DNA from: Sinorhizobium mexicanum
GTDB taxonomy: Bacteria > Pseudomonadota > Alphaproteobacteria > Rhizobiales > Rhizobiaceae
NCBI RefSeq assembly: GCF_013488225.1
Contig: NZ_CP041241.1
Span: forward strand, 620,001-684,000
DNA length: 64,000 nt
Direction: 5' to 3'
Shown here: positions 1 to 64,000 of the stretch, piece after piece
How positions within the stretch are numbered: position 1 is the first letter of the stretch
How the letters are laid out: every line of letters starts with the position of its first letter
The notes under the pieces: generated by a model
Seen by the model: the letters and a program-made list of their open reading frames with translations, nothing else
What the model was told of the DNA's origin: nothing
The model's database searches: none
Position numbers and translations under genes: made by a program

Positions 1-1
1 C

Positions 2-892
2 TCCTGGCTAGGCGAATTCGCCTCGGCATGGCAGCACTTCGAACACGGGATCAACCAGTACGACGTTGCCCAGCACCGGGCGCATCTGGCACTTTATGGA
101 CAGGATGGCGGGCCGATCTGCCTGTGCCGCGGCGGTATGGCGCTGTGGTATCTCGGCCACGAAGGCCGGGCGCTGGAACTGATGGACGAGGCGCTCGCCA
201 TGACTGCGAAGCTCGGACATTCGTTCAGCCGCGCCTACGTATTGACATGGGCGGCAATTCTCCACGTACATCGACGGGATGTCGCGAAGGCGCAAGAGGC
301 GGCGGAGTTGGCGTCAGCGTTCGCGGCCGAACACGAATTTCCATTCTGGCACACCCAAGGGGTTTTCCTGCAGGGGTGGGGGCTGGTCGAACGGGATCAG
401 GTCACGGCAGGCATCGAGCGGTTGCGAGAAGGGCTGGCTGGCATGCGGGCGATCGGGTCAGGAATGACCGAGCCTTGGGCGATGGGCTTGCTCGCCGAAG
501 CGTATGGCAAGGCCGACCGGTTTGTTGACGGCCACACCTTGATTGATGAGGCGCTTACCATTGTCTCGCGCACTCACAACTGCTGGTGTGAGGCGGAGTT
601 ACATCGGCTGAAAGGCGAGCTCATATCATCGCACTCGGAGCGCGACCCAGCCGCAGTCGAGGCGTGCTTCCGCCGTGCCCTTCACGTCGCCCGCGTGCAG
701 GATGCCAAGATGTGGGAACTGCGCTCGGCGGTGAGTTTGGCCCGGTTTTGGCGAGCACAGGGTCTAAGAGCTCAGGCTTGCAAGCTGCTCGCGCCGCTCG
801 TCGGCTGTTTCTCGAACGGCCACGGGACGCTCGATCTTCAGCACGCCCAAGCCGTCCTTGAGGGCTGCGGCGGCAGTAAGTTGAGCACCTGA
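2..892 (+). CDS. C-terminal part of a TPR-rich signalling ATPase (adenylate cyclase/AAA type), 5' end outside window
   Basis: The frame is open from base 2 and stops with TGA at 890-892, so the start lies upstream of the window. About 296 residues are visible. They are all-helical with repeated TPR-like blocks (GRALELMDEALAMTAKLGH, GIERLREGLAGMRAIGS, EAELHRLKGEL). This is the usual C-terminal tail of large proteins with an N-terminal cyclase or HTH domain, a central AAA/NACHT-like ATPase and a C-terminal TPR array. Only the tail is present, so the output domain is unknown; cyclase-AAA-TPR is my best reading from memory of the family. No gene follows in the same direction for several kb. Confidence 0.7.
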   Translation, partial: SWLGEFASAWQHFEHGINQYDVAQHRAHLALYGQDGGPICLCRGGMALWYLGHEGRALELMDEALAMTAKLGHSFSRAYVLTWAAILHVHRRDVAKAQEAAELASAFAAEHEFPFWHTQGVFLQGWGLVERDQVTAGIERLREGLAGMRAIGSGMTEPWAMGLLAEAYGKADRFVDGHTLIDEALTIVSRTHNCWCEAELHRLKGELISSHSERDPAAVEACFRRALHVARVQDAKMWELRSAVSLARFWRAQGLRAQACKLLAPLVGCFSNGHGTLDLQHAQAVLEGCGGSKLST

Positions 893-1553
893 GCACCGGC
901 TCCGCTGCAACGACTTTTGTCGCAACTCTTCCGACTCGTACGATGTTTCCCAATCCGACATTGCGATGCCGCAGAACAGGGAGTGACTGCAATCGTCCGA
1001 ACTTCGGCTTCCCAGAGCGGACGCTTGGGCACCAGCACGAGGTTGCACCGCGACGCCCATCAGCCGATGGCCGCGTGCCGATTGCTGCTTATCAAGCATG
1101 CCCTCAGCGGCGCTGGACGCCCTTTGGCGCCGAGGTGCAATCGACGGCCGCCCGCCACGTGGCGTTGACGCCACCTTTGGTCAGGGCAGTTCAGAAGGGA
1201 ATACGGGCATTACGCGTCAGCGGCCGCGGGGGCCGAAGAGGGAAGCTGTTTCGCGGGTCTGAACCCGAAGCATCGCGTTCCAAAGCTGGAGAACGAAACG
1301 CGGCTGGAACTGGCTCGCAAGCTTGCGCTGCGACAACATGATAAATCTCCGATGGTTTTAGCTTGGACCGTATTAGTGTATCGGCGGCGCCTTGGCTAGA
1401 TCGAAGGCTACGGGGCTGCCGTGCAAGGCAAGCATATGTCGACGGACGAACAAATTGCTTGATCTTGGTAATACAGGCAAAGAAAGGCCCGAGCGGCTTG
1501 CGCCATTCCGGCCAGTCATTTCCCTTGGGAGGACTAGTCTTCTTCTCTGAAGC
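893..1553. other. gene-free stretch, no recognisable gene
   Basis: About 660 bases between the TPR protein and the convergent ABC permease. Short open frames on both strands have no ribosome binding site, no recognisable motif and an unnatural composition. The sequence may be degraded accessory DNA, but I could not identify a parent gene, inverted repeat or transposase motif. Confidence 0.5.
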
Positions 1554-2579
1554 TTAGGTTTTCTTTCTGCCCTTCTGGCGATAGACGTCGACGACGACAG
1601 CGGCGACGATGATCACGCCCTTGACGATCTCCTGGTAGTAGGCATCGACCCTCAGGAACGTGAAGCCGGAAGTCATGACGCCGAGGATCACCGTGCCGAT
1701 GACGGTCCCGGTGACGCGACCCACGCCGCCGGTCAGCGACGTGCCGCCGATGACGGTCGCTGCAATGGCGTCGAGTTCATACATGACGCCCATTCCGGCC
1801 TGCGCTGTCTGGGCGCGTGCTGCGGTGACAACACCTGCAAGGCCTGCCAGCATGCCGGCGATTGCATAGACCTTGATCAGATGCGCCTCGACATTGATGC
1901 CGGAAACGCGCGCAGCCTGCACGTTGGCGCCGATCGCATAGGTGAACTTGCCGTAGCGGGTGTAGCGCAGCGCGATGTGGAAGATCAGTGCAACGACGAG
2001 GAAGACGATGACCGGCCAGATGCCCGTGCCGATGAAGTTGAACTGATCGGTGAGACCGGAGACCGGCTGGCCCTTGGTGTACCACTTGGAGACGCCACGC
2101 GCCGAAACCATCATGCCGAGCGTGGCGATGAAGGGGGGTATTTTGGTCTTGGCGATGAGCTGTCCGTTGATGTAGCCGGCGACAAGGCCGATGCCGACGC
2201 CAAGGCCAATCGGCACGATGGCCGGAAGGTCGGTGAGCGATGGATAAAGCGCGCGTGGCCAGGTGGAGGCCTGTGCGACGCTCGCCGAGATCATCGCCGT
2301 CATGCCGACCACCGATCCCGAAGAAAGGTCGATGCCGCCGGTGATGATCACCTGCGTCACGCCGACGGCGATGATGCCGATCACCGAGACCTGCAAAATC
2401 ATGATCGTCAGCCGCTGGGAATTCATTAGGAAGCTTTGGCCGACGAAGATCCAGCCGAGAACTTCGTAGACGAGAGCTATCCCGAGCAGCACCAGAAAGA
2501 TGTTGAATTCGGGCGGCATACGCCGCCTTGACCCGACAAGGGTCGTGCTCGTGCCATGTGCGGCGACATTGGTGTCCAT
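1554..2579 (-). CDS. sugar/inositol-type ABC transporter permease (RbsC family)
   Basis: A 341-residue inner-membrane permease of the BPD_transp_2 (RbsC/FrcC/IatP) family with 8-10 hydrophobic segments. Family signatures are [14 protein letters not shown] (about 90-105), the coupling-loop region [19 protein letters not shown], and [16 protein letters not shown]. The ATG at 2579 is chosen because GGGAGGA lies just upstream; an open extension to 2615 has no such site. It is the last gene of the operon SBP (4300-5229), ATPase (2612-4153), permease, with 32 bases after the ATPase. Substrate is inferred from the rhizopine/inositol-like binding protein and the flanking GGAA-N6-TTCC sites. The family call is firm; the substrate is moderate. 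Confidence 0.93.
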
Positions 2580-2611
2580 TTTTTGTCCTCCCTGCGGTCG
2601 GCATCGCGCGC

Positions 2612-4153
2612 TCAACGCGCGGCAAGTTCCATGACCTTGATCTGGGTCGCTTCGGCTCGGTCGAGGAAGCCGGTGACGCGGCCCTCATGCATCACCATGA
2701 TCCGGTCGCTCATGCCGAGTACCTCGGGCATTTCCGACGAGATCATGATGACGGCGACGCCGTTGCGCGCGAGTTCGGTGACAAGACGGTGAATTTCCGC
2801 CTTGGCGCCGACGTCGATGCCGCGTGTCGGCTCATCAAGGATGAGAATGCGTGGATTGGTCAGAAGCCAGCGGCCGATCAGCACCTTCTGCTGGTTGCCT
2901 CCCGACAGGTTTTCGATGCGTTCCTGCAGGTTCGGCGTCTTGACGCGCAGCTTGCGGCTCATCTCTTCGCAAGCCGCGGCGATCGCCCTCTCGCTGACGA
3001 AGCCGCGCTTGACGAACTTGTCCTGCAGCACCGCGATCTGCATGTTCTCGAGGATGTCGAGGATGAGCAGGCATCCGGTGTCCTTGCGGTCCTCCGTCAG
3101 GAACGCCATGCGATGGCGGATCGCCGTGTTGGGGTTGTCGATCACGACAGCCTTGCCGTCGATGGCGATCATGCCCGAACTCGCCGGTGTGACGCCGAAG
3201 AGCGTCTCGGCGACATTCGAGCGGCCGGAACCGACGAGCCCGGCGACTCCAAGGATTTCACCGGCGCGCACATCGAAGGAAACCTCGCGGAACACTTCGT
3301 CAAGGGTGAGGTTCTTGACCGACAGCACGACGTCGCCGATCGGCACCTCCTCCTTCGGGAACATCTGGGTGATCTCACGGCCGACCATCATGCGGATGAT
3401 GTCGTCGCGGGTGACGTTACTGGAGGCATGCGTGCCGATATATTTGCCGTCGCGGAACACCGAGAATTCGTCGGCGATCTCGAACAGCTCGTTCATCTTG
3501 TGGGTGATGTAGACGATGCCGATGCCCTGCGAGCGCAGGTCGCGGATGATCTCGAAGAGGTGCGCGACCTCGCGCTCGGTCAGCGCCGATGTCGGCTCGT
3601 CCATGATCAGGACGTCGGATTCGTAGGAAACCGCCTTGGCGATTTCGACCATCTGACGGTTGGCGACGGAGAGGTGACGGACTTCGATTTCCGGGTCGAG
3701 ATTGATCTTCAGCCGCTCGAACAGCTTGGCGGTCATGCGGCGCATTTCGCCGTGATCGACGAGGCCGAACCGGTTCTTCGGTTCGCGGCGGATCCAGATG
3801 TTTTCGGCGACAGTCATGAACGGCATCAGGTTCAGTTCCTGATGGATCATGGCGATGCCGTTTTCGAGCGCGTCGAGCGGCGATTTCAGGCGGATGTCGA
3901 CGCCCTTGAGCTTCACTTCGCCCTGGTCCGGCTGGTAGATGCCGGCGAGTATCTTCATCAGGGTGGATTTGCCGGCGCCGTTCTCGCCCATCAACGCATG
4001 CACGGTGCCGCGCTTCAGCTTGAACTCGACGTCATCGAGCGCCACGACGCCCGGAAATTCCTTGCGGACGCCTTCCGCAGAAAGAAGATATTCGGCATTC
4101 GGTACGGCGCCACTCGCACGCACGGCTGCCATGGTTGTGGGACTGAGCGTCAT
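2612..4153 (-). CDS. sugar/inositol-type ABC transporter ATP-binding protein (RbsA/MglA family, duplicated ATPase)
   Basis: A 513-residue protein with two fused ATPase halves, as in RbsA/IatA. The N-terminal half has Walker [10 protein letters not shown] and Walker [14 protein letters not shown]. The C-terminal half has a degenerate Walker A (GLVGSGRSN), signature [15 protein letters not shown] and Walker [17 protein letters not shown]. This asymmetry is normal for carbohydrate uptake transporter-2 ATPases. Start at 4153 is preferred because GGGAGG sits 8 bases upstream; ATG 4159 would be too close. It lies downstream of the binding protein across a 10-bp hairpin and upstream of the permease. 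Confidence 0.95.
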
Positions 4154-4263
4154 TCTCATAGCCTCCCGGTTTCCGGCTCCGGCGGAAAAGTCCCGCGGCG
4201 GGCGCATGCGCCTTCTTATTGAGCCCAACCTTCAGGGCTTTGTGCAGGGACCTGATTTCAGGA

Positions 4264-4289
4264 GGGAGCGCGGCTCTTGCCGCGCTCCC
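4264..4289 (-). terminator. intercistronic hairpin after the binding-protein gene
   Basis: Perfect 10-bp GC-rich stem (GGGAGCGCGG / CCGCGCTCCC) with a 6-nt loop in the 146-base gap between the SBP stop and the ATPase start. There is no T-run. This is a typical position for a partial terminator or 3' stability element that keeps binding-protein mRNA more abundant than the membrane genes. Confidence 0.6.
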
Positions 4290-4299
4290 AAGCGAACGA

Positions 4300-5229
4300 T
4301 CAGTTCTTCGCCTGATATTTGTCCAGGTTTTCCTTCGTCACGAGTTCGAAGGGGATGTAGACCTTCTTTTCGACCGGCTCGCCCTTGGCGAGCTTGAGTG
4401 CAGCGTCGACCGAACCCTGGCCCTGGCCGGCGGCATTCTGGAATACCGTCACGTCGAGGTCGCCGGCAGCCATGGCGGCGAGCGCATCCTGGGTGGCATC
4501 GACGCCGCCGATGACGACCGAGTCCATCGAACGGCCGGCAGCCTTCAGCGCCTGGATGGCACCGATCGCCATTTCGTCGTTGTTCGAAATGACGGCGTCG
4601 AACTCGACCCCGGCGGAGAGCCAGTTGGTTACGAGGTCGGCGCCCTGGGTGCGCGACCAGTTGGCCGTCTGCTCTTCGACGATCTCGATGCCTTTGCACT
4701 GTTCGGTGGCAAGCACGTCATGCACATCCTTCGTGCGCATGCGGGCAGCCTGGTTGGAAAGCTCGCCCATCATGACGACGGCCTTGCCTTTGCCGCCGAG
4801 GATCTTGCAGATCTCCTGGGTTTCCAGCGTGCCGGACTCCTGCTCGTTCGAAGCGACGAAGGCCTGCTTGTCCGGCAGCGTGTCGACGTTGACCGGCTCG
4901 CGGTTGACATAGACCAGCGCGACACCGGCGTCGGCGGCGATCTTCGACATGGCCGCGGTCGCGTCTGTGTCGACCGGGTTGACGATGATCGCATCGACAC
5001 CGGCGGCGATGAAGTTCTGGATCTGGCTCTGCTGCTTTGCGACGTCGTTCTGAGCGTCTTCGATCTGCAGTTCGACGCCGTTGAGCGTCTTGGCATAGTC
5101 GGACATGCCGTTGCGCAGAACCGTCAGGAAGTTGTCGTCGAACAGCGCCATCGACACACCGATGGTCTCGGCATGTGCAGCCGTCGACATCATGACGGCC
5201 ATGGCGGCCCCCAGCACAAATTTCTTCAT
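4300..5229 (-). CDS. periplasmic sugar-binding protein, rhizopine/myo-inositol type (MocB/IntA-like)
   Basis: A 309-residue Peripla_BP_4 (RbsB family) protein. It starts with a Sec signal peptide ending AHA at about residue 20, followed by mature ETIGVSMALFDDNFLTVLRNG. The segment DAQNDVAKQQSQIQNFIAAGVD and INEPV-like binding elements (NREPVN; SNNDEMAIGA) are typical of inositol/rhizopine binders. From memory it resembles MocB and IntA more than ribose binders. GGAGGAGAG precedes the ATG at 5229. It is the first gene of the ABC operon; its upstream region carries a GGAA-N6-TTCC palindrome, supporting inositol-linked regulation. Exact ligand (myo-inositol, rhizopine or other cyclitol) cannot be settled from sequence. 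Confidence 0.88.
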   Translation of the reverse strand: MKKFVLGAAMAVMMSTAAHAETIGVSMALFDDNFLTVLRNGMSDYAKTLNGVELQIEDAQNDVAKQQSQIQNFIAAGVDAIIVNPVDTDATAAMSKIAADAGVALVYVNREPVNVDTLPDKQAFVASNEQESGTLETQEICKILGGKGKAVVMMGELSNQAARMRTKDVHDVLATEQCKGIEIVEEQTANWSRTQGADLVTNWLSAGVEFDAVISNNDEMAIGAIQALKAAGRSMDSVVIGGVDATQDALAAMAAGDLDVTVFQNAAGQGQGSVDAALKLAKGEPVEKKVYIPFELVTKENLDKYQAKN

Positions 5230-5379
5230 TTCTCTCTCCTCCACATTCGGTGCCCGGCGACACCTTCTCCAGCCGGAAGCACGACCTTTTCGCAGGTCGA
5301 ACCCATCCCGAACCGAAAGCCGCACTCCCGCTGCTCTTTCGGTCAAAACGGAATAAACGAACCAGTAAATTGCAATTAC

Positions 5380-5393
5380 GGAATATGTATTCC
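5380..5393. promoter_or_regulatory. IolR-type operator candidate GGAA-N6-TTCC
   Basis: GGAATATGTATTCC is a palindrome with arms GGAATA/TATTCC. It lies 150 bases upstream of the binding-protein ATG in an AT-rich patch. It fits the GGAA-N6-TTCC motif reported for the inositol repressor IolR of S. meliloti (recalled from literature). A matching site lies upstream of the iolI/mocC-like gene at 6313. Confidence 0.6.
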
Positions 5394-5453
5394 ATTTTAT
5401 CCGGGCGCCGTCAAGCCTGCTAGCGGCGCCCGAGCCGTTTTCGGTGAAAGTGA

Positions 5454-6266
5454 TCAGGCCTTGGCTTGCAGATAAGCCATGCTTTCCTGAAGCGCCGTTG
5501 CTGGATCGGCAAGCTCGTGTACCGAAGGCGCGAAGGGCTCGAAGGAAAACGGGCCCTTGTATCCCTGACCGGTGAGGCGGCGGATTTGCCCGGCATTGTC
5601 CAGCCGGTCCTCCTGATCGACGAGGACGCGATGCGGATCGCGCATGTCGGCGACCGTGACCGCCTTGTCGCTAACGCCAGAAATATGCGCGAGCCCCGTC
5701 AGCTCCGGGAAAAGGGCCTCTTCGCCGGCAAGATGATGGTGGAAGGTGTCGTGGACGAGACGGAATGTCGTTTCGCCGCCGACCTCGCGGATAGCCTCCA
5801 CGGCCTCTGTCTTGGAACGCAGCGAGCAGATCTCGAAGCCGAGCGGCTCGACGAGTCCGGCAACACCCGCCGTCTCCAGCAATGGCTTCAAGGCTTTCAG
5901 CGCGATTCTCAGGTTTGCCTGGCGTTCACCGTCCTTCTGGCCGCTGCCATCATTGACCGGCACCAGCACCAGTGCCTTGGCTCCGCAATCGCGCGCATAG
6001 GAGGTCAGCGCGCGGGCTTCCGCCTCGCGTTCGTCGTTCCATTCGTTGAAGCGTTGCAGCGCGTTGATCGAGATGATCGTCAGTCCGTGCTTTTCAGCAA
6101 GCGCCTTCACCGCATCCGGGCGGGTGCCGTCAAGGATCGCGTTGCGGGAAAGATCGTTGCGAATCTCGACCGCGGATATGCCAAGCGACTTGGCGAGCGC
6201 GAAGAATGCATCAAGCGGCAGGCCGGGCGTAGCCATGTGATTGAGGGCGAAGGGAAGGGTGGTCAT
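5454..6266 (-). CDS. iolI: sugar-phosphate isomerase/epimerase-family TIM barrel, inosose isomerase-like (IolI/MocC)
   Basis: A 270-residue AP-endonuclease-2-type TIM barrel. Metal-site elements typical of the fold are a Glu in LVEPLGFE (about 143), a His in LVHDTFHHHL (about 172-178), HISGVSDK (about 195) and the final Glu in PFSFEPFAPS. The family includes IolI, which interconverts 2-keto-myo-inositol and 1-keto-D-chiro-inositol, and rhizopine protein MocC. GGAGGA precedes the ATG. It is co-oriented with and upstream of the inositol-type ABC operon, with its own GGAA-N6-TTCC site at 6313. The function is inferred from family plus context; hydroxypyruvate isomerase or another keto-sugar isomerase remains possible. 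Confidence 0.75.
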   Translation of the reverse strand: MTTLPFALNHMATPGLPLDAFFALAKSLGISAVEIRNDLSRNAILDGTRPDAVKALAEKHGLTIISINALQRFNEWNDEREAEARALTSYARDCGAKALVLVPVNDGSGQKDGERQANLRIALKALKPLLETAGVAGLVEPLGFEICSLRSKTEAVEAIREVGGETTFRLVHDTFHHHLAGEEALFPELTGLAHISGVSDKAVTVADMRDPHRVLVDQEDRLDNAGQIRRLTGQGYKGPFSFEPFAPSVHELADPATALQESMAYLQAKA

Positions 6267-6312
6267 GGCAGGTGTATCCTCCAGGAATGTTTGGAATGGC
6301 TTTCGCCTGATC

Positions 6313-6326
6313 GGAACATTTGTTCC
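6313..6326. promoter_or_regulatory. IolR-type operator candidate GGAA-N6-TTCC
   Basis: GGAACATTTGTTCC has perfect 6-bp arms (GGAACA/TGTTCC). It lies 47 bases upstream of the ATG of the iolI/mocC-like gene. Both this site and the one at 5380 are followed by ATTT, so the resemblance extends beyond the core. Confidence 0.62.
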
Positions 6327-6477
6327 ATTTCAGACCTGTTGCCACATTCATCACTCGGGAGGCGTCAGTCAAAGCGATAGGCGGGGAGCCGTCTTGCATT
6401 TCTGCAAGATTGCATTTTGCCAATGATGGAATCCTGTCATCCTGTCGTCGTCACTTGGCCGAGGCGATCATCGGCGT

Positions 6478-7365
6478 TTACTTGATCCCGTTCACCTCGG
6501 CGATGAAATCGGACAGCATCGGCACATAGTCTTCGCCGTGGCCGGTGCCGACGGCTTGCGCGAAGGAGTTGCGGACGGCCGCGCCGATGGGGTTGGCGGC
6601 GCCGGACGCGTTGGCGAAGGCCGCGAGATAGCTCATGTCCTTGAAGGCGTTGCGGATGGCGAACTTGTGCGCATTCGGGTCTCGCTCGAGCACCCAGCGG
6701 AAGAAGGTCTGGTAGAACGGGCAATCCATTCGCCCGCCACGGATGACGCTGTCGAAGACCTGCGGGGTGAGGCCGGCCTTCCGCCCAAGCATCAAGGCCT
6801 CGGAATAGAGCGCGGCATAACCCATCGCCAGGAAGTTGTTGAGAAGCTTCATCGTGTGGCCGGTGCCGGTCGGCCCGGTATGGACGATGCGGCCGGCGAA
6901 GCATTCGAGCACCGGCCAGACGCGGCGGACATCATCGTCAGCGCCGCCGACCATGACATCGAGCGTGCCGGCGGCGGCATCGGCCGGCGTGCGGCTGAGC
7001 GGCGCGTCGAGGAGCGTGATGCCTTTTCCGGCCAGGTCCTCGGCGAGTTTCAGGGTGACGGAGGGATCGGAGGTCGAGCAGTCGACGATGGTGAGCGGCT
7101 TGCCGGCCGCCGCAATGCCGTCCGCGCCCTCCACGACCGACAGCACCTCCGGGGAGCCGGTGATGCACAGGACGATGATGTCGCATCGTTCTGCCATCTC
7201 GCGCGGCGTTTTGACTTCCTTCGCGCCCTCGGCGAGCAGCGCCTCGACCGGCGCCCGGTTGCGATGCGCCATCACGGCGAGCGGCCAACCTTTTCTCACG
7301 ATATTTGTCGCCATGCCCTGACCCATCAGCCCGAGCCCGATGAAACCCACACTCGCCTTCGTCAT
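6478..7365 (-). CDS. NAD(P)-dependent beta-hydroxyacid dehydrogenase
   Basis: A 295-residue member of the 3-hydroxyisobutyrate/6-phosphogluconate dehydrogenase superfamily. The N-terminal Rossmann signature is VGFIGLGLMGQGMATNI (about 5-21). Substrate-binding motif DAPLSRTPADAAAGTL is near 118-133, and the catalytic-Lys helix GTGHTMKLLNN is near 164-175. GGAGG precedes ATG 7365. It is upstream of and co-directional with the iolI-like gene but separated by 211 bases holding the 6313 operator, so it may belong to another transcript. Likely oxidises or reduces a small hydroxyacid or semialdehyde; the substrate is unknown. Confidence 0.88.
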   Translation of the reverse strand: MTKASVGFIGLGLMGQGMATNIVRKGWPLAVMAHRNRAPVEALLAEGAKEVKTPREMAERCDIIVLCITGSPEVLSVVEGADGIAAAGKPLTIVDCSTSDPSVTLKLAEDLAGKGITLLDAPLSRTPADAAAGTLDVMVGGADDDVRRVWPVLECFAGRIVHTGPTGTGHTMKLLNNFLAMGYAALYSEALMLGRKAGLTPQVFDSVIRGGRMDCPFYQTFFRWVLERDPNAHKFAIRNAFKDMSYLAAFANASGAANPIGAAVRNSFAQAVGTGHGEDYVPMLSDFIAEVNGIK

Positions 7366-7653
7366 TGGTTGCCTCCTGCCTTGCACATATCAAGTCATTA
7401 TCCTGCACGATCGAGCCGGCTTCTCCAAATCTCCGGTCTCGTTCCGGCTGTCACTTCGCGCGCGATGCGACGTCCGGAGATCGAGGTGTCGGGGATCGCT
7501 GTGAGGCATTCGCGCGCCACCATCAACGTTAAACAAACGGATCCTCCTCGTGCACGCCTCGGTCGCGGACGAAATGATCAACGCGCGATGGCCTTCGTCT
7601 TAAGTTCTGTTCTGCAAGGTTGAGCACTGCTGGGGATGGGGGATGGCTGGTGA

Positions 7654-7836
7654 TTTCTGAATACGACGATCTGGACGCTCTCGAGCTGGCACGTCATGTC
7701 CGTCCCGCTCTGCTGGGCAGAGAACGGATTGCCGATCGGCATTCATTTAGTGGGGCGTTTCGGGGATGAGGAGACATTGTTCCGGCTGGCAGGTCAGCTC
7801 GAGCTGGCCAGACCATGGGCCGGCCGCAAACGCCGA
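7654..7836 (+). pseudogene. C-terminal remnant of an amidase-signature enzyme
   Basis: The frame after a stop near 7651 reads [28 protein letters not shown] and [15 protein letters not shown]. This is the conserved last 50-60 residues of amidase-signature (GatA-like) hydrolases. The catalytic Ser-Ser-Lys region is absent upstream and the reading frame runs on into unrelated antisense sequence of xthA. It is a relic, probably left by a rearrangement or deletion next to the NHEJ operon. Confidence 0.72.
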
Positions 7837-7908
7837 TCTGCTCCCACCGATAGCTGGCTTGGCGTGGTGCCGCGTCGTGCGAGAGCCGCAGGCACCGAAG
7901 GTTCACTG

Positions 7909-8682
7909 TTAGTCGCGCAAACTGATCCACACCGGTGCGTGGTCGCTCGCGCCTTCGACGCCGCGCACGTCTCGGTCGATACCCGCAGCACTCAGTCGGC
8001 GTGTGAGCTTCCGGCTCAGGAGAACATGGTCGAGACGCAGCCCCGCATTGCGCTGCCAGCGGTTCCGGCGGTAGTCCCAGAAGGTGAAGAGCTGCTCCTC
8101 CGGATGAATTGTGCGCAGCGCGTCCAGCCAGCCCTGGTCGAGAAGGTGCCGGAAGGCGGCGCGGCTTTCGGGTTGGACGAGGGCGTTGTCGTCATAGGAG
8201 CGGGTCGGATAGATGTCGCGCGGCTCGGGGACCACGTTGTAGTCGCCGGCGAGCACCACCGGCAGTCCGGTCTCCAACAGTTCAGCCGCATGCAGTCTAA
8301 GGCGTTCATGCCAAGCCAGTTTGTAGTCGAACTTCGGTCCGGGTTGCGGGTTGCCGTTCGGGGCATAGAGCGAGGTGATGAGAACGCCATTCACCGCCGC
8401 TTCGATGTATCGGCTTTGCGTGTCGGACGCATCGCCGGGCAACTCGGCCCGGGTCAGGATCGGCTCGCTGTCGCGCGCCAGGATCGCAACGCCGTTCCAC
8501 GCCGCCTGTCCGCGCCAGACGGCGCCATAGCCGGCCGCCTCGATCGCCTCCCTCGGGAATTGGGCGTCGGTGGCCTTGAGTTCCTGCAGACAGACGACGT
8601 CAGGTTCGGCCGTTGCGAGCCAGGCAAGCAGGTTTTCGAGCCGCCGGTTAATGCCATTGATGTTGAAGGTTGCGATCTTCAT
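7909..8682 (-). CDS. xthA: exodeoxyribonuclease III / AP endonuclease
   Basis: A 257-residue EEP-fold nuclease. Motifs in order are IATFNINGI (start), CLQELK (metal-binding Glu, about 34), a central [19 protein letters not shown] segment, GDYNVVPEP (about 147-155), the catalytic Asp/Asn pair in [13 protein letters not shown] (about 220) and the terminal SDHAPV. The family removes 3'-blocking groups and cleaves at abasic sites. It is the last gene of a tight run with ligD, ku, the BRCT/TPR protein and the alpha/beta hydrolase (4 bases after the hydrolase stop), suggesting a role in trimming ends for NHEJ; that link is inference. Confidence 0.93.
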
Positions 8683-8686
8683 GCTC

Positions 8687-9328
8687 TCAGCGGACCAGCC
8701 GGCCGGTCCAGGCGCAAACCGTCTCGGCCACCGTCTTCAGATGGTCGGCGGCCGAAAAGCCCGACACGCTCTTGCGCGGTTTAAGGTCGTGATCGCCGTC
8801 CTCGAGCCACAAGATTTCGACCGCGCCGGAGAGCGTGTAGCCGGCAACTTCCTCGCGGGTGCCGAACTCGTCGCGTGTCCCTTGGCAGATCAACGTCGGC
8901 GTCTTCAATTCGGCGAGGTGTTTCGTACGAAGCTGCTCCGGCTTGGCGGGTGGATGAAATGGGTAGCCGAGACAGAGCAGCCCGGTGATTTTTCCGCCCG
9001 GGTGAAGGTCGTCGGCGATCATGCTGGCGACCCGGCCTCCCATCGACTTGCCGCCGATGACGAGCGGGCCGGTCGCGCCCAGCGCGGCGACGGCGGTCTC
9101 GTATTCGGGCTTCAGGGTCTCGGCGCGGGGCGGGGGCTTGCGGCCTTCGGAGGTCCGACGCGCCGCCATATAACCGAACTCAAAGCGCGCGACGCGAAAG
9201 CCGGCGTCGGCAAGGGCCTTTGCAGCCGCGGTCATTGACGCCGAGTCCATCGGTGCGCCGGCGCCGTGCGCGAGGAGAATGGTGACGGGGGCATCGTCCG
9301 GTCCGTCGAACAGAAATTTCTCGCCCAT
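8687..9328 (-). CDS. small alpha/beta hydrolase (dienelactone/KANL-type)
   Basis: A 213-residue alpha/beta-fold hydrolase. It has the oxyanion motif [12 protein letters not shown] (about 18-29), nucleophile elbow GGKSMGG with Ser about 95, an Asp in [10 protein letters not shown] and His in [13 protein letters not shown] 9328 is used because it starts at the end of the upstream BRCT/TPR gene (stop at 9330-9332), giving translational coupling; the longer open frame to 9553 runs inside that gene. The substrate is unknown. Its presence in the NHEJ operon is unexplained; the family is often found as a passenger next to DNA-repair genes. Confidence 0.85.
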
Positions 9329-9329
9329 C

Positions 9330-10415
9330 TCAGCCGGCCGTCCGTGGAAGGAGGTGGAGATCGACGAACTGCACGCCGCGTTCGGCAGCCCGTGCCCACT
9401 CCGAATCCTCGTCGAGCTCGAGATAGCGCCTCCACCAGCGTCGCGCCTCGGCGAGATTTTCAGCGTCGAATTCGAGTTTCGCAAGGTTGAAGACAGCGTC
9501 CGCATAATCGCCGTCGAGTTCGATAGCTTTCGCGAGGTATCTGCGCGCGGCATCGAGCCGCCCGCGTTCGCTCATCAATCCGGCGAGGTTGAACCAGGCC
9601 TCGACGAAGCTCGGGTCGAGCTTGAGGGCGCGTATATAATCATGCGCCGCTTCCACCTGCCGGCTTGCTGCCTTCAGGCAGTTCGCGCGGTTGAACGCGG
9701 CGACGGAGTCCGTCGGGTCTATGGCGAGGCAGCGTTGGTAGAATGCCGCCGCTTCCTCGTAGAAGCCGTCCTCCTCCGCGGCTTCCGCATGGACGAAAAG
9801 CTCTTCAAGCTCCGCATCAGTGGAGGCTCCAAGGTCGAACAGCAATTGCCCGTCGAGTTCGCTGAGGCCCTCGGCGAGGCGGGCGTAGATCGTGTCCGTC
9901 CCTTGGTGATGGAGCGAGAGCGCGGTGAGCGACGCCACGGATCCCGACCGGTGAACCGATCGCGCTATCGCACTCCAGGTGGCCCCGCTGTCGATCAGGC
10001 CGGCATACTTCCGGGCAAGGATCAGGTCCCGGAAGGAATAGGGTTCGCTGTCATGCTCGAAGGCGTCGAACAGCGAAAGAAGATCGAAGGTGCGAGCCGC
10101 AAGCCGCGACTGATCGAGCAGCGACTGCCGCGTCAAGGCCGATGCTTTCGGCGCCGTCATCAGTCCCAGCAGCCGAAGAAAGCCGTTCTCGCTGAGAGGG
10201 CGTCTGTTCTGGCGTAGCTCCGCGTCGAACCGTGTTTCGATTTCCGCCTCGTTCGCCCGTGAAAGCAGGCTGCGGCCGAAGACGAGATGCGAGGTCTGGC
10301 GCGTGATGCCGCGCCTCAGATGGCCGAGCTGACGCTCGACCTCGCGCGCCGCCAATCGGCGGGGAAACGCGGCAAGTGCGCCGACGATGCCGAATGTCTG
10401 CCCTGCGACCGCCAT
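9330..10415 (-). CDS. BRCT-HTH-TPR multidomain protein in NHEJ operon
   Basis: A 361-residue protein with three parts. Residues 4-85 look like a BRCT fold (GQTFGIVGALAAFPRR, then ITRQTSHLVFG, the pattern seen in ligase/PARP BRCT domains). Residues about 125-158 match the MerR-like winged-helix turn (YSFRDLILARKYAGLIDSG). Residues about 200-345 are TPR repeats (YEEAAAFYQRCLAIDP; AAHDYIRALKLDP; ARRYLAKAIELDG). Its ATG overlaps the ku stop codon by one base (ATGA) and its stop abuts the hydrolase start, so it is a coupled member of the ligD-ku operon. Probably a scaffold for end-joining proteins; that is inference. BRCT assignment is by eye and moderate. Confidence 0.78.
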   Translation of the reverse strand: MAVAGQTFGIVGALAAFPRRLAAREVERQLGHLRRGITRQTSHLVFGRSLLSRANEAEIETRFDAELRQNRRPLSENGFLRLLGLMTAPKASALTRQSLLDQSRLAARTFDLLSLFDAFEHDSEPYSFRDLILARKYAGLIDSGATWSAIARSVHRSGSVASLTALSLHHQGTDTIYARLAEGLSELDGQLLFDLGASTDAELEELFVHAEAAEEDGFYEEAAAFYQRCLAIDPTDSVAAFNRANCLKAASRQVEAAHDYIRALKLDPSFVEAWFNLAGLMSERGRLDAARRYLAKAIELDGDYADAVFNLAKLEFDAENLAEARRWWRRYLELDEDSEWARAAERGVQFVDLHLLPRTAG

Positions 10416-11287
10416 CAGACTTTTTTCTTGGCCGCCGGCTTGCCGCTGGTGGTTGCCGCCTTCGCGGTGCGTTTGGCCGCCGGCTCGGCCTTGGGCTTGC
10501 TCTTGGCCGGTGGCTTCGATTGCGAGAGGCTCGCCTTCAAAGCGTCCATGAGATTGATGACGTTGCCGCGCTCGGGCGCGGCCGCGATGATCGGCTTGTG
10601 GCCCTTGAGCTTCTCGCGGATCATCTGCATCAGCGCGATCTCGTAGCGATCCTCGTAGTTCTTGGGATCGAAGGTTGTCAGTTTCTGCTCGATCAGCGCT
10701 TCAGCCAGTTGCAGCATTTCGGGATCCGGGTTTCCGACCGGAATGTTGCCGAAATACTCCGCGGTGCCGCGCACTTCGTTCGGGTTCCTGAGCGTGCAGA
10801 CGAACATGCCGCTCTCGCGCGGACCGATTGTGATCACCCGCTCTCGGCTGGAGAGCACGAGGCGCGCGATCGCAAGCTTGCCGGTCTTGCGCAGCGCCTC
10901 GCGCAGCACGATGAAGGTTTCCTCCGCCATTGCGCCGTCCGGTGCGAGATAATAGGGCGCATCCTGGTAGATGACGTCCACCGATCCTTCATCGACGAAG
11001 GCTTCGATGTTCATCGTGTGGTTGGATTCGATCTTGACGCTCTCGAGATCGGCGTCCTCGATAATGATGTATTTCTTGTCCTCGTACTCGTAGCCCTTCA
11101 CCAGATCGGACCGTTCCACCAGCCCCAGTTCCGGGTCCACCGGCTTCATGTTGATCCGGTTGTGGGTGTCCTTGTGAAGCTGGTTGAAGCTGATGCGCTC
11201 GCTTGAACTGGTGGCTGGGTAGAGCCTGACGGGACAACTTACGAGACTAAGTCTGAGATAACCTTTCCAACTTGCCCTGGGCGCCAT
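10415..11287 (-). CDS. ku: bacterial Ku DNA end-binding protein
   Basis: A 290-residue Ku homologue. It opens with APRASWKGYLRLSLVSCPVRLYP, the typical bacterial Ku N-terminus, followed by NQLHKDTHNRI and the beta-barrel core (about 10-250), with TFDPKNYEDRYE near 220. The C-terminal tail (about 255-290) is a Lys/Ala/Pro-rich basic extension that in other Ku proteins modulates DNA binding and LigD recruitment. ATG 11287 is preferred, 26 bases after the ligD stop, over an open extension to 11374 that would overlap ligD. Acts as a homodimer on double-strand breaks with LigD. Confidence 0.96.
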   Translation of the reverse strand: MAPRASWKGYLRLSLVSCPVRLYPATSSSERISFNQLHKDTHNRINMKPVDPELGLVERSDLVKGYEYEDKKYIIIEDADLESVKIESNHTMNIEAFVDEGSVDVIYQDAPYYLAPDGAMAEETFIVLREALRKTGKLAIARLVLSSRERVITIGPRESGMFVCTLRNPNEVRGTAEYFGNIPVGNPDPEMLQLAEALIEQKLTTFDPKNYEDRYEIALMQMIREKLKGHKPIIAAAPERGNVINLMDALKASLSQSKPPAKSKPKAEPAAKRTAKAATTSGKPAAKKKV

Positions 11288-11313
11288 GATCGTCTCCTGC
11301 GCGGTAACACGAA

Positions 11314-13788
11314 CTACTTCCCCGCCTCGGACAACAGCGGCAGATCCCTGGCGAAAGCATCTATTTCCGCCCATGGATCGCCGGACGTGACCAGGAGGCC
11401 AGGCAGCGAAGAATAGTTCAAATCCTCCGGAGCGTCGATAGATTCAAGATCGCTCCAGCTTACCGGGGTGGAAGCCGGCAGATTTGTCCTGGCGCGAAGC
11501 GAGTAGGGGGCTGCCGCCGTGTGGCCGCGTGCGTTGCGATGGAAGTCAATGAAAATCCGCTTTACGCGCTTGTCCTTGCCCATCGTCGTCGTAAAGACCT
11601 CCGGCGCGGTTGCGGCCAGGCGTGTGGCAATCGTGCCTGTCGCCTGATGCACCTTTTTCCAGTTGTGCTTCGGCGCGATCGGCACGACGACGTGTACGCC
11701 CTTGCCACCCGATGTCTTGACGAAGGGAACAAGACCGAGTGCCTCGAGTTCGCCGCGTATGTGGATCGCGGCCTCTACCACCTCGCGCCAGGTGATGCCT
11801 TCGCCGGGGTCGAGGTCGAAGACGACGCGGTCGGCCTTTTCAAGCTGCTTGCTAACGGTCCCCCAGGTGTGAAATTCGACAACGCCAAACTGCGCGAGCG
11901 CGAGGTATCCCTTGGCGTCTCCCACCGAAAGATAGGATTTCGTCTCGCCTTCCGAGTTGGTTGATTGAAAGGTTTCCACCGAATTAGGCATGCCGGTGAA
12001 AGGATGGCGCTGGAAAAAGCAATCCTGCGGCTTTCCGGTCGGGCAGCGTACCAGCGAGACCGGGCGGTTGAGAATATGCGGCAGCATGAAATCGCCGACG
12101 AGCGCGTAGTAGACCGCGATGTCGAGTTTGGTCGGCCCGGACTTCCCGAACAGGCGACGCGTGGGATTGGTGATCGAGATGCTGGCGAGATCGGCGTCCG
12201 AAATCAGCCGCTTTCGCTGCGGCGCGGCGGGCGTCGACAGTTCGATTTCGCGAAGCCCCTTGAATACGGCATGGCGGAGCACATTGTCGGCCGTGCGGTT
12301 GCCATAGTGGATATGCGCCCACAACACGGGCCGGACCCAGACGATCTCCTTTGGCGCACCGTCGAGCTTTGCCGCACCGGCGCGAAGGGGCTCCAGCCGC
12401 GCGAGTAATTCTTGCGCCGTCTGCGCGTCGAAGCCGGTTCCAACCTTGCCGCGATACTGCAGTTCGCCCTCGACCCATTCACCGAGAGCAAGCGCCGCAA
12501 GTCCCTCCGCCGCCTCGGAGGTGGTGTATCCGGCGATCACGAAGTCGTCCGGCTGCAGCGCCTTGGTCTTGGTCCAGGTTTTCGACCGGCCGCTCTGGTA
12601 GGACGCCGAGGCCCGCTTGGAGACGATGCCCTCAAGCCCCATTTCCGACGCCCGGTCGTAAAGCGCTCGCCCGTCGCCAGGGACATGGTCGCTGACCTGG
12701 ATGGCTGAGCGCGTCGATACATGTGCGAACAGCAATTGCGCCAGCAGCGCCTTGCGCTTTTCGAGCGGAACGGCGAGGAGGTTCCAGCCATCGAGATGCA
12801 GAAGATCGAAGGCATAGAACACAAGCTTGTTGCCTGCGCCACTCGAAAGTGCCTCCTGCAACAGCGCGAAGCGGCTGATTCCTTGATCGTCGGGGACGAT
12901 GATTTCGCCGTCGATAATGGCCTCGCGACATGGCAGCCGGCGAAAGGCTTCCGGCAGGTCGCCGTAACGCTTCGTCCAGTCGAGGCCGCCACGGGTGATG
13001 AGACGCACGTCGCCGTCCGAGATGTGCGCCATTGTTCGGTAGCCGTCGAACTTGATCTCATGCAGCCAGTCGTCGCGCTCGGTGGCGCCACCCGGCGGCC
13101 TGTCAGCAGGCGTCGCAAGCTGCGGTTCGATGCGCGCGGGCGCAGCGCCCTTCACGGCGCCCGGTAGTGCGCCCGGATTGAGCTTAACCGGCTTGACCGG
13201 CCTGGCCGGCGGTTTCGGCTTCTCCACCAGTTCTTCGATCAGCCGCCCGGATTTGACGCTTTCGGGGCGCGCGGTGAGAATGTCGATGGTCGCGTCGGCG
13301 GCGAGGTCGTGTTCCTTGAACAGGAGCCAGTTTCGCTGGTCTTCCTCGCCGGGCTTGGGTTTCAACCGCGCCAGCATCCAGCCGCCGTTGAGCTTTTCGC
13401 CGGCAAGGCGGAACTTGAAGGCGCCGGTGCGCAGGCTCTTCTCGATGTCGTCCATCGGCGCCCACACGCCCGTGTCCCAGACGATCATCGGGCCGCCGCC
13501 ATACTCGTCCTCGGGGATGACACCCTCGAAGTCGATATATTCCAACGGGTGATCCTCGGTCTCGACCGCGAGCCGCTTGTCCGCCGGATTGAGCGATGGC
13601 CCCTTCGGGACGGCCCAGCTCTTGAGCACGTCTCCCAGCTGCAGCCTCAGGTCGTAGTGGTCGGCGGTCGCGTGGTGTTTGTGAACGACAAAGCGGTTGC
13701 CGCTCTCGCCGGCAAGGCTGCCGGGCGGCTCCGACGTTTTCGAAAAGTCCCTTTTCTTGCGATAGACCTGTAGCTTCGACGTCGCCAT
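11314..13788 (-). CDS. ligD: multifunctional ATP-dependent DNA ligase D
   Basis: An 824-residue LigD with domains in the order phosphoesterase, ligase, polymerase. The 3'-phosphoesterase region (about 30-145) has HKHHATADHYDLRLQ and DEYGGG. The ligase (about 220-520) has adenylation Lys246 in EIKFDGYR, plus EAIIDGEIIV and GLEGIVSKR. The primase-like polymerase (about 540-815) has metal-binding Asp658/660 in FDLDPGEG and KTSGGKGVHV. ATG 13788 is chosen over an in-frame extension to 13965 that runs into the divergent gene region. First gene of a five-gene repair operon. PE-Lig-Pol order is usual in rhizobia. Confidence 0.97.
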   Translation of the reverse strand: MATSKLQVYRKKRDFSKTSEPPGSLAGESGNRFVVHKHHATADHYDLRLQLGDVLKSWAVPKGPSLNPADKRLAVETEDHPLEYIDFEGVIPEDEYGGGPMIVWDTGVWAPMDDIEKSLRTGAFKFRLAGEKLNGGWMLARLKPKPGEEDQRNWLLFKEHDLAADATIDILTARPESVKSGRLIEELVEKPKPPARPVKPVKLNPGALPGAVKGAAPARIEPQLATPADRPPGGATERDDWLHEIKFDGYRTMAHISDGDVRLITRGGLDWTKRYGDLPEAFRRLPCREAIIDGEIIVPDDQGISRFALLQEALSSGAGNKLVFYAFDLLHLDGWNLLAVPLEKRKALLAQLLFAHVSTRSAIQVSDHVPGDGRALYDRASEMGLEGIVSKRASASYQSGRSKTWTKTKALQPDDFVIAGYTTSEAAEGLAALALGEWVEGELQYRGKVGTGFDAQTAQELLARLEPLRAGAAKLDGAPKEIVWVRPVLWAHIHYGNRTADNVLRHAVFKGLREIELSTPAAPQRKRLISDADLASISITNPTRRLFGKSGPTKLDIAVYYALVGDFMLPHILNRPVSLVRCPTGKPQDCFFQRHPFTGMPNSVETFQSTNSEGETKSYLSVGDAKGYLALAQFGVVEFHTWGTVSKQLEKADRVVFDLDPGEGITWREVVEAAIHIRGELEALGLVPFVKTSGGKGVHVVVPIAPKHNWKKVHQATGTIATRLAATAPEVFTTTMGKDKRVKRIFIDFHRNARGHTAAAPYSLRARTNLPASTPVSWSDLESIDAPEDLNYSSLPGLLVTSGDPWAEIDAFARDLPLLSEAGK

Positions 13789-13882
13789 GCTCCATACGCT
13801 ATGGCTTATAGGGCAAACCCGCAATATGACGTTGACGTCGACGCGGAAGAGCCGCGCAACCTCAAGGGAGGCGAAGGCAAAA

Positions 13883-14458
13883 ATGGGAGAAAACCATCGC
13901 TGGTTGAATGTACCGGCAAGCTGGCACGGCAGCGAACAGGCGCTGTCGCTCAAGACGGACGGCAATACGGATTTCTGGCGTGAGACCTTCTATGGGTTCG
14001 TTCGCGACAGCGGCCACGCCTATCTCCAACCGGTTTCCGGCGATTTCACCGCATCCGCCACGGTAATGGGCGCCTACGAGCAACTCTACGACCAGGCCGG
14101 GCTGATGTTGCGGCTCGACGAGGAGAACTGGATCAAGTGCGGCATCGAATATACTGACGGGCTGATGCATTTCAGCGTCGTCGTCACGCGCGGCGTTTCG
14201 GACTGGTCGGTGATCCCTCTTCACGACGCGACGCCTTCCGACGCGGTCGAGGTGCGGCTGACGCGCCATGGCGACGCGGTCCGGGTGCAGTTCCGCTTTG
14301 GCGACGCACTCTGGCAGATGGCGCGGCTTTGCCCGTTTTCAGCGGCAGATGCGGAGATCGGCGTCATGGCCTGCTCTCCGGAACGCGCAGGCTTCGAGGC
14401 GAGTTTTCGCGATTTCACGGTCGGCCCGCCGATTGCTCGTGCGCTGCATGAGGATTGA
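13883..14458 (+). CDS. DUF1349 domain protein
   Basis: A 191-residue beta-rich protein of the DUF1349 family (concanavalin-like jelly-roll). Conserved stretches are TDFWRETFYGFVRDSGH, YDQAGLMLRLDEENWIKCGIEY and IGVMACSPERAGFEA. No signal peptide is seen, so it is cytoplasmic. AAGGGAGG precedes the ATG, and no upstream start has a comparable site. Divergently transcribed from ligD with 94 bases between starts, and convergent with the LacI gene. Family members are of unknown function, often beside carbohydrate genes. Confidence 0.88.
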   Translation: MGENHRWLNVPASWHGSEQALSLKTDGNTDFWRETFYGFVRDSGHAYLQPVSGDFTASATVMGAYEQLYDQAGLMLRLDEENWIKCGIEYTDGLMHFSVVVTRGVSDWSVIPLHDATPSDAVEVRLTRHGDAVRVQFRFGDALWQMARLCPFSAADAEIGVMACSPERAGFEASFRDFTVGPPIARALHED

Positions 14459-14536
14459 TGGCGTCAACGCGAATGCACTTCATGTGTCAGATTATTGGGC
14501 ATGCGGTGGTGCTTGAAACCGCTGCGCCTTTGGGCG

Positions 14537-15592
14537 TTACGCGATCGCTCTCGGCGTCAGGCTGACCGGTCGGCAGGATTCGCGGATCATCAGGCGGCCC
14601 TGCAGCACGAGCCGGCGCGGTGTTTCCGAGCTCTTGCCCGAAAGACGGTCGAGGATGAGTTGTGCCGCCTGCTCACCGATCGCCTGAACGGGCTGGGCGA
14701 TCGTCGTCAGATGCGGTTGGAAAACGTCGGCCCAGGGGAAATCGTCGAAGCTCGCGACGGAAACGTCTTCCGGGCACTTGAGACCGATGTCGCGGATCGC
14801 CTTCATCACGCCGATGACCATCAGGTTGTTGGCGGAGAAGATCGCGGTCGGTCTCTCGGCGCTCGTGAGCAGTTGCATCGTCGCCGTGTAGGCATCCTTT
14901 TCGCGGAAGTTGCCGATCCGCACGAGATCCTCCTCGTACGGCAGCTTGGCCGCTTCCAATGCGGCCTCGTAGCCGGCCAGGCGCTCTCGTCCCGTCGACG
15001 TCTCGAGCGAGCCCGAAATATAGCCGATGCGGCGATGACCGAGGCCGAGCATATAGGCGGTTGCGTCCCGGACGGCGCGGCGGTTGTCGAGCACGACGGC
15101 GTCTGTGTCGATCCCGTCGCAGAGCCGGTCGATCAGCACGGTTGGAAGATTGGCCCCGGCCAGGATGCGCTTCAGGGTTTCGTCGTCTCCCGCCGGCGCT
15201 ATGATCAGGCCGTCCACGCTGCGATCGATCAAGAGCTCGATCTGTTCGTCCTGCATTTCGACGTCCTCGTCGTTGCAGCAGAGCATCACCGCGTAGCCGG
15301 CGCGATGGAGGACATCTTGGATCACCGCGACGACGTCGGTGAAGAACGGGTTGGTGATGTCGGCGACCATCAGTCCGATGGTGCGCGTTGTACCCAGCTT
15401 GAGACTGCGGGCGATCGCATTGCGCTTGTAGCCGATGACCTGGATCGCCTCTTCGATGCGGGCGCGCAGTTCGGGGCTGACGGGAGCGGACCCGTTGATC
15501 ACTGCGGAAACCGTCGCCACCGAGACGCTCGCGGCCTTCGCGACGTCGAGCATCGTGGGTGCGGTGGATTTTCGTGAACGACGGCGCTGCAT
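14537..15592 (-). CDS. LacI-family transcriptional repressor of the adjacent ABC operon
   Basis: A 351-residue LacI/GalR protein. The N-terminal HTH is TMLDVAKAASVSVATVSAVING (about 13-34) with hinge helix YKRNAIARSLK. The periplasmic-binding-like core (about 68-340) has GLMVADITNPFF and VSVASFDDFPWADVFQPHLTTI. It is divergent from the ABC operon at 15775. Two AAACGTTT palindromes in the shared region are candidate operators, implying autoregulation plus substrate-relieved repression. Ligand unknown. Confidence 0.92.
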   Translation of the reverse strand: MQRRRSRKSTAPTMLDVAKAASVSVATVSAVINGSAPVSPELRARIEEAIQVIGYKRNAIARSLKLGTTRTIGLMVADITNPFFTDVVAVIQDVLHRAGYAVMLCCNDEDVEMQDEQIELLIDRSVDGLIIAPAGDDETLKRILAGANLPTVLIDRLCDGIDTDAVVLDNRRAVRDATAYMLGLGHRRIGYISGSLETSTGRERLAGYEAALEAAKLPYEEDLVRIGNFREKDAYTATMQLLTSAERPTAIFSANNLMVIGVMKAIRDIGLKCPEDVSVASFDDFPWADVFQPHLTTIAQPVQAIGEQAAQLILDRLSGKSSETPRRLVLQGRLMIRESCRPVSLTPRAIA

Positions 15593-15602
15593 CTTTAGAT
15601 CA

Positions 15603-15707
15603 AAACGTTTAGAAATACGGCTGGGAGAACCTTATGTGAGCCGGAGAATTTGTGCAATAGGTCCGATCCGATTGAATTTTTAGCCGCTTGACACGCTCGA
15701 AACGTTT
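15603..15707. promoter_or_regulatory. paired LacI-type operators AAACGTTT with overlapping promoter
   Basis: The 8-bp palindrome AAACGTTT occurs at 15603-15610 (just before the LacI ATG) and at 15700-15707, 97 bp centre to centre, about nine helical turns. Both extend as AAACGTTTAGAA, and the CG centre is typical for LacI operators. The second site directly follows TTGACA (15688-15693), so bound repressor would block that promoter; the two could form a loop. Confidence 0.6.
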
Positions 15708-15774
15708 AGAATAGGCTGCAGGAAACATGTGAAAATGGTCGTCAGATATCGGTGGTGGGGAGGCCGCCAATGTC

Positions 15775-17364
15775 ATGCGCGATGATAATGCGATCTCGCC
15801 TCATTCTGATCCGCACGGCGATGCCCGGCGCGTCGTTCTGACCGCCGAAGGCGTTTCCAAATCCTTCGGGGGCGTTGCTGCGCTCAAGGATGTGCGCTTC
15901 GATCTGCGCGCCGGCGAGATCCATGCTCTCATGGGCGAAAACGGCGCCGGCAAATCGACGCTTATGAAGATCCTTTCCGGCGTCTATCCCGATTATGACG
16001 GTCTCGTGCGTGTCGATGGCGCGCCGGTACGCTTCTCGACAGTCAGGGACGCCGAAGCGGCCGGGATCGCCATCATCCATCAGGAGTTGAACCTCGTTCC
16101 GGAGCTCCGCGTCGCCGACAATATCTTTCTCGGCCGCGAGCGCGTGATCGCCGGCCTCTTCGTTGACCGCAAGGCAAGCCTCGACGCGTCGCGCGTGCTG
16201 CTGCGGCGTCTTGGCATCGAACTCGATCCCGAGGCGCGCGTCGGACAGCTTAGAGTAGGCGAGCAGCAGCTTGTCGAGATTGCCAAGGCTCTCTCGCTTG
16301 AGGCGCGGATTCTCATCATGGACGAGCCGACCTCGGCGCTGTCGCCCGGCGAGTGCCAGCGGCTTTTCAAGATCATGCGGCAGCTCGCTGCCGATGGCGT
16401 CGGCATCATCTATATTTCCCATCGCATCGACGAAGTGATGCATCTGAGTGACCGCATCACCGTCTTTCGCGATGGCCGCCATGTCTGGACCCGGCCGAGG
16501 GCCGACCTCGATGAAGACACGGTCATCGCCGCCATGGTCGGGCGCAGCCTGCTTGAGGCGGAGCGTGTCGACCGGTCGACGCACGGCGATCCGGTGTTGT
16601 CCGTGCGTGGCCTTTCGCTTTCGACATATAGCCGGCACGGCTGGCGCGATGTGCTGAAGGGTGTGAACTTCGATGTGCGCGCGGGCGAAGTCCTCGGCAT
16701 CGGCGGGCTGCTCGGTGCCGGGCGCACCGAGATCCTGGAAACGATCTTCGGTTCGAGCGAAGGTCGGCGCGGCGGCGAGATCCGCCTCGATGGCTTACCG
16801 GTCGACATCCGTTCCCCGCTCGATGCCCGCCGCCTCGGTATTGCGCTGGTCACGGAAGACCGGAAAACCCAAGGGCTGCATCTCCACGACTCGATTACGG
16901 ACAACGTGGCTCTGCCGCTGGTGGGTCGGCTGGCGCGTTTCGGTTTGCGCTCGTTCGATGCGGAAAGTTCGCTGAGCAGGAAGGCCGTCCAGACTCTCGG
17001 CGTGCGCTGCGGCAGCATCGACCAGATCGCCGGGACGCTTTCGGGCGGCAATCAGCAGAAGGTGGTGATCGGCAAGTGGCTTGCTACCGGGCCGCGCGTG
17101 CTTCTGCTCGATGAGCCGACACGCGGCATCGACGTCGGCGCGAAGCGCGAGATCTACGACCTCATCTTCGCGCTCGCGGGGGAGGGGCTGGCAATCGTGG
17201 TCGTGAGCTCCGAATTGCCGGAGCTCCTGCACCTTGCAGATCGTATCCTGGTGATGGCGGAAGGCCGCCAGACGGGACTTATCTCCCGGGAAGAGGCGAA
17301 TGAGGAGCGCCTCATGCAGCTCGCCGCCCCACGGAGCGGTGCGCTTGGAAGGGCCGTTGCATGA
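15775..17364 (+). CDS. sugar ABC transporter ATP-binding protein (RbsA family)
   Basis: A 529-residue tandem ATPase. The N-half Walker A is GENGAGKST, with Walker [15 protein letters not shown]; the C-half has degenerate GLLGAGRTE, signature [15 protein letters not shown] and [25 protein letters not shown] precedes the ATG. The 3' end overlaps the permease start by 4 bases. It energises uptake of an unidentified sugar under the divergent LacI regulator. Confidence 0.94.
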   Translation: MRDDNAISPHSDPHGDARRVVLTAEGVSKSFGGVAALKDVRFDLRAGEIHALMGENGAGKSTLMKILSGVYPDYDGLVRVDGAPVRFSTVRDAEAAGIAIIHQELNLVPELRVADNIFLGRERVIAGLFVDRKASLDASRVLLRRLGIELDPEARVGQLRVGEQQLVEIAKALSLEARILIMDEPTSALSPGECQRLFKIMRQLAADGVGIIYISHRIDEVMHLSDRITVFRDGRHVWTRPRADLDEDTVIAAMVGRSLLEAERVDRSTHGDPVLSVRGLSLSTYSRHGWRDVLKGVNFDVRAGEVLGIGGLLGAGRTEILETIFGSSEGRRGGEIRLDGLPVDIRSPLDARRLGIALVTEDRKTQGLHLHDSITDNVALPLVGRLARFGLRSFDAESSLSRKAVQTLGVRCGSIDQIAGTLSGGNQQKVVIGKWLATGPRVLLLDEPTRGIDVGAKREIYDLIFALAGEGLAIVVVSSELPELLHLADRILVMAEGRQTGLISREEANEERLMQLAAPRSGALGRAVA

Positions 17365-18677
17365 CATTCTTGAGACTTTTATCCCAGACGAAACTCTATT
17401 GGGGCCTGATCGCCATCTTCCTGATTGGCGTTCTCTCCTCGCCGGTGACCTCGTCTGGCAGAAACATCTTTCTTTCTTCCGGCAACCTTCTCGACGTTTT
17501 GCGGCAAGTTTCGACGACGGGTCTTGTTGCCACCGGCATGACGGCCGTCATTCTCACCGGCGGAATAGATCTTTCCGTCGGTTCGCTGATGGCGATCTGC
17601 AGCGTCGTTTGCGCCATGCTGCTGACAGTGCCCGGCGAAACGCCTGCCGTTTTTCTGGGGATGCCGGCTGTCGGACTGGCGTCGCTTCTTGTCGGTGCGG
17701 TCGTCGTTCGCTTCATTTTCGTCAATATCGAAAAGACGCGAAGCGGCATCGCCAATATCAGGGACGTGCAACTCGACCGGATGCGCGGCACGCTGCTGCC
17801 CGCAGTTGGCGGTGTCATTTTGTGCGCCCTCGTCTTGAGCTTCCTGCTGCCGCAGGTGCAGACGAAGTTCGGCGTGCTGGGCGTCCTTCTGGTTGCGCCC
17901 GCCGTGGGCTTGCTCTTCGGTGCGATCAACGGCGCGATCATCGTTGTCGGCAGGCTGCAGCCGTTCATCGTCACGCTCGCGATGATGGTGACGGCACTTG
18001 GCATCGCCCGGCTGACGGCCGGCCAGAACAATGCGGTCCTTCCCGTCTATACCGGCAGCAACGCCACCGCGGATTTCGACGTGCTTCGCCAGCTCGTCTT
18101 CGGCATCGTACCGATGCCGGGCATCTTCTTCATCGCCGCGATCATCCTTTACAGCGTCGTTCTGCGCTTCACGCCCTTCGGCCGCTACGTCTACGCCATC
18201 GGGGGCAACGAGGAGGCGGCGCGGCTCTCCGGCATCAATGCTGGACGGGTGAAGATCGTCACCTACGCGATCTCCGGGCTGCTCGCCGGCATCGCCGCGG
18301 TTCTCTACGTGGCACAATACCGGCAAGGCAAGCCGGATGCCGGCGCGGGACTGGAGCTCGACGCGATCGCGGCCGTGGTGATCGGCGGCACGAGCCTCAT
18401 GGGTGGGCGCGGAAGTCTCGCCGGCACGTTCTGCGGCGTTCTGATCTTCGGTCTGCTCTCCAACATCCTGCAGCTCCACAACATCAATTCTAATCTTCAG
18501 CTGGTGCTGAAGGGCGTGATCATCATCGGCACTGTGCTCGTCCAGGAGCGCAACGCCTACGATGTGCTCGCCCATTTGCGGCTGACAAGCCGCCGCCCGG
18601 CGCAACGGGAAACGGCCGCGGAGGAGCGGTCGTCAAGAGAGACCTTGTCTCTAACTATGGGAGGAAAGGAAGAATGA
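17361..18677 (+). CDS. sugar ABC transporter permease with an extra internal segment
   Basis: A 438-residue RbsC-family permease, about 100 residues longer than usual. The standard start (TTGLVATGMTAVILTGGIDLSVG) and end (LDAIAAVVIGGTSLMGG) are intact. An inserted block around residues 105-175, including NIEKTRSGIANIRDVQ and a hydrophobic stretch ILCALVLSFLL, separates them from GAINGAIIVVGRLQPFIVTLA. XylH-type permeases also carry extra segments here, so a pentose substrate is possible but unproven. It overlaps the ATPase gene and the binding-protein gene by 4 bases each, indicating tight coupling. Confidence 0.9.
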   Translation: MTFLRLLSQTKLYWGLIAIFLIGVLSSPVTSSGRNIFLSSGNLLDVLRQVSTTGLVATGMTAVILTGGIDLSVGSLMAICSVVCAMLLTVPGETPAVFLGMPAVGLASLLVGAVVVRFIFVNIEKTRSGIANIRDVQLDRMRGTLLPAVGGVILCALVLSFLLPQVQTKFGVLGVLLVAPAVGLLFGAINGAIIVVGRLQPFIVTLAMMVTALGIARLTAGQNNAVLPVYTGSNATADFDVLRQLVFGIVPMPGIFFIAAIILYSVVLRFTPFGRYVYAIGGNEEAARLSGINAGRVKIVTYAISGLLAGIAAVLYVAQYRQGKPDAGAGLELDAIAAVVIGGTSLMGGRGSLAGTFCGVLIFGLLSNILQLHNINSNLQLVLKGVIIIGTVLVQERNAYDVLAHLRLTSRRPAQRETAAEERSSRETLSLTMGGKEE

Positions 18678-19642
18678 AACGTCGTGACATCATGAGACTG
18701 GCGGCCTTTGCGGCCGTCCTGGCGGCCACCACCGCCCTCTTGCCGGGCAAGGATGCGATGGCCCAGGACAAGAAATGGCGCATCGGCTTCAGCCAGGCGA
18801 CCACCATCGAGCCATGGCGCGCGCAGTTCAACAAGGACATCATCGCCGAAGCCGCGAAACATCCGGAAGTCGAACTCATCGTCACGGATGGCGAGGACAA
18901 GACGGAGAAACAGGTCGCCGACGTCGAGAACCTGATCCGCCAGGAAGTCAATGCGCTGCTCATTTCGCCAAAGGAATCGGCCGGCCTGACCGGCGTCGTC
19001 CAGCAGGCGATCGACGCGAAGATCCCCGTCTTCGTCCTCGACCGCAACGTCGAGACCGACCAATACACCCAGTTCGTCGGCGGCGACAACAAGCTGATCG
19101 GCCGGGCGGCGGGCGAATATGCGGTCGAGCTTCTTGGCGGCAAAGGCAAGGCTCAGGGCAATGTCGTCGAGATCTGGGGCGGCATGGGCACGCAGCCGGC
19201 GCACGACCGGCACGATGGCTTCCACGAATTTACCGACAAGGAACCGGGCATCAAGCAACTGCTCGACCAGCAGTCGGGCGACTGGAAGCAGGACCAGGCC
19301 TATAACATCATGGCGACGGCGCTCCGCAACAATGAGAAGATCGATCTCGTCTATGGCCACAACGATCCGATGGCCTACGGTGCATATCTCGCGGCGAAGG
19401 ACGCCGGCCGTGAGAAGGATATCAAGTTCATCGGCATCGATGCCCTGCCGGGTGAAGGCGTGACCTGGGTCAACAACGGTGAACTCACCGCGACCTTCCT
19501 CTATGCCACACCCGGTGCCGAGGGACTCCGTCAGGCGCTCAAGTTCCTGAATGGGGAAAAGGTCGAGAAGACCGTGACGCTCGACACGATGAAGGTGACT
19601 AAGGAGAACGCCGGCCAGATCATGAAGGACAACGGCCTGTAA
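18674..19642 (+). CDS. periplasmic sugar-binding protein (RbsB/YtfQ-like)
   Basis: A 322-residue Peripla_BP_4 protein. The signal region begins MKRRDIMRLAAFAAVLAATT, with a twin-Arg so Tat or Sec export is possible, ending near AMAQ (about 31). Mature core features are DGEDKTEKQVADVENLIRQ, PVFVLDRNV, VYGHNDPMAYGAY and FIGIDALPGEG. RBS GGAGGAAAGGAAG precedes the ATG. It is unusual in being last in the operon, after ATPase and permease. Ligand unknown; the sequence looks closer to YtfQ-like furanose binders than to ribose binders, by memory. Confidence 0.9.
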   Translation: MKRRDIMRLAAFAAVLAATTALLPGKDAMAQDKKWRIGFSQATTIEPWRAQFNKDIIAEAAKHPEVELIVTDGEDKTEKQVADVENLIRQEVNALLISPKESAGLTGVVQQAIDAKIPVFVLDRNVETDQYTQFVGGDNKLIGRAAGEYAVELLGGKGKAQGNVVEIWGGMGTQPAHDRHDGFHEFTDKEPGIKQLLDQQSGDWKQDQAYNIMATALRNNEKIDLVYGHNDPMAYGAYLAAKDAGREKDIKFIGIDALPGEGVTWVNNGELTATFLYATPGAEGLRQALKFLNGEKVEKTVTLDTMKVTKENAGQIMKDNGL

Positions 19643-19659
19643 TTCCTTCGTGCCCGTGC

Positions 19660-19730
19660 GCGCTCAATCTCCCCTCTTGTGGGGGAGGTGCCCGGCAGGA
19701 CAGAGGGGCGCCCGGACAAACTCGGAGCCG
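19660..19730. repeat. rhizobial intergenic repeat fragment
   Basis: CTCCCCTCTTGTGGGGGAG starting near 19670, followed by GTGCCCGGCAGGACAGAGGGG, resembles a mobile intergenic repeat I recall from many Rhizobiales genomes. It contains its own inverted repeat. Boundaries are approximate. Confidence 0.5.
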
Positions 19731-19770
19731 GAACGATCCAATCAGCCGGGGTTGTCGTGCCAGTTCTTGC

Positions 19771-19799
19771 TGCCCAAAAGCGTGAAGCGCTTTTGGGCA
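19771..19799. terminator. bidirectional hairpin between convergent operons
   Basis: Perfect 12-bp stem TGCCCAAAAGCG / CGCTTTTGGGCA with a 5-nt loop. It lies between the convergent ABC operon (ends 19642) and otnK (ends 19892). The A-tract and T-tract sit inside the arms, so it could terminate both transcripts. Confidence 0.65.
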
Positions 19800-19891
19800 C
19801 TTCGAATGGCTGCATGTCTTCGTCCTTCAATCGGAGAGAAGCATGCGCCAGCGGGCGGCGGGGGTGGACGAGGGGGCACCCGCCGCCCCTT

Positions 19892-21175
19892 TTAGCGCAT
19901 CATCGCCAGCGCCGTGGCGAAGAAGTCGTCGCCTCCGAAATTGCCGGATTTGAGCGTCACAAGCATCTCGCCCTGTGAATTGCCGATCGTCCGGAGCATT
20001 GGCACGCCGGGCGCGATCTCCGGGCCGATCAGGAACGCCGGAATTCCCAGCATGTCGACGGTCGCGCCGGAGGTTTCCCCGCCGGCGACGACGAGACGCC
20101 GCACGCCTCTTGCCACCAACTCGGCGGCGATCGCCGAGGTAGCGGCCTCGATGGCGCGCCCGGATATTTCGCGTCCATAGCGCGACTGCAGGTCGGAAAC
20201 GGCCTCGGGCGTGGTGCTGGCGGCAATGACGATCGGCCCTGCTTCCATTCGCTCCCCTGCCCAGGAAAGTGCGGCTGAGATTTCGTCCGAGGCGGCGGTG
20301 AGCAATCTTTCGGGATCGAGCCTCAGGACCGGCATTGCCTGTTCGGCGATGGCAATCTGGCGAAGAGTGGCGCTGGAGCAGCTGCCGGCGATGACGGCCG
20401 CATGCCCGCCGACGGGACGGATGGCGTCGGCCGTGGTATTGACCGTCGACGGCACACGGCCGGAACGCACGAGTGCGCGTGCGAGGCCAAGACCGAGACC
20501 GGAGGCGCCGATCGATACCGGTGTCCGAAGCGCGACCTCGCCGAGTGTCTCCAGATCGCTTTCGAAGACCGCATCGGCTATCGCCGCGCCGGCGCCCTCG
20601 GCACGCAGCGCATCGAGCCGCGCCTTCACGGCATCGGGTCCGCCCGCCACGGCTGGCAGGTCGATGAGGCCGATCGCGCCCCGCGACTGGCTGGCCATGA
20701 CCCGCACCAGATTGGCGTCGTGCATGGGATTGAGCGGATGATCCTTGAGCGGGCTTTCGTCGAGCGGCTGGCCGTTGACGAAAAGGTGGCCGAGATAAAC
20801 GGTGCGTCCGGTTTCCGGAAAGGCTGGGGTGACGAGCACCGTGCCGCCGCCCGCGGCCTCCGCAAGCGCCTCCGTCACCGGGCCGATATTGCCCTGGTCG
20901 GTCGAATCGAAGGTCGAGCAGATCTTGTAAAGCACATGCATCGCTCCGCGCCCGCGCAGCCAGCGTTCGGCCGTGCCCGCGGCGGCCACGGCTTCCTGCG
21001 CGGCGACCGAGCGGATCTTCAGCGAAACCACCACCGCGTCGACATCGGGCAACGGCAGCGACGGATCAGGAATGCCGACCGTCTGCACCGTGCGGAGCCC
21101 GTTCTTTGTCAGCGTATTGGCGAGGTCGGAGGCGCCGGTGTAGTCGTCAGCAATCGATCCGAGCAGGATGGTCAT
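19892..21175 (-). CDS. otnK: 3-oxo-tetronate kinase (DUF1537 family)
   Basis: A 427-residue four-carbon acid sugar kinase. The N-terminal substrate domain begins GSIADDYTGASDLANTL, the DUF1537 hallmark, with KICSTFDSTDQGNIG near 85-99. The C-terminal nucleotide domain has RRLVVAGGETSGATVDMLGI (about 350-369) and LKSGNFGG near the end. It phosphorylates 3-oxo-tetronate to the 4-phosphate. It is the third gene of ltnD-otnI-otnK, 3 bases after otnI; otnC lies across the divergent promoter. Together these match the L-threonate/D-erythronate pathway. Confidence 0.93.
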   Translation of the reverse strand: MTILLGSIADDYTGASDLANTLTKNGLRTVQTVGIPDPSLPLPDVDAVVVSLKIRSVAAQEAVAAAGTAERWLRGRGAMHVLYKICSTFDSTDQGNIGPVTEALAEAAGGGTVLVTPAFPETGRTVYLGHLFVNGQPLDESPLKDHPLNPMHDANLVRVMASQSRGAIGLIDLPAVAGGPDAVKARLDALRAEGAGAAIADAVFESDLETLGEVALRTPVSIGASGLGLGLARALVRSGRVPSTVNTTADAIRPVGGHAAVIAGSCSSATLRQIAIAEQAMPVLRLDPERLLTAASDEISAALSWAGERMEAGPIVIAASTTPEAVSDLQSRYGREISGRAIEAATSAIAAELVARGVRRLVVAGGETSGATVDMLGIPAFLIGPEIAPGVPMLRTIGNSQGEMLVTLKSGNFGGDDFFATALAMMR

Positions 21176-21178
21176 CGC

Positions 21179-21955
21179 TCAACTCCGGGCAAAAGGCTTG
21201 TACCAGTCGAGGCCGTCGAGCGTCCGGCCACGCGGGATATATTCGCAACCGACGAAACCATCATATCCGAGGCGGTCGATTTCCTCGAAGAGATATCGAT
21301 AGTTCAGCTCTTCGCTATCGGGTTCATGGCGGGAAGGGACGCTCGCGATCTGGATGTGGCCGATCATCGGCAACAGGCGACGCAGCGCCATGACGATGTC
21401 GCCGTGCAGGATCTGGCGGTGATAGATGTCGAATTGAAGCTTGAGGTTCGCCAGGTCCAGTTCGGCGACAAGGCGCTCGGCCGCACCGAAGTCGTTGAGG
21501 AAGTAGCCCGGCATGTTTCGTCCGTTGATCGGCTCGATGAGCAGGTCGATGCCGCTCTCCGCCAGACGTTCGGCCGCGTAAGCGATGGACCGCCGATAGG
21601 AGGATGCGGCCTCTTCGTCGTCGCGATCGGCGAGACCCGCCATCAGGTGCAGCCTTTTTACGCCTGTCGCGGCCGCATAGTCGAGCGCCCGTTCCACGCT
21701 CGACCTCAGCTCGTCGAAACGGCCGGGGAGCGCCGCGATGCCGCGTTCACCGGCTCCCCAGTCGCCTGGTGGCAGATTGAACAGCGCCTGCTTGAGGTCG
21801 TTGCGGGCAAGCCGTTCGGCAATGACGTCCGGCGCGACTTCATAGGGAAACAGATATTCGACGGCGGCGAATCCGGCGTCCGCCGCCGCGTCGAAGCGGT
21901 CGAGGAACGACCACTCGTTGAACATCGTCGTCAGGTTGGCGGCGAAGGCCGGCAT
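21179..21955 (-). CDS. otnI: 2-oxo-tetronate isomerase (hydroxypyruvate isomerase family)
   Basis: A 258-residue AP-endonuclease-2-like TIM barrel. Motifs are FAANLTTMFNEWSFLDRF at the start, the Glu in LLIEPINGRNMPGYFL (about 142), FDIYHRQILHGD (about 175) and final EYIPRGRT with the metal-ligand Glu. The hydroxypyruvate-isomerase family signature is clear. Next to otnK and ltnD it is best read as OtnI, converting 2-oxo-tetronate to 3-oxo-tetronate; alone it could be called Hyi. Confidence 0.9.
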   Translation of the reverse strand: MPAFAANLTTMFNEWSFLDRFDAAADAGFAAVEYLFPYEVAPDVIAERLARNDLKQALFNLPPGDWGAGERGIAALPGRFDELRSSVERALDYAAATGVKRLHLMAGLADRDDEEAASSYRRSIAYAAERLAESGIDLLIEPINGRNMPGYFLNDFGAAERLVAELDLANLKLQFDIYHRQILHGDIVMALRRLLPMIGHIQIASVPSRHEPDSEELNYRYLFEEIDRLGYDGFVGCEYIPRGRTLDGLDWYKPFARS

Positions 21956-21964
21956 TGTCGCGTC

Positions 21965-22903
21965 CTATTCTTTCTTCGAGTTGGTGCCAGGTAGCGTTGC
22001 GCCGGAAAGCTGGGCATAGAGCCGGGCAAGCGAGGAATCGTCGTCGCGGCCCATGCCGGCGCCCGCGGCGGCGAGATACATCTGCAGCGCCGCTGCCGCG
22101 AGCGGCACGGGATAGCGCTCGGACCGGGCCATGTCCTGGACGATGCCGAGATCCTTGACGAAGATCTCGATGGCGCTGCGCGGCGTGTAATCGCCGGCAA
22201 GCACATGCGGCACCCGGTTTTCAAACATCCAGGAACTGCCGGCCGAAGCAGTGATCACCTCGTAGACCTTTCCGAGCTCGAGCCCCTGCTTGGCGGCAAA
22301 GCTTATCGCTTCGCAGGCGGCCGCTATGTGGACACCGGCCAGAAGCTGGTTGATCATCTTGAAGGCCGCGCCGGTTCCCGCCGTATCGCCGAGTTCGTAG
22401 ATCTTGGCGGCCATTGCATCGAGAGCCGGGCGGGCGCCTTCGAACGCCGCCTTCGAACCGGACGCCATGATCGTCAGTTCGCCGCTGGCGGCTTTCGCTG
22501 CACCCCCGGAAATCGGTGCGTCGAGGTAGTGGAAACCGAGGACCTCTGCCCGCTGCGACAGATCTCTAGCGACGGCGGGATCCATCGTCGCCGAGGAGAC
22601 GAACACCGCGCCGGGTTTGATCACGCCAGCGATGCCGTCTGGGCCGAACAGTATCCCTTCAGTCTGTGCGCCATTCACGACGACGGAGACGATGATGTCT
22701 GCTCCGCGCGCCGCGTCGGCGGCCGTAGCTGCACCTCGTCCACCTTCTTCAACGAAACGGCCGACCGCTGCGGGTGCGATGTCGTAGCCGACGACGTCGA
22801 GACCTGCGCGTTTCATCGACCGCGCCATGCCGAACCCCATCGAGCCGAGGCCGATCACAGCGGCGAGGACAGTACCGCCTGCATTTTCCAACTGAGACGA
22901 CAT
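21965..22903 (-). CDS. ltnD: L-threonate dehydrogenase
   Basis: A 312-residue beta-hydroxyacid dehydrogenase. The Rossmann motif is AVIGLGSMGFGMARSM (about 15-30), the substrate loop DAPISGGAAKAASGELTIM (about 128-146), and the catalytic Lys lies in GTGAAFKMINQLLAG. ATG 22903 follows the operator region; the open extension to 23020 would run through the paired operators. It is first in ltnD-otnI-otnK. It oxidises L-threonate to 2-oxo-tetronate with NAD; substrate assigned from family and gene context. Confidence 0.9.
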   Translation of the reverse strand: MSSQLENAGGTVLAAVIGLGSMGFGMARSMKRAGLDVVGYDIAPAAVGRFVEEGGRGAATAADAARGADIIVSVVVNGAQTEGILFGPDGIAGVIKPGAVFVSSATMDPAVARDLSQRAEVLGFHYLDAPISGGAAKAASGELTIMASGSKAAFEGARPALDAMAAKIYELGDTAGTGAAFKMINQLLAGVHIAAACEAISFAAKQGLELGKVYEVITASAGSSWMFENRVPHVLAGDYTPRSAIEIFVKDLGIVQDMARSERYPVPLAAAALQMYLAAAGAGMGRDDDSSLARLYAQLSGATLPGTNSKKE

Positions 22904-22981
22904 GCGACATGCTCCAATCGAGGGAGGAAGCGATGATAGTCCTGTGCCTGTTTCGGCGTCTGCAGTTCTTTCTAGTGGGTT

Positions 22982-23020
22982 TTGGCAGCGCTGCCAATTT
23001 GAAATTGGTAGCGCTGCCAA
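22982..23020. promoter_or_regulatory. tandem LacI-family operators TTGGYAGCGCTGCCAA
   Basis: TTGGCAGCGCTGCCAA (22982-22997, a perfect palindrome) and TTGGTAGCGCTGCCAA (23005-23020, one mismatch) are 23 bp apart centre to centre. The whole block is itself a near-perfect inverted repeat around AATTTGAAATT. It lies in the divergent region between ltnD and the LacI gene and very likely binds that regulator, controlling both transcripts. Confidence 0.85.
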
Positions 23021-23113
23021 AATATCTTGCTATTGAATCTATCAGGCAGTTGCGAAGCGGCGGTCTGTAAGAAAACAGGGTTGGACGTGAACTTGGATGC
23101 CAGGCACCACACG

Positions 23114-24091
23114 ATGGTGACGCTTGCGAAGGTCGCCGAAGCGGCCGGCGTCGGCGAGAGCACGGTTTCGCGCGTTCTTCGAAATCACGGTTCGTTTTCC
23201 CGCAAGACGAAGGACCGGGTGATGGAGGCGGTCGAGCGGCTCGGCTATGTGCCGAACCGGATCGCAGGCACGCTGGCTTCCGCTGGCTCGCGCCTCGTTG
23301 CGATGGTCATTCCGTCGCTCACGAACATCGTGTTTGCCGATGTGCTGCGCGGGGCGAGCGGCATTCTAGAGGAGAACCAGCACCAGGCAGTTTTCTCCGT
23401 GACCGAATATGAGCCGGAGAAGGAGGAAGCGCTCGTCGCCGCAATGCTCGCCTGGCGGCCGACAGCGGTGATGTTGGCGGGCTTCGAGCACTCCAACGGC
23501 ACAGTGAAGATGCTGCGCGCGAGCGGGTGCCGCGTCGTGGAACTGCTAGATCTGGATGGCGCTGCACAGGACCTGGCGGTCGGTTTCTCCAATCGCGCGG
23601 CAGGATCCGTCGCGGCCGATTTTCTCCTGAAGCGCGGCTATCGCAAGATCGGCTATGTCGGTCACGATCTCGACCGCGACACCCGCGCGGCAAAACGCTT
23701 CGCAGGTTTCCGCGAGACGCTGGGTGCCGCCGGCTTTCCGCTCGTCGATAGTGAAATTCACGCCGGCGCCTCGTCGGTGGAGGGCGGACGATTGGCGCTG
23801 GAGCGGCTGCTCACAAGAATGCCGGGCCTCGATGCGGTCTATTTCTCGAACGACGACATGGCGCTTGGCGGCTATTTCCATTGTCTGGCGCGCGGCATTC
23901 AGGTGCCCGAACGCCTGGCACTTTTCGGCCACAACGGCCTCGACATCGGCCGGGTGACGCCGCAGCCGCTCTCGACAATCCGAACGCCCCGGGTTGCAAC
24001 AGGGCGAGTGGCTGCGGAACTTGTCGTCACGGATGCGCCGTCGCAGGTCGTCGACCTCGGTTTTGAGCTGATCGAAGGGGCGACCGCCTGA
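23114..24091 (+). CDS. LacI-family regulator of the tetronate genes
   Basis: A protein of about 325 residues. The HTH is MVTLAKVAEAAGVGESTVSRVLRN at the start with hinge YVPNRIAGTLAS; the effector domain (about 60-320) has VAMVIPSLTNIVFADVL and YFSNDDMALGGYFHCLARG. The start is uncertain: GTG at 23087 would add nine residues, and neither start has a strong ribosome site. It is divergent from ltnD with tandem operators between, and 17 bases upstream of otnC, so likely controls both arms. Confidence 0.88.
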   Translation: MVTLAKVAEAAGVGESTVSRVLRNHGSFSRKTKDRVMEAVERLGYVPNRIAGTLASAGSRLVAMVIPSLTNIVFADVLRGASGILEENQHQAVFSVTEYEPEKEEALVAAMLAWRPTAVMLAGFEHSNGTVKMLRASGCRVVELLDLDGAAQDLAVGFSNRAAGSVAADFLLKRGYRKIGYVGHDLDRDTRAAKRFAGFRETLGAAGFPLVDSEIHAGASSVEGGRLALERLLTRMPGLDAVYFSNDDMALGGYFHCLARGIQVPERLALFGHNGLDIGRVTPQPLSTIRTPRVATGRVAAELVVTDAPSQVVDLGFELIEGATA

Positions 24092-24107
24092 CAGGAAAGG
24101 GATTGTC

Positions 24108-24785
24108 ATGTCCGAGAACCGTCTGCGTGAGGAAATCTGCCGTTATGGGCGATCGCTCTTCGAGCGGGGCCTGACGCCCGGATCGTCGGGCAACATATCG
24201 CTGAGACTCGACGATGGCGGCTGGCTGGTGACGCCGACCAACGCTTCGCTCGGCTTTCTCGATCCCGCCCGAATATCGCGGCTCGACGCCGCGGGCCAAC
24301 TCATCTCGGGCGATAAGCCGACCAAGGAAATCCCGCTTCACGCTGCTCTCTACGAGACGCGCGGCAGCGCCCGCGCCATCGTCCACCTGCATTCCACCCA
24401 TGCGGTGGCGCTCACCATGTTGCCGGAGATCGATCCGCGCGCAGCGCTGCCGCCGATGACGCCCTATTATCTGATGCGTGCCGGTGAAACGGCCCTTGTA
24501 CCCTACTATCGCCCCGGCGACCCGGCGGTTGCCGATGCGATCCGTGGACTTGCGGGCAGGTATGCATCGGTATTGCTTGCCAATCACGGCCCGGTCGTGG
24601 CCGGCGACAGCCTCGAGGCGGCTGTGTTCGCCACCGAAGAGCTGGAGGAAACGGCAAAGCTCTATCTGCTGTTGCGCAATCTCAATCCGCGGTATCTCAG
24701 CCCCCAGCAGGTGGATGACCTCGCGAAAACCTTCGGGCTCGATCTCCCATCACGCAGCGATCGTGAAGGGCACGATCACGGCTGA
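24108..24785 (+). CDS. otnC: 3-oxo-tetronate 4-phosphate decarboxylase (class II aldolase fold)
   Basis: A 225-residue class II aldolase/adducin protein. Motifs are LTPGSSGNISLRL (about 24-36), TNASLGFLDP, zinc ligands in IVHLHSTHAVALT (about 88-100) and the third His in LLANHGPVVAGDS (about 160). AGGAAAGGGATT precedes the ATG. It is co-transcribed with the LacI gene. In context it is OtnC, cleaving 3-oxo-tetronate 4-phosphate to dihydroxyacetone phosphate and CO2, the last step of threonate/erythronate use. By fold alone an L-fuculose-phosphate aldolase-like role would be possible. Confidence 0.9.
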   Translation: MSENRLREEICRYGRSLFERGLTPGSSGNISLRLDDGGWLVTPTNASLGFLDPARISRLDAAGQLISGDKPTKEIPLHAALYETRGSARAIVHLHSTHAVALTMLPEIDPRAALPPMTPYYLMRAGETALVPYYRPGDPAVADAIRGLAGRYASVLLANHGPVVAGDSLEAAVFATEELEETAKLYLLLRNLNPRYLSPQQVDDLAKTFGLDLPSRSDREGHDHG

Positions 24786-24961
24786 ACCTGGCGGCGAAAC
24801 AGTGCGTTAGCCGTATAAGCGGGCAAGGTGTCTCTGCATTCATTCCTCGCAAGAAACGTCTTGCAATCCGCGTGCGCCGCACAAGAAGCCGCGCATTTTT
24901 GACGCGCTGCCGCGACGAACTGCGCTTGACGGCCTCCTTCTTTGCGGGGTCTATTTGTATG

Positions 24962-24992
24962 ACTGATCCGGTGGACCAACCAGTGGATCAGT
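24962..24992. promoter_or_regulatory. inverted repeat, candidate GntR/FCD operator
   Basis: ACTGATCC (24962-24969) and GGATCAGT (24985-24992) are perfect 8-bp arms around a 15-bp centre that contains GGTGGACCAACCAG. It lies immediately upstream of the GGGAGG site and GTG start of the GntR-family gene, so it is probably that regulator's own operator. Confidence 0.65.
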
Positions 24993-25008
24993 TGGGAGGT
25001 GAGACGCA

Positions 25009-25785
25009 GTGAATGGCAGTCCCATACTCACGCAAATGCCGAAGATCGGGCGGAGCCTCGAACGTCGCACCGCGCGTGACGTGATTGCCGACAAGCTGAT
25101 GGTTCTCGTTGCGACCAACATGCTGCATCCCGGCGACGAGCTTCCGGGCGAGCGCGAACTCGCCAATGTGCTCCATGTCAGCCGTGAGACCGTGCGCGGC
25201 GCCATCCAGACGCTCGCCGCGCGTGGCATCATCGAGGTTTCCCAAGGTAGCCGCAGCCGGGTCGCCAATGTCGACCTCAGCGACGTGACCGTGACGATCG
25301 CCTCGCCGAACGCCATCGATAGCTACGATCTCGAGGCGGTTCACGCCGCGAGGCTGCATATCGAGCTGAAGGTCGTAGGTGACGCCGCCGAAAACATCGA
25401 CGAGGATACGCTCCGCAAGCTGGAGAGCCTGCTCGAAGCGCAGCGGCTCGGCGGCGGCGACGCCATGCGATTCCTGATCTGCGATCGTGAGTTCCATGTG
25501 GCGATCTATCGGGCTTGCGGCAATCCGCTGCTCTCAGACTTCGTCACTGATCTCTACACCTACATGATGAACTACCGGCGCAGTGCCATGTCGCGGCCCG
25601 GCGCGATCGACGCCAGCTACAAGGATCACAGCGAGATCGTGGCAGCGCTTGCCCGGCGCGACCGTGAGGCCGTCGTCGCGGCGTTTCGCCATCATCTCAT
25701 GCGAATCTACGAGACGACGAAGGAATTGCTCGTCGAGCACGGCCGAGCGGAAAAGCCGACAGGCAAGGGTGAAAAGACACGCTGA
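25009..25785 (+). CDS. FadR-type GntR regulator (FCD domain)
   Basis: A 258-residue GntR protein. The winged HTH (about 22-85) has GDELPGERELANVLHVSRETVRGAIQ, and the all-helical FCD effector domain (about 105-245) has metal-ligand candidates in FLICDREFHVAIYRACGN and HSEIVAALARRDREA. The start is GTG at 25009, supported by GGGAGG nine bases upstream and by the operator ahead of it. It is first gene of the run denD, SDR, ABC importer. FCD regulators usually sense small carboxylic acids, fitting a tetronate-type inducer. Confidence 0.9.
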   Translation: MNGSPILTQMPKIGRSLERRTARDVIADKLMVLVATNMLHPGDELPGERELANVLHVSRETVRGAIQTLAARGIIEVSQGSRSRVANVDLSDVTVTIASPNAIDSYDLEAVHAARLHIELKVVGDAAENIDEDTLRKLESLLEAQRLGGGDAMRFLICDREFHVAIYRACGNPLLSDFVTDLYTYMMNYRRSAMSRPGAIDASYKDHSEIVAALARRDREAVVAAFRHHLMRIYETTKELLVEHGRAEKPTGKGEKTR

Positions 25786-25824
25786 ACCCGGAATGTCCCG
25801 GGCGGAATACGGAGGTTCACGCGA

Positions 25825-26808
25825 ATGCATGTCATGGTCATAGGTGCAGCGGGAATGATCGGCCGCAAGCTGGTCGAGAAACTCGCCGCAGAGCCGGATG
25901 CCCTCGGCTACGAGATCACCCGGCTCACGTTGGTGGACGTGGTCGAGGCACCCGTACCCGCGACACTTTCCGCGACTTCGACCGCGCCGGCAGTCGATCT
26001 TTCTTCCGAGGGCGGCGCAGAACGGCTCATTGCGTCACGGCCGGACGTTATTTTTCATCTGGCGGCGATCGTTTCCGGCGAAGCCGAGGCCGATTTCGAC
26101 AAAGGTTACCGCGTTAATCTCGACGGCACGCGTTCGCTGTTTGAGGCGATCCGCCACGAAAACCGCAACGGACCCTACTTCCCGCGTCTCGTCTTTGCCT
26201 CGTCGATTGCCGTCTTCGGCCAGCCTTTCCCGGAAAAGATCGGGGACGAATTTTTCACGACCCCGCTGACGAGCTACGGCACGCAGAAGGCCATTTGCGA
26301 ATTGCTGCTCGCCGACTATACGCGTCGGGGCATCTTCGACGGCATCGGCATCCGTCTCCCGACCATCTGCGTCCGGCCCGGCAAGCCCAACAAGGCGGCG
26401 TCGGGCTTCTTCTCGAACATTCTGCGCGAGCCGCTGGTCGGGCAGGAGGCGGTGTTGCCGGTGGACGAGAACGTCCGCCACTGGTTCGCAAGCCCGCGTT
26501 CGGCGGTCGGTTTTTTCGTCCATGCGGCGCGCATGGACACCGCAAGCATCGGGCCGCGGCGCAACCTGACCATGCCGGGACTGTCGGCACTGGTGGGCGA
26601 GGAAATCGCCGCGCTCGGACGGGTTGCCGGCGAGAAGGCGGTACGCCTTATCCGCCGCGAACCGGATCCGATCATCGCCTCGATCGTCTCCGGCTGGGCC
26701 ACCGATTTCGATGCCCGCCGTGCAAGCGAGCTCGGCTTTACGGCGGAAAGCAATTTCGACGAAATCATCCGGATCCATATCGAGGACGAACTCGGAGGGA
26801 GGATCTGA
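25825..26808 (+). CDS. denD: D-erythronate dehydrogenase
   Basis: A 327-residue extended SDR (NAD-dependent epimerase family). Rossmann motif [14 protein letters not shown] is at the start, the [20 protein letters not shown] segment near 75-94, and catalytic SYGTQK (Tyr and Lys, about 152-157) preceded by ASSIAVFG. The DenD-like C-terminal region contains [22 protein letters not shown]. DenD oxidises D-erythronate to the 2-oxo acid, which the neighbouring otnI, otnK and otnC can process. It is 39 bases after the GntR gene and 1 base before the next SDR gene. Confidence 0.87.
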
Positions 26809-26809
26809 C

Positions 26810-27586
26810 ATGGCGCAAGCGAAAAGGTCGGGCGAAGGAAAGATCGCGCTCGTGACCGGCGGCGGCACCGGCGTCGGTCGAGGGATAGCCAAGGCCTTGA
26901 GCATCGAGCGCTACACCCTCGTCATCACCGGCCGCCGGCCTGACGTGCTGGAACGCGCGGCCGGTGAAATTGCGCGGGAGACCGGCGCCGCCGTGCGGGC
27001 GATCACCTGCGACGTCGGCAATCCGGCCCAGGTCGCGGCCCTGTTCGCGGCAATCCGGGACGAGTTCGGTCGGCTCGACCTGCTTGTCAACAATGCCGGC
27101 TCGAACGTGCCGCCGGTGCCGCTCGAGGATGTGACGTTCGAGCAGTGGAGCGACATCGTCGCGGCGAACCTGACCGGCGCCTTCCTTTGCACCCAGCATG
27201 CTTTCCGGCTGATGAAGACCCAGGACCCGCGCGGCGGACGGATTATCAACAACGGCTCCATCTCCGCGACGACGCCGAGGCCGAATTCCGCCCCTTACAC
27301 AGCGACCAAACACGCGATCACGGGGCTGACGAAATCCACCGCGCTCGACGGGCGGGCCCACGACATTGCCTGCGGCCAGATCGACATCGGCAACGCGGCG
27401 ACCGACATGACCGAGAAGATGAGCACGGGCGTGCTGCAGGCCAATGGAGAAGTCGCGCCTGAGCCGACCATTCCCGTCGCGCACATCGCCGAGGCCGTCG
27501 TCTACATGGCGAGCCTGCCGCTGACGGCCAATGTGCTGACCATGACCGTCATGGCGACGAAGATGCCGCTGGTCGGACGCGGATAG
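26810..27586 (+). CDS. classical short-chain dehydrogenase
   Basis: A 258-residue classical SDR. The cofactor motif is [13 protein letters not shown] (about 15-27), with NNAG near 90 and active-site Ser in [14 protein letters not shown] followed by Tyr and Lys in PYTATK. The GGAGGGAGG of the denD 3' end precedes the ATG, one base after the denD stop. It is coupled to denD, so probably handles a related acid sugar or polyol, but the substrate cannot be read from sequence. Confidence 0.85.
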
Positions 27587-27670
27587 GAGAAATTCCAAAG
27601 GTCGCTCGCGGACGGGCAGGGGATGACCGGACGCAAGCGACCAGCATGGCAGATATTGGGAGGAACGCAT

Positions 27671-28738
27671 ATGGCAGCCGTGGACTTCGTCGATGTCAGG
27701 AAATCGTTCGGTGCCTTTCCCGTCATCAAAGGCGTGAATATCGAGATCGAGGACGGTGAGTTCGTCATCCTCGTCGGCCCTTCCGGTTGCGGAAAATCGA
27801 CGCTTCTGCGGATGCTGGCGGGACTTGAAAACATCTCCGCGGGCGAAATCCGCATCGGCAACCGCGTGGTCAATTCGCTGCCGCCGAAGGACCGCGACAT
27901 TGCCATGGTGTTCCAGAACTATGCGCTCTATCCGCATATGACGGTTGCCGACAACATGGCCTTCTCGCTGATGCTCGCCGGTTCGCCCAAAGCGGATATC
28001 GACAAGCGCGTCGGCGGGGCGGCGGAAATCCTCGGTCTGTCGAAGCTGCTCGACCGCTACCCACGCCAGCTCTCAGGCGGCCAACGCCAGCGCGTCGCCA
28101 TGGGGCGGGCGATCGTGCGCGACCCGCAGGTATTTCTCTTCGACGAGCCGCTCTCGAACCTCGATGCAAAGCTGCGCGTGGCCATGCGCGCCGAGATCAA
28201 GGAACTGCATCAGCGCCTCAAGACGACCACCGTCTATGTCACCCACGACCAGATCGAAGCGATGACCATGGCCGACAAGATCGTCGTGATGCATGACGGC
28301 ATCGTCGAACAGATCGGCGCCCCGCTCGATCTCTATGACAACCCGGCCAATCTGTTCGTCGCCGGCTTTATCGGCTCGCCGGCGATGAACATGATCAAGG
28401 GCAGGCTCGATCCGGCCGACGGCGATGCGTTCGTGACGGCGGACGGCACGGCGCTCCCGGTGGCGCGCCCCGCCGCGGCAGCCAACGGACGGGAACTGGT
28501 CTACGGGCTTCGGCCTGAATACATGGCCCTGGATCCGAGCGGACTGCCCGCCGAGATCGCGGTGATAGAGCCGACCGGCTACGAGACGCAGATGATCGTC
28601 CGGCTCGGAGGCAGCGACGTCACCTGTGTTTTCCGCGAAAGAGTGAACGCGAAACCGGGCGACACGATCCGCCTGTCGATCGATGCCGCCCATGTTCACC
28701 TGTTCGACTCCGAGAGCGGACAACGCTTGTTCGGTTGA
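27671..28738 (+). CDS. ABC transporter ATP-binding protein (MalK/UgpC type)
   Basis: A 355-residue single-domain ATPase with a C-terminal regulatory TOBE-like part. Walker A is GPSGCGKST, signature LSGGQRQRVAMGRAI, Walker B VFLFDEPLSNLDAKLR, H-loop THDQIEA. Typical UgpC features are FVAGFIGSPAMN (about 240) and GLRPEYM. The ATG at 27671 follows GGGAGGAAC. It serves the binding protein and two permeases downstream (28892-32148). Substrate probably a tetronate or related polyol acid by context with denD. Confidence 0.92.
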   Translation: MAAVDFVDVRKSFGAFPVIKGVNIEIEDGEFVILVGPSGCGKSTLLRMLAGLENISAGEIRIGNRVVNSLPPKDRDIAMVFQNYALYPHMTVADNMAFSLMLAGSPKADIDKRVGGAAEILGLSKLLDRYPRQLSGGQRQRVAMGRAIVRDPQVFLFDEPLSNLDAKLRVAMRAEIKELHQRLKTTTVYVTHDQIEAMTMADKIVVMHDGIVEQIGAPLDLYDNPANLFVAGFIGSPAMNMIKGRLDPADGDAFVTADGTALPVARPAAAANGRELVYGLRPEYMALDPSGLPAEIAVIEPTGYETQMIVRLGGSDVTCVFRERVNAKPGDTIRLSIDAAHVHLFDSESGQRLFG

Positions 28739-28891
28739 TGCCGCACGGAGAGGCCGCCGAGGGAAAGAGGAGCCTTCGGTAGCCGTCGCGCGGAGATGTC
28801 CGGCAGGGGCTGGGCATCACTGCCGCCGCATTCGCCAAGCGGGACGGTGAATGCCGGAAGGATGTGCTCCCGCTTTTCAAGGAGGAGTATT

Positions 28892-30208
28892 ATGCCAATA
28901 AAGAGACGTGACTTCCTCGCAGCCTCGGCTGCCCTTGCCGGCATGGCGGGCCTTTCGCCGCTCGGCATCCGCCCGACCTTCGCGCAGGCCGCCGAGCCGA
29001 GCTACAAGCCGGAGGAGGGCGCAAGCCTGCGACTTCTGCGCTGGACGCCTTTCGTCAAGGGCGACGAGGACGCCTGGCTTGCCAATACCGCGAAGTTCAC
29101 CGAGGCAACCGGTGTTCAGGTTCGTATCGACAAGGAAAGCTGGGAAGATATCCGGCCGAAGGCCGCGGTTGCGGCGAATGTCGGTTCGGGTCCCGACATG
29201 GTGATGTGCTGGTTCGACGATGCACATCAATATCCCGACAAGCTCGTCGACCTGACGGAGCTGGCGAACTATCTCGGCGGCAAATATGGCGGCTGGTATG
29301 ACGGCGTGAAGGGCTATGCGAGCCACGGCGACCAGTTCATCGCCATGCCGCTGACGGCGATCGGCAACGCCATCTGCTATCGCGACAGCCATATGAAGGC
29401 CGCAGGCTTCAGCGAATTCCCGAAGGACACGGCAGGCTTCCTCGAACTCTGCAAGGCCATGAAGGCCAAGGGGACGCCGGCCGGCTTCCCGCACGGCAAG
29501 GCTGTCGGCGACGGCAACAACTATGCCCACTGGCTGCTCTGGAGCCACGGCGGCAAGATGGTCGACGAGAGCGGCAAGGTCACCATCAACAGCCCCGAGA
29601 CGCTGGCCGCAATCAACTATGCCAAGGCACTTTACGAGACTTTCATTCCGGGTACGGAAAGCTGGCTCGACATCAACAACAACCGCGCCTTCCTGGCGGG
29701 CCAGGTGTCTCTGACGGCCAACGGCGTTTCGCTCTATTACGCGGCCAAGAAGGATCCGGCGCTTGCTGAACTGGCAGCCGACATCCGCACCACCAACTTC
29801 CCGATCGGTCCAGTCGGCCAGAGCGTCGAGTTGCATCAGACGAGTTCGCTGCTGCTTTTCAACCACACCAAGTATCCGGAAGCGGCCAAGGCCTACATCA
29901 AGTTCATGATGGAAGGCGACCAGATGAACGCCTGGATCGAGGGGTCGAGTGCCTATTGCTGCCAGCCGCTGAAGGCCTTCGCCAACAACCCGGTTTGGAC
30001 TTCCGATCCGATCCACGCGCCCTATGCGCGCGCGTCGGAAACGTTGCGTCCGAACGGTTATGCCGGACCGCTCGGCTATGCTTCGGCAGGCGTCATGGCG
30101 GACTACGTGCTGGTCGACATGTTTGCCACTGCCGTGACGGGGCAGATGACGCCGGAAGACGCCGTCACCGAGGCCGAACGGCGGGCAAACCGTTACTATC
30201 GCGTCTAG
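28892..30208 (+). CDS. extracellular solute-binding protein, Tat-exported (carbohydrate uptake-1 type)
   Basis: A 438-residue family-1 solute-binding protein. The N-terminus PIKRRDFLAASAALAGMAG is a clear twin-arginine signal, with cleavage likely after TFAQA (about 33). The mature part has AKFTEATGVQVRIDKESWED and MWCF-like VMCWFDDAHQYP. GGAGGAG precedes the ATG. Followed by a 12-bp hairpin before the permeases. The Tat route implies folding or cofactor binding before export, which is common for rhizobial proteins of this group. Confidence 0.92.
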   Translation: MPIKRRDFLAASAALAGMAGLSPLGIRPTFAQAAEPSYKPEEGASLRLLRWTPFVKGDEDAWLANTAKFTEATGVQVRIDKESWEDIRPKAAVAANVGSGPDMVMCWFDDAHQYPDKLVDLTELANYLGGKYGGWYDGVKGYASHGDQFIAMPLTAIGNAICYRDSHMKAAGFSEFPKDTAGFLELCKAMKAKGTPAGFPHGKAVGDGNNYAHWLLWSHGGKMVDESGKVTINSPETLAAINYAKALYETFIPGTESWLDINNNRAFLAGQVSLTANGVSLYYAAKKDPALAELAADIRTTNFPIGPVGQSVELHQTSSLLLFNHTKYPEAAKAYIKFMMEGDQMNAWIEGSSAYCCQPLKAFANNPVWTSDPIHAPYARASETLRPNGYAGPLGYASAGVMADYVLVDMFATAVTGQMTPEDAVTEAERRANRYYRV

Positions 30209-30213
30209 CCAGT

Positions 30214-30243
30214 TTCGGGCGGCTCTTGAGCGAGCCGCCCGAA
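30214..30243 (+). terminator. intercistronic hairpin after the binding-protein gene
   Basis: Perfect 12-bp stem TTCGGGCGGCTC / GAGCCGCCCGAA with a 6-nt loop, five bases after the SBP stop and before the permease genes. Without a T-run it is probably a partial terminator or mRNA 3'-end protector that raises SBP level. Confidence 0.65.
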
Positions 30244-30305
30244 GCCGGAACGACGCCGGCGACTCTTGCCGGCGTAAACTGCGAGATCATCCGCGGAGAA
30301 GTTCG

Positions 30306-31238
30306 ATGCCCACTGTACCGTCCGGAAGGCCGCCATCCTTCATGGCTTCGCTCATGCAGAACAACAATGTGCTCGGCTTCCTGTTCATGCTGCCGGCCGC
30401 GGTGTTCCTCGTCTGCTTCCTCACCTATCCGCTCGGGCTCGGTGTCTGGCTCGGATTCACCGACACGCGGATCGGCCGCGACGGCGTCTTCATCGGTCTT
30501 GAGAACTATATCTTCCTTGCCGAGGACGCGGTCTTCTGGCTCTCGGTCTTCAACACGCTGCTCTACACCTCGGTCGCATCGGTCCTGAAGTTCATCCTCG
30601 GTCTGTGGCTTGCCCTGCTGCTCAACGAAAACCTGCCGTTCAAGTCTTTCTTCCGGGCGATCGTGCTGCTGCCCTGGGTCGTGCCGACCGTGCTTTCGGC
30701 ACTTGCCTTCTGGTGGATCTACGATTCGCAGTTCTCGATCATCTCCTGGTCGCTGATGGAACTCGGGCTCATCGACGGACCAATCAACTTCCTCGGCGAT
30801 CCGACCAATGCGCGGATTTCGGTGATCGTCGCCAATGTCTGGCGCGGCATTCCCTTCGTCGCCATCTCGCTGCTCGCCGGCCTGCAGACGATCCCCGCTT
30901 CGCTGCAGGAGGCGGCCTCGCTCGACGGCGCGACCAACTGGCAGCGCTTCCGCTATGTGACCCTGCCGATGCTGACGCCGATCATTGCGGTCGTGATGAC
31001 CTTCTCGGTGCTCTTCACGTTCACCGATTTTCAGCTGATCTACGTGCTGACCAAGGGCGGACCGGTGAACGCCACCCATCTGATGGCGACGCTTTCCTTC
31101 CAGCGCGGCATCCCGGGCGGCCAGCTTGGCGAAGGGGCGGCGATCGCCGTTGCCATGATCCCCTTCCTGCTTGCCGCGATCATGTTCAGCTTCTTCGGAC
31201 TGCAGCGCCGCAAATGGCAGCAGGGCGGCCAGGATTAG
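30306..31238 (+). CDS. ABC transporter permease (MalF/UgpA type)
   Basis: A 310-residue membrane protein with six predicted segments. The conserved EAA coupling loop is EAASLDGATNWQRFRYVTLPML (about 202-223). The first TM segment is FLFMLPAAVFLVCFLTYPLG. It pairs with the permease at 31249, 10 bases downstream, and the ATPase at 27671. Confidence 0.92.
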   Translation: MPTVPSGRPPSFMASLMQNNNVLGFLFMLPAAVFLVCFLTYPLGLGVWLGFTDTRIGRDGVFIGLENYIFLAEDAVFWLSVFNTLLYTSVASVLKFILGLWLALLLNENLPFKSFFRAIVLLPWVVPTVLSALAFWWIYDSQFSIISWSLMELGLIDGPINFLGDPTNARISVIVANVWRGIPFVAISLLAGLQTIPASLQEAASLDGATNWQRFRYVTLPMLTPIIAVVMTFSVLFTFTDFQLIYVLTKGGPVNATHLMATLSFQRGIPGGQLGEGAAIAVAMIPFLLAAIMFSFFGLQRRKWQQGGQD

Positions 31239-31248
31239 GAGATTTGCC

Positions 31249-32148
31249 TTGAACACAACCGCGAAAATCCCGGACGATGTCCTCACCGACCATGCGGAGG
31301 GCATGAGCTATCTTAACCGGCTGCCGCGCCGGATCGCCTTGCTCTACCTGCCGTTGGCAGTCTTCGTCTTCGTGCTGCTGTTTCCGTTCTACTGGATGGC
31401 AATCACCGCGGTGAAGCCGAATGCGCAGCTGACGGACTACACCAATTACAGCCCGTTCTGGGTCGTCGGACCGACGCTCGACCACATCAAGTATCTGTTT
31501 TTCGAGACGTCCTATCCGGGCTGGCTGTGGAACACGATGCTCGTCGCCGTCGGCGCCACGGTCCTGTCGCTCGCGGCCTCGGTGTTCGCGGCTTACGCGA
31601 TCGAGCGCGTGCGCTTCACCGGCTCGCGGCCGGTCGGACTGATGATCTTCCTCGCCTATCTGGTGCCACCGTCGATCCTGTTCATCCCGCTCGCCTTCAT
31701 CGTCTTCAAGTTCGGGATCTATGATTCCAGGCTGGCGCTGGTATTCACCTATCCGACCTTCCTCATCCCCTTCTGCACTTGGCTGCTGATGGGCTATTTC
31801 CGCTCGATTCCGTTCGAGCTGGAAGAGAGCGCGCTGGTCGACGGCGCGACGCGCTGGCAAATCCTCGTCAAGATCATCTTGCCGCTTGCCGTGCCCGGGC
31901 TGATCTCGGCGGGCATCTTCGCCTTTACGCTTTCCTGGAACGAATTCATCTATGCGCTGACATTCATCCAGTCGTCGGAGAACAAGACCGTCCCCGTTGG
32001 CGTGTTGACCGAGCTCGTGCGTGGCGACGTCTTCGAATGGGGTGCACTGATGGCGGGTGCGCTTTTCGGCTCACTGCCGGTCGTCATCCTCTACTCCTTC
32101 TTTGTCGATTACTACGTTTCGTCCATGACGGGCGCGGTGAAGGAGTAG
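31249..32148 (+). CDS. ABC transporter permease (MalG/UgpE type)
   Basis: A 299-residue membrane protein with six predicted segments and EAA loop EESALVDGATRWQILVKIILP (about 190). A TTG start at 31249 is chosen because AGGAG lies eight bases upstream and it clears the upstream gene; ATG 31303 (MSYLNRL) is the alternative and would remove an 18-residue soluble N-terminus. It is the last gene of the tetronate-linked importer operon. Confidence 0.88.
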   Translation: MNTTAKIPDDVLTDHAEGMSYLNRLPRRIALLYLPLAVFVFVLLFPFYWMAITAVKPNAQLTDYTNYSPFWVVGPTLDHIKYLFFETSYPGWLWNTMLVAVGATVLSLAASVFAAYAIERVRFTGSRPVGLMIFLAYLVPPSILFIPLAFIVFKFGIYDSRLALVFTYPTFLIPFCTWLLMGYFRSIPFELEESALVDGATRWQILVKIILPLAVPGLISAGIFAFTLSWNEFIYALTFIQSSENKTVPVGVLTELVRGDVFEWGALMAGALFGSLPVVILYSFFVDYYVSSMTGAVKE

Positions 32149-32454
32149 GGGGCCGCTCACACGATCACTGCCGCACGCATTATGGATGCCCCTTAACCAG
32201 AGTTTGGGCTTCATCCTTCACAGTGTTGGTCCGCACAAACTGTGTGTCCGAGCACTCGATCTTCCGATTGTGGCCTGGGATAAAGGCTTCTCTCTGAGGC
32301 GATCGGTCACCTCCGGTAACGTCCGCTTCTGCTGGCCGGGTATATCGGTGGCGCGGATTGGAATCACGGGTGTAGAATCTTCATAAATCACCCCTCTTGT
32401 TACCGATGACCTGCACGGAAAGCGATCGGTGTAGGTGATGATGGTTTGACCATC
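32149..32454. other. gene-free stretch between convergent operons
   Basis: About 300 bases between the convergent ABC permease and aminotransferase genes. It has a weak inverted repeat (ACAGTGTTGG / ACAAACTGTG around 32220-32245) but no T-run. No gene, RNA or mobile-element motif was recognised. Confidence 0.5.
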
Positions 32455-33780
32455 TCAGGCCCCCTGAAGCGCTCTCATCACATCTCCCAGCGCATCCACC
32501 AGCGCGTCCGCATTCTCTCGGGAGAACACAAGGGGTGGGCGGATCTTTAGTACATTGGCGTTGGGGCCGGAGGCGCTGATGAGGATGCGGCGCTCTCGCA
32601 GCCCATTGACGATGCGCGTCGTCAGCGCCGCATCCGGCTGCTTTGCCACCGGGTCGCCCACGATTTCAACGCCAATGAACAGGCCAGAGCCGCGAACGTC
32701 GCCGACTGCCGGATAGGTGCCCGAAAGGTTCTTAAGTCCGTTCATCAGGTAGCGACCGACCTCCAGCGCATTCTGCTGCAGGCCTTCAATGCGAATCGTA
32801 TCGAGCACGGCCTTTCCAGCCGCGGCCGCAACCGGATTTCCGCCGAACGTGTTGAAATAGCGCGCACGCGTGCCGAATTCGGCAATCACTTCCGGACGGA
32901 GGACAATTCCAGCCATTGGGTAGCCGTTACCCATCGGCTTGCCGATCGTCACCATGTCGGGCAAAACGCCATGGCGCTCGAAGCCCCACATGGCTTCGCC
33001 GGTCCGTCCGAAACCAGGCTGGACCTCGTCTGCAACAAACAGGCCGCCCGCTTCGTGTATCGCATCGACCGCAGGCTTCAGGAAGCCCTTGGGTCCATCG
33101 AAAATGCCGTCGCTGGAGAAGATCGTGTCGGTGATTAGCATGGCGGGCTTGATCCCGTGACGCTTGAGATCGGTGATGGCCGCGCGCACGTCGCGGCCGA
33201 ATTTTTCCATCATCTCCTCGGGGGAGTGCCGGTAGCTGTCGGGCGCCGGTACTGTGCGGACATGCGGGCCCAGTGTCACGGATTCACCCAGTGAGGGCGA
33301 GAACTCGGCTACCGCGCCCGTCAGTCCGTGATAGGCGAGCTCCGTCGCGATGATGCCGGTACCCCCGGTGACGTAACGGGCGATGCGCACGGCGAGGTCG
33401 TTCGCCTCGCTTCCCGTGCACGTAAGCATGACCTGGCTAAGCGCCTTGGGAAAGGTGGCCGTCAGCGTCTCCGCATAGTCGACGATGCCTTCGTGCAGGT
33501 AGCGCGTGTGCGTGTTGAGTAGCGCCGTCTGCCTGGTTATCGCCTCGACTACGCGCGGATGGCAATGGCCGAGCGAGGCGACGTTGTTGTAGGCATCAAG
33601 GTACCGTTCGCCGGCCGCGTCATAAAGAAAGACGCCTTCGCCGCGCACGATATGCAGCGGCTTTTCATAGAACAGACGGTAGGCGGGGCCGAGCACCTTC
33701 TCCCGCCGGGCGATCAGCGCCTTTTCAGTCTCGTCCAGCCGTTCGAAATCTTCGCGCGAGAAAGCATTCACCATCGACAC
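32455..33780 (-). CDS. class III aminotransferase-fold enzyme, phospholyase-like
   Basis: A 441-residue PLP enzyme. Motifs are [13 protein letters not shown] (about 65-77), TGSEANDLA (about 122-130), Asp in [13 protein letters not shown] (251) and PLP-binding Lys281 in TIGKPMGNG. This subgroup includes human ethanolamine-phosphate and 5-phosphohydroxylysine phospholyases as well as transaminases. The immediately upstream gene encodes a hydroxylysine-kinase-like protein, so the pair may phosphorylate and then eliminate an amino alcohol. GTG 33780 is favoured because GAGGA is seven bases upstream; ATG 33774 is the alternative. The family is certain; phospholyase activity is inference. Confidence 0.85.
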
Positions 33781-33783
33781 GAT

Positions 33784-34830
33784 TCAGTCCTCGGAAAGTT
33801 TGGGCGCGAGCCGTTTCAGCCCGGCCGGTGTCAGATCGGATATATTGCAGAGACCCCGCCAAGCGGTGGTGTGGTTGCGCATGATGTAGTCCCGGTTCTC
33901 CGGGAAGCACGCGGACCGCCATTCGGCGATGATGACGGACATCGCCAGGCGGCAGCGGGCGAGAAGCGGCAGAAGCTCGATTTCGGCGCGCTCCAGGCTG
34001 CGTGCGGAAAGAAACCCTTCGAGGAAGGCGCCCGCGCGCGCCGTCCAGTTGTCCGTCGCAAGATGATAGGAGAGGCCGACGGCGAGGTCGTTGATCAATG
34101 GCGCATGCACCATGTCGCCAAAATCGATGATCCCGACGACCTTGGTCGGTTCCGCCCGATCGAGCAGAATATTGTGCGGGTTGAAATCGTTGTGGATGAT
34201 CTGCCGCCGCGTGAGCGCCGTGATCGCCGGGAGAGCGCGGTCGCATTCCGCCAGAACCGCTTCGGCCCGCGCGCGGCGCTCGGGCGCGACGTAGTCGACC
34301 ACGGCGGCGAGGTCCAGCGTGTGGGAGATGTCCCACATCAGCTTGCCGTCCGGCGGGTGGCCACGGTAATCCTTGAGCCCCAGCCCGAGTTCCGCCAGCG
34401 CCCGGCCGACATTACGGCTCTGTGCCTCTGTGGGCAGCGTTCGATACTGCAATTCCCCGGGCAGGTAGCTCAAAAGGCGCATGATGCGCGGGCCGTCGAC
34501 GGTTGCGAGCGTGTGGCTTTGCCCGCCGTCCTTGGTGCGCACCAGCCGTGGCACGGGCACCTCGGGCGCGGCGATCTCCAGATGCAAGAGCGCGCCGTTC
34601 TGGAATTCGAGCGCCGCCGGATCTTCGGCCGCATTTGCGATCTTGAGGACGTATCCAGTCCCGTTCTCGCCGGTGAAGAGGAAGGTTTCGTCGCGCTCGC
34701 TGGAAAGCTGCTTCGCCGTTCCCGTCAGGCCGTAAATCTCGGCAACCGTAGACTCGGCGACGGCGAGTGACGTCGCGACCCAGGTGGCCGACATGGCGTC
34801 CGTTTTCGGGGGCGACGATTGCTGCTTCAT
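33784..34830 (-). CDS. aminoglycoside phosphotransferase-fold kinase, hydroxylysine kinase-like
   Basis: A 348-residue APH-family kinase. The ATP-binding segment is ETFLFTGENGTGYVLKIANA (Lys about 70), the catalytic loop IIHNDFNPHNILLD (about 212-225) and the metal Asp in GIIDFGDM (about 237-244). The arrangement matches hydroxylysine kinase (HYKK/AGPHD1) rather than antibiotic kinases; no resistance role is implied. ATG 34830 has GGAGCAAG upstream. Its stop is 3 bases before the phospholyase-like start, an operon of two divergent from the GntR gene. Confidence 0.82.
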   Translation of the reverse strand: MKQQSSPPKTDAMSATWVATSLAVAESTVAEIYGLTGTAKQLSSERDETFLFTGENGTGYVLKIANAAEDPAALEFQNGALLHLEIAAPEVPVPRLVRTKDGGQSHTLATVDGPRIMRLLSYLPGELQYRTLPTEAQSRNVGRALAELGLGLKDYRGHPPDGKLMWDISHTLDLAAVVDYVAPERRARAEAVLAECDRALPAITALTRRQIIHNDFNPHNILLDRAEPTKVVGIIDFGDMVHAPLINDLAVGLSYHLATDNWTARAGAFLEGFLSARSLERAEIELLPLLARCRLAMSVIIAEWRSACFPENRDYIMRNHTTAWRGLCNISDLTPAGLKRLAPKLSED

Positions 34831-34983
34831 TCTTGCTCCGTTGCGCTCTGCTTGCTGCGTCCGATCGACTGTTTCCGTTTCGCCAGGGCTAGTTACGGGT
34901 GGAAGCAGGGATGGCCCGAAGAATGCCTCGCTCGGCGGAACAGGCGTGCCGAAGGCGGTGCGAACTTGAAACACGTCAAAAAA

Positions 34984-34994
34984 GATGCATCAAG
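34984..34994. promoter_or_regulatory. candidate GntR half-operator GATGCATCAAG
   Basis: GATGCATCAAG lies in the divergent region between the kinase and GntR genes. A near copy, GATGTATCAAG (35748-35758), lies just before the SDR gene. Ten of eleven bases agree, in the two places where this regulator would be expected to act. Confidence 0.4.
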
Positions 34995-35025
34995 TATCTT
35001 ATTACTGGATTTCCTGGATCCGTCC

Positions 35026-35706
35026 ATGCCTGAATTTACGACACTGGAACATGAAAACCTCAACAGCGCCGTCTATGGCGCTCTGTGCGATGCGCTGATG
35101 CAAGGGCGGTTCCAGCCTGGAGACCGGCTGAAGATCCGCGATCTCGCGGAACAGTTCGGCACCAGTGTCACGCCAATCCGGGATGCGATCCTGCGTCTCG
35201 TCAATGACGAGGCGATCGTTTTTCGCTCGCCGCGCGACATCCGTATCCCGCTCATGAGCGAGAGCCGCTATCGCGAGATTCGCTCCATTCGCGTTAAGCT
35301 GGAGGGGCTGGCGGCCGAAACGGCCGCGCAGGTAGCGACGAGCGCCGAGATCGAGATTCTCGAGCGAATTGTGCGTGAAAACGAGCAGGCGATTGCAGCA
35401 GGCGACCGCATGAAGGGGACGGAACTGAACCAGGCCTTCCATTTCATGCTGCCGCAGATTGCCGGAATGCCGGTCCTCAATGGCATTTTGCGGCGGCTCT
35501 GGCTGCAGATGGGACCGTCCATCTCCGATGCCTACCTGCCCGGCGGGCGGGCAATGATCGATTACCACTATCCCGTCATCGAGGCCTTGAAGCGGCACGA
35601 TTCCGCTGCCGCCTCCATGGCGATCGTCGACGACATCCTGCTCGGCGGCAAGCCCGTCCTCGAGAGGATCCTTCGCGGCGAGAAGCGCGAGGTGCGACGG
35701 GCGTAA
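35026..35706 (+). CDS. GntR-family regulator (FCD type)
   Basis: A 226-residue protein. The winged HTH (about 8-72) has GRFQPGDRLKIRDLAEQFGTSVTPIRDAI; the helical FCD part (about 82-215) has ELNQAFHFMLPQIAG. The start ATG 35026 gives a normal N-terminus; the long open extension upstream overlaps the divergent kinase promoter and has no ribosome site. It is first gene of a plus-strand run with SDR and a polyamine-type importer, divergent from the kinase/phospholyase pair, so likely controls both. Confidence 0.88.
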   Translation: MPEFTTLEHENLNSAVYGALCDALMQGRFQPGDRLKIRDLAEQFGTSVTPIRDAILRLVNDEAIVFRSPRDIRIPLMSESRYREIRSIRVKLEGLAAETAAQVATSAEIEILERIVRENEQAIAAGDRMKGTELNQAFHFMLPQIAGMPVLNGILRRLWLQMGPSISDAYLPGGRAMIDYHYPVIEALKRHDSAAASMAIVDDILLGGKPVLERILRGEKREVRRA

Positions 35707-35779
35707 TCCGCGCGAAGGAGGCTTGCATTTCACCACTCGCTCATTACGATGTATCAAGCAGCAACGGGGAAACGCTCGC

Positions 35780-36520
35780 ATGACCGAAGAACGCCGCTAC
35801 ATGTTGCTGACGGGGGCAAGCCGCGGCATCGGCCATGCGACAGTCAAGCTCTTCCAGTCGAAGGGCTGGCGTATTCTCACCGTTTCACGCCAGCCATTTT
35901 CCGAGGAATGCGCCTGGCCGTCTGCCCGCGAAAGCCACATCCAGGCCGATCTTGCGGACCTGACGCAGATCGATCGCCTTGCCGCGACCGTGCGTGAGCG
36001 CCTTCCAAACGGCAGACTGCATGCGCTGGTCAACAATGCCGGCATCTCGCCGAAGGGGCCGGGCAGGGGCCGTCTCGGCGTGCTCGATACGGATGCCGAC
36101 GTCTGGACGCAGGTGCTCAACGTCAATCTCGTCTCCACAGCGCTGATTGCGCGTGCGCTCATGCCGGAACTGGAAGCGGCGAAGGGATCGATCGTTAACG
36201 TCACCTCGATTGCCGGATCGCGCGTCCATCCGTTCGCGGGCGTCGCCTATGCCGCCTCCAAGGCGGCCCTTGCCGCGCTGACACGTGAAATGGCGTATGA
36301 ATTCGGACGCCGCGGCGTCCGAGCGAATGCGATTGCGCCCGGGGAAATCCATACCTCGATCCTTTCGCCGGGAACGGACAAGCTAGTGGCAGCGGAAGTG
36401 CCGATGGAAAGGCTGGGCGAACCGCGCGAAGTCGCGGAAACCATCTACTTCCTCTGCACGGATCCGTCGTCCTACATCAACGGCGCGGAAATCCACATCA
36501 ATGGAGGGCAACACGTTTGA
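35780..36520 (+). CDS. classical short-chain dehydrogenase
   Basis: A 246-residue SDR with cofactor motif LTGASRGIGHATV (about 10-22), VNNAG (about 82), active-site Ser in VNVTSIAGSR and YAASKAALAAL with catalytic Tyr/Lys. The C-terminal stretch INGAEIHINGGQHV is typical. GGGGAA precedes ATG 35780. It lies between the GntR gene and the ABC importer. It may act on the aldehyde or alcohol made in the kinase/phospholyase pathway; not provable from sequence. Confidence 0.85.
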   Translation: MTEERRYMLLTGASRGIGHATVKLFQSKGWRILTVSRQPFSEECAWPSARESHIQADLADLTQIDRLAATVRERLPNGRLHALVNNAGISPKGPGRGRLGVLDTDADVWTQVLNVNLVSTALIARALMPELEAAKGSIVNVTSIAGSRVHPFAGVAYAASKAALAALTREMAYEFGRRGVRANAIAPGEIHTSILSPGTDKLVAAEVPMERLGEPREVAETIYFLCTDPSSYINGAEIHINGGQHV

Positions 36521-36530
36521 CAGCTGTCAA
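36517..36530. promoter_or_regulatory. perfect palindrome TTGACAGCTGTCAA upstream of importer genes
   Basis: A 14-bp perfect palindrome overlaps the SDR stop codon, about 200 bases before the binding-protein ATG. It may be an operator, or TTGACA may be a -35 box of an importer promoter. A second hairpin (GGATCGG / CCGATCC, 36685-36704) lies close to the ATG. Confidence 0.4.
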
Positions 36531-36730
36531 TCACGGGAAGAATCCCGTTGACGGCCAGTCATCGCAAAGCATCATTCGGCCGACGCCCAGGGGAAACGGC
36601 GTACGACCGGAGAAACCAAAAGCGATCGCCACGTGCGCCGAAGGCGAGGGCGAAGGTTCAAGGTCCGTATCAGATCGTCATCGGGGATCGGTTCAAGCCG
36701 ATCCTTGCAAACAATGAAAAGGGGAATGCA

Positions 36731-37783
36731 ATGAAGACAATCCTGAAATCCGGAATTCTGGCGGCAGCCGCCGTCGTCTTGTCCGCAAGCCTTACCGCGC
36801 CGGCGTTCGCGCGTGACCTGACGATCGTCTCCTGGGGCGGCAACTATCAGGACGCGCAGCGCAACATCTATTTCAAGCCCTTCTCCGAGAAGGCCGGCAA
36901 GCCGGTGCTCGACGAAGCCTGGGACGGCGGCATCGGCGTCATCCAGTCGAAGGTCAAGGCCGGTGCGCCGAACTGGGACGCCGTGCAGGTCGAAGCGGAA
37001 GAGCTGGCGCTCGGCTGTGCCGACGGCCTCTACGAAAAGATCGACTGGGACAAGATGGGAGGCAAGGACAAGTTCCTTGATTCCGCCGTCAATGACTGCG
37101 GCGTCGGCGCCATCGTCTGGTCGACTGCGATCGCCTATGACGGCGACAAGCTGAAGGAAGGCCCGGCCTCCTGGGCCGACTTCTGGAACGTCGAGAAGTT
37201 CCCAGGCAAGCGCTCCTTGCGCAAGGGTCCGAAGTACACGCTCGAATTCGCGCTTCTGGCCGACGGCGTCTCCAAGGACGAACTCTATGACGTGCTCTCC
37301 ACGGAAGAGGGCGTGGCGCGCGCCTTCAAGAAGCTTGACGAACTGAAGCCGAACATCGTCTGGTGGGAATCTGGCGCGCAGCCGCTGCAGTTCCTCGCCT
37401 CTGGGGAAGTGGCGATGACCTCGGCCTACAACGGCCGCATCACCGGCATCAACCGCTCCGAAGGCAAGAACTTCAAGGTCGTATTCCCGGGCAGCATCTA
37501 CGCCGTCGACAGCTGGGTCGTGCTCAAGGACGCGGAAAACAAGGATGTCGCGCAGGACTTCATCGCCTTCGCCAGCCTACCCGAGAACCAGGCCAAGCTG
37601 CCGGAATTCGTCGCTTATGGTCTGCCGAACAAGGAAGCGGCGGCCAAGGTTCCCGCGGAATTCGCCAAGGACCTGCCGACCGATCCGGCGAACATGACGG
37701 ACTCGATTCCACTCAATGTCGATTTCTGGATCGACAACGCAGAAACGCTGACGCAGCGCTTCAACGCCTGGCTGGCCCAGTAA
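36731..37783 (+). CDS. periplasmic binding protein, polyamine/opine type (PotD-like)
   Basis: A 350-residue family-1 (SBP_bac_6/8) binding protein. The Sec signal MKTILKSGILAAAAVVLSAS ends at AFA (about 27), followed by RDLTIVSWGGNYQDAQRN, a hallmark of the putrescine/spermidine group. Ligand-region features are WSTAIAYDGDKL, PASWADFWNVEKFPGKR and WWESGAQPLQFLASGEV. AAGGGG precedes ATG 36731. Context with the kinase/phospholyase pair suggests an amine or amino alcohol ligand. Confidence 0.9.
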   Translation: MKTILKSGILAAAAVVLSASLTAPAFARDLTIVSWGGNYQDAQRNIYFKPFSEKAGKPVLDEAWDGGIGVIQSKVKAGAPNWDAVQVEAEELALGCADGLYEKIDWDKMGGKDKFLDSAVNDCGVGAIVWSTAIAYDGDKLKEGPASWADFWNVEKFPGKRSLRKGPKYTLEFALLADGVSKDELYDVLSTEEGVARAFKKLDELKPNIVWWESGAQPLQFLASGEVAMTSAYNGRITGINRSEGKNFKVVFPGSIYAVDSWVVLKDAENKDVAQDFIAFASLPENQAKLPEFVAYGLPNKEAAAKVPAEFAKDLPTDPANMTDSIPLNVDFWIDNAETLTQRFNAWLAQ

Positions 37784-37796
37784 GAACATCCGTGGC

Positions 37797-37821
37797 GAAG
37801 AGCGCCCCGGGGGCGCTCTTC
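37797..37821 (+). terminator. intercistronic hairpin after the binding-protein gene
   Basis: Perfect 11-bp stem GAAGAGCGCCC / GGGCGCTCTTC with a 3-nt loop, 13 bases after the SBP stop and before the ATPase start. A partial terminator or 3'-end stabiliser, as in the two other SBP-first or SBP-internal importers here. Confidence 0.68.
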
Positions 37822-37879
37822 CTGCATGGCCGGGTGCGTTCCGCATCACGCATCCCTCGCCTTTAGCATGGAGTCTTCC

Positions 37880-38947
37880 GTGGCCGAATTCATTCGATTT
37901 GACCGCATCACCAAATTCTACGGCCCGCTTTGCGTGGTCGAAAATCTCGACCTCGGCATTGGAAAAGGCGAGTTTGTCAGCCTGCTCGGGCCTTCCGGGT
38001 CCGGCAAGACGACGCTCTTGATGATGCTCGCGGGGTTCGAGCAACCGACTTCGGGGGCGATCCTGCTTGACGGGACGGCGATCAACGGCGTGCCGACCCA
38101 TAAGCGCGATATGGGCGTAGTGTTCCAGAGTTATGCGCTGTTTCCGCACATGTCGGTCGGCGAAAACATCTCCTTTCCGCTGCAGATGCGCGGTATCAGC
38201 AAGGCGGAGATCGCCGAGCGTGTCAAGCGGGCGCTGGACATGGTGCAGCTCTCGGCGTTTGCGGACCGCCGCCCCTCCCAGCTTTCCGGCGGCCAGCAGC
38301 AACGCGTGGCGTTAGCCCGCGCGCTCGTCTTCGAGCCGCGCGTGGTGTTAATGGACGAACCGCTGGGCGCGCTCGACAAGCAACTACGCGAACAGATGCA
38401 GCTCGACATCCGCGATCTGCACCGTCGGCTCGGCCTGACGATCGTCTTCGTCACCCATGACCAGTCGGAAGCGCTGACCATGTCGGACCGCGTCGCAGTC
38501 TTCAACAAGGGCAAAATCGAACAAATAGGCACTCCACGGCAAGTCTATGACGAACCGGCGACGCGCTTCGTCGCGGAGTTCATCGGCGAGACCAATCTGG
38601 TCGAAGGCGTCGTCGAGACGGTACAGGGGCAGGAGGCGACCGTGCGGCTGGCCTCCGGTGCCCATATCGTTTCCGCTCTTTCTGGCGCCGTCGCGTCGGG
38701 GCAGCCGGTCTATCTCTCTATCCGTCCGGAACGGGTCGATCTCAGCGAGACGCGCGGTGATGCGCGCAACGTACTCGAAATGGAAGTCACCGACTCCGTC
38801 TATCAGGGCGACCACCTGCGCGTGCAGTTGGAGACCGCGGCTCATCCGCTCATCGCCAAGCTCGGCCGCCGCTCGCGCGAATTTCCGCCGGGAACGAAGG
38901 TTTTTGCGGCCTTTTCCGCTGGCGATTGCCGGGTTATCGCGCCATGA
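37880..38947 (+). CDS. polyamine-type ABC transporter ATP-binding protein (PotA-like)
   Basis: A 355-residue ATPase. Walker A is GPSGSGKTT, signature LSGGQQQRVALARAL, Walker B VVLMDEPLGALDKQLR, H-loop VTHDQSEA. The C-terminal TOBE region has FVAEFIGETNLVEG, as in PotA/AfuC. A GTG start at 37880 is preferred, with GGAG six bases upstream; ATG 37868 is possible but lacks a site. The stop overlaps the next permease start (ATGA). Confidence 0.92.
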   Translation: MAEFIRFDRITKFYGPLCVVENLDLGIGKGEFVSLLGPSGSGKTTLLMMLAGFEQPTSGAILLDGTAINGVPTHKRDMGVVFQSYALFPHMSVGENISFPLQMRGISKAEIAERVKRALDMVQLSAFADRRPSQLSGGQQQRVALARALVFEPRVVLMDEPLGALDKQLREQMQLDIRDLHRRLGLTIVFVTHDQSEALTMSDRVAVFNKGKIEQIGTPRQVYDEPATRFVAEFIGETNLVEGVVETVQGQEATVRLASGAHIVSALSGAVASGQPVYLSIRPERVDLSETRGDARNVLEMEVTDSVYQGDHLRVQLETAAHPLIAKLGRRSREFPPGTKVFAAFSAGDCRVIAP

Positions 38948-40119
38948 GTGCTCGGTCGCGTACCGGCCGGTCGCTGCTTCTGGTGGCGCCGCTGCTTCTT
39001 TTCCTCATCGGCTTTTTCGTCTGGCCGCTGTTCAGCATGATGTCGCAGGCCATCTCGGATCCTGCCGTGCTGCGCCTTCTGCCGAAGACCGCCGAGGTGA
39101 TTGGCGATTGGGACCGCAAGTCGCCGCCGAGCATCGCGATGCAGACAGCCTTGACTGACGATCTGAAAGCCGTCGGCGACGATCAGGCGCTCGGCGACAT
39201 GGTGCGCCGTCTCAACAGCGCCCGCTCCGGCTTCCGCACGCTGATGTCGAAGACGACGAGCGCGCTGCAGGATACGGCCAATCCGCCGGCTGACCTCGTC
39301 TCCATCGACAAGCGCTGGGAAAAGCCGGAATTCTGGCAGGCCATCGCCGACGCGCTCTCGCCGCTCACTGACCGTAACCTGCTTGCCGCCGTCGACCTAG
39401 GCCGCAACGCCAGCGGACAGATCGAACATCTGCCTGCCGACCAGTCCGTCAACCGAGTCATTCTGGTTCGCACCTTCTGGATCGCCGCGCTGGTTACCTT
39501 CGCCTGCACCTGCATCGGTTTTCCCTACGCGATCATCGCCGCTTCACTTTCCGGGTGGAAGCGCGACCTGATGCTAGGCGCCGTGCTTTTGCCACTGTGG
39601 ACCTCGCTGCTTGTCCGCACCGCCGCCTGGTTCATCCTGCTGCAAGAACAGGGCCTCATCAACGATCTGCTGCGAGGCCTCGGCCTGATCGATGCGCCGC
39701 TGGCGCTGATCTTCAACCGCACCGGAGTCGTCATCGCCATGACCCATGTGCTCTTGCCCTTCATGGTGCTGCCGATCTACTCGGTGCTCATCACCATTCC
39801 GGTGAACCTGATGCCCGCCGCCGCCTCGCTCGGAGCGCCGCCCTGGCGGGCGTTTCTCCGCGTGCTCTTGCCCCTGAGCCTGCGCGGCGTCGCCTCCGGC
39901 GGCCTGCTCGTCTTCATCTCGGCGATCGGCTACTACATCACGCCGGCCCTGATCGGCGGTCCCGGCGACCAGATGATCTCGTCGATCATTGCCTTCTACG
40001 CCACGGGCTCGGCCAACTGGGGCATGGCCGGAGCGCTCGGCATCGTGCTTCTTGTCGCCACGCTGCTGCTCTACAGCGTCTATGCCCGGTTTTCCGCGGA
40101 CGAGCCGGGGAGGCGCTGA
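38944..40119 (+). CDS. ABC transporter permease with large periplasmic insertion (PotB-like)
   Basis: A 391-residue permease, about 100 longer than usual PotB. After the first TM segment (LLLVAPLLLFLIGFFVWPLF) there is a soluble block of some 130 residues (about 45-170) rich in Asp/Lys, then the normal core with EAA-like loop PAAASLGAPPWRAFLRVLLPLS. Such inserted loops are found in a subset of rhizobial spermidine/putrescine-type permeases. It overlaps the ATPase gene by 4 bases. Confidence 0.9.
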   Translation: MSARSRTGRSLLLVAPLLLFLIGFFVWPLFSMMSQAISDPAVLRLLPKTAEVIGDWDRKSPPSIAMQTALTDDLKAVGDDQALGDMVRRLNSARSGFRTLMSKTTSALQDTANPPADLVSIDKRWEKPEFWQAIADALSPLTDRNLLAAVDLGRNASGQIEHLPADQSVNRVILVRTFWIAALVTFACTCIGFPYAIIAASLSGWKRDLMLGAVLLPLWTSLLVRTAAWFILLQEQGLINDLLRGLGLIDAPLALIFNRTGVVIAMTHVLLPFMVLPIYSVLITIPVNLMPAAASLGAPPWRAFLRVLLPLSLRGVASGGLLVFISAIGYYITPALIGGPGDQMISSIIAFYATGSANWGMAGALGIVLLVATLLLYSVYARFSADEPGRR

Positions 40120-40121
40120 CC

Positions 40122-40904
40122 ATGCCGATGAAGCTCGCCAAATTCACCTTCGCGTCGCTTGCGATCCTGTTTCTCGTCGCGCCGCTCATCGCTATCCTGC
40201 CGCTCGCTTTCACCTCGAGCGTCATCCTGACCTATCCGATCCCGTCCTGGTCGCTGCGCTGGTTCGAGGAGTTGTTCACGGCGGACGCCTGGCGTCGGGC
40301 GATCATCAACAGCCTGGTTGTCGGAAGCGGCACGACGCTCCTTGCGACCGTGCTCGGCACGGCCGCCTCGCTGGGCTTGCGAAGCCGCTTGCTGTTGTTT
40401 CGCGGGTCAGTCCGCACGCTTTTCCTGCTGCCGATGGTCGTGCCGGCTGTCGTGCTCGGGGTCGGCATGCAGGTGCTGCTCGCCCGGTTTGGCCTGACCA
40501 ACAGCTATGCAGGCGTGATCATCGCCCACACCGTCGTCGCCGTGCCCTTCGTGCTGGTCAGCGTCACGGGGGCGCTCGCCGGCATTGACGAACGTGTGGA
40601 ACTCGCGGCTGAAAGCCTCGGCGCGTCGCCTGCCACGGTCTTCCGTCATGTCACCCTGCCGCTTGCCATGCCGGGCGTGCTTTCGGGGGCGGTGCTCGCC
40701 TTCGCCACCTCATTGGATGAAGTCGTGCTGACGCTCTTCGTCGCAGGTCCCAATCAGCGCACACTTGCCCGACAGATGTTTTCGAGCATCCGGGAGAACA
40801 TCAGCCCGGCGATTGCTGCCGCCGCGTTCCTCTTCATCGCCGCGACAATCCTGGTCGGTCTCGCGGTTATGGTGTTCCGTACCATGCTGGCGAAACGGAG
40901 ATAG
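40122..40904 (+). CDS. ABC transporter permease (PotC-like)
   Basis: A 260-residue permease with six TM segments, starting ATG 40122 two bases after the previous stop. The EAA loop is LAAESLGASPATVFRHVTLPLAMPG (about 165-190). The motif FATSLDEVVLTLFVAG is typical of PotC. It completes the SBP-ATPase-permease-permease set. Confidence 0.93.
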   Translation: MPMKLAKFTFASLAILFLVAPLIAILPLAFTSSVILTYPIPSWSLRWFEELFTADAWRRAIINSLVVGSGTTLLATVLGTAASLGLRSRLLLFRGSVRTLFLLPMVVPAVVLGVGMQVLLARFGLTNSYAGVIIAHTVVAVPFVLVSVTGALAGIDERVELAAESLGASPATVFRHVTLPLAMPGVLSGAVLAFATSLDEVVLTLFVAGPNQRTLARQMFSSIRENISPAIAAAAFLFIAATILVGLAVMVFRTMLAKRR

Positions 40905-41222
40905 CATCGGGTGCGCGTACCCCGCCTGCGGACGATGGGGTTTTGCTGAAGTCGGTCCACGTCCACGATAGGCGGGATGACGCTCATGTCGAATGGTGAC
41001 CACGGGGAAGGGTTGGGCGAGGCCTGCAGCGATTCAAGATCGACGGCGCAGGCCTCTGACCGTCAGCTTTTCCAAACGGCTGGATGGAAATTTACCACCA
41101 GAGCGGGAAAGCTGCCATTCGCCAAAACGGCTTACCACCGATGTGCGAGCTATGGCACCCAAATGGATGCGCCGCGTTTCGGTGGCCAATCCGACGGGCG
41201 AACGCGCTGCGCGCCGACAACT
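40905..41222. other. gene-free stretch, nothing recognised
   Basis: About 320 bases after the PotC-like gene. Open frames here lack ribosome sites and recognisable motifs. No terminator with a T-run was seen. Confidence 0.45.
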
Positions 41223-41312
41223 CTACAGCGTGCTTCCCATCCACTCGGCCGCGGCGATTGCCGAGCCGAGCAAAATGACCGGCAGCAACAGCGCACCGAA
41301 AAACCTGATCAT
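41223..41312 (-). CDS. 29-residue membrane microprotein
   Basis: ATG at 41312 to TAG at 41223. The peptide starts MIRFFGALLLPVILLGS, a single hydrophobic helix, and ends EWMGSTL. No strong Shine-Dalgarno sequence is visible, so support comes from the hydrophobic-helix design and from two similar small genes upstream on the same strand. It is the weakest of the three. Function unknown; such peptides often stabilise or tune larger membrane complexes. Confidence 0.45.
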   Translation of the reverse strand: MIRFFGALLLPVILLGSAIAAAEWMGSTL

Positions 41313-41573
41313 CTGAATGCGGCGCGAACGCCTCTCATGCCGATCGTAAGCCATTGTCTCTCAGCCTCTGGCTGCATTCCAAGAACAGTTCTCGTGATAT
41401 GAAAACATCATTGGAGTTGGACGGTCGAGTCTCCAAGGTAACACGCCGGTCTCGCCGGCGAGTTTCTCGCCGCCGTGGAGTGCGGCAAAACGTCGGAGCA
41501 AGAGACCTCCGTGCACGAACGGGTGGGTGTCGCGACAGAGGTCATCGACGAAGTGATGAAACTGAGAGGGCGA

Positions 41574-41666
41574 TCACCAGGCCGAGAAGGCCGTCATGAG
41601 CACCGCGGCCCAAAATAACGCTGACAATTCAGCCGCTAACAGGAACCCGAAAGTGGTGTCGCTCAT
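41574..41666 (-). CDS. 30-residue membrane microprotein
   Basis: ATG at 41666 to TGA at 41574, with an excellent ribosome site GAGGAGG six bases upstream. The peptide starts MSDTTFGFLLAAELSAL and ends MTAFSAW, with one transmembrane helix containing a Glu and Trp. The good site plus a fully hydrophobic reading make it the best supported of three tandem microproteins on this strand. Function unknown. Confidence 0.62.
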   Translation of the reverse strand: MSDTTFGFLLAAELSALFWAAVLMTAFSAW

Positions 41667-41758
41667 GTGATCCTCCTCTGGCAACCTCCATTACCAGGGG
41701 AAACTATAGGGGGCCGCGGCCGGTTCCGCTACAAAATAAGACATACTCGTTAATCGGA

Positions 41759-41848
41759 TCACGTGAGCAGAGAGTAAATCAGAACGCCGACGGAACCCCA
41801 GAAGCCAACCATTACCAGCGACATCGCCACGACAAAGATCTTAGTCAA
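41759..41848 (-). CDS. 29-residue membrane microprotein (TTG start)
   Basis: TTG at 41848 to TGA at 41759, with GGAG eight bases upstream. The peptide reads MTKIFVVAMSLVMVGFW and ends VLIYSLLT: a lysine near the start, then one transmembrane helix. It is first of three small same-strand genes. The non-ATG start keeps confidence moderate. Confidence 0.52.
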   Translation of the reverse strand: MTKIFVVAMSLVMVGFWGSVGVLIYSLLT

Positions 41849-42177
41849 AACAGAAACTCCACACCCTTTTCATGATTTGCAGAAACTACCGCAGCGCTGA
41901 AAACTGGGTATCGGCACTAAGTCTGAGACGCATGGGACTATGGTCTGATACTTCAACGCGTGGGACTGAGATCGAACATGCGAGAAGCCTGAACGCTGGC
42001 GTGCCGAGCCCTGCCGTTGATTTGAACCGGAAAATCGAGTCGGTCGGAAAGGCCGAAAAAATGCTTCTTCCGCCGCAACTGGCGCTCGCTCGGCCATTGC
42101 ATTGTTAGGTCTAAACTGTTTCTTGGTCAGAAAATGAGGACGCAATCGGCGCCGGGGCGCCATGAAATGAGGTGCTT
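41849..42177. repeat. intergenic region with imperfect direct repeat, mosaic-element-like
   Basis: It carries GCATGGGACTATG (41930-41942) and GCGTGGGACTGAG (41958-41970), an imperfect direct repeat 28 bases apart. The surrounding sequence resembles an intergenic mosaic element I recall from rhizobial genomes. The remainder holds the promoter region of the KpsC-like gene; no other gene was seen. Confidence 0.4.
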
Positions 42178-43221
42178 GTGCTAAAAGCCATGGACAGCTT
42201 GTCTGGCGCGACCGACAAGAGCTGGTATCCGCCGGAGGGGACCAGGCTCGGCGCGACGTTCTTTGTCCGCAGCGCGTTTCCATGGCTCGACCACTATTTC
42301 GGCGGAATGCCGCTCGGCTCCACACTCGCGCCCGGGATCGAGGGAATAGTCTCCTGGGGCGGACGCACTCCGGCGAAAAGTGCGATGGCGGTTGCCCGCC
42401 TGCGGCGACTGCCGCATTGGCATCTCGAAGATGGCTTCCTGCGCTCGGTCGGCCTTGGCAAGGAGGGAGCGGCGCCGGTCTCGATCATCGTGGACGACCG
42501 GGCGCTTCCCGTCGACGGGGGAAAAGCGTCGCGCTTGGAACTGCTGATCGCCGCTACGGCCGGAGGCGGCTGGGACAGCCTTGGAGAAAGCATCCGCGAG
42601 CGGATGACCGAACACAGGCTGTCGAAATACAACAACCTGCCGCACAAAGCACCGTCGATCGAACAGAGCACCAGGAGACGCATTCTGCTTGTCGACCAGG
42701 TCTTCGGTGACGTCTCGGTGGAGCGTGCGCTCGGGAGCCGACACTCCTTCGACAGGATGCTCGACGATGCCTTGGCAAGCGGCGCTCAATGCATCGTGCG
42801 TACACATCCGGACGTGATGGCCGGTTACCGGAAGGGCTATATGACGGAGCGGGCTGCGAGGACGGCTGGCGTCGTTCTCCTGGCTGACCACGTGTCGGTT
42901 GCTTCGATTCTCGACGTTGTCGACGAGGTCTGGACTGTTTCGAGCCAGGTCGGCTTCGACGCTTTGCTGCGCAAGATACCCGTGCGCTGCTACGCGGTAC
43001 CGTTCTATGCGGGGTGGGGGTTGACGGATGATCGGGCGAGCGGCGCGGCTGAGGCTGCCTTGACGCGGCGCGCCTCGGCGAGACCCTCGGTCGATCAACT
43101 CACGGCCGCAACGCTCGGGCTCTATCCGACTTACCGCAATCCGGCAAACTGGCAGCCGATGGACGTGTTCGCGGCGATCGATTTCCTTGTCGCTGAAATT
43201 GAGGCTGCTCGCCGCCCATGA
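42178..43221 (+). CDS. capsular polysaccharide protein, KpsC/RkpJ-like Kdo transferase domain
   Basis: A 347-residue protein of the capsule synthesis family (KpsC/LipB, Kdo transferase type). Motifs are IVSWGGRTPAKSAM (about 45), WHLEDGFLRSVGLG (about 76-89), ILLVDQVFGDVSV (about 165), CIVRTHPDVMAGYRKGY (about 203) and VSSQVGFDALLRKIPVRCYAVPFYAGWGLT (about 257-286). Family members build the poly-Kdo linker of capsules. GTG 42178 has GAGG five bases ahead; GTG 42172 and ATG 42190 are alternatives. It stands alone here with no other capsule gene, so its role may be in K-antigen modification. Confidence 0.83.
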   Translation: MLKAMDSLSGATDKSWYPPEGTRLGATFFVRSAFPWLDHYFGGMPLGSTLAPGIEGIVSWGGRTPAKSAMAVARLRRLPHWHLEDGFLRSVGLGKEGAAPVSIIVDDRALPVDGGKASRLELLIAATAGGGWDSLGESIRERMTEHRLSKYNNLPHKAPSIEQSTRRRILLVDQVFGDVSVERALGSRHSFDRMLDDALASGAQCIVRTHPDVMAGYRKGYMTERAARTAGVVLLADHVSVASILDVVDEVWTVSSQVGFDALLRKIPVRCYAVPFYAGWGLTDDRASGAAEAALTRRASARPSVDQLTAATLGLYPTYRNPANWQPMDVFAAIDFLVAEIEAARRP

Positions 43222-43254
43222 CTGTCGCCGGTCCGTCAAACACTGGAAACGCCG

Positions 43255-43398
43255 TCAGTTCTCTTCCACCGAGACACCATCCTGGCCAATCCGGATCTCG
43301 ATGCCCGCCCTGTTTTCTTCGCGGTAGACGTAGATGCCGAGCCCGATCGCAACGACGGCAAGAACAGCGATAATGAGATAGAGCCCACTTCGGTTCAT
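43255..43398 (-). CDS. 47-residue single-pass membrane protein
   Basis: ATG 43398 to TGA 43255 with AGGAAGGA upstream. One transmembrane helix (LYLIIAVLAVVAIGLGIYV, about 6-24) is followed by a charged C-terminal segment with IEIRIGQDGVSVEEN. I recall similar short proteins in many Rhizobiaceae, so it is probably conserved. Function unknown. Antisense-free between the KpsC-like gene and the ROK gene. Confidence 0.8.
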   Translation of the reverse strand: MNRSGLYLIIAVLAVVAIGLGIYVYREENRAGIEIRIGQDGVSVEEN

Positions 43399-43488
43399 CA
43401 GTGCCATCCTTCCTATGATCGGTGTACGCTCTCGCCAGTCGAGACACTACTGCCTCGGGTCGAACGCGCGATTTGTTGCAGGGGTGGC

Positions 43489-44568
43489 TCAATCAGCATC
43501 GCGTTCGCCCTTGTTGGTGAAGTGGGCGTTGCCCAAGCCCGTGCCAATCGTCAGAATTCCCCAACCGGAGACGTCCTGCATGAAAGACATCTGCGAAAGG
43601 CCCTGGACGACGGCGTCGTTGTGCATGATCACGAAGGTCTCGTGGTCCCCGATTTGCGGAATGGCCTCCTTGATCTCGGCGGGCAGATTGAAGTGCTCGC
43701 TTTCCCAATTACCGCCTGGCAGGTTCTGACCGCCGCGCGCGATCGATCCATCGGCGTCGATCACGCCGGGACAGGCGACGCCAATCACGGGGGCCGGGAC
43801 AAGATCTGCCTTGTCCGCTTTGGCGATAAGCTTTTCGAGCATGGAGATGAGACGTTCAATCGCCGTGGTCCGACTGGGCTTGTCGTCCGCATGTCGCCAA
43901 ATATCCGACTTCCAGACCTTGGCCTTTGAAAGGTCAGAGCCTTCCTTCTCGCGCATCTCGACTACGCCCACGCGAATATTGGTGCCACCGATATCGATGG
44001 CAAGGATCGCCTTGTGCCCCTTGAGCATCCAGGGCGGGATGAGGTGCGCCGCACCGATAAGCCCCGCATCATCCGGATCGTGGACGATCGGACTGAGTTC
44101 TATCTTGATGCCCTTGGCCTTCAGCAGCACCATCGCGCGGGCAATTGCGAGTTCGCCTACGATTCGCTCACTGAAGCCGCCGCCCACCACGACGCGTTCA
44201 GTTTTCTTCCAGCTCTTCTGGTGCAGCAATTTGTCGAGAACATCGGCAAGCTCGCCGGCGAAATCGTCAACCGCTCCCATCACGATGGCGGCTGCCTCCT
44301 TGTCGTCACCAACGAGAAGGGCATCGATCTGTTTCTTCGACAGCTCGCGGGTTGGCGTCTTCCCGAGTGGATCGGTGCCACCGTTGCGTACTCGCTTGCG
44401 CCAGGCATCGAGCTTTTCCTGAAAGGCATATTTGTTGGCCTTGTCCCCCAGGAAGCCGTCGGAGCTTCGCAGTTCGATATTGTAGTCATCGACGATGACC
44501 GACGGTAGATCGTCGGCCCCATGCGTGAGGAGGACGCCGTTTTCTTTCTCGTTCGCGGATCTGCCCAC
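43489..44568 (-). CDS. ROK-family kinase-like protein with permuted motif order
   Basis: A 359-residue protein carrying all main ROK landmarks but in swapped order. The usual C-terminal half comes first: FAGELADVLDKLL (104-116), VVVGGGFSERIVGEL (126-140), DDAGLIGAAHL (166-176). The usual N-terminal half follows: AIDIGGTNIRVGVVEM (190-205), GVACPG (263-268), catalytic NDA (317-319) and GTGLGNAHF (342-350), where the protein ends. The zinc CxCGxxGCxE motif between these halves in canonical ROK proteins is absent. It is a natural circular permutation or a distinct subfamily. It is divergent from otsBA. It likely phosphorylates a sugar, with glucose as a guess. Confidence 0.82.
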   Translation of the reverse strand: MGRSANEKENGVLLTHGADDLPSVIVDDYNIELRSSDGFLGDKANKYAFQEKLDAWRKRVRNGGTDPLGKTPTRELSKKQIDALLVGDDKEAAAIVMGAVDDFAGELADVLDKLLHQKSWKKTERVVVGGGFSERIVGELAIARAMVLLKAKGIKIELSPIVHDPDDAGLIGAAHLIPPWMLKGHKAILAIDIGGTNIRVGVVEMREKEGSDLSKAKVWKSDIWRHADDKPSRTTAIERLISMLEKLIAKADKADLVPAPVIGVACPGVIDADGSIARGGQNLPGGNWESEHFNLPAEIKEAIPQIGDHETFVIMHNDAVVQGLSQMSFMQDVSGWGILTIGTGLGNAHFTNKGERDAD

Positions 44569-44814
44569 GCAACCCTCCCGTATGACGCTTCACCTGAACT
44601 GATCCGAGACCGGAGTGAGTGATAAACGTGAGCGGCCGGGCGATGTTCCGACGTCGCGGCGCCAAGTCTCGAAAGAGGTCGATTGATGGTGAACGCAGAG
44701 CCTGGATCACAGGCGAGTCACCGCGTTGCCTCGTCCCGCCACTTAGACAGCAAGTTTCCGCTTTGTGGAAACTCAGGGTTGGCCGATTGAGGACTGTGAC
44801 CTAAATATGGGGTC

Positions 44815-45612
44815 ATGTCACATAGGAAGCAGTTTCTCAGAGCCTCGAAACCCGACGCGGCTTCAGCAGAGGACTTCGTTCTCGCCGCTCTCACAACGGA
44901 TCTGCAAGGCTGGGCACTGTTCCTCGATATCGATGGTACGTTGCTTGACCTGGCCGCAACGCCGGACGCAGTAGTCGTTCCGCCTTCTTTGCCTGCGAAC
45001 CTCGATGCCTTGTCGAAAAAACTCGGAGGTGCCCTGGCACTCGTGACCGGTCGCGACCTTGGCTATGCCGAGCAGCTTTTTTCGCCATTCCTCTTTCCGA
45101 TCGCGGGTCTTCATGGTGCCGAACGCCGCGATGCAGACGGCCGGGTGCACAAAGCCGCCGATACGTCGGAATTTGAGCAGTTGAAGGCCGATCTTGTCGC
45201 CGATACGGCTAACTGGCCCGGTGTTCTGATCGAGGACAAGGGAGCGGCGGTCGCCGCGCACTACCGGCTTGCTCCGGACAAAAAACTCCAGCTTGAACCG
45301 CTGATCGAGCGGGCGTTGATCCGGGCAGGGCCAAACTGGACGATCCAGCATGGCAAGATGGTGATCGAAATCCGTCCGGCCCGTGCCGACAAAGGCGACG
45401 CAGTCGAGGCGTTTCTCGCGCAGCCACCTTTTGCCGGGAGGCGCGCAATCGCCGTCGGGGATGACGTGACCGACGAAGCGATGTTTCGCACGGTTAACCG
45501 GCTCGGCGGCTACTCGATCCGTGTCGGACCGCCGTCGCCTGCGAGCGAAGCGGTCGGCACCGTTCCCTCTGCCGAAGCTCTGCGCGGCATCATCGCTGCA
45601 TTGGTTCCCTGA
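44815..45612 (+). CDS. otsB: trehalose-6-phosphate phosphatase
   Basis: A 265-residue HAD phosphatase. The nucleophile motif is LFLDIDGTLLDLA (about 37-49), the middle motif VTGRDLGYAEQLF (about 80), the Lys motif VIEIRPARADKGDAVEAFL (about 184-202) and the acidic motif AVGDDVTDEAMF (about 211-222). It removes phosphate from trehalose-6-phosphate. It precedes otsA by 64 bases in an otsBA operon, divergent from the ROK gene. The ATG at 44815 is the first in frame, with a weak ribosome site. Confidence 0.95.
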   Translation: MSHRKQFLRASKPDAASAEDFVLAALTTDLQGWALFLDIDGTLLDLAATPDAVVVPPSLPANLDALSKKLGGALALVTGRDLGYAEQLFSPFLFPIAGLHGAERRDADGRVHKAADTSEFEQLKADLVADTANWPGVLIEDKGAAVAAHYRLAPDKKLQLEPLIERALIRAGPNWTIQHGKMVIEIRPARADKGDAVEAFLAQPPFAGRRAIAVGDDVTDEAMFRTVNRLGGYSIRVGPPSPASEAVGTVPSAEALRGIIAALVP

Positions 45613-45676
45613 ATATGTGTTGGTCGCCTGAATATTTGAGCACCTGACCTATTTTCTTGCACGAAAGGAGGTCGGC

Positions 45677-47128
45677 ATGGGCCGTCTCGTCGTTGTTTCC
45701 AATCGCGTACCCGTTCCGGACAAGGGTGGTATTGCGCCCGCCGGCGGGCTGGCGGTTGCGCTGAAGGTCGCCCTTGAAGAGCATGGCGGCATATGGATGG
45801 GCTGGTCGGGGAAATCGAGCGGTGAGCACGAGCCGCAGCCGCTTGCACAACTGCAGCAGGGCAACATTACCTATGCACTGACGGATCTGACCGACACGGA
45901 TTTTGAGGAGTATTACCAGGGCTTTGCCAACCGGGTTCTTTGGCCGATCTGCCACTACCGGCTTGATCTCGCCGAGTACGGCCGCAAGGAAATGGCCGGC
46001 TATTTCCGCGTCAACCGCTTCTTCGCCCACCGCCTTGCCCCGCTTGTCAAACCCGATGACGTCATTTGGGTGCACGACTATCACTTAATCCCTCTCGCGG
46101 CAGAGCTGCGCGAGATGGGCTTGAAGAACCGCATCGGTTTCTTCCTCCACATTCCCTGGCCGCCCGCGGACGTGCTCTTCACGATGCCGGTTCATGAGCA
46201 GATCATGCGCGGCCTGTCCCACTACGACGTCGTCGGCTTTCAGACCGACCATGACCTTGAGAACTTCGCCGGCTGTCTCAGGCGGGAGGGCATCGGCGAT
46301 GAGCTCGGCGGAGGTCGCTTCAGCGCCTATGGCCGCGTATTCAAGGGCGACGCCTATGCAATCGGTATCGAGACTGCCGCCTTTGCCGAATTCGCCAAGA
46401 AGGCATCGACCAACAAGACGGTTAAAAGAACGCGTGAGAGCATTGGAAATCGCAGCCTGATCATCGGTGTCGATCGCCTCGATTATTCCAAGGGGATCAC
46501 GCAGCGCATCGACGCGTTTGAGCGCTTTATCCTGGCCAATCCAGCCCAGCATGGGCATGTGACCTATCTACAAATCACGCCGAAGTCCCGCTCCGAAGTG
46601 CCGGAGTACGAAGCCATGCAGCGCATGGTTGCCGAACAGGCCGGCAGGGTGAACGGCGCGATCGGTGCCGTCGATTGGGTCCCGATACGCTATATCAACC
46701 GCTCGATAGGCCGCCACATTCTTGCTGGGCTTTACCGGCTTGGCAAAGTCGGCCTCGTGACCCCGCTTCGAGATGGGATGAACCTCGTTGCAAAGGAATA
46801 TGTGGCCGCGCAGGACCCGGACGATCCCGGTGTGCTTCTGCTTTCGCGTTTCGCCGGAGCTGCTCGCAAGCTGCACGGCGCGCTGCTCGTCAACCCGTAC
46901 GACATAGAGGGTACCGCGAACGCCATGGCGCGAGCGCTGAGCATGCCGCTGGAAGAACGGAAGCAGCGCTGGAAGACGATGATGGATCACTTGCTGGAAC
47001 ACGACGTTACGCGCTGGTGCCAGGATTTTCTTGATGATCTGACGGGGAGACCAAACGAGCCTGGAGAACACTCAAATGGAGGGCAAGCCGCGTATCCCGC
47101 CAAAACCGGGATAGAAGCGAGCGACTAA
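45677..47128 (+). CDS. otsA: trehalose-6-phosphate synthase
   Basis: A 483-residue GT20 glycosyltransferase. It starts GRLVVVSNRVPVPDKGG, with WMGWSGKS (about 39), VWVHDYHLIPLA near 133, IGFFLHIPWPPADVL (about 151-165), VDRLDYSKGITQRI (about 262-275) and LVTPLRDGMNLVAKEY (about 360-375), where nucleotide sugar is bound. AGGAGGT precedes the ATG. It forms trehalose-6-phosphate from UDP-glucose and glucose-6-phosphate; with otsB it gives an osmo- and desiccation-protection module. Confidence 0.97.
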   Translation: MGRLVVVSNRVPVPDKGGIAPAGGLAVALKVALEEHGGIWMGWSGKSSGEHEPQPLAQLQQGNITYALTDLTDTDFEEYYQGFANRVLWPICHYRLDLAEYGRKEMAGYFRVNRFFAHRLAPLVKPDDVIWVHDYHLIPLAAELREMGLKNRIGFFLHIPWPPADVLFTMPVHEQIMRGLSHYDVVGFQTDHDLENFAGCLRREGIGDELGGGRFSAYGRVFKGDAYAIGIETAAFAEFAKKASTNKTVKRTRESIGNRSLIIGVDRLDYSKGITQRIDAFERFILANPAQHGHVTYLQITPKSRSEVPEYEAMQRMVAEQAGRVNGAIGAVDWVPIRYINRSIGRHILAGLYRLGKVGLVTPLRDGMNLVAKEYVAAQDPDDPGVLLLSRFAGAARKLHGALLVNPYDIEGTANAMARALSMPLEERKQRWKTMMDHLLEHDVTRWCQDFLDDLTGRPNEPGEHSNGGQAAYPAKTGIEASD

Positions 47129-47226
47129 AGCGCGTCGCATTCAAACGGCCCCACGCATGACTACAGTAGCTTTGCTCTGGCAAGTCATACTTCGTCCTTG
47201 AACTTCACCTGCCCCCGCCGACAGGA

Positions 47227-48258
47227 TCAGATATTCTCCGGCGTAAAAATGTCGAAAGGCAGGAAGGTCTGTCCCGGCACACCGGCCGCGCCTCGATCGA
47301 TTGCCCCGACCATCAGGGTGATTGTCTCCCGCACGAGTGCGGGAACGGGTGTGGCGATCGCCATCGTGACTGCCTCGTCGGCGAGAGCTGCGCGCGATTC
47401 CGGTGTGAGCTCGTTGACGACCACCAGCAGCTTGCGCTCGAGCTTTTCCTCTCGGATCGCCGAGATCGCGCCCTCCATCCCCCCGCCGCAGACATAGAAA
47501 CCGATGAGGTCCGGGTGCCGCCGCAGAAGATCGAGGGTCGCCTCGTGGGTGATTTCGGCGGTATCGAGATTGACCATCGTGTCGAGCACTTCGAATTCGG
47601 GCGCGTTCTCGCGAAAATAGGAGCGAAAGGCGATCTCGCGGAGTTCGTGCCCGTGGAAACGGTGGCTGCCGACGAAGGCTGCGACTTTGCCGGGGCGGTT
47701 CGCTGCCTTGGCGATCATCCAGGCCGCGGTTCGCCCAACCTTGTGGTTGTTCAGGCCGACATAACCCTCACGCACTCCGGCTGCGAAATCGGAAAGCAGC
47801 GAGAAAACCGGAATGCCTCGCTCCTTCAGTTCCTCTATCACTGCCGTGACGGCCGGATAGTCCGGTGCGACAAGCGCTATCGCCTGGTTGCGCGCCGCCA
47901 TCGCCTTCAGCTTTTCAGTGATGCCCGCCGGGGTGGAGTTGGGAACGAAGTCCACATGAGGGAGGGCGCGGACATGGGTCAGCGACAGCGACGCGTTCTC
48001 GATCTCCTTCGCAAGGGCCTGATAGAAAGATTGCTGCGGCTTTTGCAGGAGAAAGCCGAGACGATATTGCGGAAGATCCTCGAACACGCGTTGGCGAAGC
48101 AGGCCAACGGCGTGATAGCCGATCGCCTTGGCGGCATCAAAAACCCGTCGCGCGGTTTCCTCGCGTACCGGATGACGCCCGTTCAAGACCCGGTCGACCG
48201 TGGCAACGCTCACGCCCGCGGCTTGCGCAAGATCCGCGATCGTCGGTCTCCTCGTCAT
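47227..48258 (-). CDS. LacI-family regulator divergent from mocDEF
   Basis: A 343-residue LacI/GalR regulator. HTH PTIADLAQAAGVSVATVDRVLNG (about 5-27), hinge YHAVGLLRQRV, effector domain with GFLLQKPQQSFYQAL, PVFSLLSDFA and YVCGGGMEGAISA. ATG 48258 has AAGGAGGGA upstream; an open extension to 48351 lacks one. It shares its promoter region with mocD and probably represses it. Ligand presumably the methylated compound or its product. Confidence 0.9.
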   Translation of the reverse strand: MTRRPTIADLAQAAGVSVATVDRVLNGRHPVREETARRVFDAAKAIGYHAVGLLRQRVFEDLPQYRLGFLLQKPQQSFYQALAKEIENASLSLTHVRALPHVDFVPNSTPAGITEKLKAMAARNQAIALVAPDYPAVTAVIEELKERGIPVFSLLSDFAAGVREGYVGLNNHKVGRTAAWMIAKAANRPGKVAAFVGSHRFHGHELREIAFRSYFRENAPEFEVLDTMVNLDTAEITHEATLDLLRRHPDLIGFYVCGGGMEGAISAIREEKLERKLLVVVNELTPESRAALADEAVTMAIATPVPALVRETITLMVGAIDRGAAGVPGQTFLPFDIFTPENI

Positions 48259-48337
48259 GGCGTCCCTCCTTGAAATTATCCCCTCAAGCATGAGGTTGTC
48301 GTTATGATGGAATTTGAGAGAATATATCATGACTGCA

Positions 48338-48351
48338 TTGAGAATTGTCAA
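48338..48351. promoter_or_regulatory. imperfect palindrome, candidate LacI operator
   Basis: TTGAGAATTGTCAA (12 of 14 positions symmetric) lies midway between the divergent LacI and mocD starts. CCTCAAGCATGAGG is a second small inverted repeat about 50 bases away, nearer the LacI gene. Either could be the operator. Confidence 0.35.
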
Positions 48352-48416
48352 AAGTCAACATACGCTCCCTTCATCGAATTTGGGGCGCAAGCGGGAGTGC
48401 GCTTCGGGAGGAAGAG

Positions 48417-49508
48417 ATGACGACGGTCGCGACGAAAAGAGATTACAGCCTGCTCGGGCGCGATGCCACGGCGGCGGTCGCCAAGGGCCTTTCCGCGGCG
48501 GAGTGGTATCACACCGATATTCCGCGCAAGCAGATGAAGGAATTGATGAAACGCGAGGATGGGCCGGCCATCTGCGACACCTTCCTCTGGCTCGGCAGCA
48601 TGGTGCTGTTCGGCGGGCTCGGCATTCACTTCTGGGATACTTGGGCGGCCGTGCCGCTTTTCCTCGCCTACGGTGTCCTTTACGGCTCGGCATCCGACAG
48701 CCGCTGGCACGAATGCGGTCATGGCACCGCGTTCAAGACGATGTGGATGAATGATGTGGTCTATCAGATCGCCTGTTTCATGATCATGCGCAATCCGGTG
48801 ACCTGGCGCTGGAGCCATACCCGCCACCACACCGATACGGTCATCGTCGGCCGCGACCCGGAAATCGCGATCATGCGCCCGCCGGACCTTCTCCGGCTCG
48901 TTCTCAACTTCTTCGGCATCATCGACGTCTGGCACGCGATGGTCGACATGGTGCGAAACGCTTTCGGCGTGATCAGCGCCGCGGAAAAGACCTTCATTCC
49001 GGAAATGGAGCGGCCGAAGGCGATCCTGGTCGCCCGCATCTGGCTGGCGATCTATGTCGCGACGATCGCCCTGTCGGTCTATCTCGGCTCCATTCTCCCG
49101 CTGATGTTGATCGGCCTGCCGCGGCTTTACGGCGCCTGGCATCATGTCTTGACGGGCCTGTTGCAGCACGGCGGGCTTGCTGACAACGTCACCGATCACC
49201 GGCTGAACAGCCGCACGGTCTACATGAATCCGGTGAGCCGTTTCATCTATTGGAACATGAACTACCACGTCGAACATCACATGTTTCCGATGGTGCCCTA
49301 TCACGCCTTGCCGAAGCTGCACGCGATGATCAGGCACGACCTGCCGGCGGCAAACCCGTCCATGCTGCACGGCTATCTGGAAATGATCCCGGCCTTCCTC
49401 AGGCAGCTCAAGAACGAGGACTACTTCCTGAAGCGCGAATTGCCGCCGACGGCAAAGCCCTATCGCGAAGAGTTCCATAGCGATCGGGTCATCAACGCCG
49501 CCGAGTGA
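48417..49508 (+). CDS. mocD: membrane di-iron oxygenase, rhizopine catabolism protein MocD-like
   Basis: A 363-residue fatty-acid-desaturase superfamily protein. Three His boxes are HECGH (98-102), HTRHH (134-138) and HVEHH (284-288), plus four hydrophobic segments. In rhizopine catabolism MocDEF is reported to remove the O-methyl group of 3-O-methyl-scyllo-inosamine; MocD is the oxygenase. GGGAGGAAGAG precedes the ATG. It is followed by ferredoxin mocE and reductase mocF in the same order as known moc loci. The true substrate here could be another methylated cyclitol or amine. Confidence 0.86.
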   Translation: MTTVATKRDYSLLGRDATAAVAKGLSAAEWYHTDIPRKQMKELMKREDGPAICDTFLWLGSMVLFGGLGIHFWDTWAAVPLFLAYGVLYGSASDSRWHECGHGTAFKTMWMNDVVYQIACFMIMRNPVTWRWSHTRHHTDTVIVGRDPEIAIMRPPDLLRLVLNFFGIIDVWHAMVDMVRNAFGVISAAEKTFIPEMERPKAILVARIWLAIYVATIALSVYLGSILPLMLIGLPRLYGAWHHVLTGLLQHGGLADNVTDHRLNSRTVYMNPVSRFIYWNMNYHVEHHMFPMVPYHALPKLHAMIRHDLPAANPSMLHGYLEMIPAFLRQLKNEDYFLKRELPPTAKPYREEFHSDRVINAAE

Positions 49509-49559
49509 GCGTGGAAAACGACAACCCTTCAAAAACCTTGCATTGAATGGAGGAAACCC

Positions 49560-49877
49560 ATGAGCGCGAATTGGGTCGAGGTCTGTGCGGCCGACGAGAT
49601 CGATGAAGAAGACGTCATCCGTTTCGATCACGAGGGGAGAACCTTCGCCGTCTATCGCAGCCCCGATGATGAATATTTCGCGACCGACGGGCTCTGCACC
49701 CACGAGCACATTCATCTCGCCGATGGCCTGGTGATGGACGACATCATCGAATGTCCAAAGCACAACGGCCGCTTCAACTACAAGACCGGCCAGGCCAGGG
49801 GCGCCCCCGTCTGCGTCAACCTCCGGACCTATCCGGTAAAGGTTGAGGCCGGCAGCGTCTTCATCGCGATTTCCTGA
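49560..49877 (+). CDS. mocE: Rieske-type ferredoxin, MocE-like
   Basis: A 105-residue Rieske [2Fe-2S] protein. Cluster ligands are Cys46 and His48 in LCTHEHIHLADG, and Cys65 and His68 in CPKHNGRFN. It carries electrons from MocF to MocD. It starts 51 bases after mocD with GAGGAAACC ahead and is 43 bases upstream of mocF. Confidence 0.92.
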   Translation: MSANWVEVCAADEIDEEDVIRFDHEGRTFAVYRSPDDEYFATDGLCTHEHIHLADGLVMDDIIECPKHNGRFNYKTGQARGAPVCVNLRTYPVKVEAGSVFIAIS

Positions 49878-49920
49878 CGACAATTGCCTTAACGTCGAGC
49901 CGGCGGAGGGAGGAGAAGGC

Positions 49921-51147
49921 ATGGCACATATCGTCATCGTGGGCGCCGGCGAATGCGGTGCGCGGGCGGGGTTTGCGCTGCGGGAAAAAGGCTTCGACGG
50001 CGAAATCACATTGATCGGCGCCGAACCGCATCTTCCCTATGAGCGGCCGCCGCTTTCGAAGGCCGGGCTTGCAGGCGCCGAGGGGCCGAAATACGTCGCG
50101 AGCGCCGAGCGCTACGAGGAGGCCGGGATAACCGTGCTGACAAATGCTGTCGTGGAGAGGGTCGCCCGTGAGGACAAGGCTGTGCGGCTCGGAGACGGCC
50201 GATCGATCAAGTATGACCGGCTGCTGCTCGCAACCGGCGCACGTCCGCGGGCGTTTCCAGGCGCGTCCGAAAACTCCGCGCGTATCCGGGTCCTCAGAAC
50301 CCATGCCGATGCCCTCGCGATCCGGCCAGCGCTTGCGGCGGGCCGAAAGGTCGCCATCATTGGCGGGGGCTTCATCGGCCTCGAACTGGCCGCAACGGCG
50401 CGCAAGCTGGGCGCCGAGGTCACGCTTGTCGAGGGTCAGCCGCGTCTTCTGACCCGCGGCGTGCCGGAAGAGATAGCCACCGTCGTCGCTGAAAGGCATC
50501 GGCATGAAGGCGTCGAAATCATCTGTGGCGCGAAGATTGCCGCGCTCGATGGTGGCGAGCGCGAGGCGCGCATTCATTTTGCCGATGGCGGCGGTCTCTC
50601 CGCCGATCTCGTCATCGTCGGCATTGGTGCGGTGCCCAACACGGAACTGGCGGAAGCTGCGGGCCTTGCGATCGACAACGGCATTGCCGTCGACGAGACG
50701 CTGCGGACGTCAGATCCCGACATCTATGCTGCTGGCGACTGCTGCTCCTTCCCGCTGTCGCATTACGGCGGGCGGCGGGTGCGGCTCGAGGCGTGGCGCA
50801 ACGCCCAGGACCAGGGAACTCTGGTCGCCATCAACCTGATCGGCGGGTCAGATGCCGTCTCCAGTGTGCCGTGGTTCTGGTCGGATCAATACGACCTGAC
50901 GCTGCAGATCGCCGGCCTTGCCGACGGCGCGGCGGCGACGGTTCGGCGCGACATGGAGGAGGGGGCCTTCATTCTCTTTCATCTGGATGGCGAAGGCCGG
51001 CTGATCGCCGCAAGCGGCATCGGCCCCGGCAATGCCGTTGCCCGCGACATCCGCCTTGCCGAAATGCTGATCGCTGCCGGCAGTCGCCCGGACCCAGAGG
51101 CGCTCGCTTCTCCGGGCACCAAGCTCAGGAAGCTGCTGGCGGCGTGA
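49921..51147 (+). CDS. mocF: FAD-dependent ferredoxin reductase, MocF-like
   Basis: A 408-residue NAD(H)-dependent ferredoxin reductase. The FAD fold is IVIVGAGECGARAGFALRE (about 4-22) and PYERPPLSK (about 40-48); the NAD fold is VAIIGGGFIGLELAATARKLG (about 144-164). DIYAAGDCCSFPLSHYGGR (about 268-286) is the second FAD signature. The reductase C-terminal domain follows, with VPWFWSDQYDLTLQIAG. GGAGGAG precedes ATG 49921. It completes the three-component oxygenase with mocD and mocE. Confidence 0.93.
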   Translation: MAHIVIVGAGECGARAGFALREKGFDGEITLIGAEPHLPYERPPLSKAGLAGAEGPKYVASAERYEEAGITVLTNAVVERVAREDKAVRLGDGRSIKYDRLLLATGARPRAFPGASENSARIRVLRTHADALAIRPALAAGRKVAIIGGGFIGLELAATARKLGAEVTLVEGQPRLLTRGVPEEIATVVAERHRHEGVEIICGAKIAALDGGEREARIHFADGGGLSADLVIVGIGAVPNTELAEAAGLAIDNGIAVDETLRTSDPDIYAAGDCCSFPLSHYGGRRVRLEAWRNAQDQGTLVAINLIGGSDAVSSVPWFWSDQYDLTLQIAGLADGAAATVRRDMEEGAFILFHLDGEGRLIAASGIGPGNAVARDIRLAEMLIAAGSRPDPEALASPGTKLRKLLAA

Positions 51148-51190
51148 AAGCCGCAACAATCAAATCTTGCGTTCCTCAAGGGAGATCTCG

Positions 51191-52012
51191 ATGAGACACC
51201 GCCGCCCGACTGTTGCCGATCTTTTGTCGATCAAGGGCCAGAGGCAGCTTACCATGCTGCGGGTCGTGACGCTTGAAGAGGCGGAAGCCGCCGAAAGGGC
51301 ACGCATCGATCTCGTCTCGGTCCCTCCCGCGCTGCTCGGCCCGGAATTCAGGGAGGCAGCACCGTCTGTCTTCGCCTTCCCGGGTCTCGAATATGGCGAC
51401 CATGTCACGGCCGACGACTATATCCGCGCGGCCTTCAAGGCGCTAAAAGCAGGCGGTGATGCCGTCTATTGCGCCGCGAGCCTTTCGATCGTCCGACGCA
51501 TGCGCGACGAGGGCATTCCCGTTTGCGGCCATGTCGGACTCATCCCCTCGAAGGCGACCTGGACCGGCGGCTTCCGCGCGGTCGGCAAGACCGCGGAAAG
51601 CGCACTTGAGATCTGGCGGCAGGTGAGGGCGCTCGAAGAGGCGGGAGCATTCGCTGCCGAGATCGAGGTCGTCCCGGCAGAGGTGGCTGCGGCGATCTCG
51701 AAGCGGAGCTCGCTGCTGATGCTTTCGATGGGCGCTGGCGCCGGATGCGATGCGCAATATCTTTTCGCGGAAGACGTGCTCGGCCAAAATCGCGGCCATT
51801 ACCCTCGTCACGCGAAGGTCTACCGCAATTTTGCCGCCGAATATGCGAGACTGCAGCAGGAGCGCATCGCGGCCTTCCGCGAATATGCCGAGGACGTTCG
51901 TTCCGGCGCCTATCCGCAAAATCCGCATATGGTCGGGATCGAGCCGCAGGAGCTGGAGGAATTCCTCGGCAAGCTCGATGCGCAGGAGGGGACTTCCTTG
52001 CGCGCAGGATGA
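51191..52012 (+). CDS. ketopantoate hydroxymethyltransferase-like (PanB fold) protein with altered metal site
   Basis: A 273-residue PanB-family TIM barrel. GHVGLIPSKATWTGGFRAVGKTAE and AGAFAAEIEVVPAEVAAAI with the catalytic Glu match PanB, as does SMGAGAGCDAQYLFAEDVLG. However, the usual metal-binding LVGDS becomes DLVSVPP, the DMPF motif is FAFPG and the VKLEGG motif is VYCAAS. So ketopantoate synthesis is unlikely; the enzyme may use the same 5,10-methylene-THF chemistry on another oxo acid. AAGGGAG precedes the ATG. It follows mocF by 43 bases and precedes purU, pointing to one-carbon handling. Interpretation of the lost site is mine. Confidence 0.8.
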   Translation: MRHRRPTVADLLSIKGQRQLTMLRVVTLEEAEAAERARIDLVSVPPALLGPEFREAAPSVFAFPGLEYGDHVTADDYIRAAFKALKAGGDAVYCAASLSIVRRMRDEGIPVCGHVGLIPSKATWTGGFRAVGKTAESALEIWRQVRALEEAGAFAAEIEVVPAEVAAAISKRSSLLMLSMGAGAGCDAQYLFAEDVLGQNRGHYPRHAKVYRNFAAEYARLQQERIAAFREYAEDVRSGAYPQNPHMVGIEPQELEEFLGKLDAQEGTSLRAG

Positions 52013-52235
52013 CCGCGAGAGCGCCTTTTCAGACGCAAAAACGTCGCTGCAGCACTTGGTATCGCACTCGGTTTTATCCTTTAATTGGCCCGCCCAGGGA
52101 AGCATCGCAGTAGGGCCCAATGCATGTCGCCAAAAAGTGTGCAGCGGTTTGGAACAACGACATGCGTGAAAACAAAGACCTACAGCGCCGCGCGCCCAAT
52201 CGGACGCGCAAAGGTCGCTGGGAGCACCTTGAATG

Positions 52236-52281
52236 GCTGCATGATTCCTTAAATCGATTCCGACTTAAGGAATCATGCAGC
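52236..52281. repeat. rhizobial palindromic intergenic element
   Basis: Left arm starts GCTGCATGATTCCTTAAATCG, right arm mirrors it (CGACTTAAGGAATCATGCAGC): a 21-bp stem with one mismatch and a 4-nt loop. I recall closely similar palindromes between genes of many Sinorhizobium genomes. It sits 26 bases before purU and may act as a 3'-end or promoter-region element. Confidence 0.7.
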
Positions 52282-52306
52282 AGACACGCGACAGCAAGGA
52301 CGAATG

Positions 52307-53191
52307 ATGCACACTTACGTTTTGACAGTATCCTGCAAATCCACCCGCGGCATCGTGGCTGCGCTTTCCGGCTACCTCGCCGAACAGGGCTGCAACATCA
52401 TCGACAGCTCGCAGTTCGACGACCTCGAAACGGGCCTGTTCTTCATGCGCATCAGCTTCATTTCGGAAGAAGGCGTCGGCTGCGCGGCGCTTGAGGAAGG
52501 GCTGAAGCCGATAGCCGCGAAATTCGCAATGGAAACGGCTCTTCACGACCAGTCGGAACGTACCAAGGTGCTTTTAATGGTGTCGCGTTTCGGCCACTGC
52601 CTGAACGACCTGCTCTACCGCTGGAAGATCGGCGCGTTGCCGATCGACATTGTCGGCGTCGTCTCCAACCACTTCGACTACCAGAAGGTGGTCGTCAACC
52701 ACGACATCCCGTTCCACTGCATCAAGGTGACGAAGGAGAACAAGCCGAAGGCGGAAGCGCAGCTGATGGAACTCGTCGAGCAGACTGGCGCCGAGCTGAT
52801 CGTGCTCGCCCGCTACATGCAGGTGCTGTCCGATGCGCTCTGCAAGAAGATGTCGGGGAAGATCATCAACATTCATCACTCGTTCCTGCCGAGCTTCAAG
52901 GGCGCCAACCCCTACAAGCAGGCCTATGAGCGCGGCGTGAAGCTGATCGGCGCGACGGCGCATTACGTTACCGCCGACCTCGACGAGGGTCCGATCATCG
53001 AGCAGGACATCGCCCGCATCACTCATGCGCAAAGTGCCGAGGACTATGTCTCGATCGGCCGCGACGTCGAAAGCCAGGTGCTGGCGCGTGCCGTCCACGC
53101 CCATATCCACCACCGCTGCTTCATCAACGGCAACCGCGTCGTCGTCTTCCCGCCGAGCCCGGGAAGCTATGCCTCGGAGCGGATGGGGTGA
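52307..53191 (+). CDS. purU: formyltetrahydrofolate deformylase
   Basis: A 294-residue protein: N-terminal ACT domain (about 3-80, TYVLTVSCKSTRGIVAALS) and C-terminal formyl-transferase fold (about 90-290) with KVLLMVSRFGHCLNDLLYRW, VIVLARYMQVLSDAL-like LIVLARYMQVLSDAL and INIHHSFLPSFKGANPYKQAY, with the catalytic Asn/His/Asp set. It hydrolyses 10-formyl-THF to formate and THF. ATG 52307 has AGGA six bases ahead; ATG 52304 is a close alternative. After mocDEF and the PanB-like gene it fits release of C1 units from demethylation; purU genes next to demethylase loci are known from glycine-betaine catabolism. Confidence 0.95.
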   Translation: MHTYVLTVSCKSTRGIVAALSGYLAEQGCNIIDSSQFDDLETGLFFMRISFISEEGVGCAALEEGLKPIAAKFAMETALHDQSERTKVLLMVSRFGHCLNDLLYRWKIGALPIDIVGVVSNHFDYQKVVVNHDIPFHCIKVTKENKPKAEAQLMELVEQTGAELIVLARYMQVLSDALCKKMSGKIINIHHSFLPSFKGANPYKQAYERGVKLIGATAHYVTADLDEGPIIEQDIARITHAQSAEDYVSIGRDVESQVLARAVHAHIHHRCFINGNRVVVFPPSPGSYASERMG

Positions 53192-53242
53192 ATCTGGTCT
53201 CGCTGAGCGAAAACAGGGGGCCGGTGACCTCGGGGTGGCGGT

Positions 53243-54718
53243 TCAGGCCGCGCCTCGTTCCGGCGCGTGGGGATCCGTGATCATGGGCCAGATGTCGCGC
53301 CGCGCACGCCTGTAGGGCGTCTTCGCCGGATCGTTGGGGTAGGGCGTTCCCGCCGAGCAATAGAGGATCTTCGACGCAATCTTCGAGAAGGATGCGAAGA
53401 AATGGTTCGTCGACTTGATGACCAGGATCTTCTTTGATCGCGGATCAATTCCCATCACGGAGAACAGACTCGGGTCGAAGCTCTGCGCGCGCGTGGAATT
53501 CAGGACGATGTCGATGCCGCGATGTCGGATGTGCGCGGCGTCGCCGAAGGGTGCGAAGCTTTCTCCGAACCGCATTTCGGCATTTCGCACCAGACTTATG
53601 ACCTTGACCGTCCCGTCAATTGGATTGCCGGTACCAGGCGCGGATTTTGCGCCGAAACGTAGCGGGATCTCTGCGCCTTCACCTGCCGCCATGCAGATCT
53701 GCACGGCCATCGGATCCCAGATCGTGCCGACGGCCGCGTCGGTGACGTCATTAGCGAGCAGTTCTTCCAGCACCACGGTTGCGTCACCCGCCGTTCCGCC
53801 GCCGGGATTGTCCCACATGTCGGCGATCACCACCGGACCGGCGGTCGCGGCGATCGCGTCGGCGACCGCTTGGCGCTCGTCGAGCTCCGGCATTCGGAAC
53901 GTGCCGCGTCTGGCGAAGAGTTCCATGCCGAGGTCGCGGGCAAGCGCCTGGCCCTTCTCCCGGTTTCCGTCGGTCACCGCGATCATCTTCGTGCCCATCT
54001 CCGGCACGTCGCCCGCCATGAAGCCGTGCACCACCGAGAGCGAGAGCACGTCAGCGTCCTCCCGCTCGATCCGCATCAGCTTGTCGACGAAGCTGCGCAT
54101 GGGTTCGCGGGATGTCGGAAACACGTCGATCATCCGGCAGTCGAAGACCGACATGACCGGCTTGACGCGGCCCTCGATTGCATCGACGGCGATCCGCCAC
54201 AGATCCTTGGCGCGATCGACGAAATCGGTGTGCGGAAACTCCTTGAAGAAAACAAAGAAATCGGCCGCGGCGACGCGCTTCTCGGTCAGATGGCTGTGCG
54301 GATCGAGTTCGCAGCAGAGGAGCACGTCCGGTCCGATGAGTTCGCGGATACGCGTCAGCAGGTCGCCCTCGGTGTCCTCGTAGCCATCGGCAACCATGGC
54401 GCCGTGCAGGCCGAGGACGACGGCGTCCACCGGAAGGGCGGCGTGCAACTGACCGAGGATCTCGTCGCGCAGATACTCATAGGTCTGCCGGTTTACGAGA
54501 CCCGCCGGGTCCGCCCAGGCGGCCGTCCCCTCGATCAACTGCCAGCCTTTTTCTGCCACGACTTGGCGACCGACGGTGATCGGTGCGGTGCAAAGCGTCG
54601 GTGTCTCCGGATGGCTGCCCGGCGGGGCATATAGCGAAGCCTCAAAGGCCCGCTTATCGATGCAGATCGGCGAGAAGGTGTTGGTCTCGGTCGCCAGGGC
54701 CGCCGTGAAGATTCGCAA
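53243..54718 (-). CDS. M81 (MlrC-like) family protein
   Basis: A 491-residue M81 family protein, with N-terminal MlrC domain (about 2-290, FTAALATETNTFSP at the start, GLHGAMVADGYEDTEGD, CELDPHSHLT with the metal-binding His/Asp) and C-terminal domain (about 300-480, DMWDNPGGGTAGDATVV). The family includes the microcystin-degrading metalloenzyme MlrC; most members are of unknown substrate. It is convergent with purU and downstream of the NTF2-like gene (18-base gap). A paralogue lies at 59366. Confidence 0.88.
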   Translation of the reverse strand: MRIFTAALATETNTFSPICIDKRAFEASLYAPPGSHPETPTLCTAPITVGRQVVAEKGWQLIEGTAAWADPAGLVNRQTYEYLRDEILGQLHAALPVDAVVLGLHGAMVADGYEDTEGDLLTRIRELIGPDVLLCCELDPHSHLTEKRVAAADFFVFFKEFPHTDFVDRAKDLWRIAVDAIEGRVKPVMSVFDCRMIDVFPTSREPMRSFVDKLMRIEREDADVLSLSVVHGFMAGDVPEMGTKMIAVTDGNREKGQALARDLGMELFARRGTFRMPELDERQAVADAIAATAGPVVIADMWDNPGGGTAGDATVVLEELLANDVTDAAVGTIWDPMAVQICMAAGEGAEIPLRFGAKSAPGTGNPIDGTVKVISLVRNAEMRFGESFAPFGDAAHIRHRGIDIVLNSTRAQSFDPSLFSVMGIDPRSKKILVIKSTNHFFASFSKIASKILYCSAGTPYPNDPAKTPYRRARRDIWPMITDPHAPERGAA

Positions 54719-54736
54719 TGCTGTCGCCTTTTTCGC

Positions 54737-55228
54737 CTAGTTCGATCCCATCGGGTTGGGCAGGTAGCCGGTAAACCCGCAGATCTTCCAGCGGCCTTGA
54801 TGCAGCCGGCAATAATAGACCGTCTGCCACTTCATGACATCAACGCTGCCATCGGCCTTCTTCAATCCGCCGTCGAACTTCTTGCGCGCCAGCGCCAGGT
54901 CTCCGTTGATCTCGATGTCTTCCAGCGTGGTCGTCGCGAAGATCGCCCCGCGCGGATCCTCGGCGAAGGATTGGCCGGCGAAGTCCTTCGCCTGGCGCAG
55001 CCATTCCTCGCGATAGGCGGCAAGCGAGGGAAAGGAGAGACGCCAATTGTCCGGGCTCTCCTCGCGCCTTCCGTCGATGCCGATAAAGCCGTCCTCGACG
55101 AAATCTTCCGCGACCAGCGACCAGTCCGCAGCCAGGAAAGCGTCGATATCCCGCGTCACCAGCATGTCCCAGATTTGATGCCGGGCAACATCGGAGAGGG
55201 GGAACGGATTCTGGAAGGGATCCCGCAT
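54737..55228 (-). CDS. NTF2-like (SnoaL-fold) protein
   Basis: A 163-residue protein with the cystatin-like NTF2 pattern: a helical start (VARHQIWDMLVTRDIDAFLAADW), an EDFVEDGFIGIDG segment and a beta-rich C-terminus (LALARKKFDGGLKK; WQTVYYCRLHQGRWKICGF). Members are small-molecule enzymes or binding proteins; the substrate is unknown. ATG 55228 has AAGG seven bases ahead; ATG 55258 is an alternative. It is co-directional with the M81 gene and divergent from ridA. Confidence 0.72.
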   Translation of the reverse strand: MRDPFQNPFPLSDVARHQIWDMLVTRDIDAFLAADWSLVAEDFVEDGFIGIDGRREESPDNWRLSFPSLAAYREEWLRQAKDFAGQSFAEDPRGAIFATTTLEDIEINGDLALARKKFDGGLKKADGSVDVMKWQTVYYCRLHQGRWKICGFTGYLPNPMGSN

Positions 55229-55341
55229 CGTTTCGCCTTGGATTGAAATTCTTTTCATAAACCCGGATTTTGTCTGGTCAAATTCCGTATTCTGTGGTGA
55301 CTTGTCAACGGATAAAGAAAATAATTTGCACGAAGGTCCCT

Positions 55342-55731
55342 ATGTCCATCAAACGTTATGGCGCGGAGCAGGTCGGAGCGGGTGGCAAGCCGCTGCCGTT
55401 CGCGCGAGCCGTCGAGGCCGATGCCTGGCTGCACGTCTCCGGTCAGGTCGCCATGGAGAATGGCGAGATCATCGACGGCAACATCGTCGCGCAGACGCAT
55501 AAGGCGATCGGCAATCTTCTGGCCATTTTGAGGGAGGCCGGTTACGGTGTCGAACACGTGGTCAGGGTCGGCGTCTGGCTGGATGACCCGCGTGATTTCT
55601 GGAGCTTCAACAAGATCTATCAGGAGTATTTCGGCGCTCATCCTCCTGCGCGCGCCTGCGTGCAGTCTTCGATGATGGTCGACTGCAAGGTTGAGATCGA
55701 CTGCGTCGCCTACAAGCCGAAGGACGCCTGA
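55342..55731 (+). CDS. RidA/YjgF family protein
   Basis: A 129-residue Rid-family protein. Key stretches are FARAVEADAWLHVSGQVAM (about 20-38), GNIVAQTHKAIGNLLAILREAGYG (about 46-69) and HPPARACVQSSMMVDCKVEIDCVAY with the conserved active-site Arg (about 103). Rid proteins hydrolyse reactive imines or enamines, or act on related catabolic intermediates. It is first gene of a plus-strand run with rpiR, SDR, GH20 and M81 genes; 20 bases before rpiR. Confidence 0.88.
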   Translation: MSIKRYGAEQVGAGGKPLPFARAVEADAWLHVSGQVAMENGEIIDGNIVAQTHKAIGNLLAILREAGYGVEHVVRVGVWLDDPRDFWSFNKIYQEYFGAHPPARACVQSSMMVDCKVEIDCVAYKPKDA

Positions 55732-55751
55732 TCATAAGGGGTGGGCGTTCG

Positions 55752-56615
55752 ATGGACATCTTCGCGACACTGCAGGAGGAAAAGGGGCGGCTGTCTCAGT
55801 CGGAGAGCCGCATTGCCGATATCCTGCTCAATGACTTCGAATTTGCCGTGAACGCCTCGATCATCGAGCTTGCGGGCAAGGCCGATGTGTCGCCGCCGAC
55901 GGTGACCCGTTTTTGCCGGCGTCTCGGCTGCGAGAGCTTTTCCGACTTCAAGGTGCAACTGGCCCGCACGGCCTATATCGGCATGCGCTACCTCAAGCCC
56001 GAGCCGAAGAGCCAGGAGCCGGCCGATGTCGCGCAGGACATCATAACCAAGGCGCAGAACGCCCTCTTCCTGTTGCACCGCTCGCTCGATCTCGCCGCGG
56101 TCGAAGAGACCGCCGGGCGGCTGGCCAAAGCGGAAATGATTTACGCCTTCGGTTCGGGCGGCAATTCGTCGATGGTTGCCAGCGAACTGCAGAACCGGCT
56201 CTTTCGGCTCGGCCTGCGCATCACCTCGAGTTCCGACCACAGCATGCAATTGATGATGGCCGCGGCGGCCAAGCCGACGGACGTGCTGATCGGTTCCTCG
56301 TTGTCGGGGCGCAACGCGGAGCTCGTGCGTGCCTTCACGCTCGCGCGCGAAGCCAGGGTCCCGACGATCGCGCTGACCCAGAGTGGCAGCCCCGTCGCGC
56401 TTGCCGCAGACATCACTGTTCCGGTCGACCTGCCGGAGGGCAACAACATCTATCGGCCGACATCCACGCGCATCGCCTATCTGGCCTTGCTTGATATCAT
56501 CGCCAGTCTCGTCGCCTACCGCGTCCAGCCACAGGCGACGGCGACGCTGAGGCGCATCAAGCAGCAATTGGTGGCGCACAGGGATGGCGACGATCGCCAG
56601 CTTCTCGGAGACTGA
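55752..56615 (+). CDS. MurR/RpiR-family regulator (HTH-SIS)
   Basis: A 287-residue regulator. The HTH_6 domain (about 1-77) has LSQSESRIADILLND and LAGKADVSPPTVTRFCRRLGC; the SIS sugar-phosphate domain (about 110-255) has IYAFGSGGNSSMVASEL and VLIGSSLSGRNAELVRAF. Such regulators sense phosphosugars, including amino sugars, in keeping with the GH20 hexosaminidase downstream. Probably controls this cluster. It is not obviously IolR; no GGAA-N6-TTCC site was seen near it. Confidence 0.91.
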   Translation: MDIFATLQEEKGRLSQSESRIADILLNDFEFAVNASIIELAGKADVSPPTVTRFCRRLGCESFSDFKVQLARTAYIGMRYLKPEPKSQEPADVAQDIITKAQNALFLLHRSLDLAAVEETAGRLAKAEMIYAFGSGGNSSMVASELQNRLFRLGLRITSSSDHSMQLMMAAAAKPTDVLIGSSLSGRNAELVRAFTLAREARVPTIALTQSGSPVALAADITVPVDLPEGNNIYRPTSTRIAYLALLDIIASLVAYRVQPQATATLRRIKQQLVAHRDGDDRQLLGD

Positions 56616-56634
56616 TGTGCCACAGGAGCGCCGT

Positions 56635-57411
56635 ATGAAGAAGTCCGTCGCGATCGTCACCGGGGCAGCGGGCGATATCGGTCGCGCGATCGCCGGTCGC
56701 CTGGCCGATGACCATGAGGTGGTCGTGCTTGCGGACATCGACGGAGATGCGGCGGAGACGGTCGCGCGTGACCTCGGCGCGCAAGAGTGCTTCGTAGCCA
56801 TAGCCTGCGATGTCACGGATGCCGCGAGCGTTGCGTCGATGGCGGCGACGGCCGGATCGCTCGGAGCGGTACGCACGCTCGTCAACAATGCAGGTGCTGC
56901 CCGCGCCGTCAGCCTGCACGACACGACGCCGGAGATCTGGCGCATGGACAATGCGCTCAATCTCGAGGCGGCATTTCTTTGTTTCCGCGCCGTCGAGGAC
57001 ATGCTGAAGGAGAGCCGGGGATCGGTGGTCAACATCGCATCCGTCAACGGCATGAATGTTTTCGGCCATCCGGCCTATAGCGCTGCCAAAGCCGGTCTCC
57101 TGCATCTGACCCGGCTGATCGCGGTCGAGTACGGCAAATTCGGGATCCGCGCCAATGCGGTGGCGCCGGGCACTGTGCGCACTCAAGCCTGGGAAGCACG
57201 TGCGGCGGCCAACCCGCAGGTCTTCGAGGAGGCGAAGCGCTGGTATCCGCTGCAGCGCATCGTCAATCCGGAAGACGTCGCCAATGCCGTCCAGTTCCTG
57301 GCAGGTCCTCTGGCCAGCGCCATATCCGGCGTCTGCCTGCCGGTCGATTGCGGGCTCACCGCAGGCCAGGCCGAACTCGCACGCACCTTTTCGCAATCCA
57401 GCCATTACTGA
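56635..57411 (+). CDS. classical short-chain dehydrogenase
   Basis: A 258-residue SDR: cofactor motif IVTGAAGDIGRAIAGRL (about 7-23), NNAGAARAV, active-site Ser in VNIASVNGMN and Tyr/Lys in PAYSAAKAGLLHL. AGGAG precedes ATG 56635, 19 bases after rpiR. It lies between rpiR and GH20 genes. The substrate may be a sugar or amino-sugar derivative. Confidence 0.86.
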   Translation: MKKSVAIVTGAAGDIGRAIAGRLADDHEVVVLADIDGDAAETVARDLGAQECFVAIACDVTDAASVASMAATAGSLGAVRTLVNNAGAARAVSLHDTTPEIWRMDNALNLEAAFLCFRAVEDMLKESRGSVVNIASVNGMNVFGHPAYSAAKAGLLHLTRLIAVEYGKFGIRANAVAPGTVRTQAWEARAAANPQVFEEAKRWYPLQRIVNPEDVANAVQFLAGPLASAISGVCLPVDCGLTAGQAELARTFSQSSHY

Positions 57412-57435
57412 CAAAGCCATACCGGGAGGACGCTC

Positions 57436-59355
57436 ATGCAGCCGGTTTCTTATCGCCTCGAATCTGCCTGGCAACGTGATGGGGGCCCGTTCGGACGCTT
57501 CACCTTCACCCTGGCCAATCTCTCCCAGTCCCCCCTCAGCGACTTTCGCCTCGTCTACACGTCGCTGACCCGCGTCATCGATGCGGCCGCTTGCGAAAAC
57601 GCCGTCTTTCTGCGCCGCAACGCCAATTTTCACGAATTCGCACCGCCAAAGGGATTTGTCCTTGGCGCGGACGAAAGCTGGACCTTTACCGTCAGCGGGC
57701 TGCACAGGCAGGCAAAACACTGCACCGATGGCGCAAAGTCCGCCTATCTGACACTCTCAGACGGCCGGCATGTGCCGGTGGCGGTTTCCGATCTTCTCCT
57801 CGAAGGAGCAACGAGCGAACCTCCGCCGCAGCGCCTGCCGGAAGGAAGTCTCGACCTGCCCTTCGCCTTGCAGCCCTGGCCGGCCGAGATCGACGCCGTG
57901 CCGGGCGATGGATTTCCGGTCGTTCTCTATCCGGCGCCCGGGAGCAGCAAGGATGAGATCAGGGCGGTCGACACGGTGCTCTCCCTCTTCCATCGTCTCT
58001 TCTCGGCAGGCCACGCTCCCTTCACGCTCGCCTCATCCCCCCAGGGTCGTCCGATCGTCTTCGCCGGGAAGCCCGAACTCGGCCCCGAGGCCTATGCACT
58101 GGCTTTCTCCGAGCGGGAGATCCGGCTCGAATATGGCGCGGCCGCTGGCCGGCAGTATGGGCTGACGACGCTTGCGCAATTGCTTGACGGCGCGCGCAGG
58201 GACGGGGGCAGGTTCCGTTTTCCTGTGTCGGGCACGATTTCCGACCGGCCGCGTTACGGCTGGCGCGGTTGCCATCTCGATGTCTCGCGCCAGTTCTATC
58301 CGGCTGCCGATGTCGTGCGGCTCATCGATATCCTCGCCTGGTTCAAGCTCAACATCTTCCACTGGCATCTGACCGACGACGAAGCCTGGCGGCTGGAGAT
58401 CAAGGCCTATCCCACGCTGACGACGCTCGGCGTGCTGCGCGGGCCGGACGAGCCGATGCTGCCGCAGCTCGGCAATGGCGCCGAACCGGTGGGTGGTTTC
58501 TACAGCCAGGACGAGGTGCGGGCGATCGTCGCCCATGCCGGCGCGCTCAATGTCGAGGTCGTGCCGGAGATCGACATTCCCGGCCATAGCACGGCCGCGC
58601 TCGTCGCCCTGCCGGAGCTCTCCGACGGTCAGGAGGCCCCGGAAAGCTATCATTCCGTCCAAGGCTACCCCAACAACGCGCTGAACCCGGCCATTCCGCT
58701 GACATACGACTTCCTCGAAAAGATCTTCAACGAAATGGTCGAGCTTTTCCCGAGCCAATATATCCACGTCGGCGGCGACGAGGTGGCCAATGGTTCGTGG
58801 CTGGCGTCGCCATTGGCGCGCAAGCTCATGGAACAGGAGGGCATTTCCGGGACCTTTGCGCTGCAGTCCTACTTCCTGAGGAAAGTGAAGCAGATGCTGA
58901 CGGCGCGCGGCCGCAAGCTCGTCGGCTGGAACGAGGTCGCCCATGGCGGCGGCGTCGGCACCGAGGGTACGTTGCTGATGGCCTGGGAGAACCCCAAGGT
59001 CGGGATCGAGCTCGCGCGCGAAGGCTACGACGTCGTGATGACGCCCGGCCAGGCCTACTACCTTGACATGGCGCAGGCCGAGGCGTTCCAGGAGCCGGGC
59101 GCGAGCTGGGCCGGCACCGCTACGCCGGCGCATACCTATGCCTATGAGGCGGAAGGCGAATTCCCGGAAGAATTAAAGAACCGCATGAGAGGCGTGCAGG
59201 CCTGCATCTGGTCGGAGCATTTCCTCTCGCGAGGCTATTTCAACCGTCTCGTCTTCCCGCGCCTTTCCGCCATCGCCGAAGCGGCCTGGACGCCGAAGGC
59301 GCAAAAGGATTGGCTGCGTTTCGCCGCAATCGCCCCTCTGAGCCCGATTTTGTGA
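57436..59355 (+). CDS. GH20 beta-N-acetylhexosaminidase
   Basis: A 639-residue GH20 enzyme without signal peptide, hence probably cytoplasmic. An N-terminal beta domain (about 1-110) is followed by the GH20b domain (about 130-270) and catalytic barrel (about 275-620). Catalytic Asp-Glu pair is in HVGGDEVANGSW (about 443-454); substrate region HWHLTDDEAWRLEIKAYP and EIDIPGHS also match. GGGAGGAC precedes the ATG. It removes terminal GlcNAc/GalNAc from oligosaccharides, so the cluster may use chitin or glycan breakdown products. Confidence 0.92.
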   Translation: MQPVSYRLESAWQRDGGPFGRFTFTLANLSQSPLSDFRLVYTSLTRVIDAAACENAVFLRRNANFHEFAPPKGFVLGADESWTFTVSGLHRQAKHCTDGAKSAYLTLSDGRHVPVAVSDLLLEGATSEPPPQRLPEGSLDLPFALQPWPAEIDAVPGDGFPVVLYPAPGSSKDEIRAVDTVLSLFHRLFSAGHAPFTLASSPQGRPIVFAGKPELGPEAYALAFSEREIRLEYGAAAGRQYGLTTLAQLLDGARRDGGRFRFPVSGTISDRPRYGWRGCHLDVSRQFYPAADVVRLIDILAWFKLNIFHWHLTDDEAWRLEIKAYPTLTTLGVLRGPDEPMLPQLGNGAEPVGGFYSQDEVRAIVAHAGALNVEVVPEIDIPGHSTAALVALPELSDGQEAPESYHSVQGYPNNALNPAIPLTYDFLEKIFNEMVELFPSQYIHVGGDEVANGSWLASPLARKLMEQEGISGTFALQSYFLRKVKQMLTARGRKLVGWNEVAHGGGVGTEGTLLMAWENPKVGIELAREGYDVVMTPGQAYYLDMAQAEAFQEPGASWAGTATPAHTYAYEAEGEFPEELKNRMRGVQACIWSEHFLSRGYFNRLVFPRLSAIAEAAWTPKAQKDWLRFAAIAPLSPIL

Positions 59356-59365
59356 GTTTGAAGCC

Positions 59366-60799
59366 ATGCGGATCGCCGTCGGTGGAATCCATACGGAGTG
59401 CAGCACCTATTCGCCTGTCCTGATGACGGCGGACGACTTCCGGGTGCTGAGGGGGGCCGAACTCCTTAAGGCGGACTATTTCAATTTTCTCGACGCCGAC
59501 GGCTTCGAGCATGTCCCGCTCCTTCATGCACGGGCCGTACCCGGCGGCCCCGTTTCGCGTGCGGCTTACGACGCCTTCAAGACCGAGTTCCTCGAGCGAC
59601 TTCGCGCCGCACTGCCGCTCGACGGCCTCTATCTCGCGATGCATGGAGCGATCAAGGTCGACAGCATGGACGACGCCGAGGGCGACTGGATTTCCGCCGC
59701 CCGCGCGGTCGTCGGGCCGGACTGCCCGATCGCAACGAGCTACGATCTCCACGGCAATGTCAGCCAGAAGATCATCGACCAGATCGACATCTTTGCCGGC
59801 TACCGCACCGCGCCGCACATCGATACGCGCGAGACGATGGTTCGGGCCTGGTCGATGCTGGTGGAAGCGCTGCGGACGGGGACGCGTCCCGGCGTCGCCT
59901 GGGCGCCCGTGCCGCTGCTGCTGCCGGGAGAATGCACGTCCACGGAGGATGAGCCTGCCAGCGGCCTTTACCGGCGCCTGCCGGACTTCGATCAGCGTCC
60001 CGGCATTCTCGATGCCAACCTGATGGTTGGCTACGTCTGGGCCGACGAGCCGCGGGCGACCGCTTGCGCCGTGGTGACCGGATCGGACAAGGCAGCCGCC
60101 TCGATGGCGGCAGAAGAAATCGCCGGAAGCTACTGGAACGAACGGGAAAATTTCCGCTTCGGCCAGGTCACCGGTCCGCTCGATGCGATGCTCGCCATTG
60201 CCGAGGAGACGACAACGAAGCCCGTCATCCTCGCCGATTCCGGAGACAATCCCACGGGAGGCGGCGTCGGCGACCGCGCTGACGTGTTGAGGGCTCTTCT
60301 CGCGCGCGGATGGCGGGATGCGCTGATTGCCGGCATCGCTGACCGGCCGGCGGTGGATGCCTGTTTCGCGGCCGGTGAAGGCGCGACGCTCGCATTGCGG
60401 CTCGGCGGCAGTCTCGATCCGTCGAGCGCCGTGGCCGAGGTCACGGCTATTGTCATGCGGCTGGACGATCCGGGACCGATTGCCGAGCGCCAGGCAGTCG
60501 TCCGCATCGACGGGATCGAGGTGGTGCTGTCGGCGCGCCGGCGCCCATACCACAACATCGAGGATTTCCGTCGCCTTGGCCTCGATCCGGGAAGCGTGCG
60601 CCTCCTCGTCGTCAAGTCCGGTTACCTTTCGCCGGAACTTGCGCCGATTGCCAATCCCAACCTGATGGCGCTCACCGATGGTGTCGTCAATCAGGACATC
60701 GAAAATCTCGCGAGCGAACGACGCCAGCGGCCGATCTTCCCGTTCGACCGCGATTTCGATTTCAAGCCGAGGGCTCGGTTCTCGGCCCGTTGGACCTGA
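59366..60799 (+). CDS. M81 (MlrC-like) family protein, second copy
   Basis: A 477-residue M81 protein. It begins MRIAVGGIHTECSTYSP with the family Glu/Cys region; GLYLAMHGAIKVDSMDDAEGDW, SYDLHGNVSQKI (metal ligands), DSGDNPTGGGVGDRADVL and terminal VNQDIENL mark the domains. It lies 10 bases after GH20 and before the MFS gene. It is clearly divergent from the copy at 53243 (ATETNTFSP versus IHTECSTYSP), so the two may handle different steps or substrates. Confidence 0.88.
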   Translation: MRIAVGGIHTECSTYSPVLMTADDFRVLRGAELLKADYFNFLDADGFEHVPLLHARAVPGGPVSRAAYDAFKTEFLERLRAALPLDGLYLAMHGAIKVDSMDDAEGDWISAARAVVGPDCPIATSYDLHGNVSQKIIDQIDIFAGYRTAPHIDTRETMVRAWSMLVEALRTGTRPGVAWAPVPLLLPGECTSTEDEPASGLYRRLPDFDQRPGILDANLMVGYVWADEPRATACAVVTGSDKAAASMAAEEIAGSYWNERENFRFGQVTGPLDAMLAIAEETTTKPVILADSGDNPTGGGVGDRADVLRALLARGWRDALIAGIADRPAVDACFAAGEGATLALRLGGSLDPSSAVAEVTAIVMRLDDPGPIAERQAVVRIDGIEVVLSARRRPYHNIEDFRRLGLDPGSVRLLVVKSGYLSPELAPIANPNLMALTDGVVNQDIENLASERRQRPIFPFDRDFDFKPRARFSARWT

Positions 60800-60879
60800 G
60801 CCGAAGCTCACCAACCTTCCGAACGACCGCCTGTCTTGGCGGCGGCCTCTCACAAGACTTCGCACGCGCGGATCGAACC

Positions 60880-62094
60880 ATGTCTTCCTCGTTGCTCTTT
60901 GCCATGCGTAACCCGGTCATCCGGACGAGCGTGCTTGCCATCTTCCTCTTCGGCTTCTCCGGTGCTGCGACCTCGCCCTTTCAGTCGGTAGTCGGGATCA
61001 CCGAGCTTGGCTTGAGCGACGGGTTCTATTCGGCGCTGATCTTCGTCGCGGCGCTGGTGAACGTCACCGTCAGCGTCACTGTCGGCATAGTTGCCGACCG
61101 CGTCGGCAACTACCGGAAGCTAATGCTGGCGGTGATCCTTTCTGGCGCGATCGGTTACGGCCTGGTCTACGCCCTGCCGGCAAAGACGAGTTTCGTTATC
61201 GCCACGTTGGCGCTGCTGCCGGTCCATGGCGCACTGAACTCGCTCCTGTTCGCCAATGTCCGCACCGCCGCGAACAGCATGGGCGGCAAGGACGCGGCAG
61301 CGGTCAACTCCGGCGTGAGGGCGGCCATATCGCTCTCGTGGGTTTTGGTTCCGGGACTGGTCGGCTTTGTGCTCTCGGCACGGGGCAGCCTGCTGCCTGC
61401 CTATCTGCTGGCCAGCCTCGGCTGTCTCGCCAATCTGCTGCTTGTCTTCTTCCTGCTGCCGGCCCGACGCGGCGTCGATCCCATCTTCAGCAAGCGGCTT
61501 TCCTATCTTGCGTCCCTCGCCGAAATCCTTTCGCCCCGCGTCCTTGCCCGCATTGTCGCCGTGGCGCTCATCTGCTCCACGCTGCATGTCAACGCGGCCG
61601 TGCTGCCGCTGATCGTCACCGATGCTGCCGGCGGCTCGCCCACCGATATCGGTATTGTCGTCGGCGCCGTGGCGCTGCTGGAGGTGATCTTCATTCTGGT
61701 ATGGGGACGGATCCAGTATCACATCCACCACGTCGACGCGCTTGCGCTCGGAACGGCAATCTACGTGGTCTACATGGCGCTGCTCGGCTTTTCGTCCCGG
61801 CCATGGCATATTTACGCACTGACGCTCATCAGCGGCTTCGGCGCGGCAGCGTTGATCAGCATCCCGATCACCTATCTGCAAGACCTGATCGCCGACCGAC
61901 CGGGGCTTGGTAGCTCGTTGATCGCGGTGAACATCTTTCTGGGCGGGGCTCTCAGTGCGGCGCTCTTCGCGCTCGGCACCCGCATCAGCGACTATTCCGG
62001 AACCGCGCTGCTTGGTGCGGCTGCGGGGATTGCAGGCTGTGCCTTGCTCTTGTTCCTTGACGGCGCGCGTCGCAGGGCGGGTTCCATGCCGTAG
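60880..62094 (+). CDS. MFS sugar transporter (SetA/SetB-like)
   Basis: A 404-residue, 12-helix MFS protein. The first helix is VIRTSVLAIFLFGFSG; the loop 2-3 motif region GIVADRVGNYRKLM and helix pairs with NSGVRAAISLSWVLVPGLVG resemble the sugar-efflux (Set) group. Start ATG 60880 is preferred over 60904, though neither has a strong site. It is convergent with hutU through a hairpin at 62114. It may export or import a saccharide linked to the GH20/M81 cluster. Confidence 0.85.
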   Translation: MSSSLLFAMRNPVIRTSVLAIFLFGFSGAATSPFQSVVGITELGLSDGFYSALIFVAALVNVTVSVTVGIVADRVGNYRKLMLAVILSGAIGYGLVYALPAKTSFVIATLALLPVHGALNSLLFANVRTAANSMGGKDAAAVNSGVRAAISLSWVLVPGLVGFVLSARGSLLPAYLLASLGCLANLLLVFFLLPARRGVDPIFSKRLSYLASLAEILSPRVLARIVAVALICSTLHVNAAVLPLIVTDAAGGSPTDIGIVVGAVALLEVIFILVWGRIQYHIHHVDALALGTAIYVVYMALLGFSSRPWHIYALTLISGFGAAALISIPITYLQDLIADRPGLGSSLIAVNIFLGGALSAALFALGTRISDYSGTALLGAAAGIAGCALLLFLDGARRRAGSMP

Positions 62095-62113
62095 CAGTCG
62101 CCTGCAAAGGAGA

Positions 62114-62138
62114 GCGGGAGGCCGCGGCGGCCTCCCGC
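62114..62138. terminator. hairpin between convergent MFS and hutU genes
   Basis: Perfect 11-bp stem GCGGGAGGCCG / CGGCCTCCCGC with a 3-nt loop, followed by ATTTCT on the plus strand. It lies 20 bases after the MFS stop and 9 bases before the hutU stop, so it may serve both transcripts. Confidence 0.72.
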
Positions 62139-62146
62139 ATTTCTCG

Positions 62147-63822
<1,676 letters not shown>

Positions 63823-63826
<4 letters not shown>

Positions 63827-64000
63827 GCCTCACTCCCTGTCAGTTTGAGGGCGAATGCCGTTGTTTCGATGCGTTTCAGGATGGCCTTGAGATGGACGCG
63901 AAGGCGGTCGGCCTTGGCGGAGTCCAGCGAGAAGGGCGGCGCTTCGGTCGTCAGATGCGTGGATTGCGCAAGTTCCATCTGGATCGCATGCACGCCGATT
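63823..64000 (-). CDS. hutG: N-formylglutamate deformylase, 3' end only
   Basis: Only the last 58 residues are in the window. They read [16 protein letters not shown], then [18 protein letters not shown], the C-terminus typical of HutG (N-formylglutamate amidohydrolase), with the conserved Gln-Met-Glu-Leu near the metal site. The TGA overlaps the hutU ATG by four bases, showing translational coupling in the hut operon. The remainder lies beyond 64000. Confidence 0.85.

Follow-up and report, generated by a model that had tools for sequence, protein, structure and literature searches.

The question raised by this locus is whether a gene of the ROK kinase type, in which the usual motifs follow one another in a swapped order, encodes a natural circular permutant and, if so, what such a protein would do. 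The window (the whole stretch of 64,000 nucleotides from Sinorhizobium mexicanum contig NZ_CP041241.1 analysed here) carries the gene, hereafter cpROK, on its minus strand (43489..44568). It encodes 359 aa and has full-length homologues, and its frame is open from the GTG start at 44568 to the stop ending at 43489. An earlier note, made from the letters only, had placed VVVGGG (residues 126-131) and GLIGAAHL (169-176) ahead of DIGGTN (192-197), GVACPG (263-268), NDA (317-319) and GTGLG (342-346), in an unbroken frame and with no zinc motif; the translation bears out all of this, with every motif position exact. The note was slightly off for the chain end, which it put 6-10 residues past GTGLG; the end actually lies 13 residues past this motif, i.e., 18 residues counted from its GTG.

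Homology of the two halves to ROK kinases

In order to compare each half separately with the ROK family, as the earlier note had proposed, we aligned with hhalign a 58-row profile of residues 1-185 to a 30-row profile of canonical ROK proteins. Residues 74-178 fell on ROK 210-309, in the C-lobe, with a probability of 95.5% and an E-value of 1.4e-8, the GGG and GLIGAA motifs being in register; the best of 20 column-shuffled controls reached 1.5% and an E-value of 0.033. The alignment of residues 80-180 with the ROK C-lobe, a check set beforehand, was thus obtained. The second half (residues 187-354) aligned with ROK 3-156, the N-terminal half, at an E-value of 2.9e-15, so that both halves are homologous to ROK. 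Once the profile was rotated into canonical order, one single alignment of 302 columns covered ROK 3-309 (score 141.8, E 1.3e-19), whereas the best single stretch of the native-order profile scored 103.2.

The Pfam ROK profile (PF00480) matched residues 189-352 over profile positions 2-141 of 294, with 30.8 bits for a gathering cut-off of 22.9; residues 1-185 on their own gave nothing significant against Pfam (best E 0.16) or against NCBIfam. After rotation, the Pfam match reached profile positions 292, 248, and 290 in three of four proteins, for small gains of 0.7, 4.0, and 1.6 bits; for cpROK of the window, it stayed at 2-141, that is, on the N-lobe only. None of the best NCBIfam matches of cpROK (ROK glucokinase, beta-glucoside kinase, N-acetylmannosamine kinase, and allose kinase) came anywhere near its cut-off. 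A PDB profile search with the N-terminal half returned eight weak matches, of which the two best were unrelated (E 0.31 and 0.32) and the third was the C-lobe of N-acetylmannosamine kinase (E 0.33).

One could picture residues 1-185 as a helical domain of unrelated origin, joined to one half of a ROK domain, a reading to which the non-significant Pfam search and the two unrelated PDB matches lend some colour. We consider it very improbable and rejected it on the hhalign result with its shuffled controls: the alignment to the ROK C-lobe is strong, its motifs are in register, shuffled columns fail, and the weak matches to the C-lobe of N-acetylmannosamine kinase in the PDB profile searches (E 0.33 to 0.95) lie in the right place.

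Spread of the permuted order and site of the cut

Within the genus, 27 of the 33 genomes hold a cpROK match when the window's own is counted (26 of the 32 others). A scan of genomes turned up 23 loci, which are 58-93% identical. Matches were found in 205 plasmid records, and in 203 of these they covered 80% or more of the query; the records come from Rhizobium, Sinorhizobium, Shinella, Bradyrhizobium, Phyllobacterium, Roseateles, Ensifer, and Methylobacterium. For the class and phylum searches, at most five candidates per genome were scored, so the counts are lower bounds: at least 17 of the 385 class genomes matched (16 full-length, own genome included, and one weak), as did at least 28 of the 398 phylum genomes (22 full-length, own genome included, and six weak). 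Each full-length match from these two sets aligns with the permuted query as a single collinear stretch, and no non-permuted close relative appeared among them; the seven weak matches are ordinary ROK proteins. Two partial matches were seen, at G312:C38 (residues 259-354) and on a Bradyrhizobium barranii plasmid (residues 215-333). One genus genome has a second copy split into two frames (L135, G016 C1:459501-460572) and a longer copy elsewhere. Where the plasmid records listed carry a label, it is “ROK family protein” or “hypothetical protein”, and in one case “glucokinase”; such labels hide both the permuted chain and the loss of the canonical sugar and zinc motifs.

We then compared 60 frames, i.e., the window and 59 loci ranging from Sinorhizobium to non-alpha Pseudomonadota. 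The order GGG, DIGGT, GTGxG holds in 59 of them, the lone exception (L118) carrying an in-frame stop, and the C-terminus lies 12-39 residues counted from GTG in all 60. Among 30 canonical ROK controls, 26 showed the order DIGGT, GTGxG, GGG, and the other four had no match to the GGG pattern. A swapped order kept across so many species points to a real and old rearrangement. The chance that an assembly error, a frameshift, or a gene call has lent a permuted look to a normal ROK gene is vanishingly small; nothing was found in favour of this explanation, and we discarded it, as the same order and both termini recur in independent assemblies and complete replicons.

The AlphaFold model of cpROK (20 rows; pLDDT 74.5, pTM 0.74; five models spanning 58.9-74.5), with pLDDT below 50 at residues 1-16 and 279-293, was used to follow the order of the structural elements. 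In the first part, it predicts strand 24-29, helices, strand 125-129, helix 136-151, strand 157-160, and helix 165-175; in the second part come strand 187-193 (DIGG), the N-lobe, and the last strands 335-340 and 348-352. In the predicted topology, which the earlier note had wanted checked, the elements of the C-lobe precede those of the N-lobe. On the gene, all on the minus strand, the C-lobe part placed first (residues 16-184, 44017..44523) is supported by the hhalign match and the AlphaFold elements and contains strand 24-29, helices, VVVGGG, and GLIGAAHL. The N-lobe with the first C-lobe strand follows (residues 186-345, 43534..44013; DIGGTN, CPG, HND, GTGL), as recognized by Pfam ROK and hhalign, and then the C-terminal strand GNAHFTN with a short tail (residues 346-359, 43492..43533), at which the chain ends in all 60 frames. 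The joint between the old C-terminus and the old N-terminus corresponds to residues ~177-185 (IPPWMLKGH, 44014..44040). The fold is built on a duplicated bbb-a-b-a-b-a plan; set on this plan, the predicted order of elements places the cut between C-lobe strands 2 and 3. The new start, first suggested to lie near the old zinc loop, is indeed near it, only slightly upstream, the zinc-loop-aligned stretch being at residues ~30-45.

In sequential structure comparison, the solved human N-acetylmannosamine kinase 2yhw matched the model over residues 184-348 (116 residues, 2.6 A, 22% identity), and the two rows of this ROK kinase (2yhw and 2yhy) covered 184-353 only, as expected for a permuted model if a sequential aligner can use one half only. 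Other ASKHA families outranked ROK in these searches: most other rows were hexokinases and further ASKHA proteins that span both lobes at 6-14% identity, and we read them as lobes probably matched out of order.

We propose the following path for the chain. It would start at C-lobe beta-strand 3 and run through the rest of the C-lobe; a short linker would then join the old C-terminus to the old N-terminus (GLIGAAHL-IPPWMLKGHK-AILAIDIGGTN); the N-lobe would be completed after the linker, and the chain would end with C-lobe strands 1-2 (TIGTGLGNAHFTN), the whole presumably folding into one two-lobed ASKHA-fold kinase. Most likely, the permutation has a single origin: a ROK gene would have been duplicated in tandem and fused, and the outer halves would then have been lost. 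The conserved order, the hhalign alignments of both halves, and the order of AlphaFold elements support the natural circular permutation of a ROK-type kinase first suspected from the motifs, and we are almost certain of this architecture.

Residues, promoter and neighbouring genes

The catalytic Asn317 and Asp318 are each present in 60 of the 60 frames, as are the phosphate motifs Gly194-Gly195, Asn197, Gly342-Thr343-Gly344, and Gly129-131. Conversely, three canonical motifs are missing from all 60: the zinc motif CxCGxxGC (found in 28 of 30 canonical ROK proteins), ExGH (30/30), and GCxE (27/30). In canonical ROK kinases, it is through ExGH and GCxE that the sugar is bound. Other residues are conserved specifically in cpROK, namely H16 (60/60), G17 (58/60), F39, G41, and W120 (60/60), together with a region comprising G279, Q281-N282-L283-P284, G286, and W288 (60/60) as well as N287 (57/60). 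With the catalytic and phosphate motifs kept and ExGH and GCxE gone, kinase chemistry is likely and the sugar pocket is likely different; the substrate may, thus, not be glucose. ATP would be bound via DIGGTN, GTGLG, and VVVGGG, and Asp318 would act as the catalytic base on a sugar hydroxyl. Judging from the residues conserved, we consider kinase activity of cpROK likely.

Some ROK proteins act as repressors, and cpROK might similarly be a permuted ROK fold devoid of sugar kinase activity, acting as a stress regulator or a sugar sensor. The loss of ExGH, GCxE, and the zinc motif from every frame would fit such a role, as would the stress-type promoter described below; however, no DNA-binding domain was matched in Pfam for cpROK of the window, and HND, the catalytic motif, is retained in 60 of 60 frames together with the phosphate-binding motifs, which argues for catalysis. 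We, therefore, regard a regulator or sensor as unlikely and keep the kinase as the preferred reading.

An EcfG/RpoE2-type promoter element (GGAACATCGCCCGGCCGCTCACGTT, minus strand, 44625..44649) lies 81 nt upstream of the cpROK start. It is an exact GGAAC-N16-CGTT, the EcfG1 motif as printed for Rhizobium etli in PMC3892343. This spacing and its N17 variant (GGAAC-N16/17-CGTT) occur at chance level, both genome-wide (172 matches vs 175 for the reversed control) and in the window (1 match vs 1.1 expected), so the promoter call rests on conservation across the family. A relaxed pattern (GGAAC-N15..18-[CG]GTT, 40-100 nt upstream of the start) was found in 41 of 62 cpROK loci, vs a mean of 0.1 and a maximum of 2 in 200 rounds of dinucleotide shuffling and 107 of 4942 random 340-base stretches of the same loci. 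When the loci were clustered at 75% identity, the majority of members had the motif in 16 of 28 clusters. It is missing in 21 of the 62 loci, including seven of the eight in a Bradyrhizobium-like cluster. The five non-alpha loci, which form one clade, all lack it, in keeping with EcfG being an alphaproteobacterial system. An opposite-strand EcfG-type motif was also observed upstream of cpROK in L035, L038, L039, L043, and L168, the first four facing a divergent otsB.

From its upstream sequence, cpROK looks to be controlled by the alphaproteobacterial general stress response, and a stress-type promoter found so often upstream makes it probably a stress enzyme. It would be made when EcfG/RpoE2 is active, under osmotic, heat, oxidative, or starvation stress. 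RpoE2 is described as the general stress sigma factor of S. meliloti, with 346 predicted promoters (PMC3616915), and the title of a reference cited in PMC4960864 states that it is needed for trehalose synthesis in this species.

The otsBA pair was rightly said to be divergent from cpROK, as positions and Pfam matches confirm: otsB, coding for trehalose-6-phosphate phosphatase, is on the plus strand at 44815..45612 (PF02358 Trehalose_PPase, E 1.7e-32), followed by otsA, coding for trehalose-6-phosphate synthase (GT20; 45677..47128, plus strand; PF00982, E 9.2e-124), the sole otsA match in the genome at E-values up to 0.001. Further along, a fatty-acid-desaturase-type gene, a small Rieske-like ferredoxin (by eye), and a ferredoxin-reductase-type gene stand in a row (48345-51147), with a LacI regulator (47227-48351) divergent from them; the row looks like an oxygenase operon.

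For the neighbourhood clustering, GC3 was used, no cpROK was placed in L115 and L118, and 30 of the 31 chosen neighbours were scanned. A divergent otsB accompanies cpROK in 18 of 63 loci, window included, and is absent from the other 45; sixteen of the linked loci have a gap of 133-300 nt between the two genes, and the remaining two one of 1.6-1.8 kb. The linked loci are the window, several Sinorhizobium/Ensifer, Rhizobium, and Shinella loci, Rhizobiaceae MAGs, and two further Hyphomicrobiales MAGs. In a Hyphomicrobiales MAG (L040, 1-4796), the order directly upstream is otsA, a GH15/trehalase-like gene (TREH_N-like), an otsB match (32% identity), and then cpROK; in another (L043, 1-4695), matches to otsA and otsB, along with a gene resembling the L040 GH15, occupy the same places, the Pfam assignments being those of the otsA and GH15 genes of L040. 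On Rhizobium plasmids L100, L101, L102, and L169, otsB-cpROK sits beside a sugar ABC transporter cluster, and it adjoins repABC replication genes in L100, L102, and L169. Outside the otsB clade, neighbours vary: L120 has an OpuAC betaine transporter, L119 an MscS-type channel, and many of the other genes are unrelated. The S. meliloti loci have no otsB nearby; the neighbour of cpROK there (L098, 6922-9324) is annotated as an osmoprotectant NAGGN-system M42 peptidase, which is another link to osmolytes. As the otsB linkage is limited to 18 of 63 loci and neighbours are varied elsewhere, the trehalose link is a trait of Rhizobiaceae and close kin rather than of the whole family.

Glucose would be the first candidate substrate, along with closely related sugars that arise as trehalose is turned over, and cpROK may feed glucose-6-phosphate to OtsA or recycle trehalose-derived glucose. 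A role in glucose or trehalose balance is plausible given the otsB linkage and the stress promoter; for glucose itself as the substrate, we put the chances at about even. The genome has six further ROK-family loci, so another glucokinase is not obviously needed. The kinase could also act on a non-glucose substrate, such as another osmolyte, a polyol, or an amino sugar, the trehalose link being incidental in Rhizobiaceae. In favour of this, cpROK has lost the motif that contacts the sugar and conserves residues specific to its own family in its stead (H16, G17, and the 279-288 region), most loci have no divergent otsB, and neighbours include the betaine transporter, the MscS-type channel, and the NAGGN peptidase; on the other hand, the best NCBIfam matches, distant as they are from their cut-offs, are sugar kinases including ROK glucokinase, and the otsA-GH15-otsB-cpROK cluster favours glucose. 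We hold a non-glucose substrate for a real, if minority, possibility.

The probable permuted kinase among known systems

Most likely, cpROK is a sugar kinase of the ROK type that has been circularly permuted, does without zinc, and belongs to the general stress response, where it may serve trehalose; that it is both permuted and a stress-controlled kinase seems to us probable. A little short of an even chance goes to a further-reaching proposal, in which one old permutation would have founded a separate zinc-free ROK-fold subfamily, its pocket rebuilt on H16-G17 and GQNLPG-NW, working as a general-stress kinase on a substrate new to ROK; we are equally tentative about the spread of this putative subfamily through Alphaproteobacteria and further Pseudomonadota.

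Among the open-access papers listed, none was on a permuted ROK kinase, glucokinase, ASKHA protein, or sugar kinase of this sort, and those on ROK, glucokinase, or otsB together with the stress regulon yielded nothing on the cpROK gene. A conserved natural permutant of a two-lobed ATP-hinge kinase is a ready test of how far lobe order matters for folding and domain closure, and cpROK points to an enzyme apparently under alphaproteobacterial general stress control, in legume symbionts among others.

Three known systems can be compared with this locus. With the OtsA/OtsB trehalose pathway, of which cpROK is to our knowledge no known member, the relation is one of position: otsB is adjacent or near, and divergent, at cpROK of the window and at 17 further loci, and unlinked in the majority. 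The likeness to the EcfG/RpoE2 general stress regulon, as read from DNA sequence, lies in the exact element at the window and its relaxed form in about two thirds of the loci. With the ROK family kinases (PF00480; ROK glucokinase, NanK, BglK, AlsK, and human MNK 2yhw), cpROK shares homology in both lobes as well as DIGGT, CPG, ND, GTGxG, and GGG; it differs from canonical members by its permuted chain and by having no CxCGxxGC zinc motif, ExGH, or GCxE. cpROK is a permuted relative of the ROK kinases rather than a canonical member, as its motif order and its lack of the zinc motif and of ExGH show.
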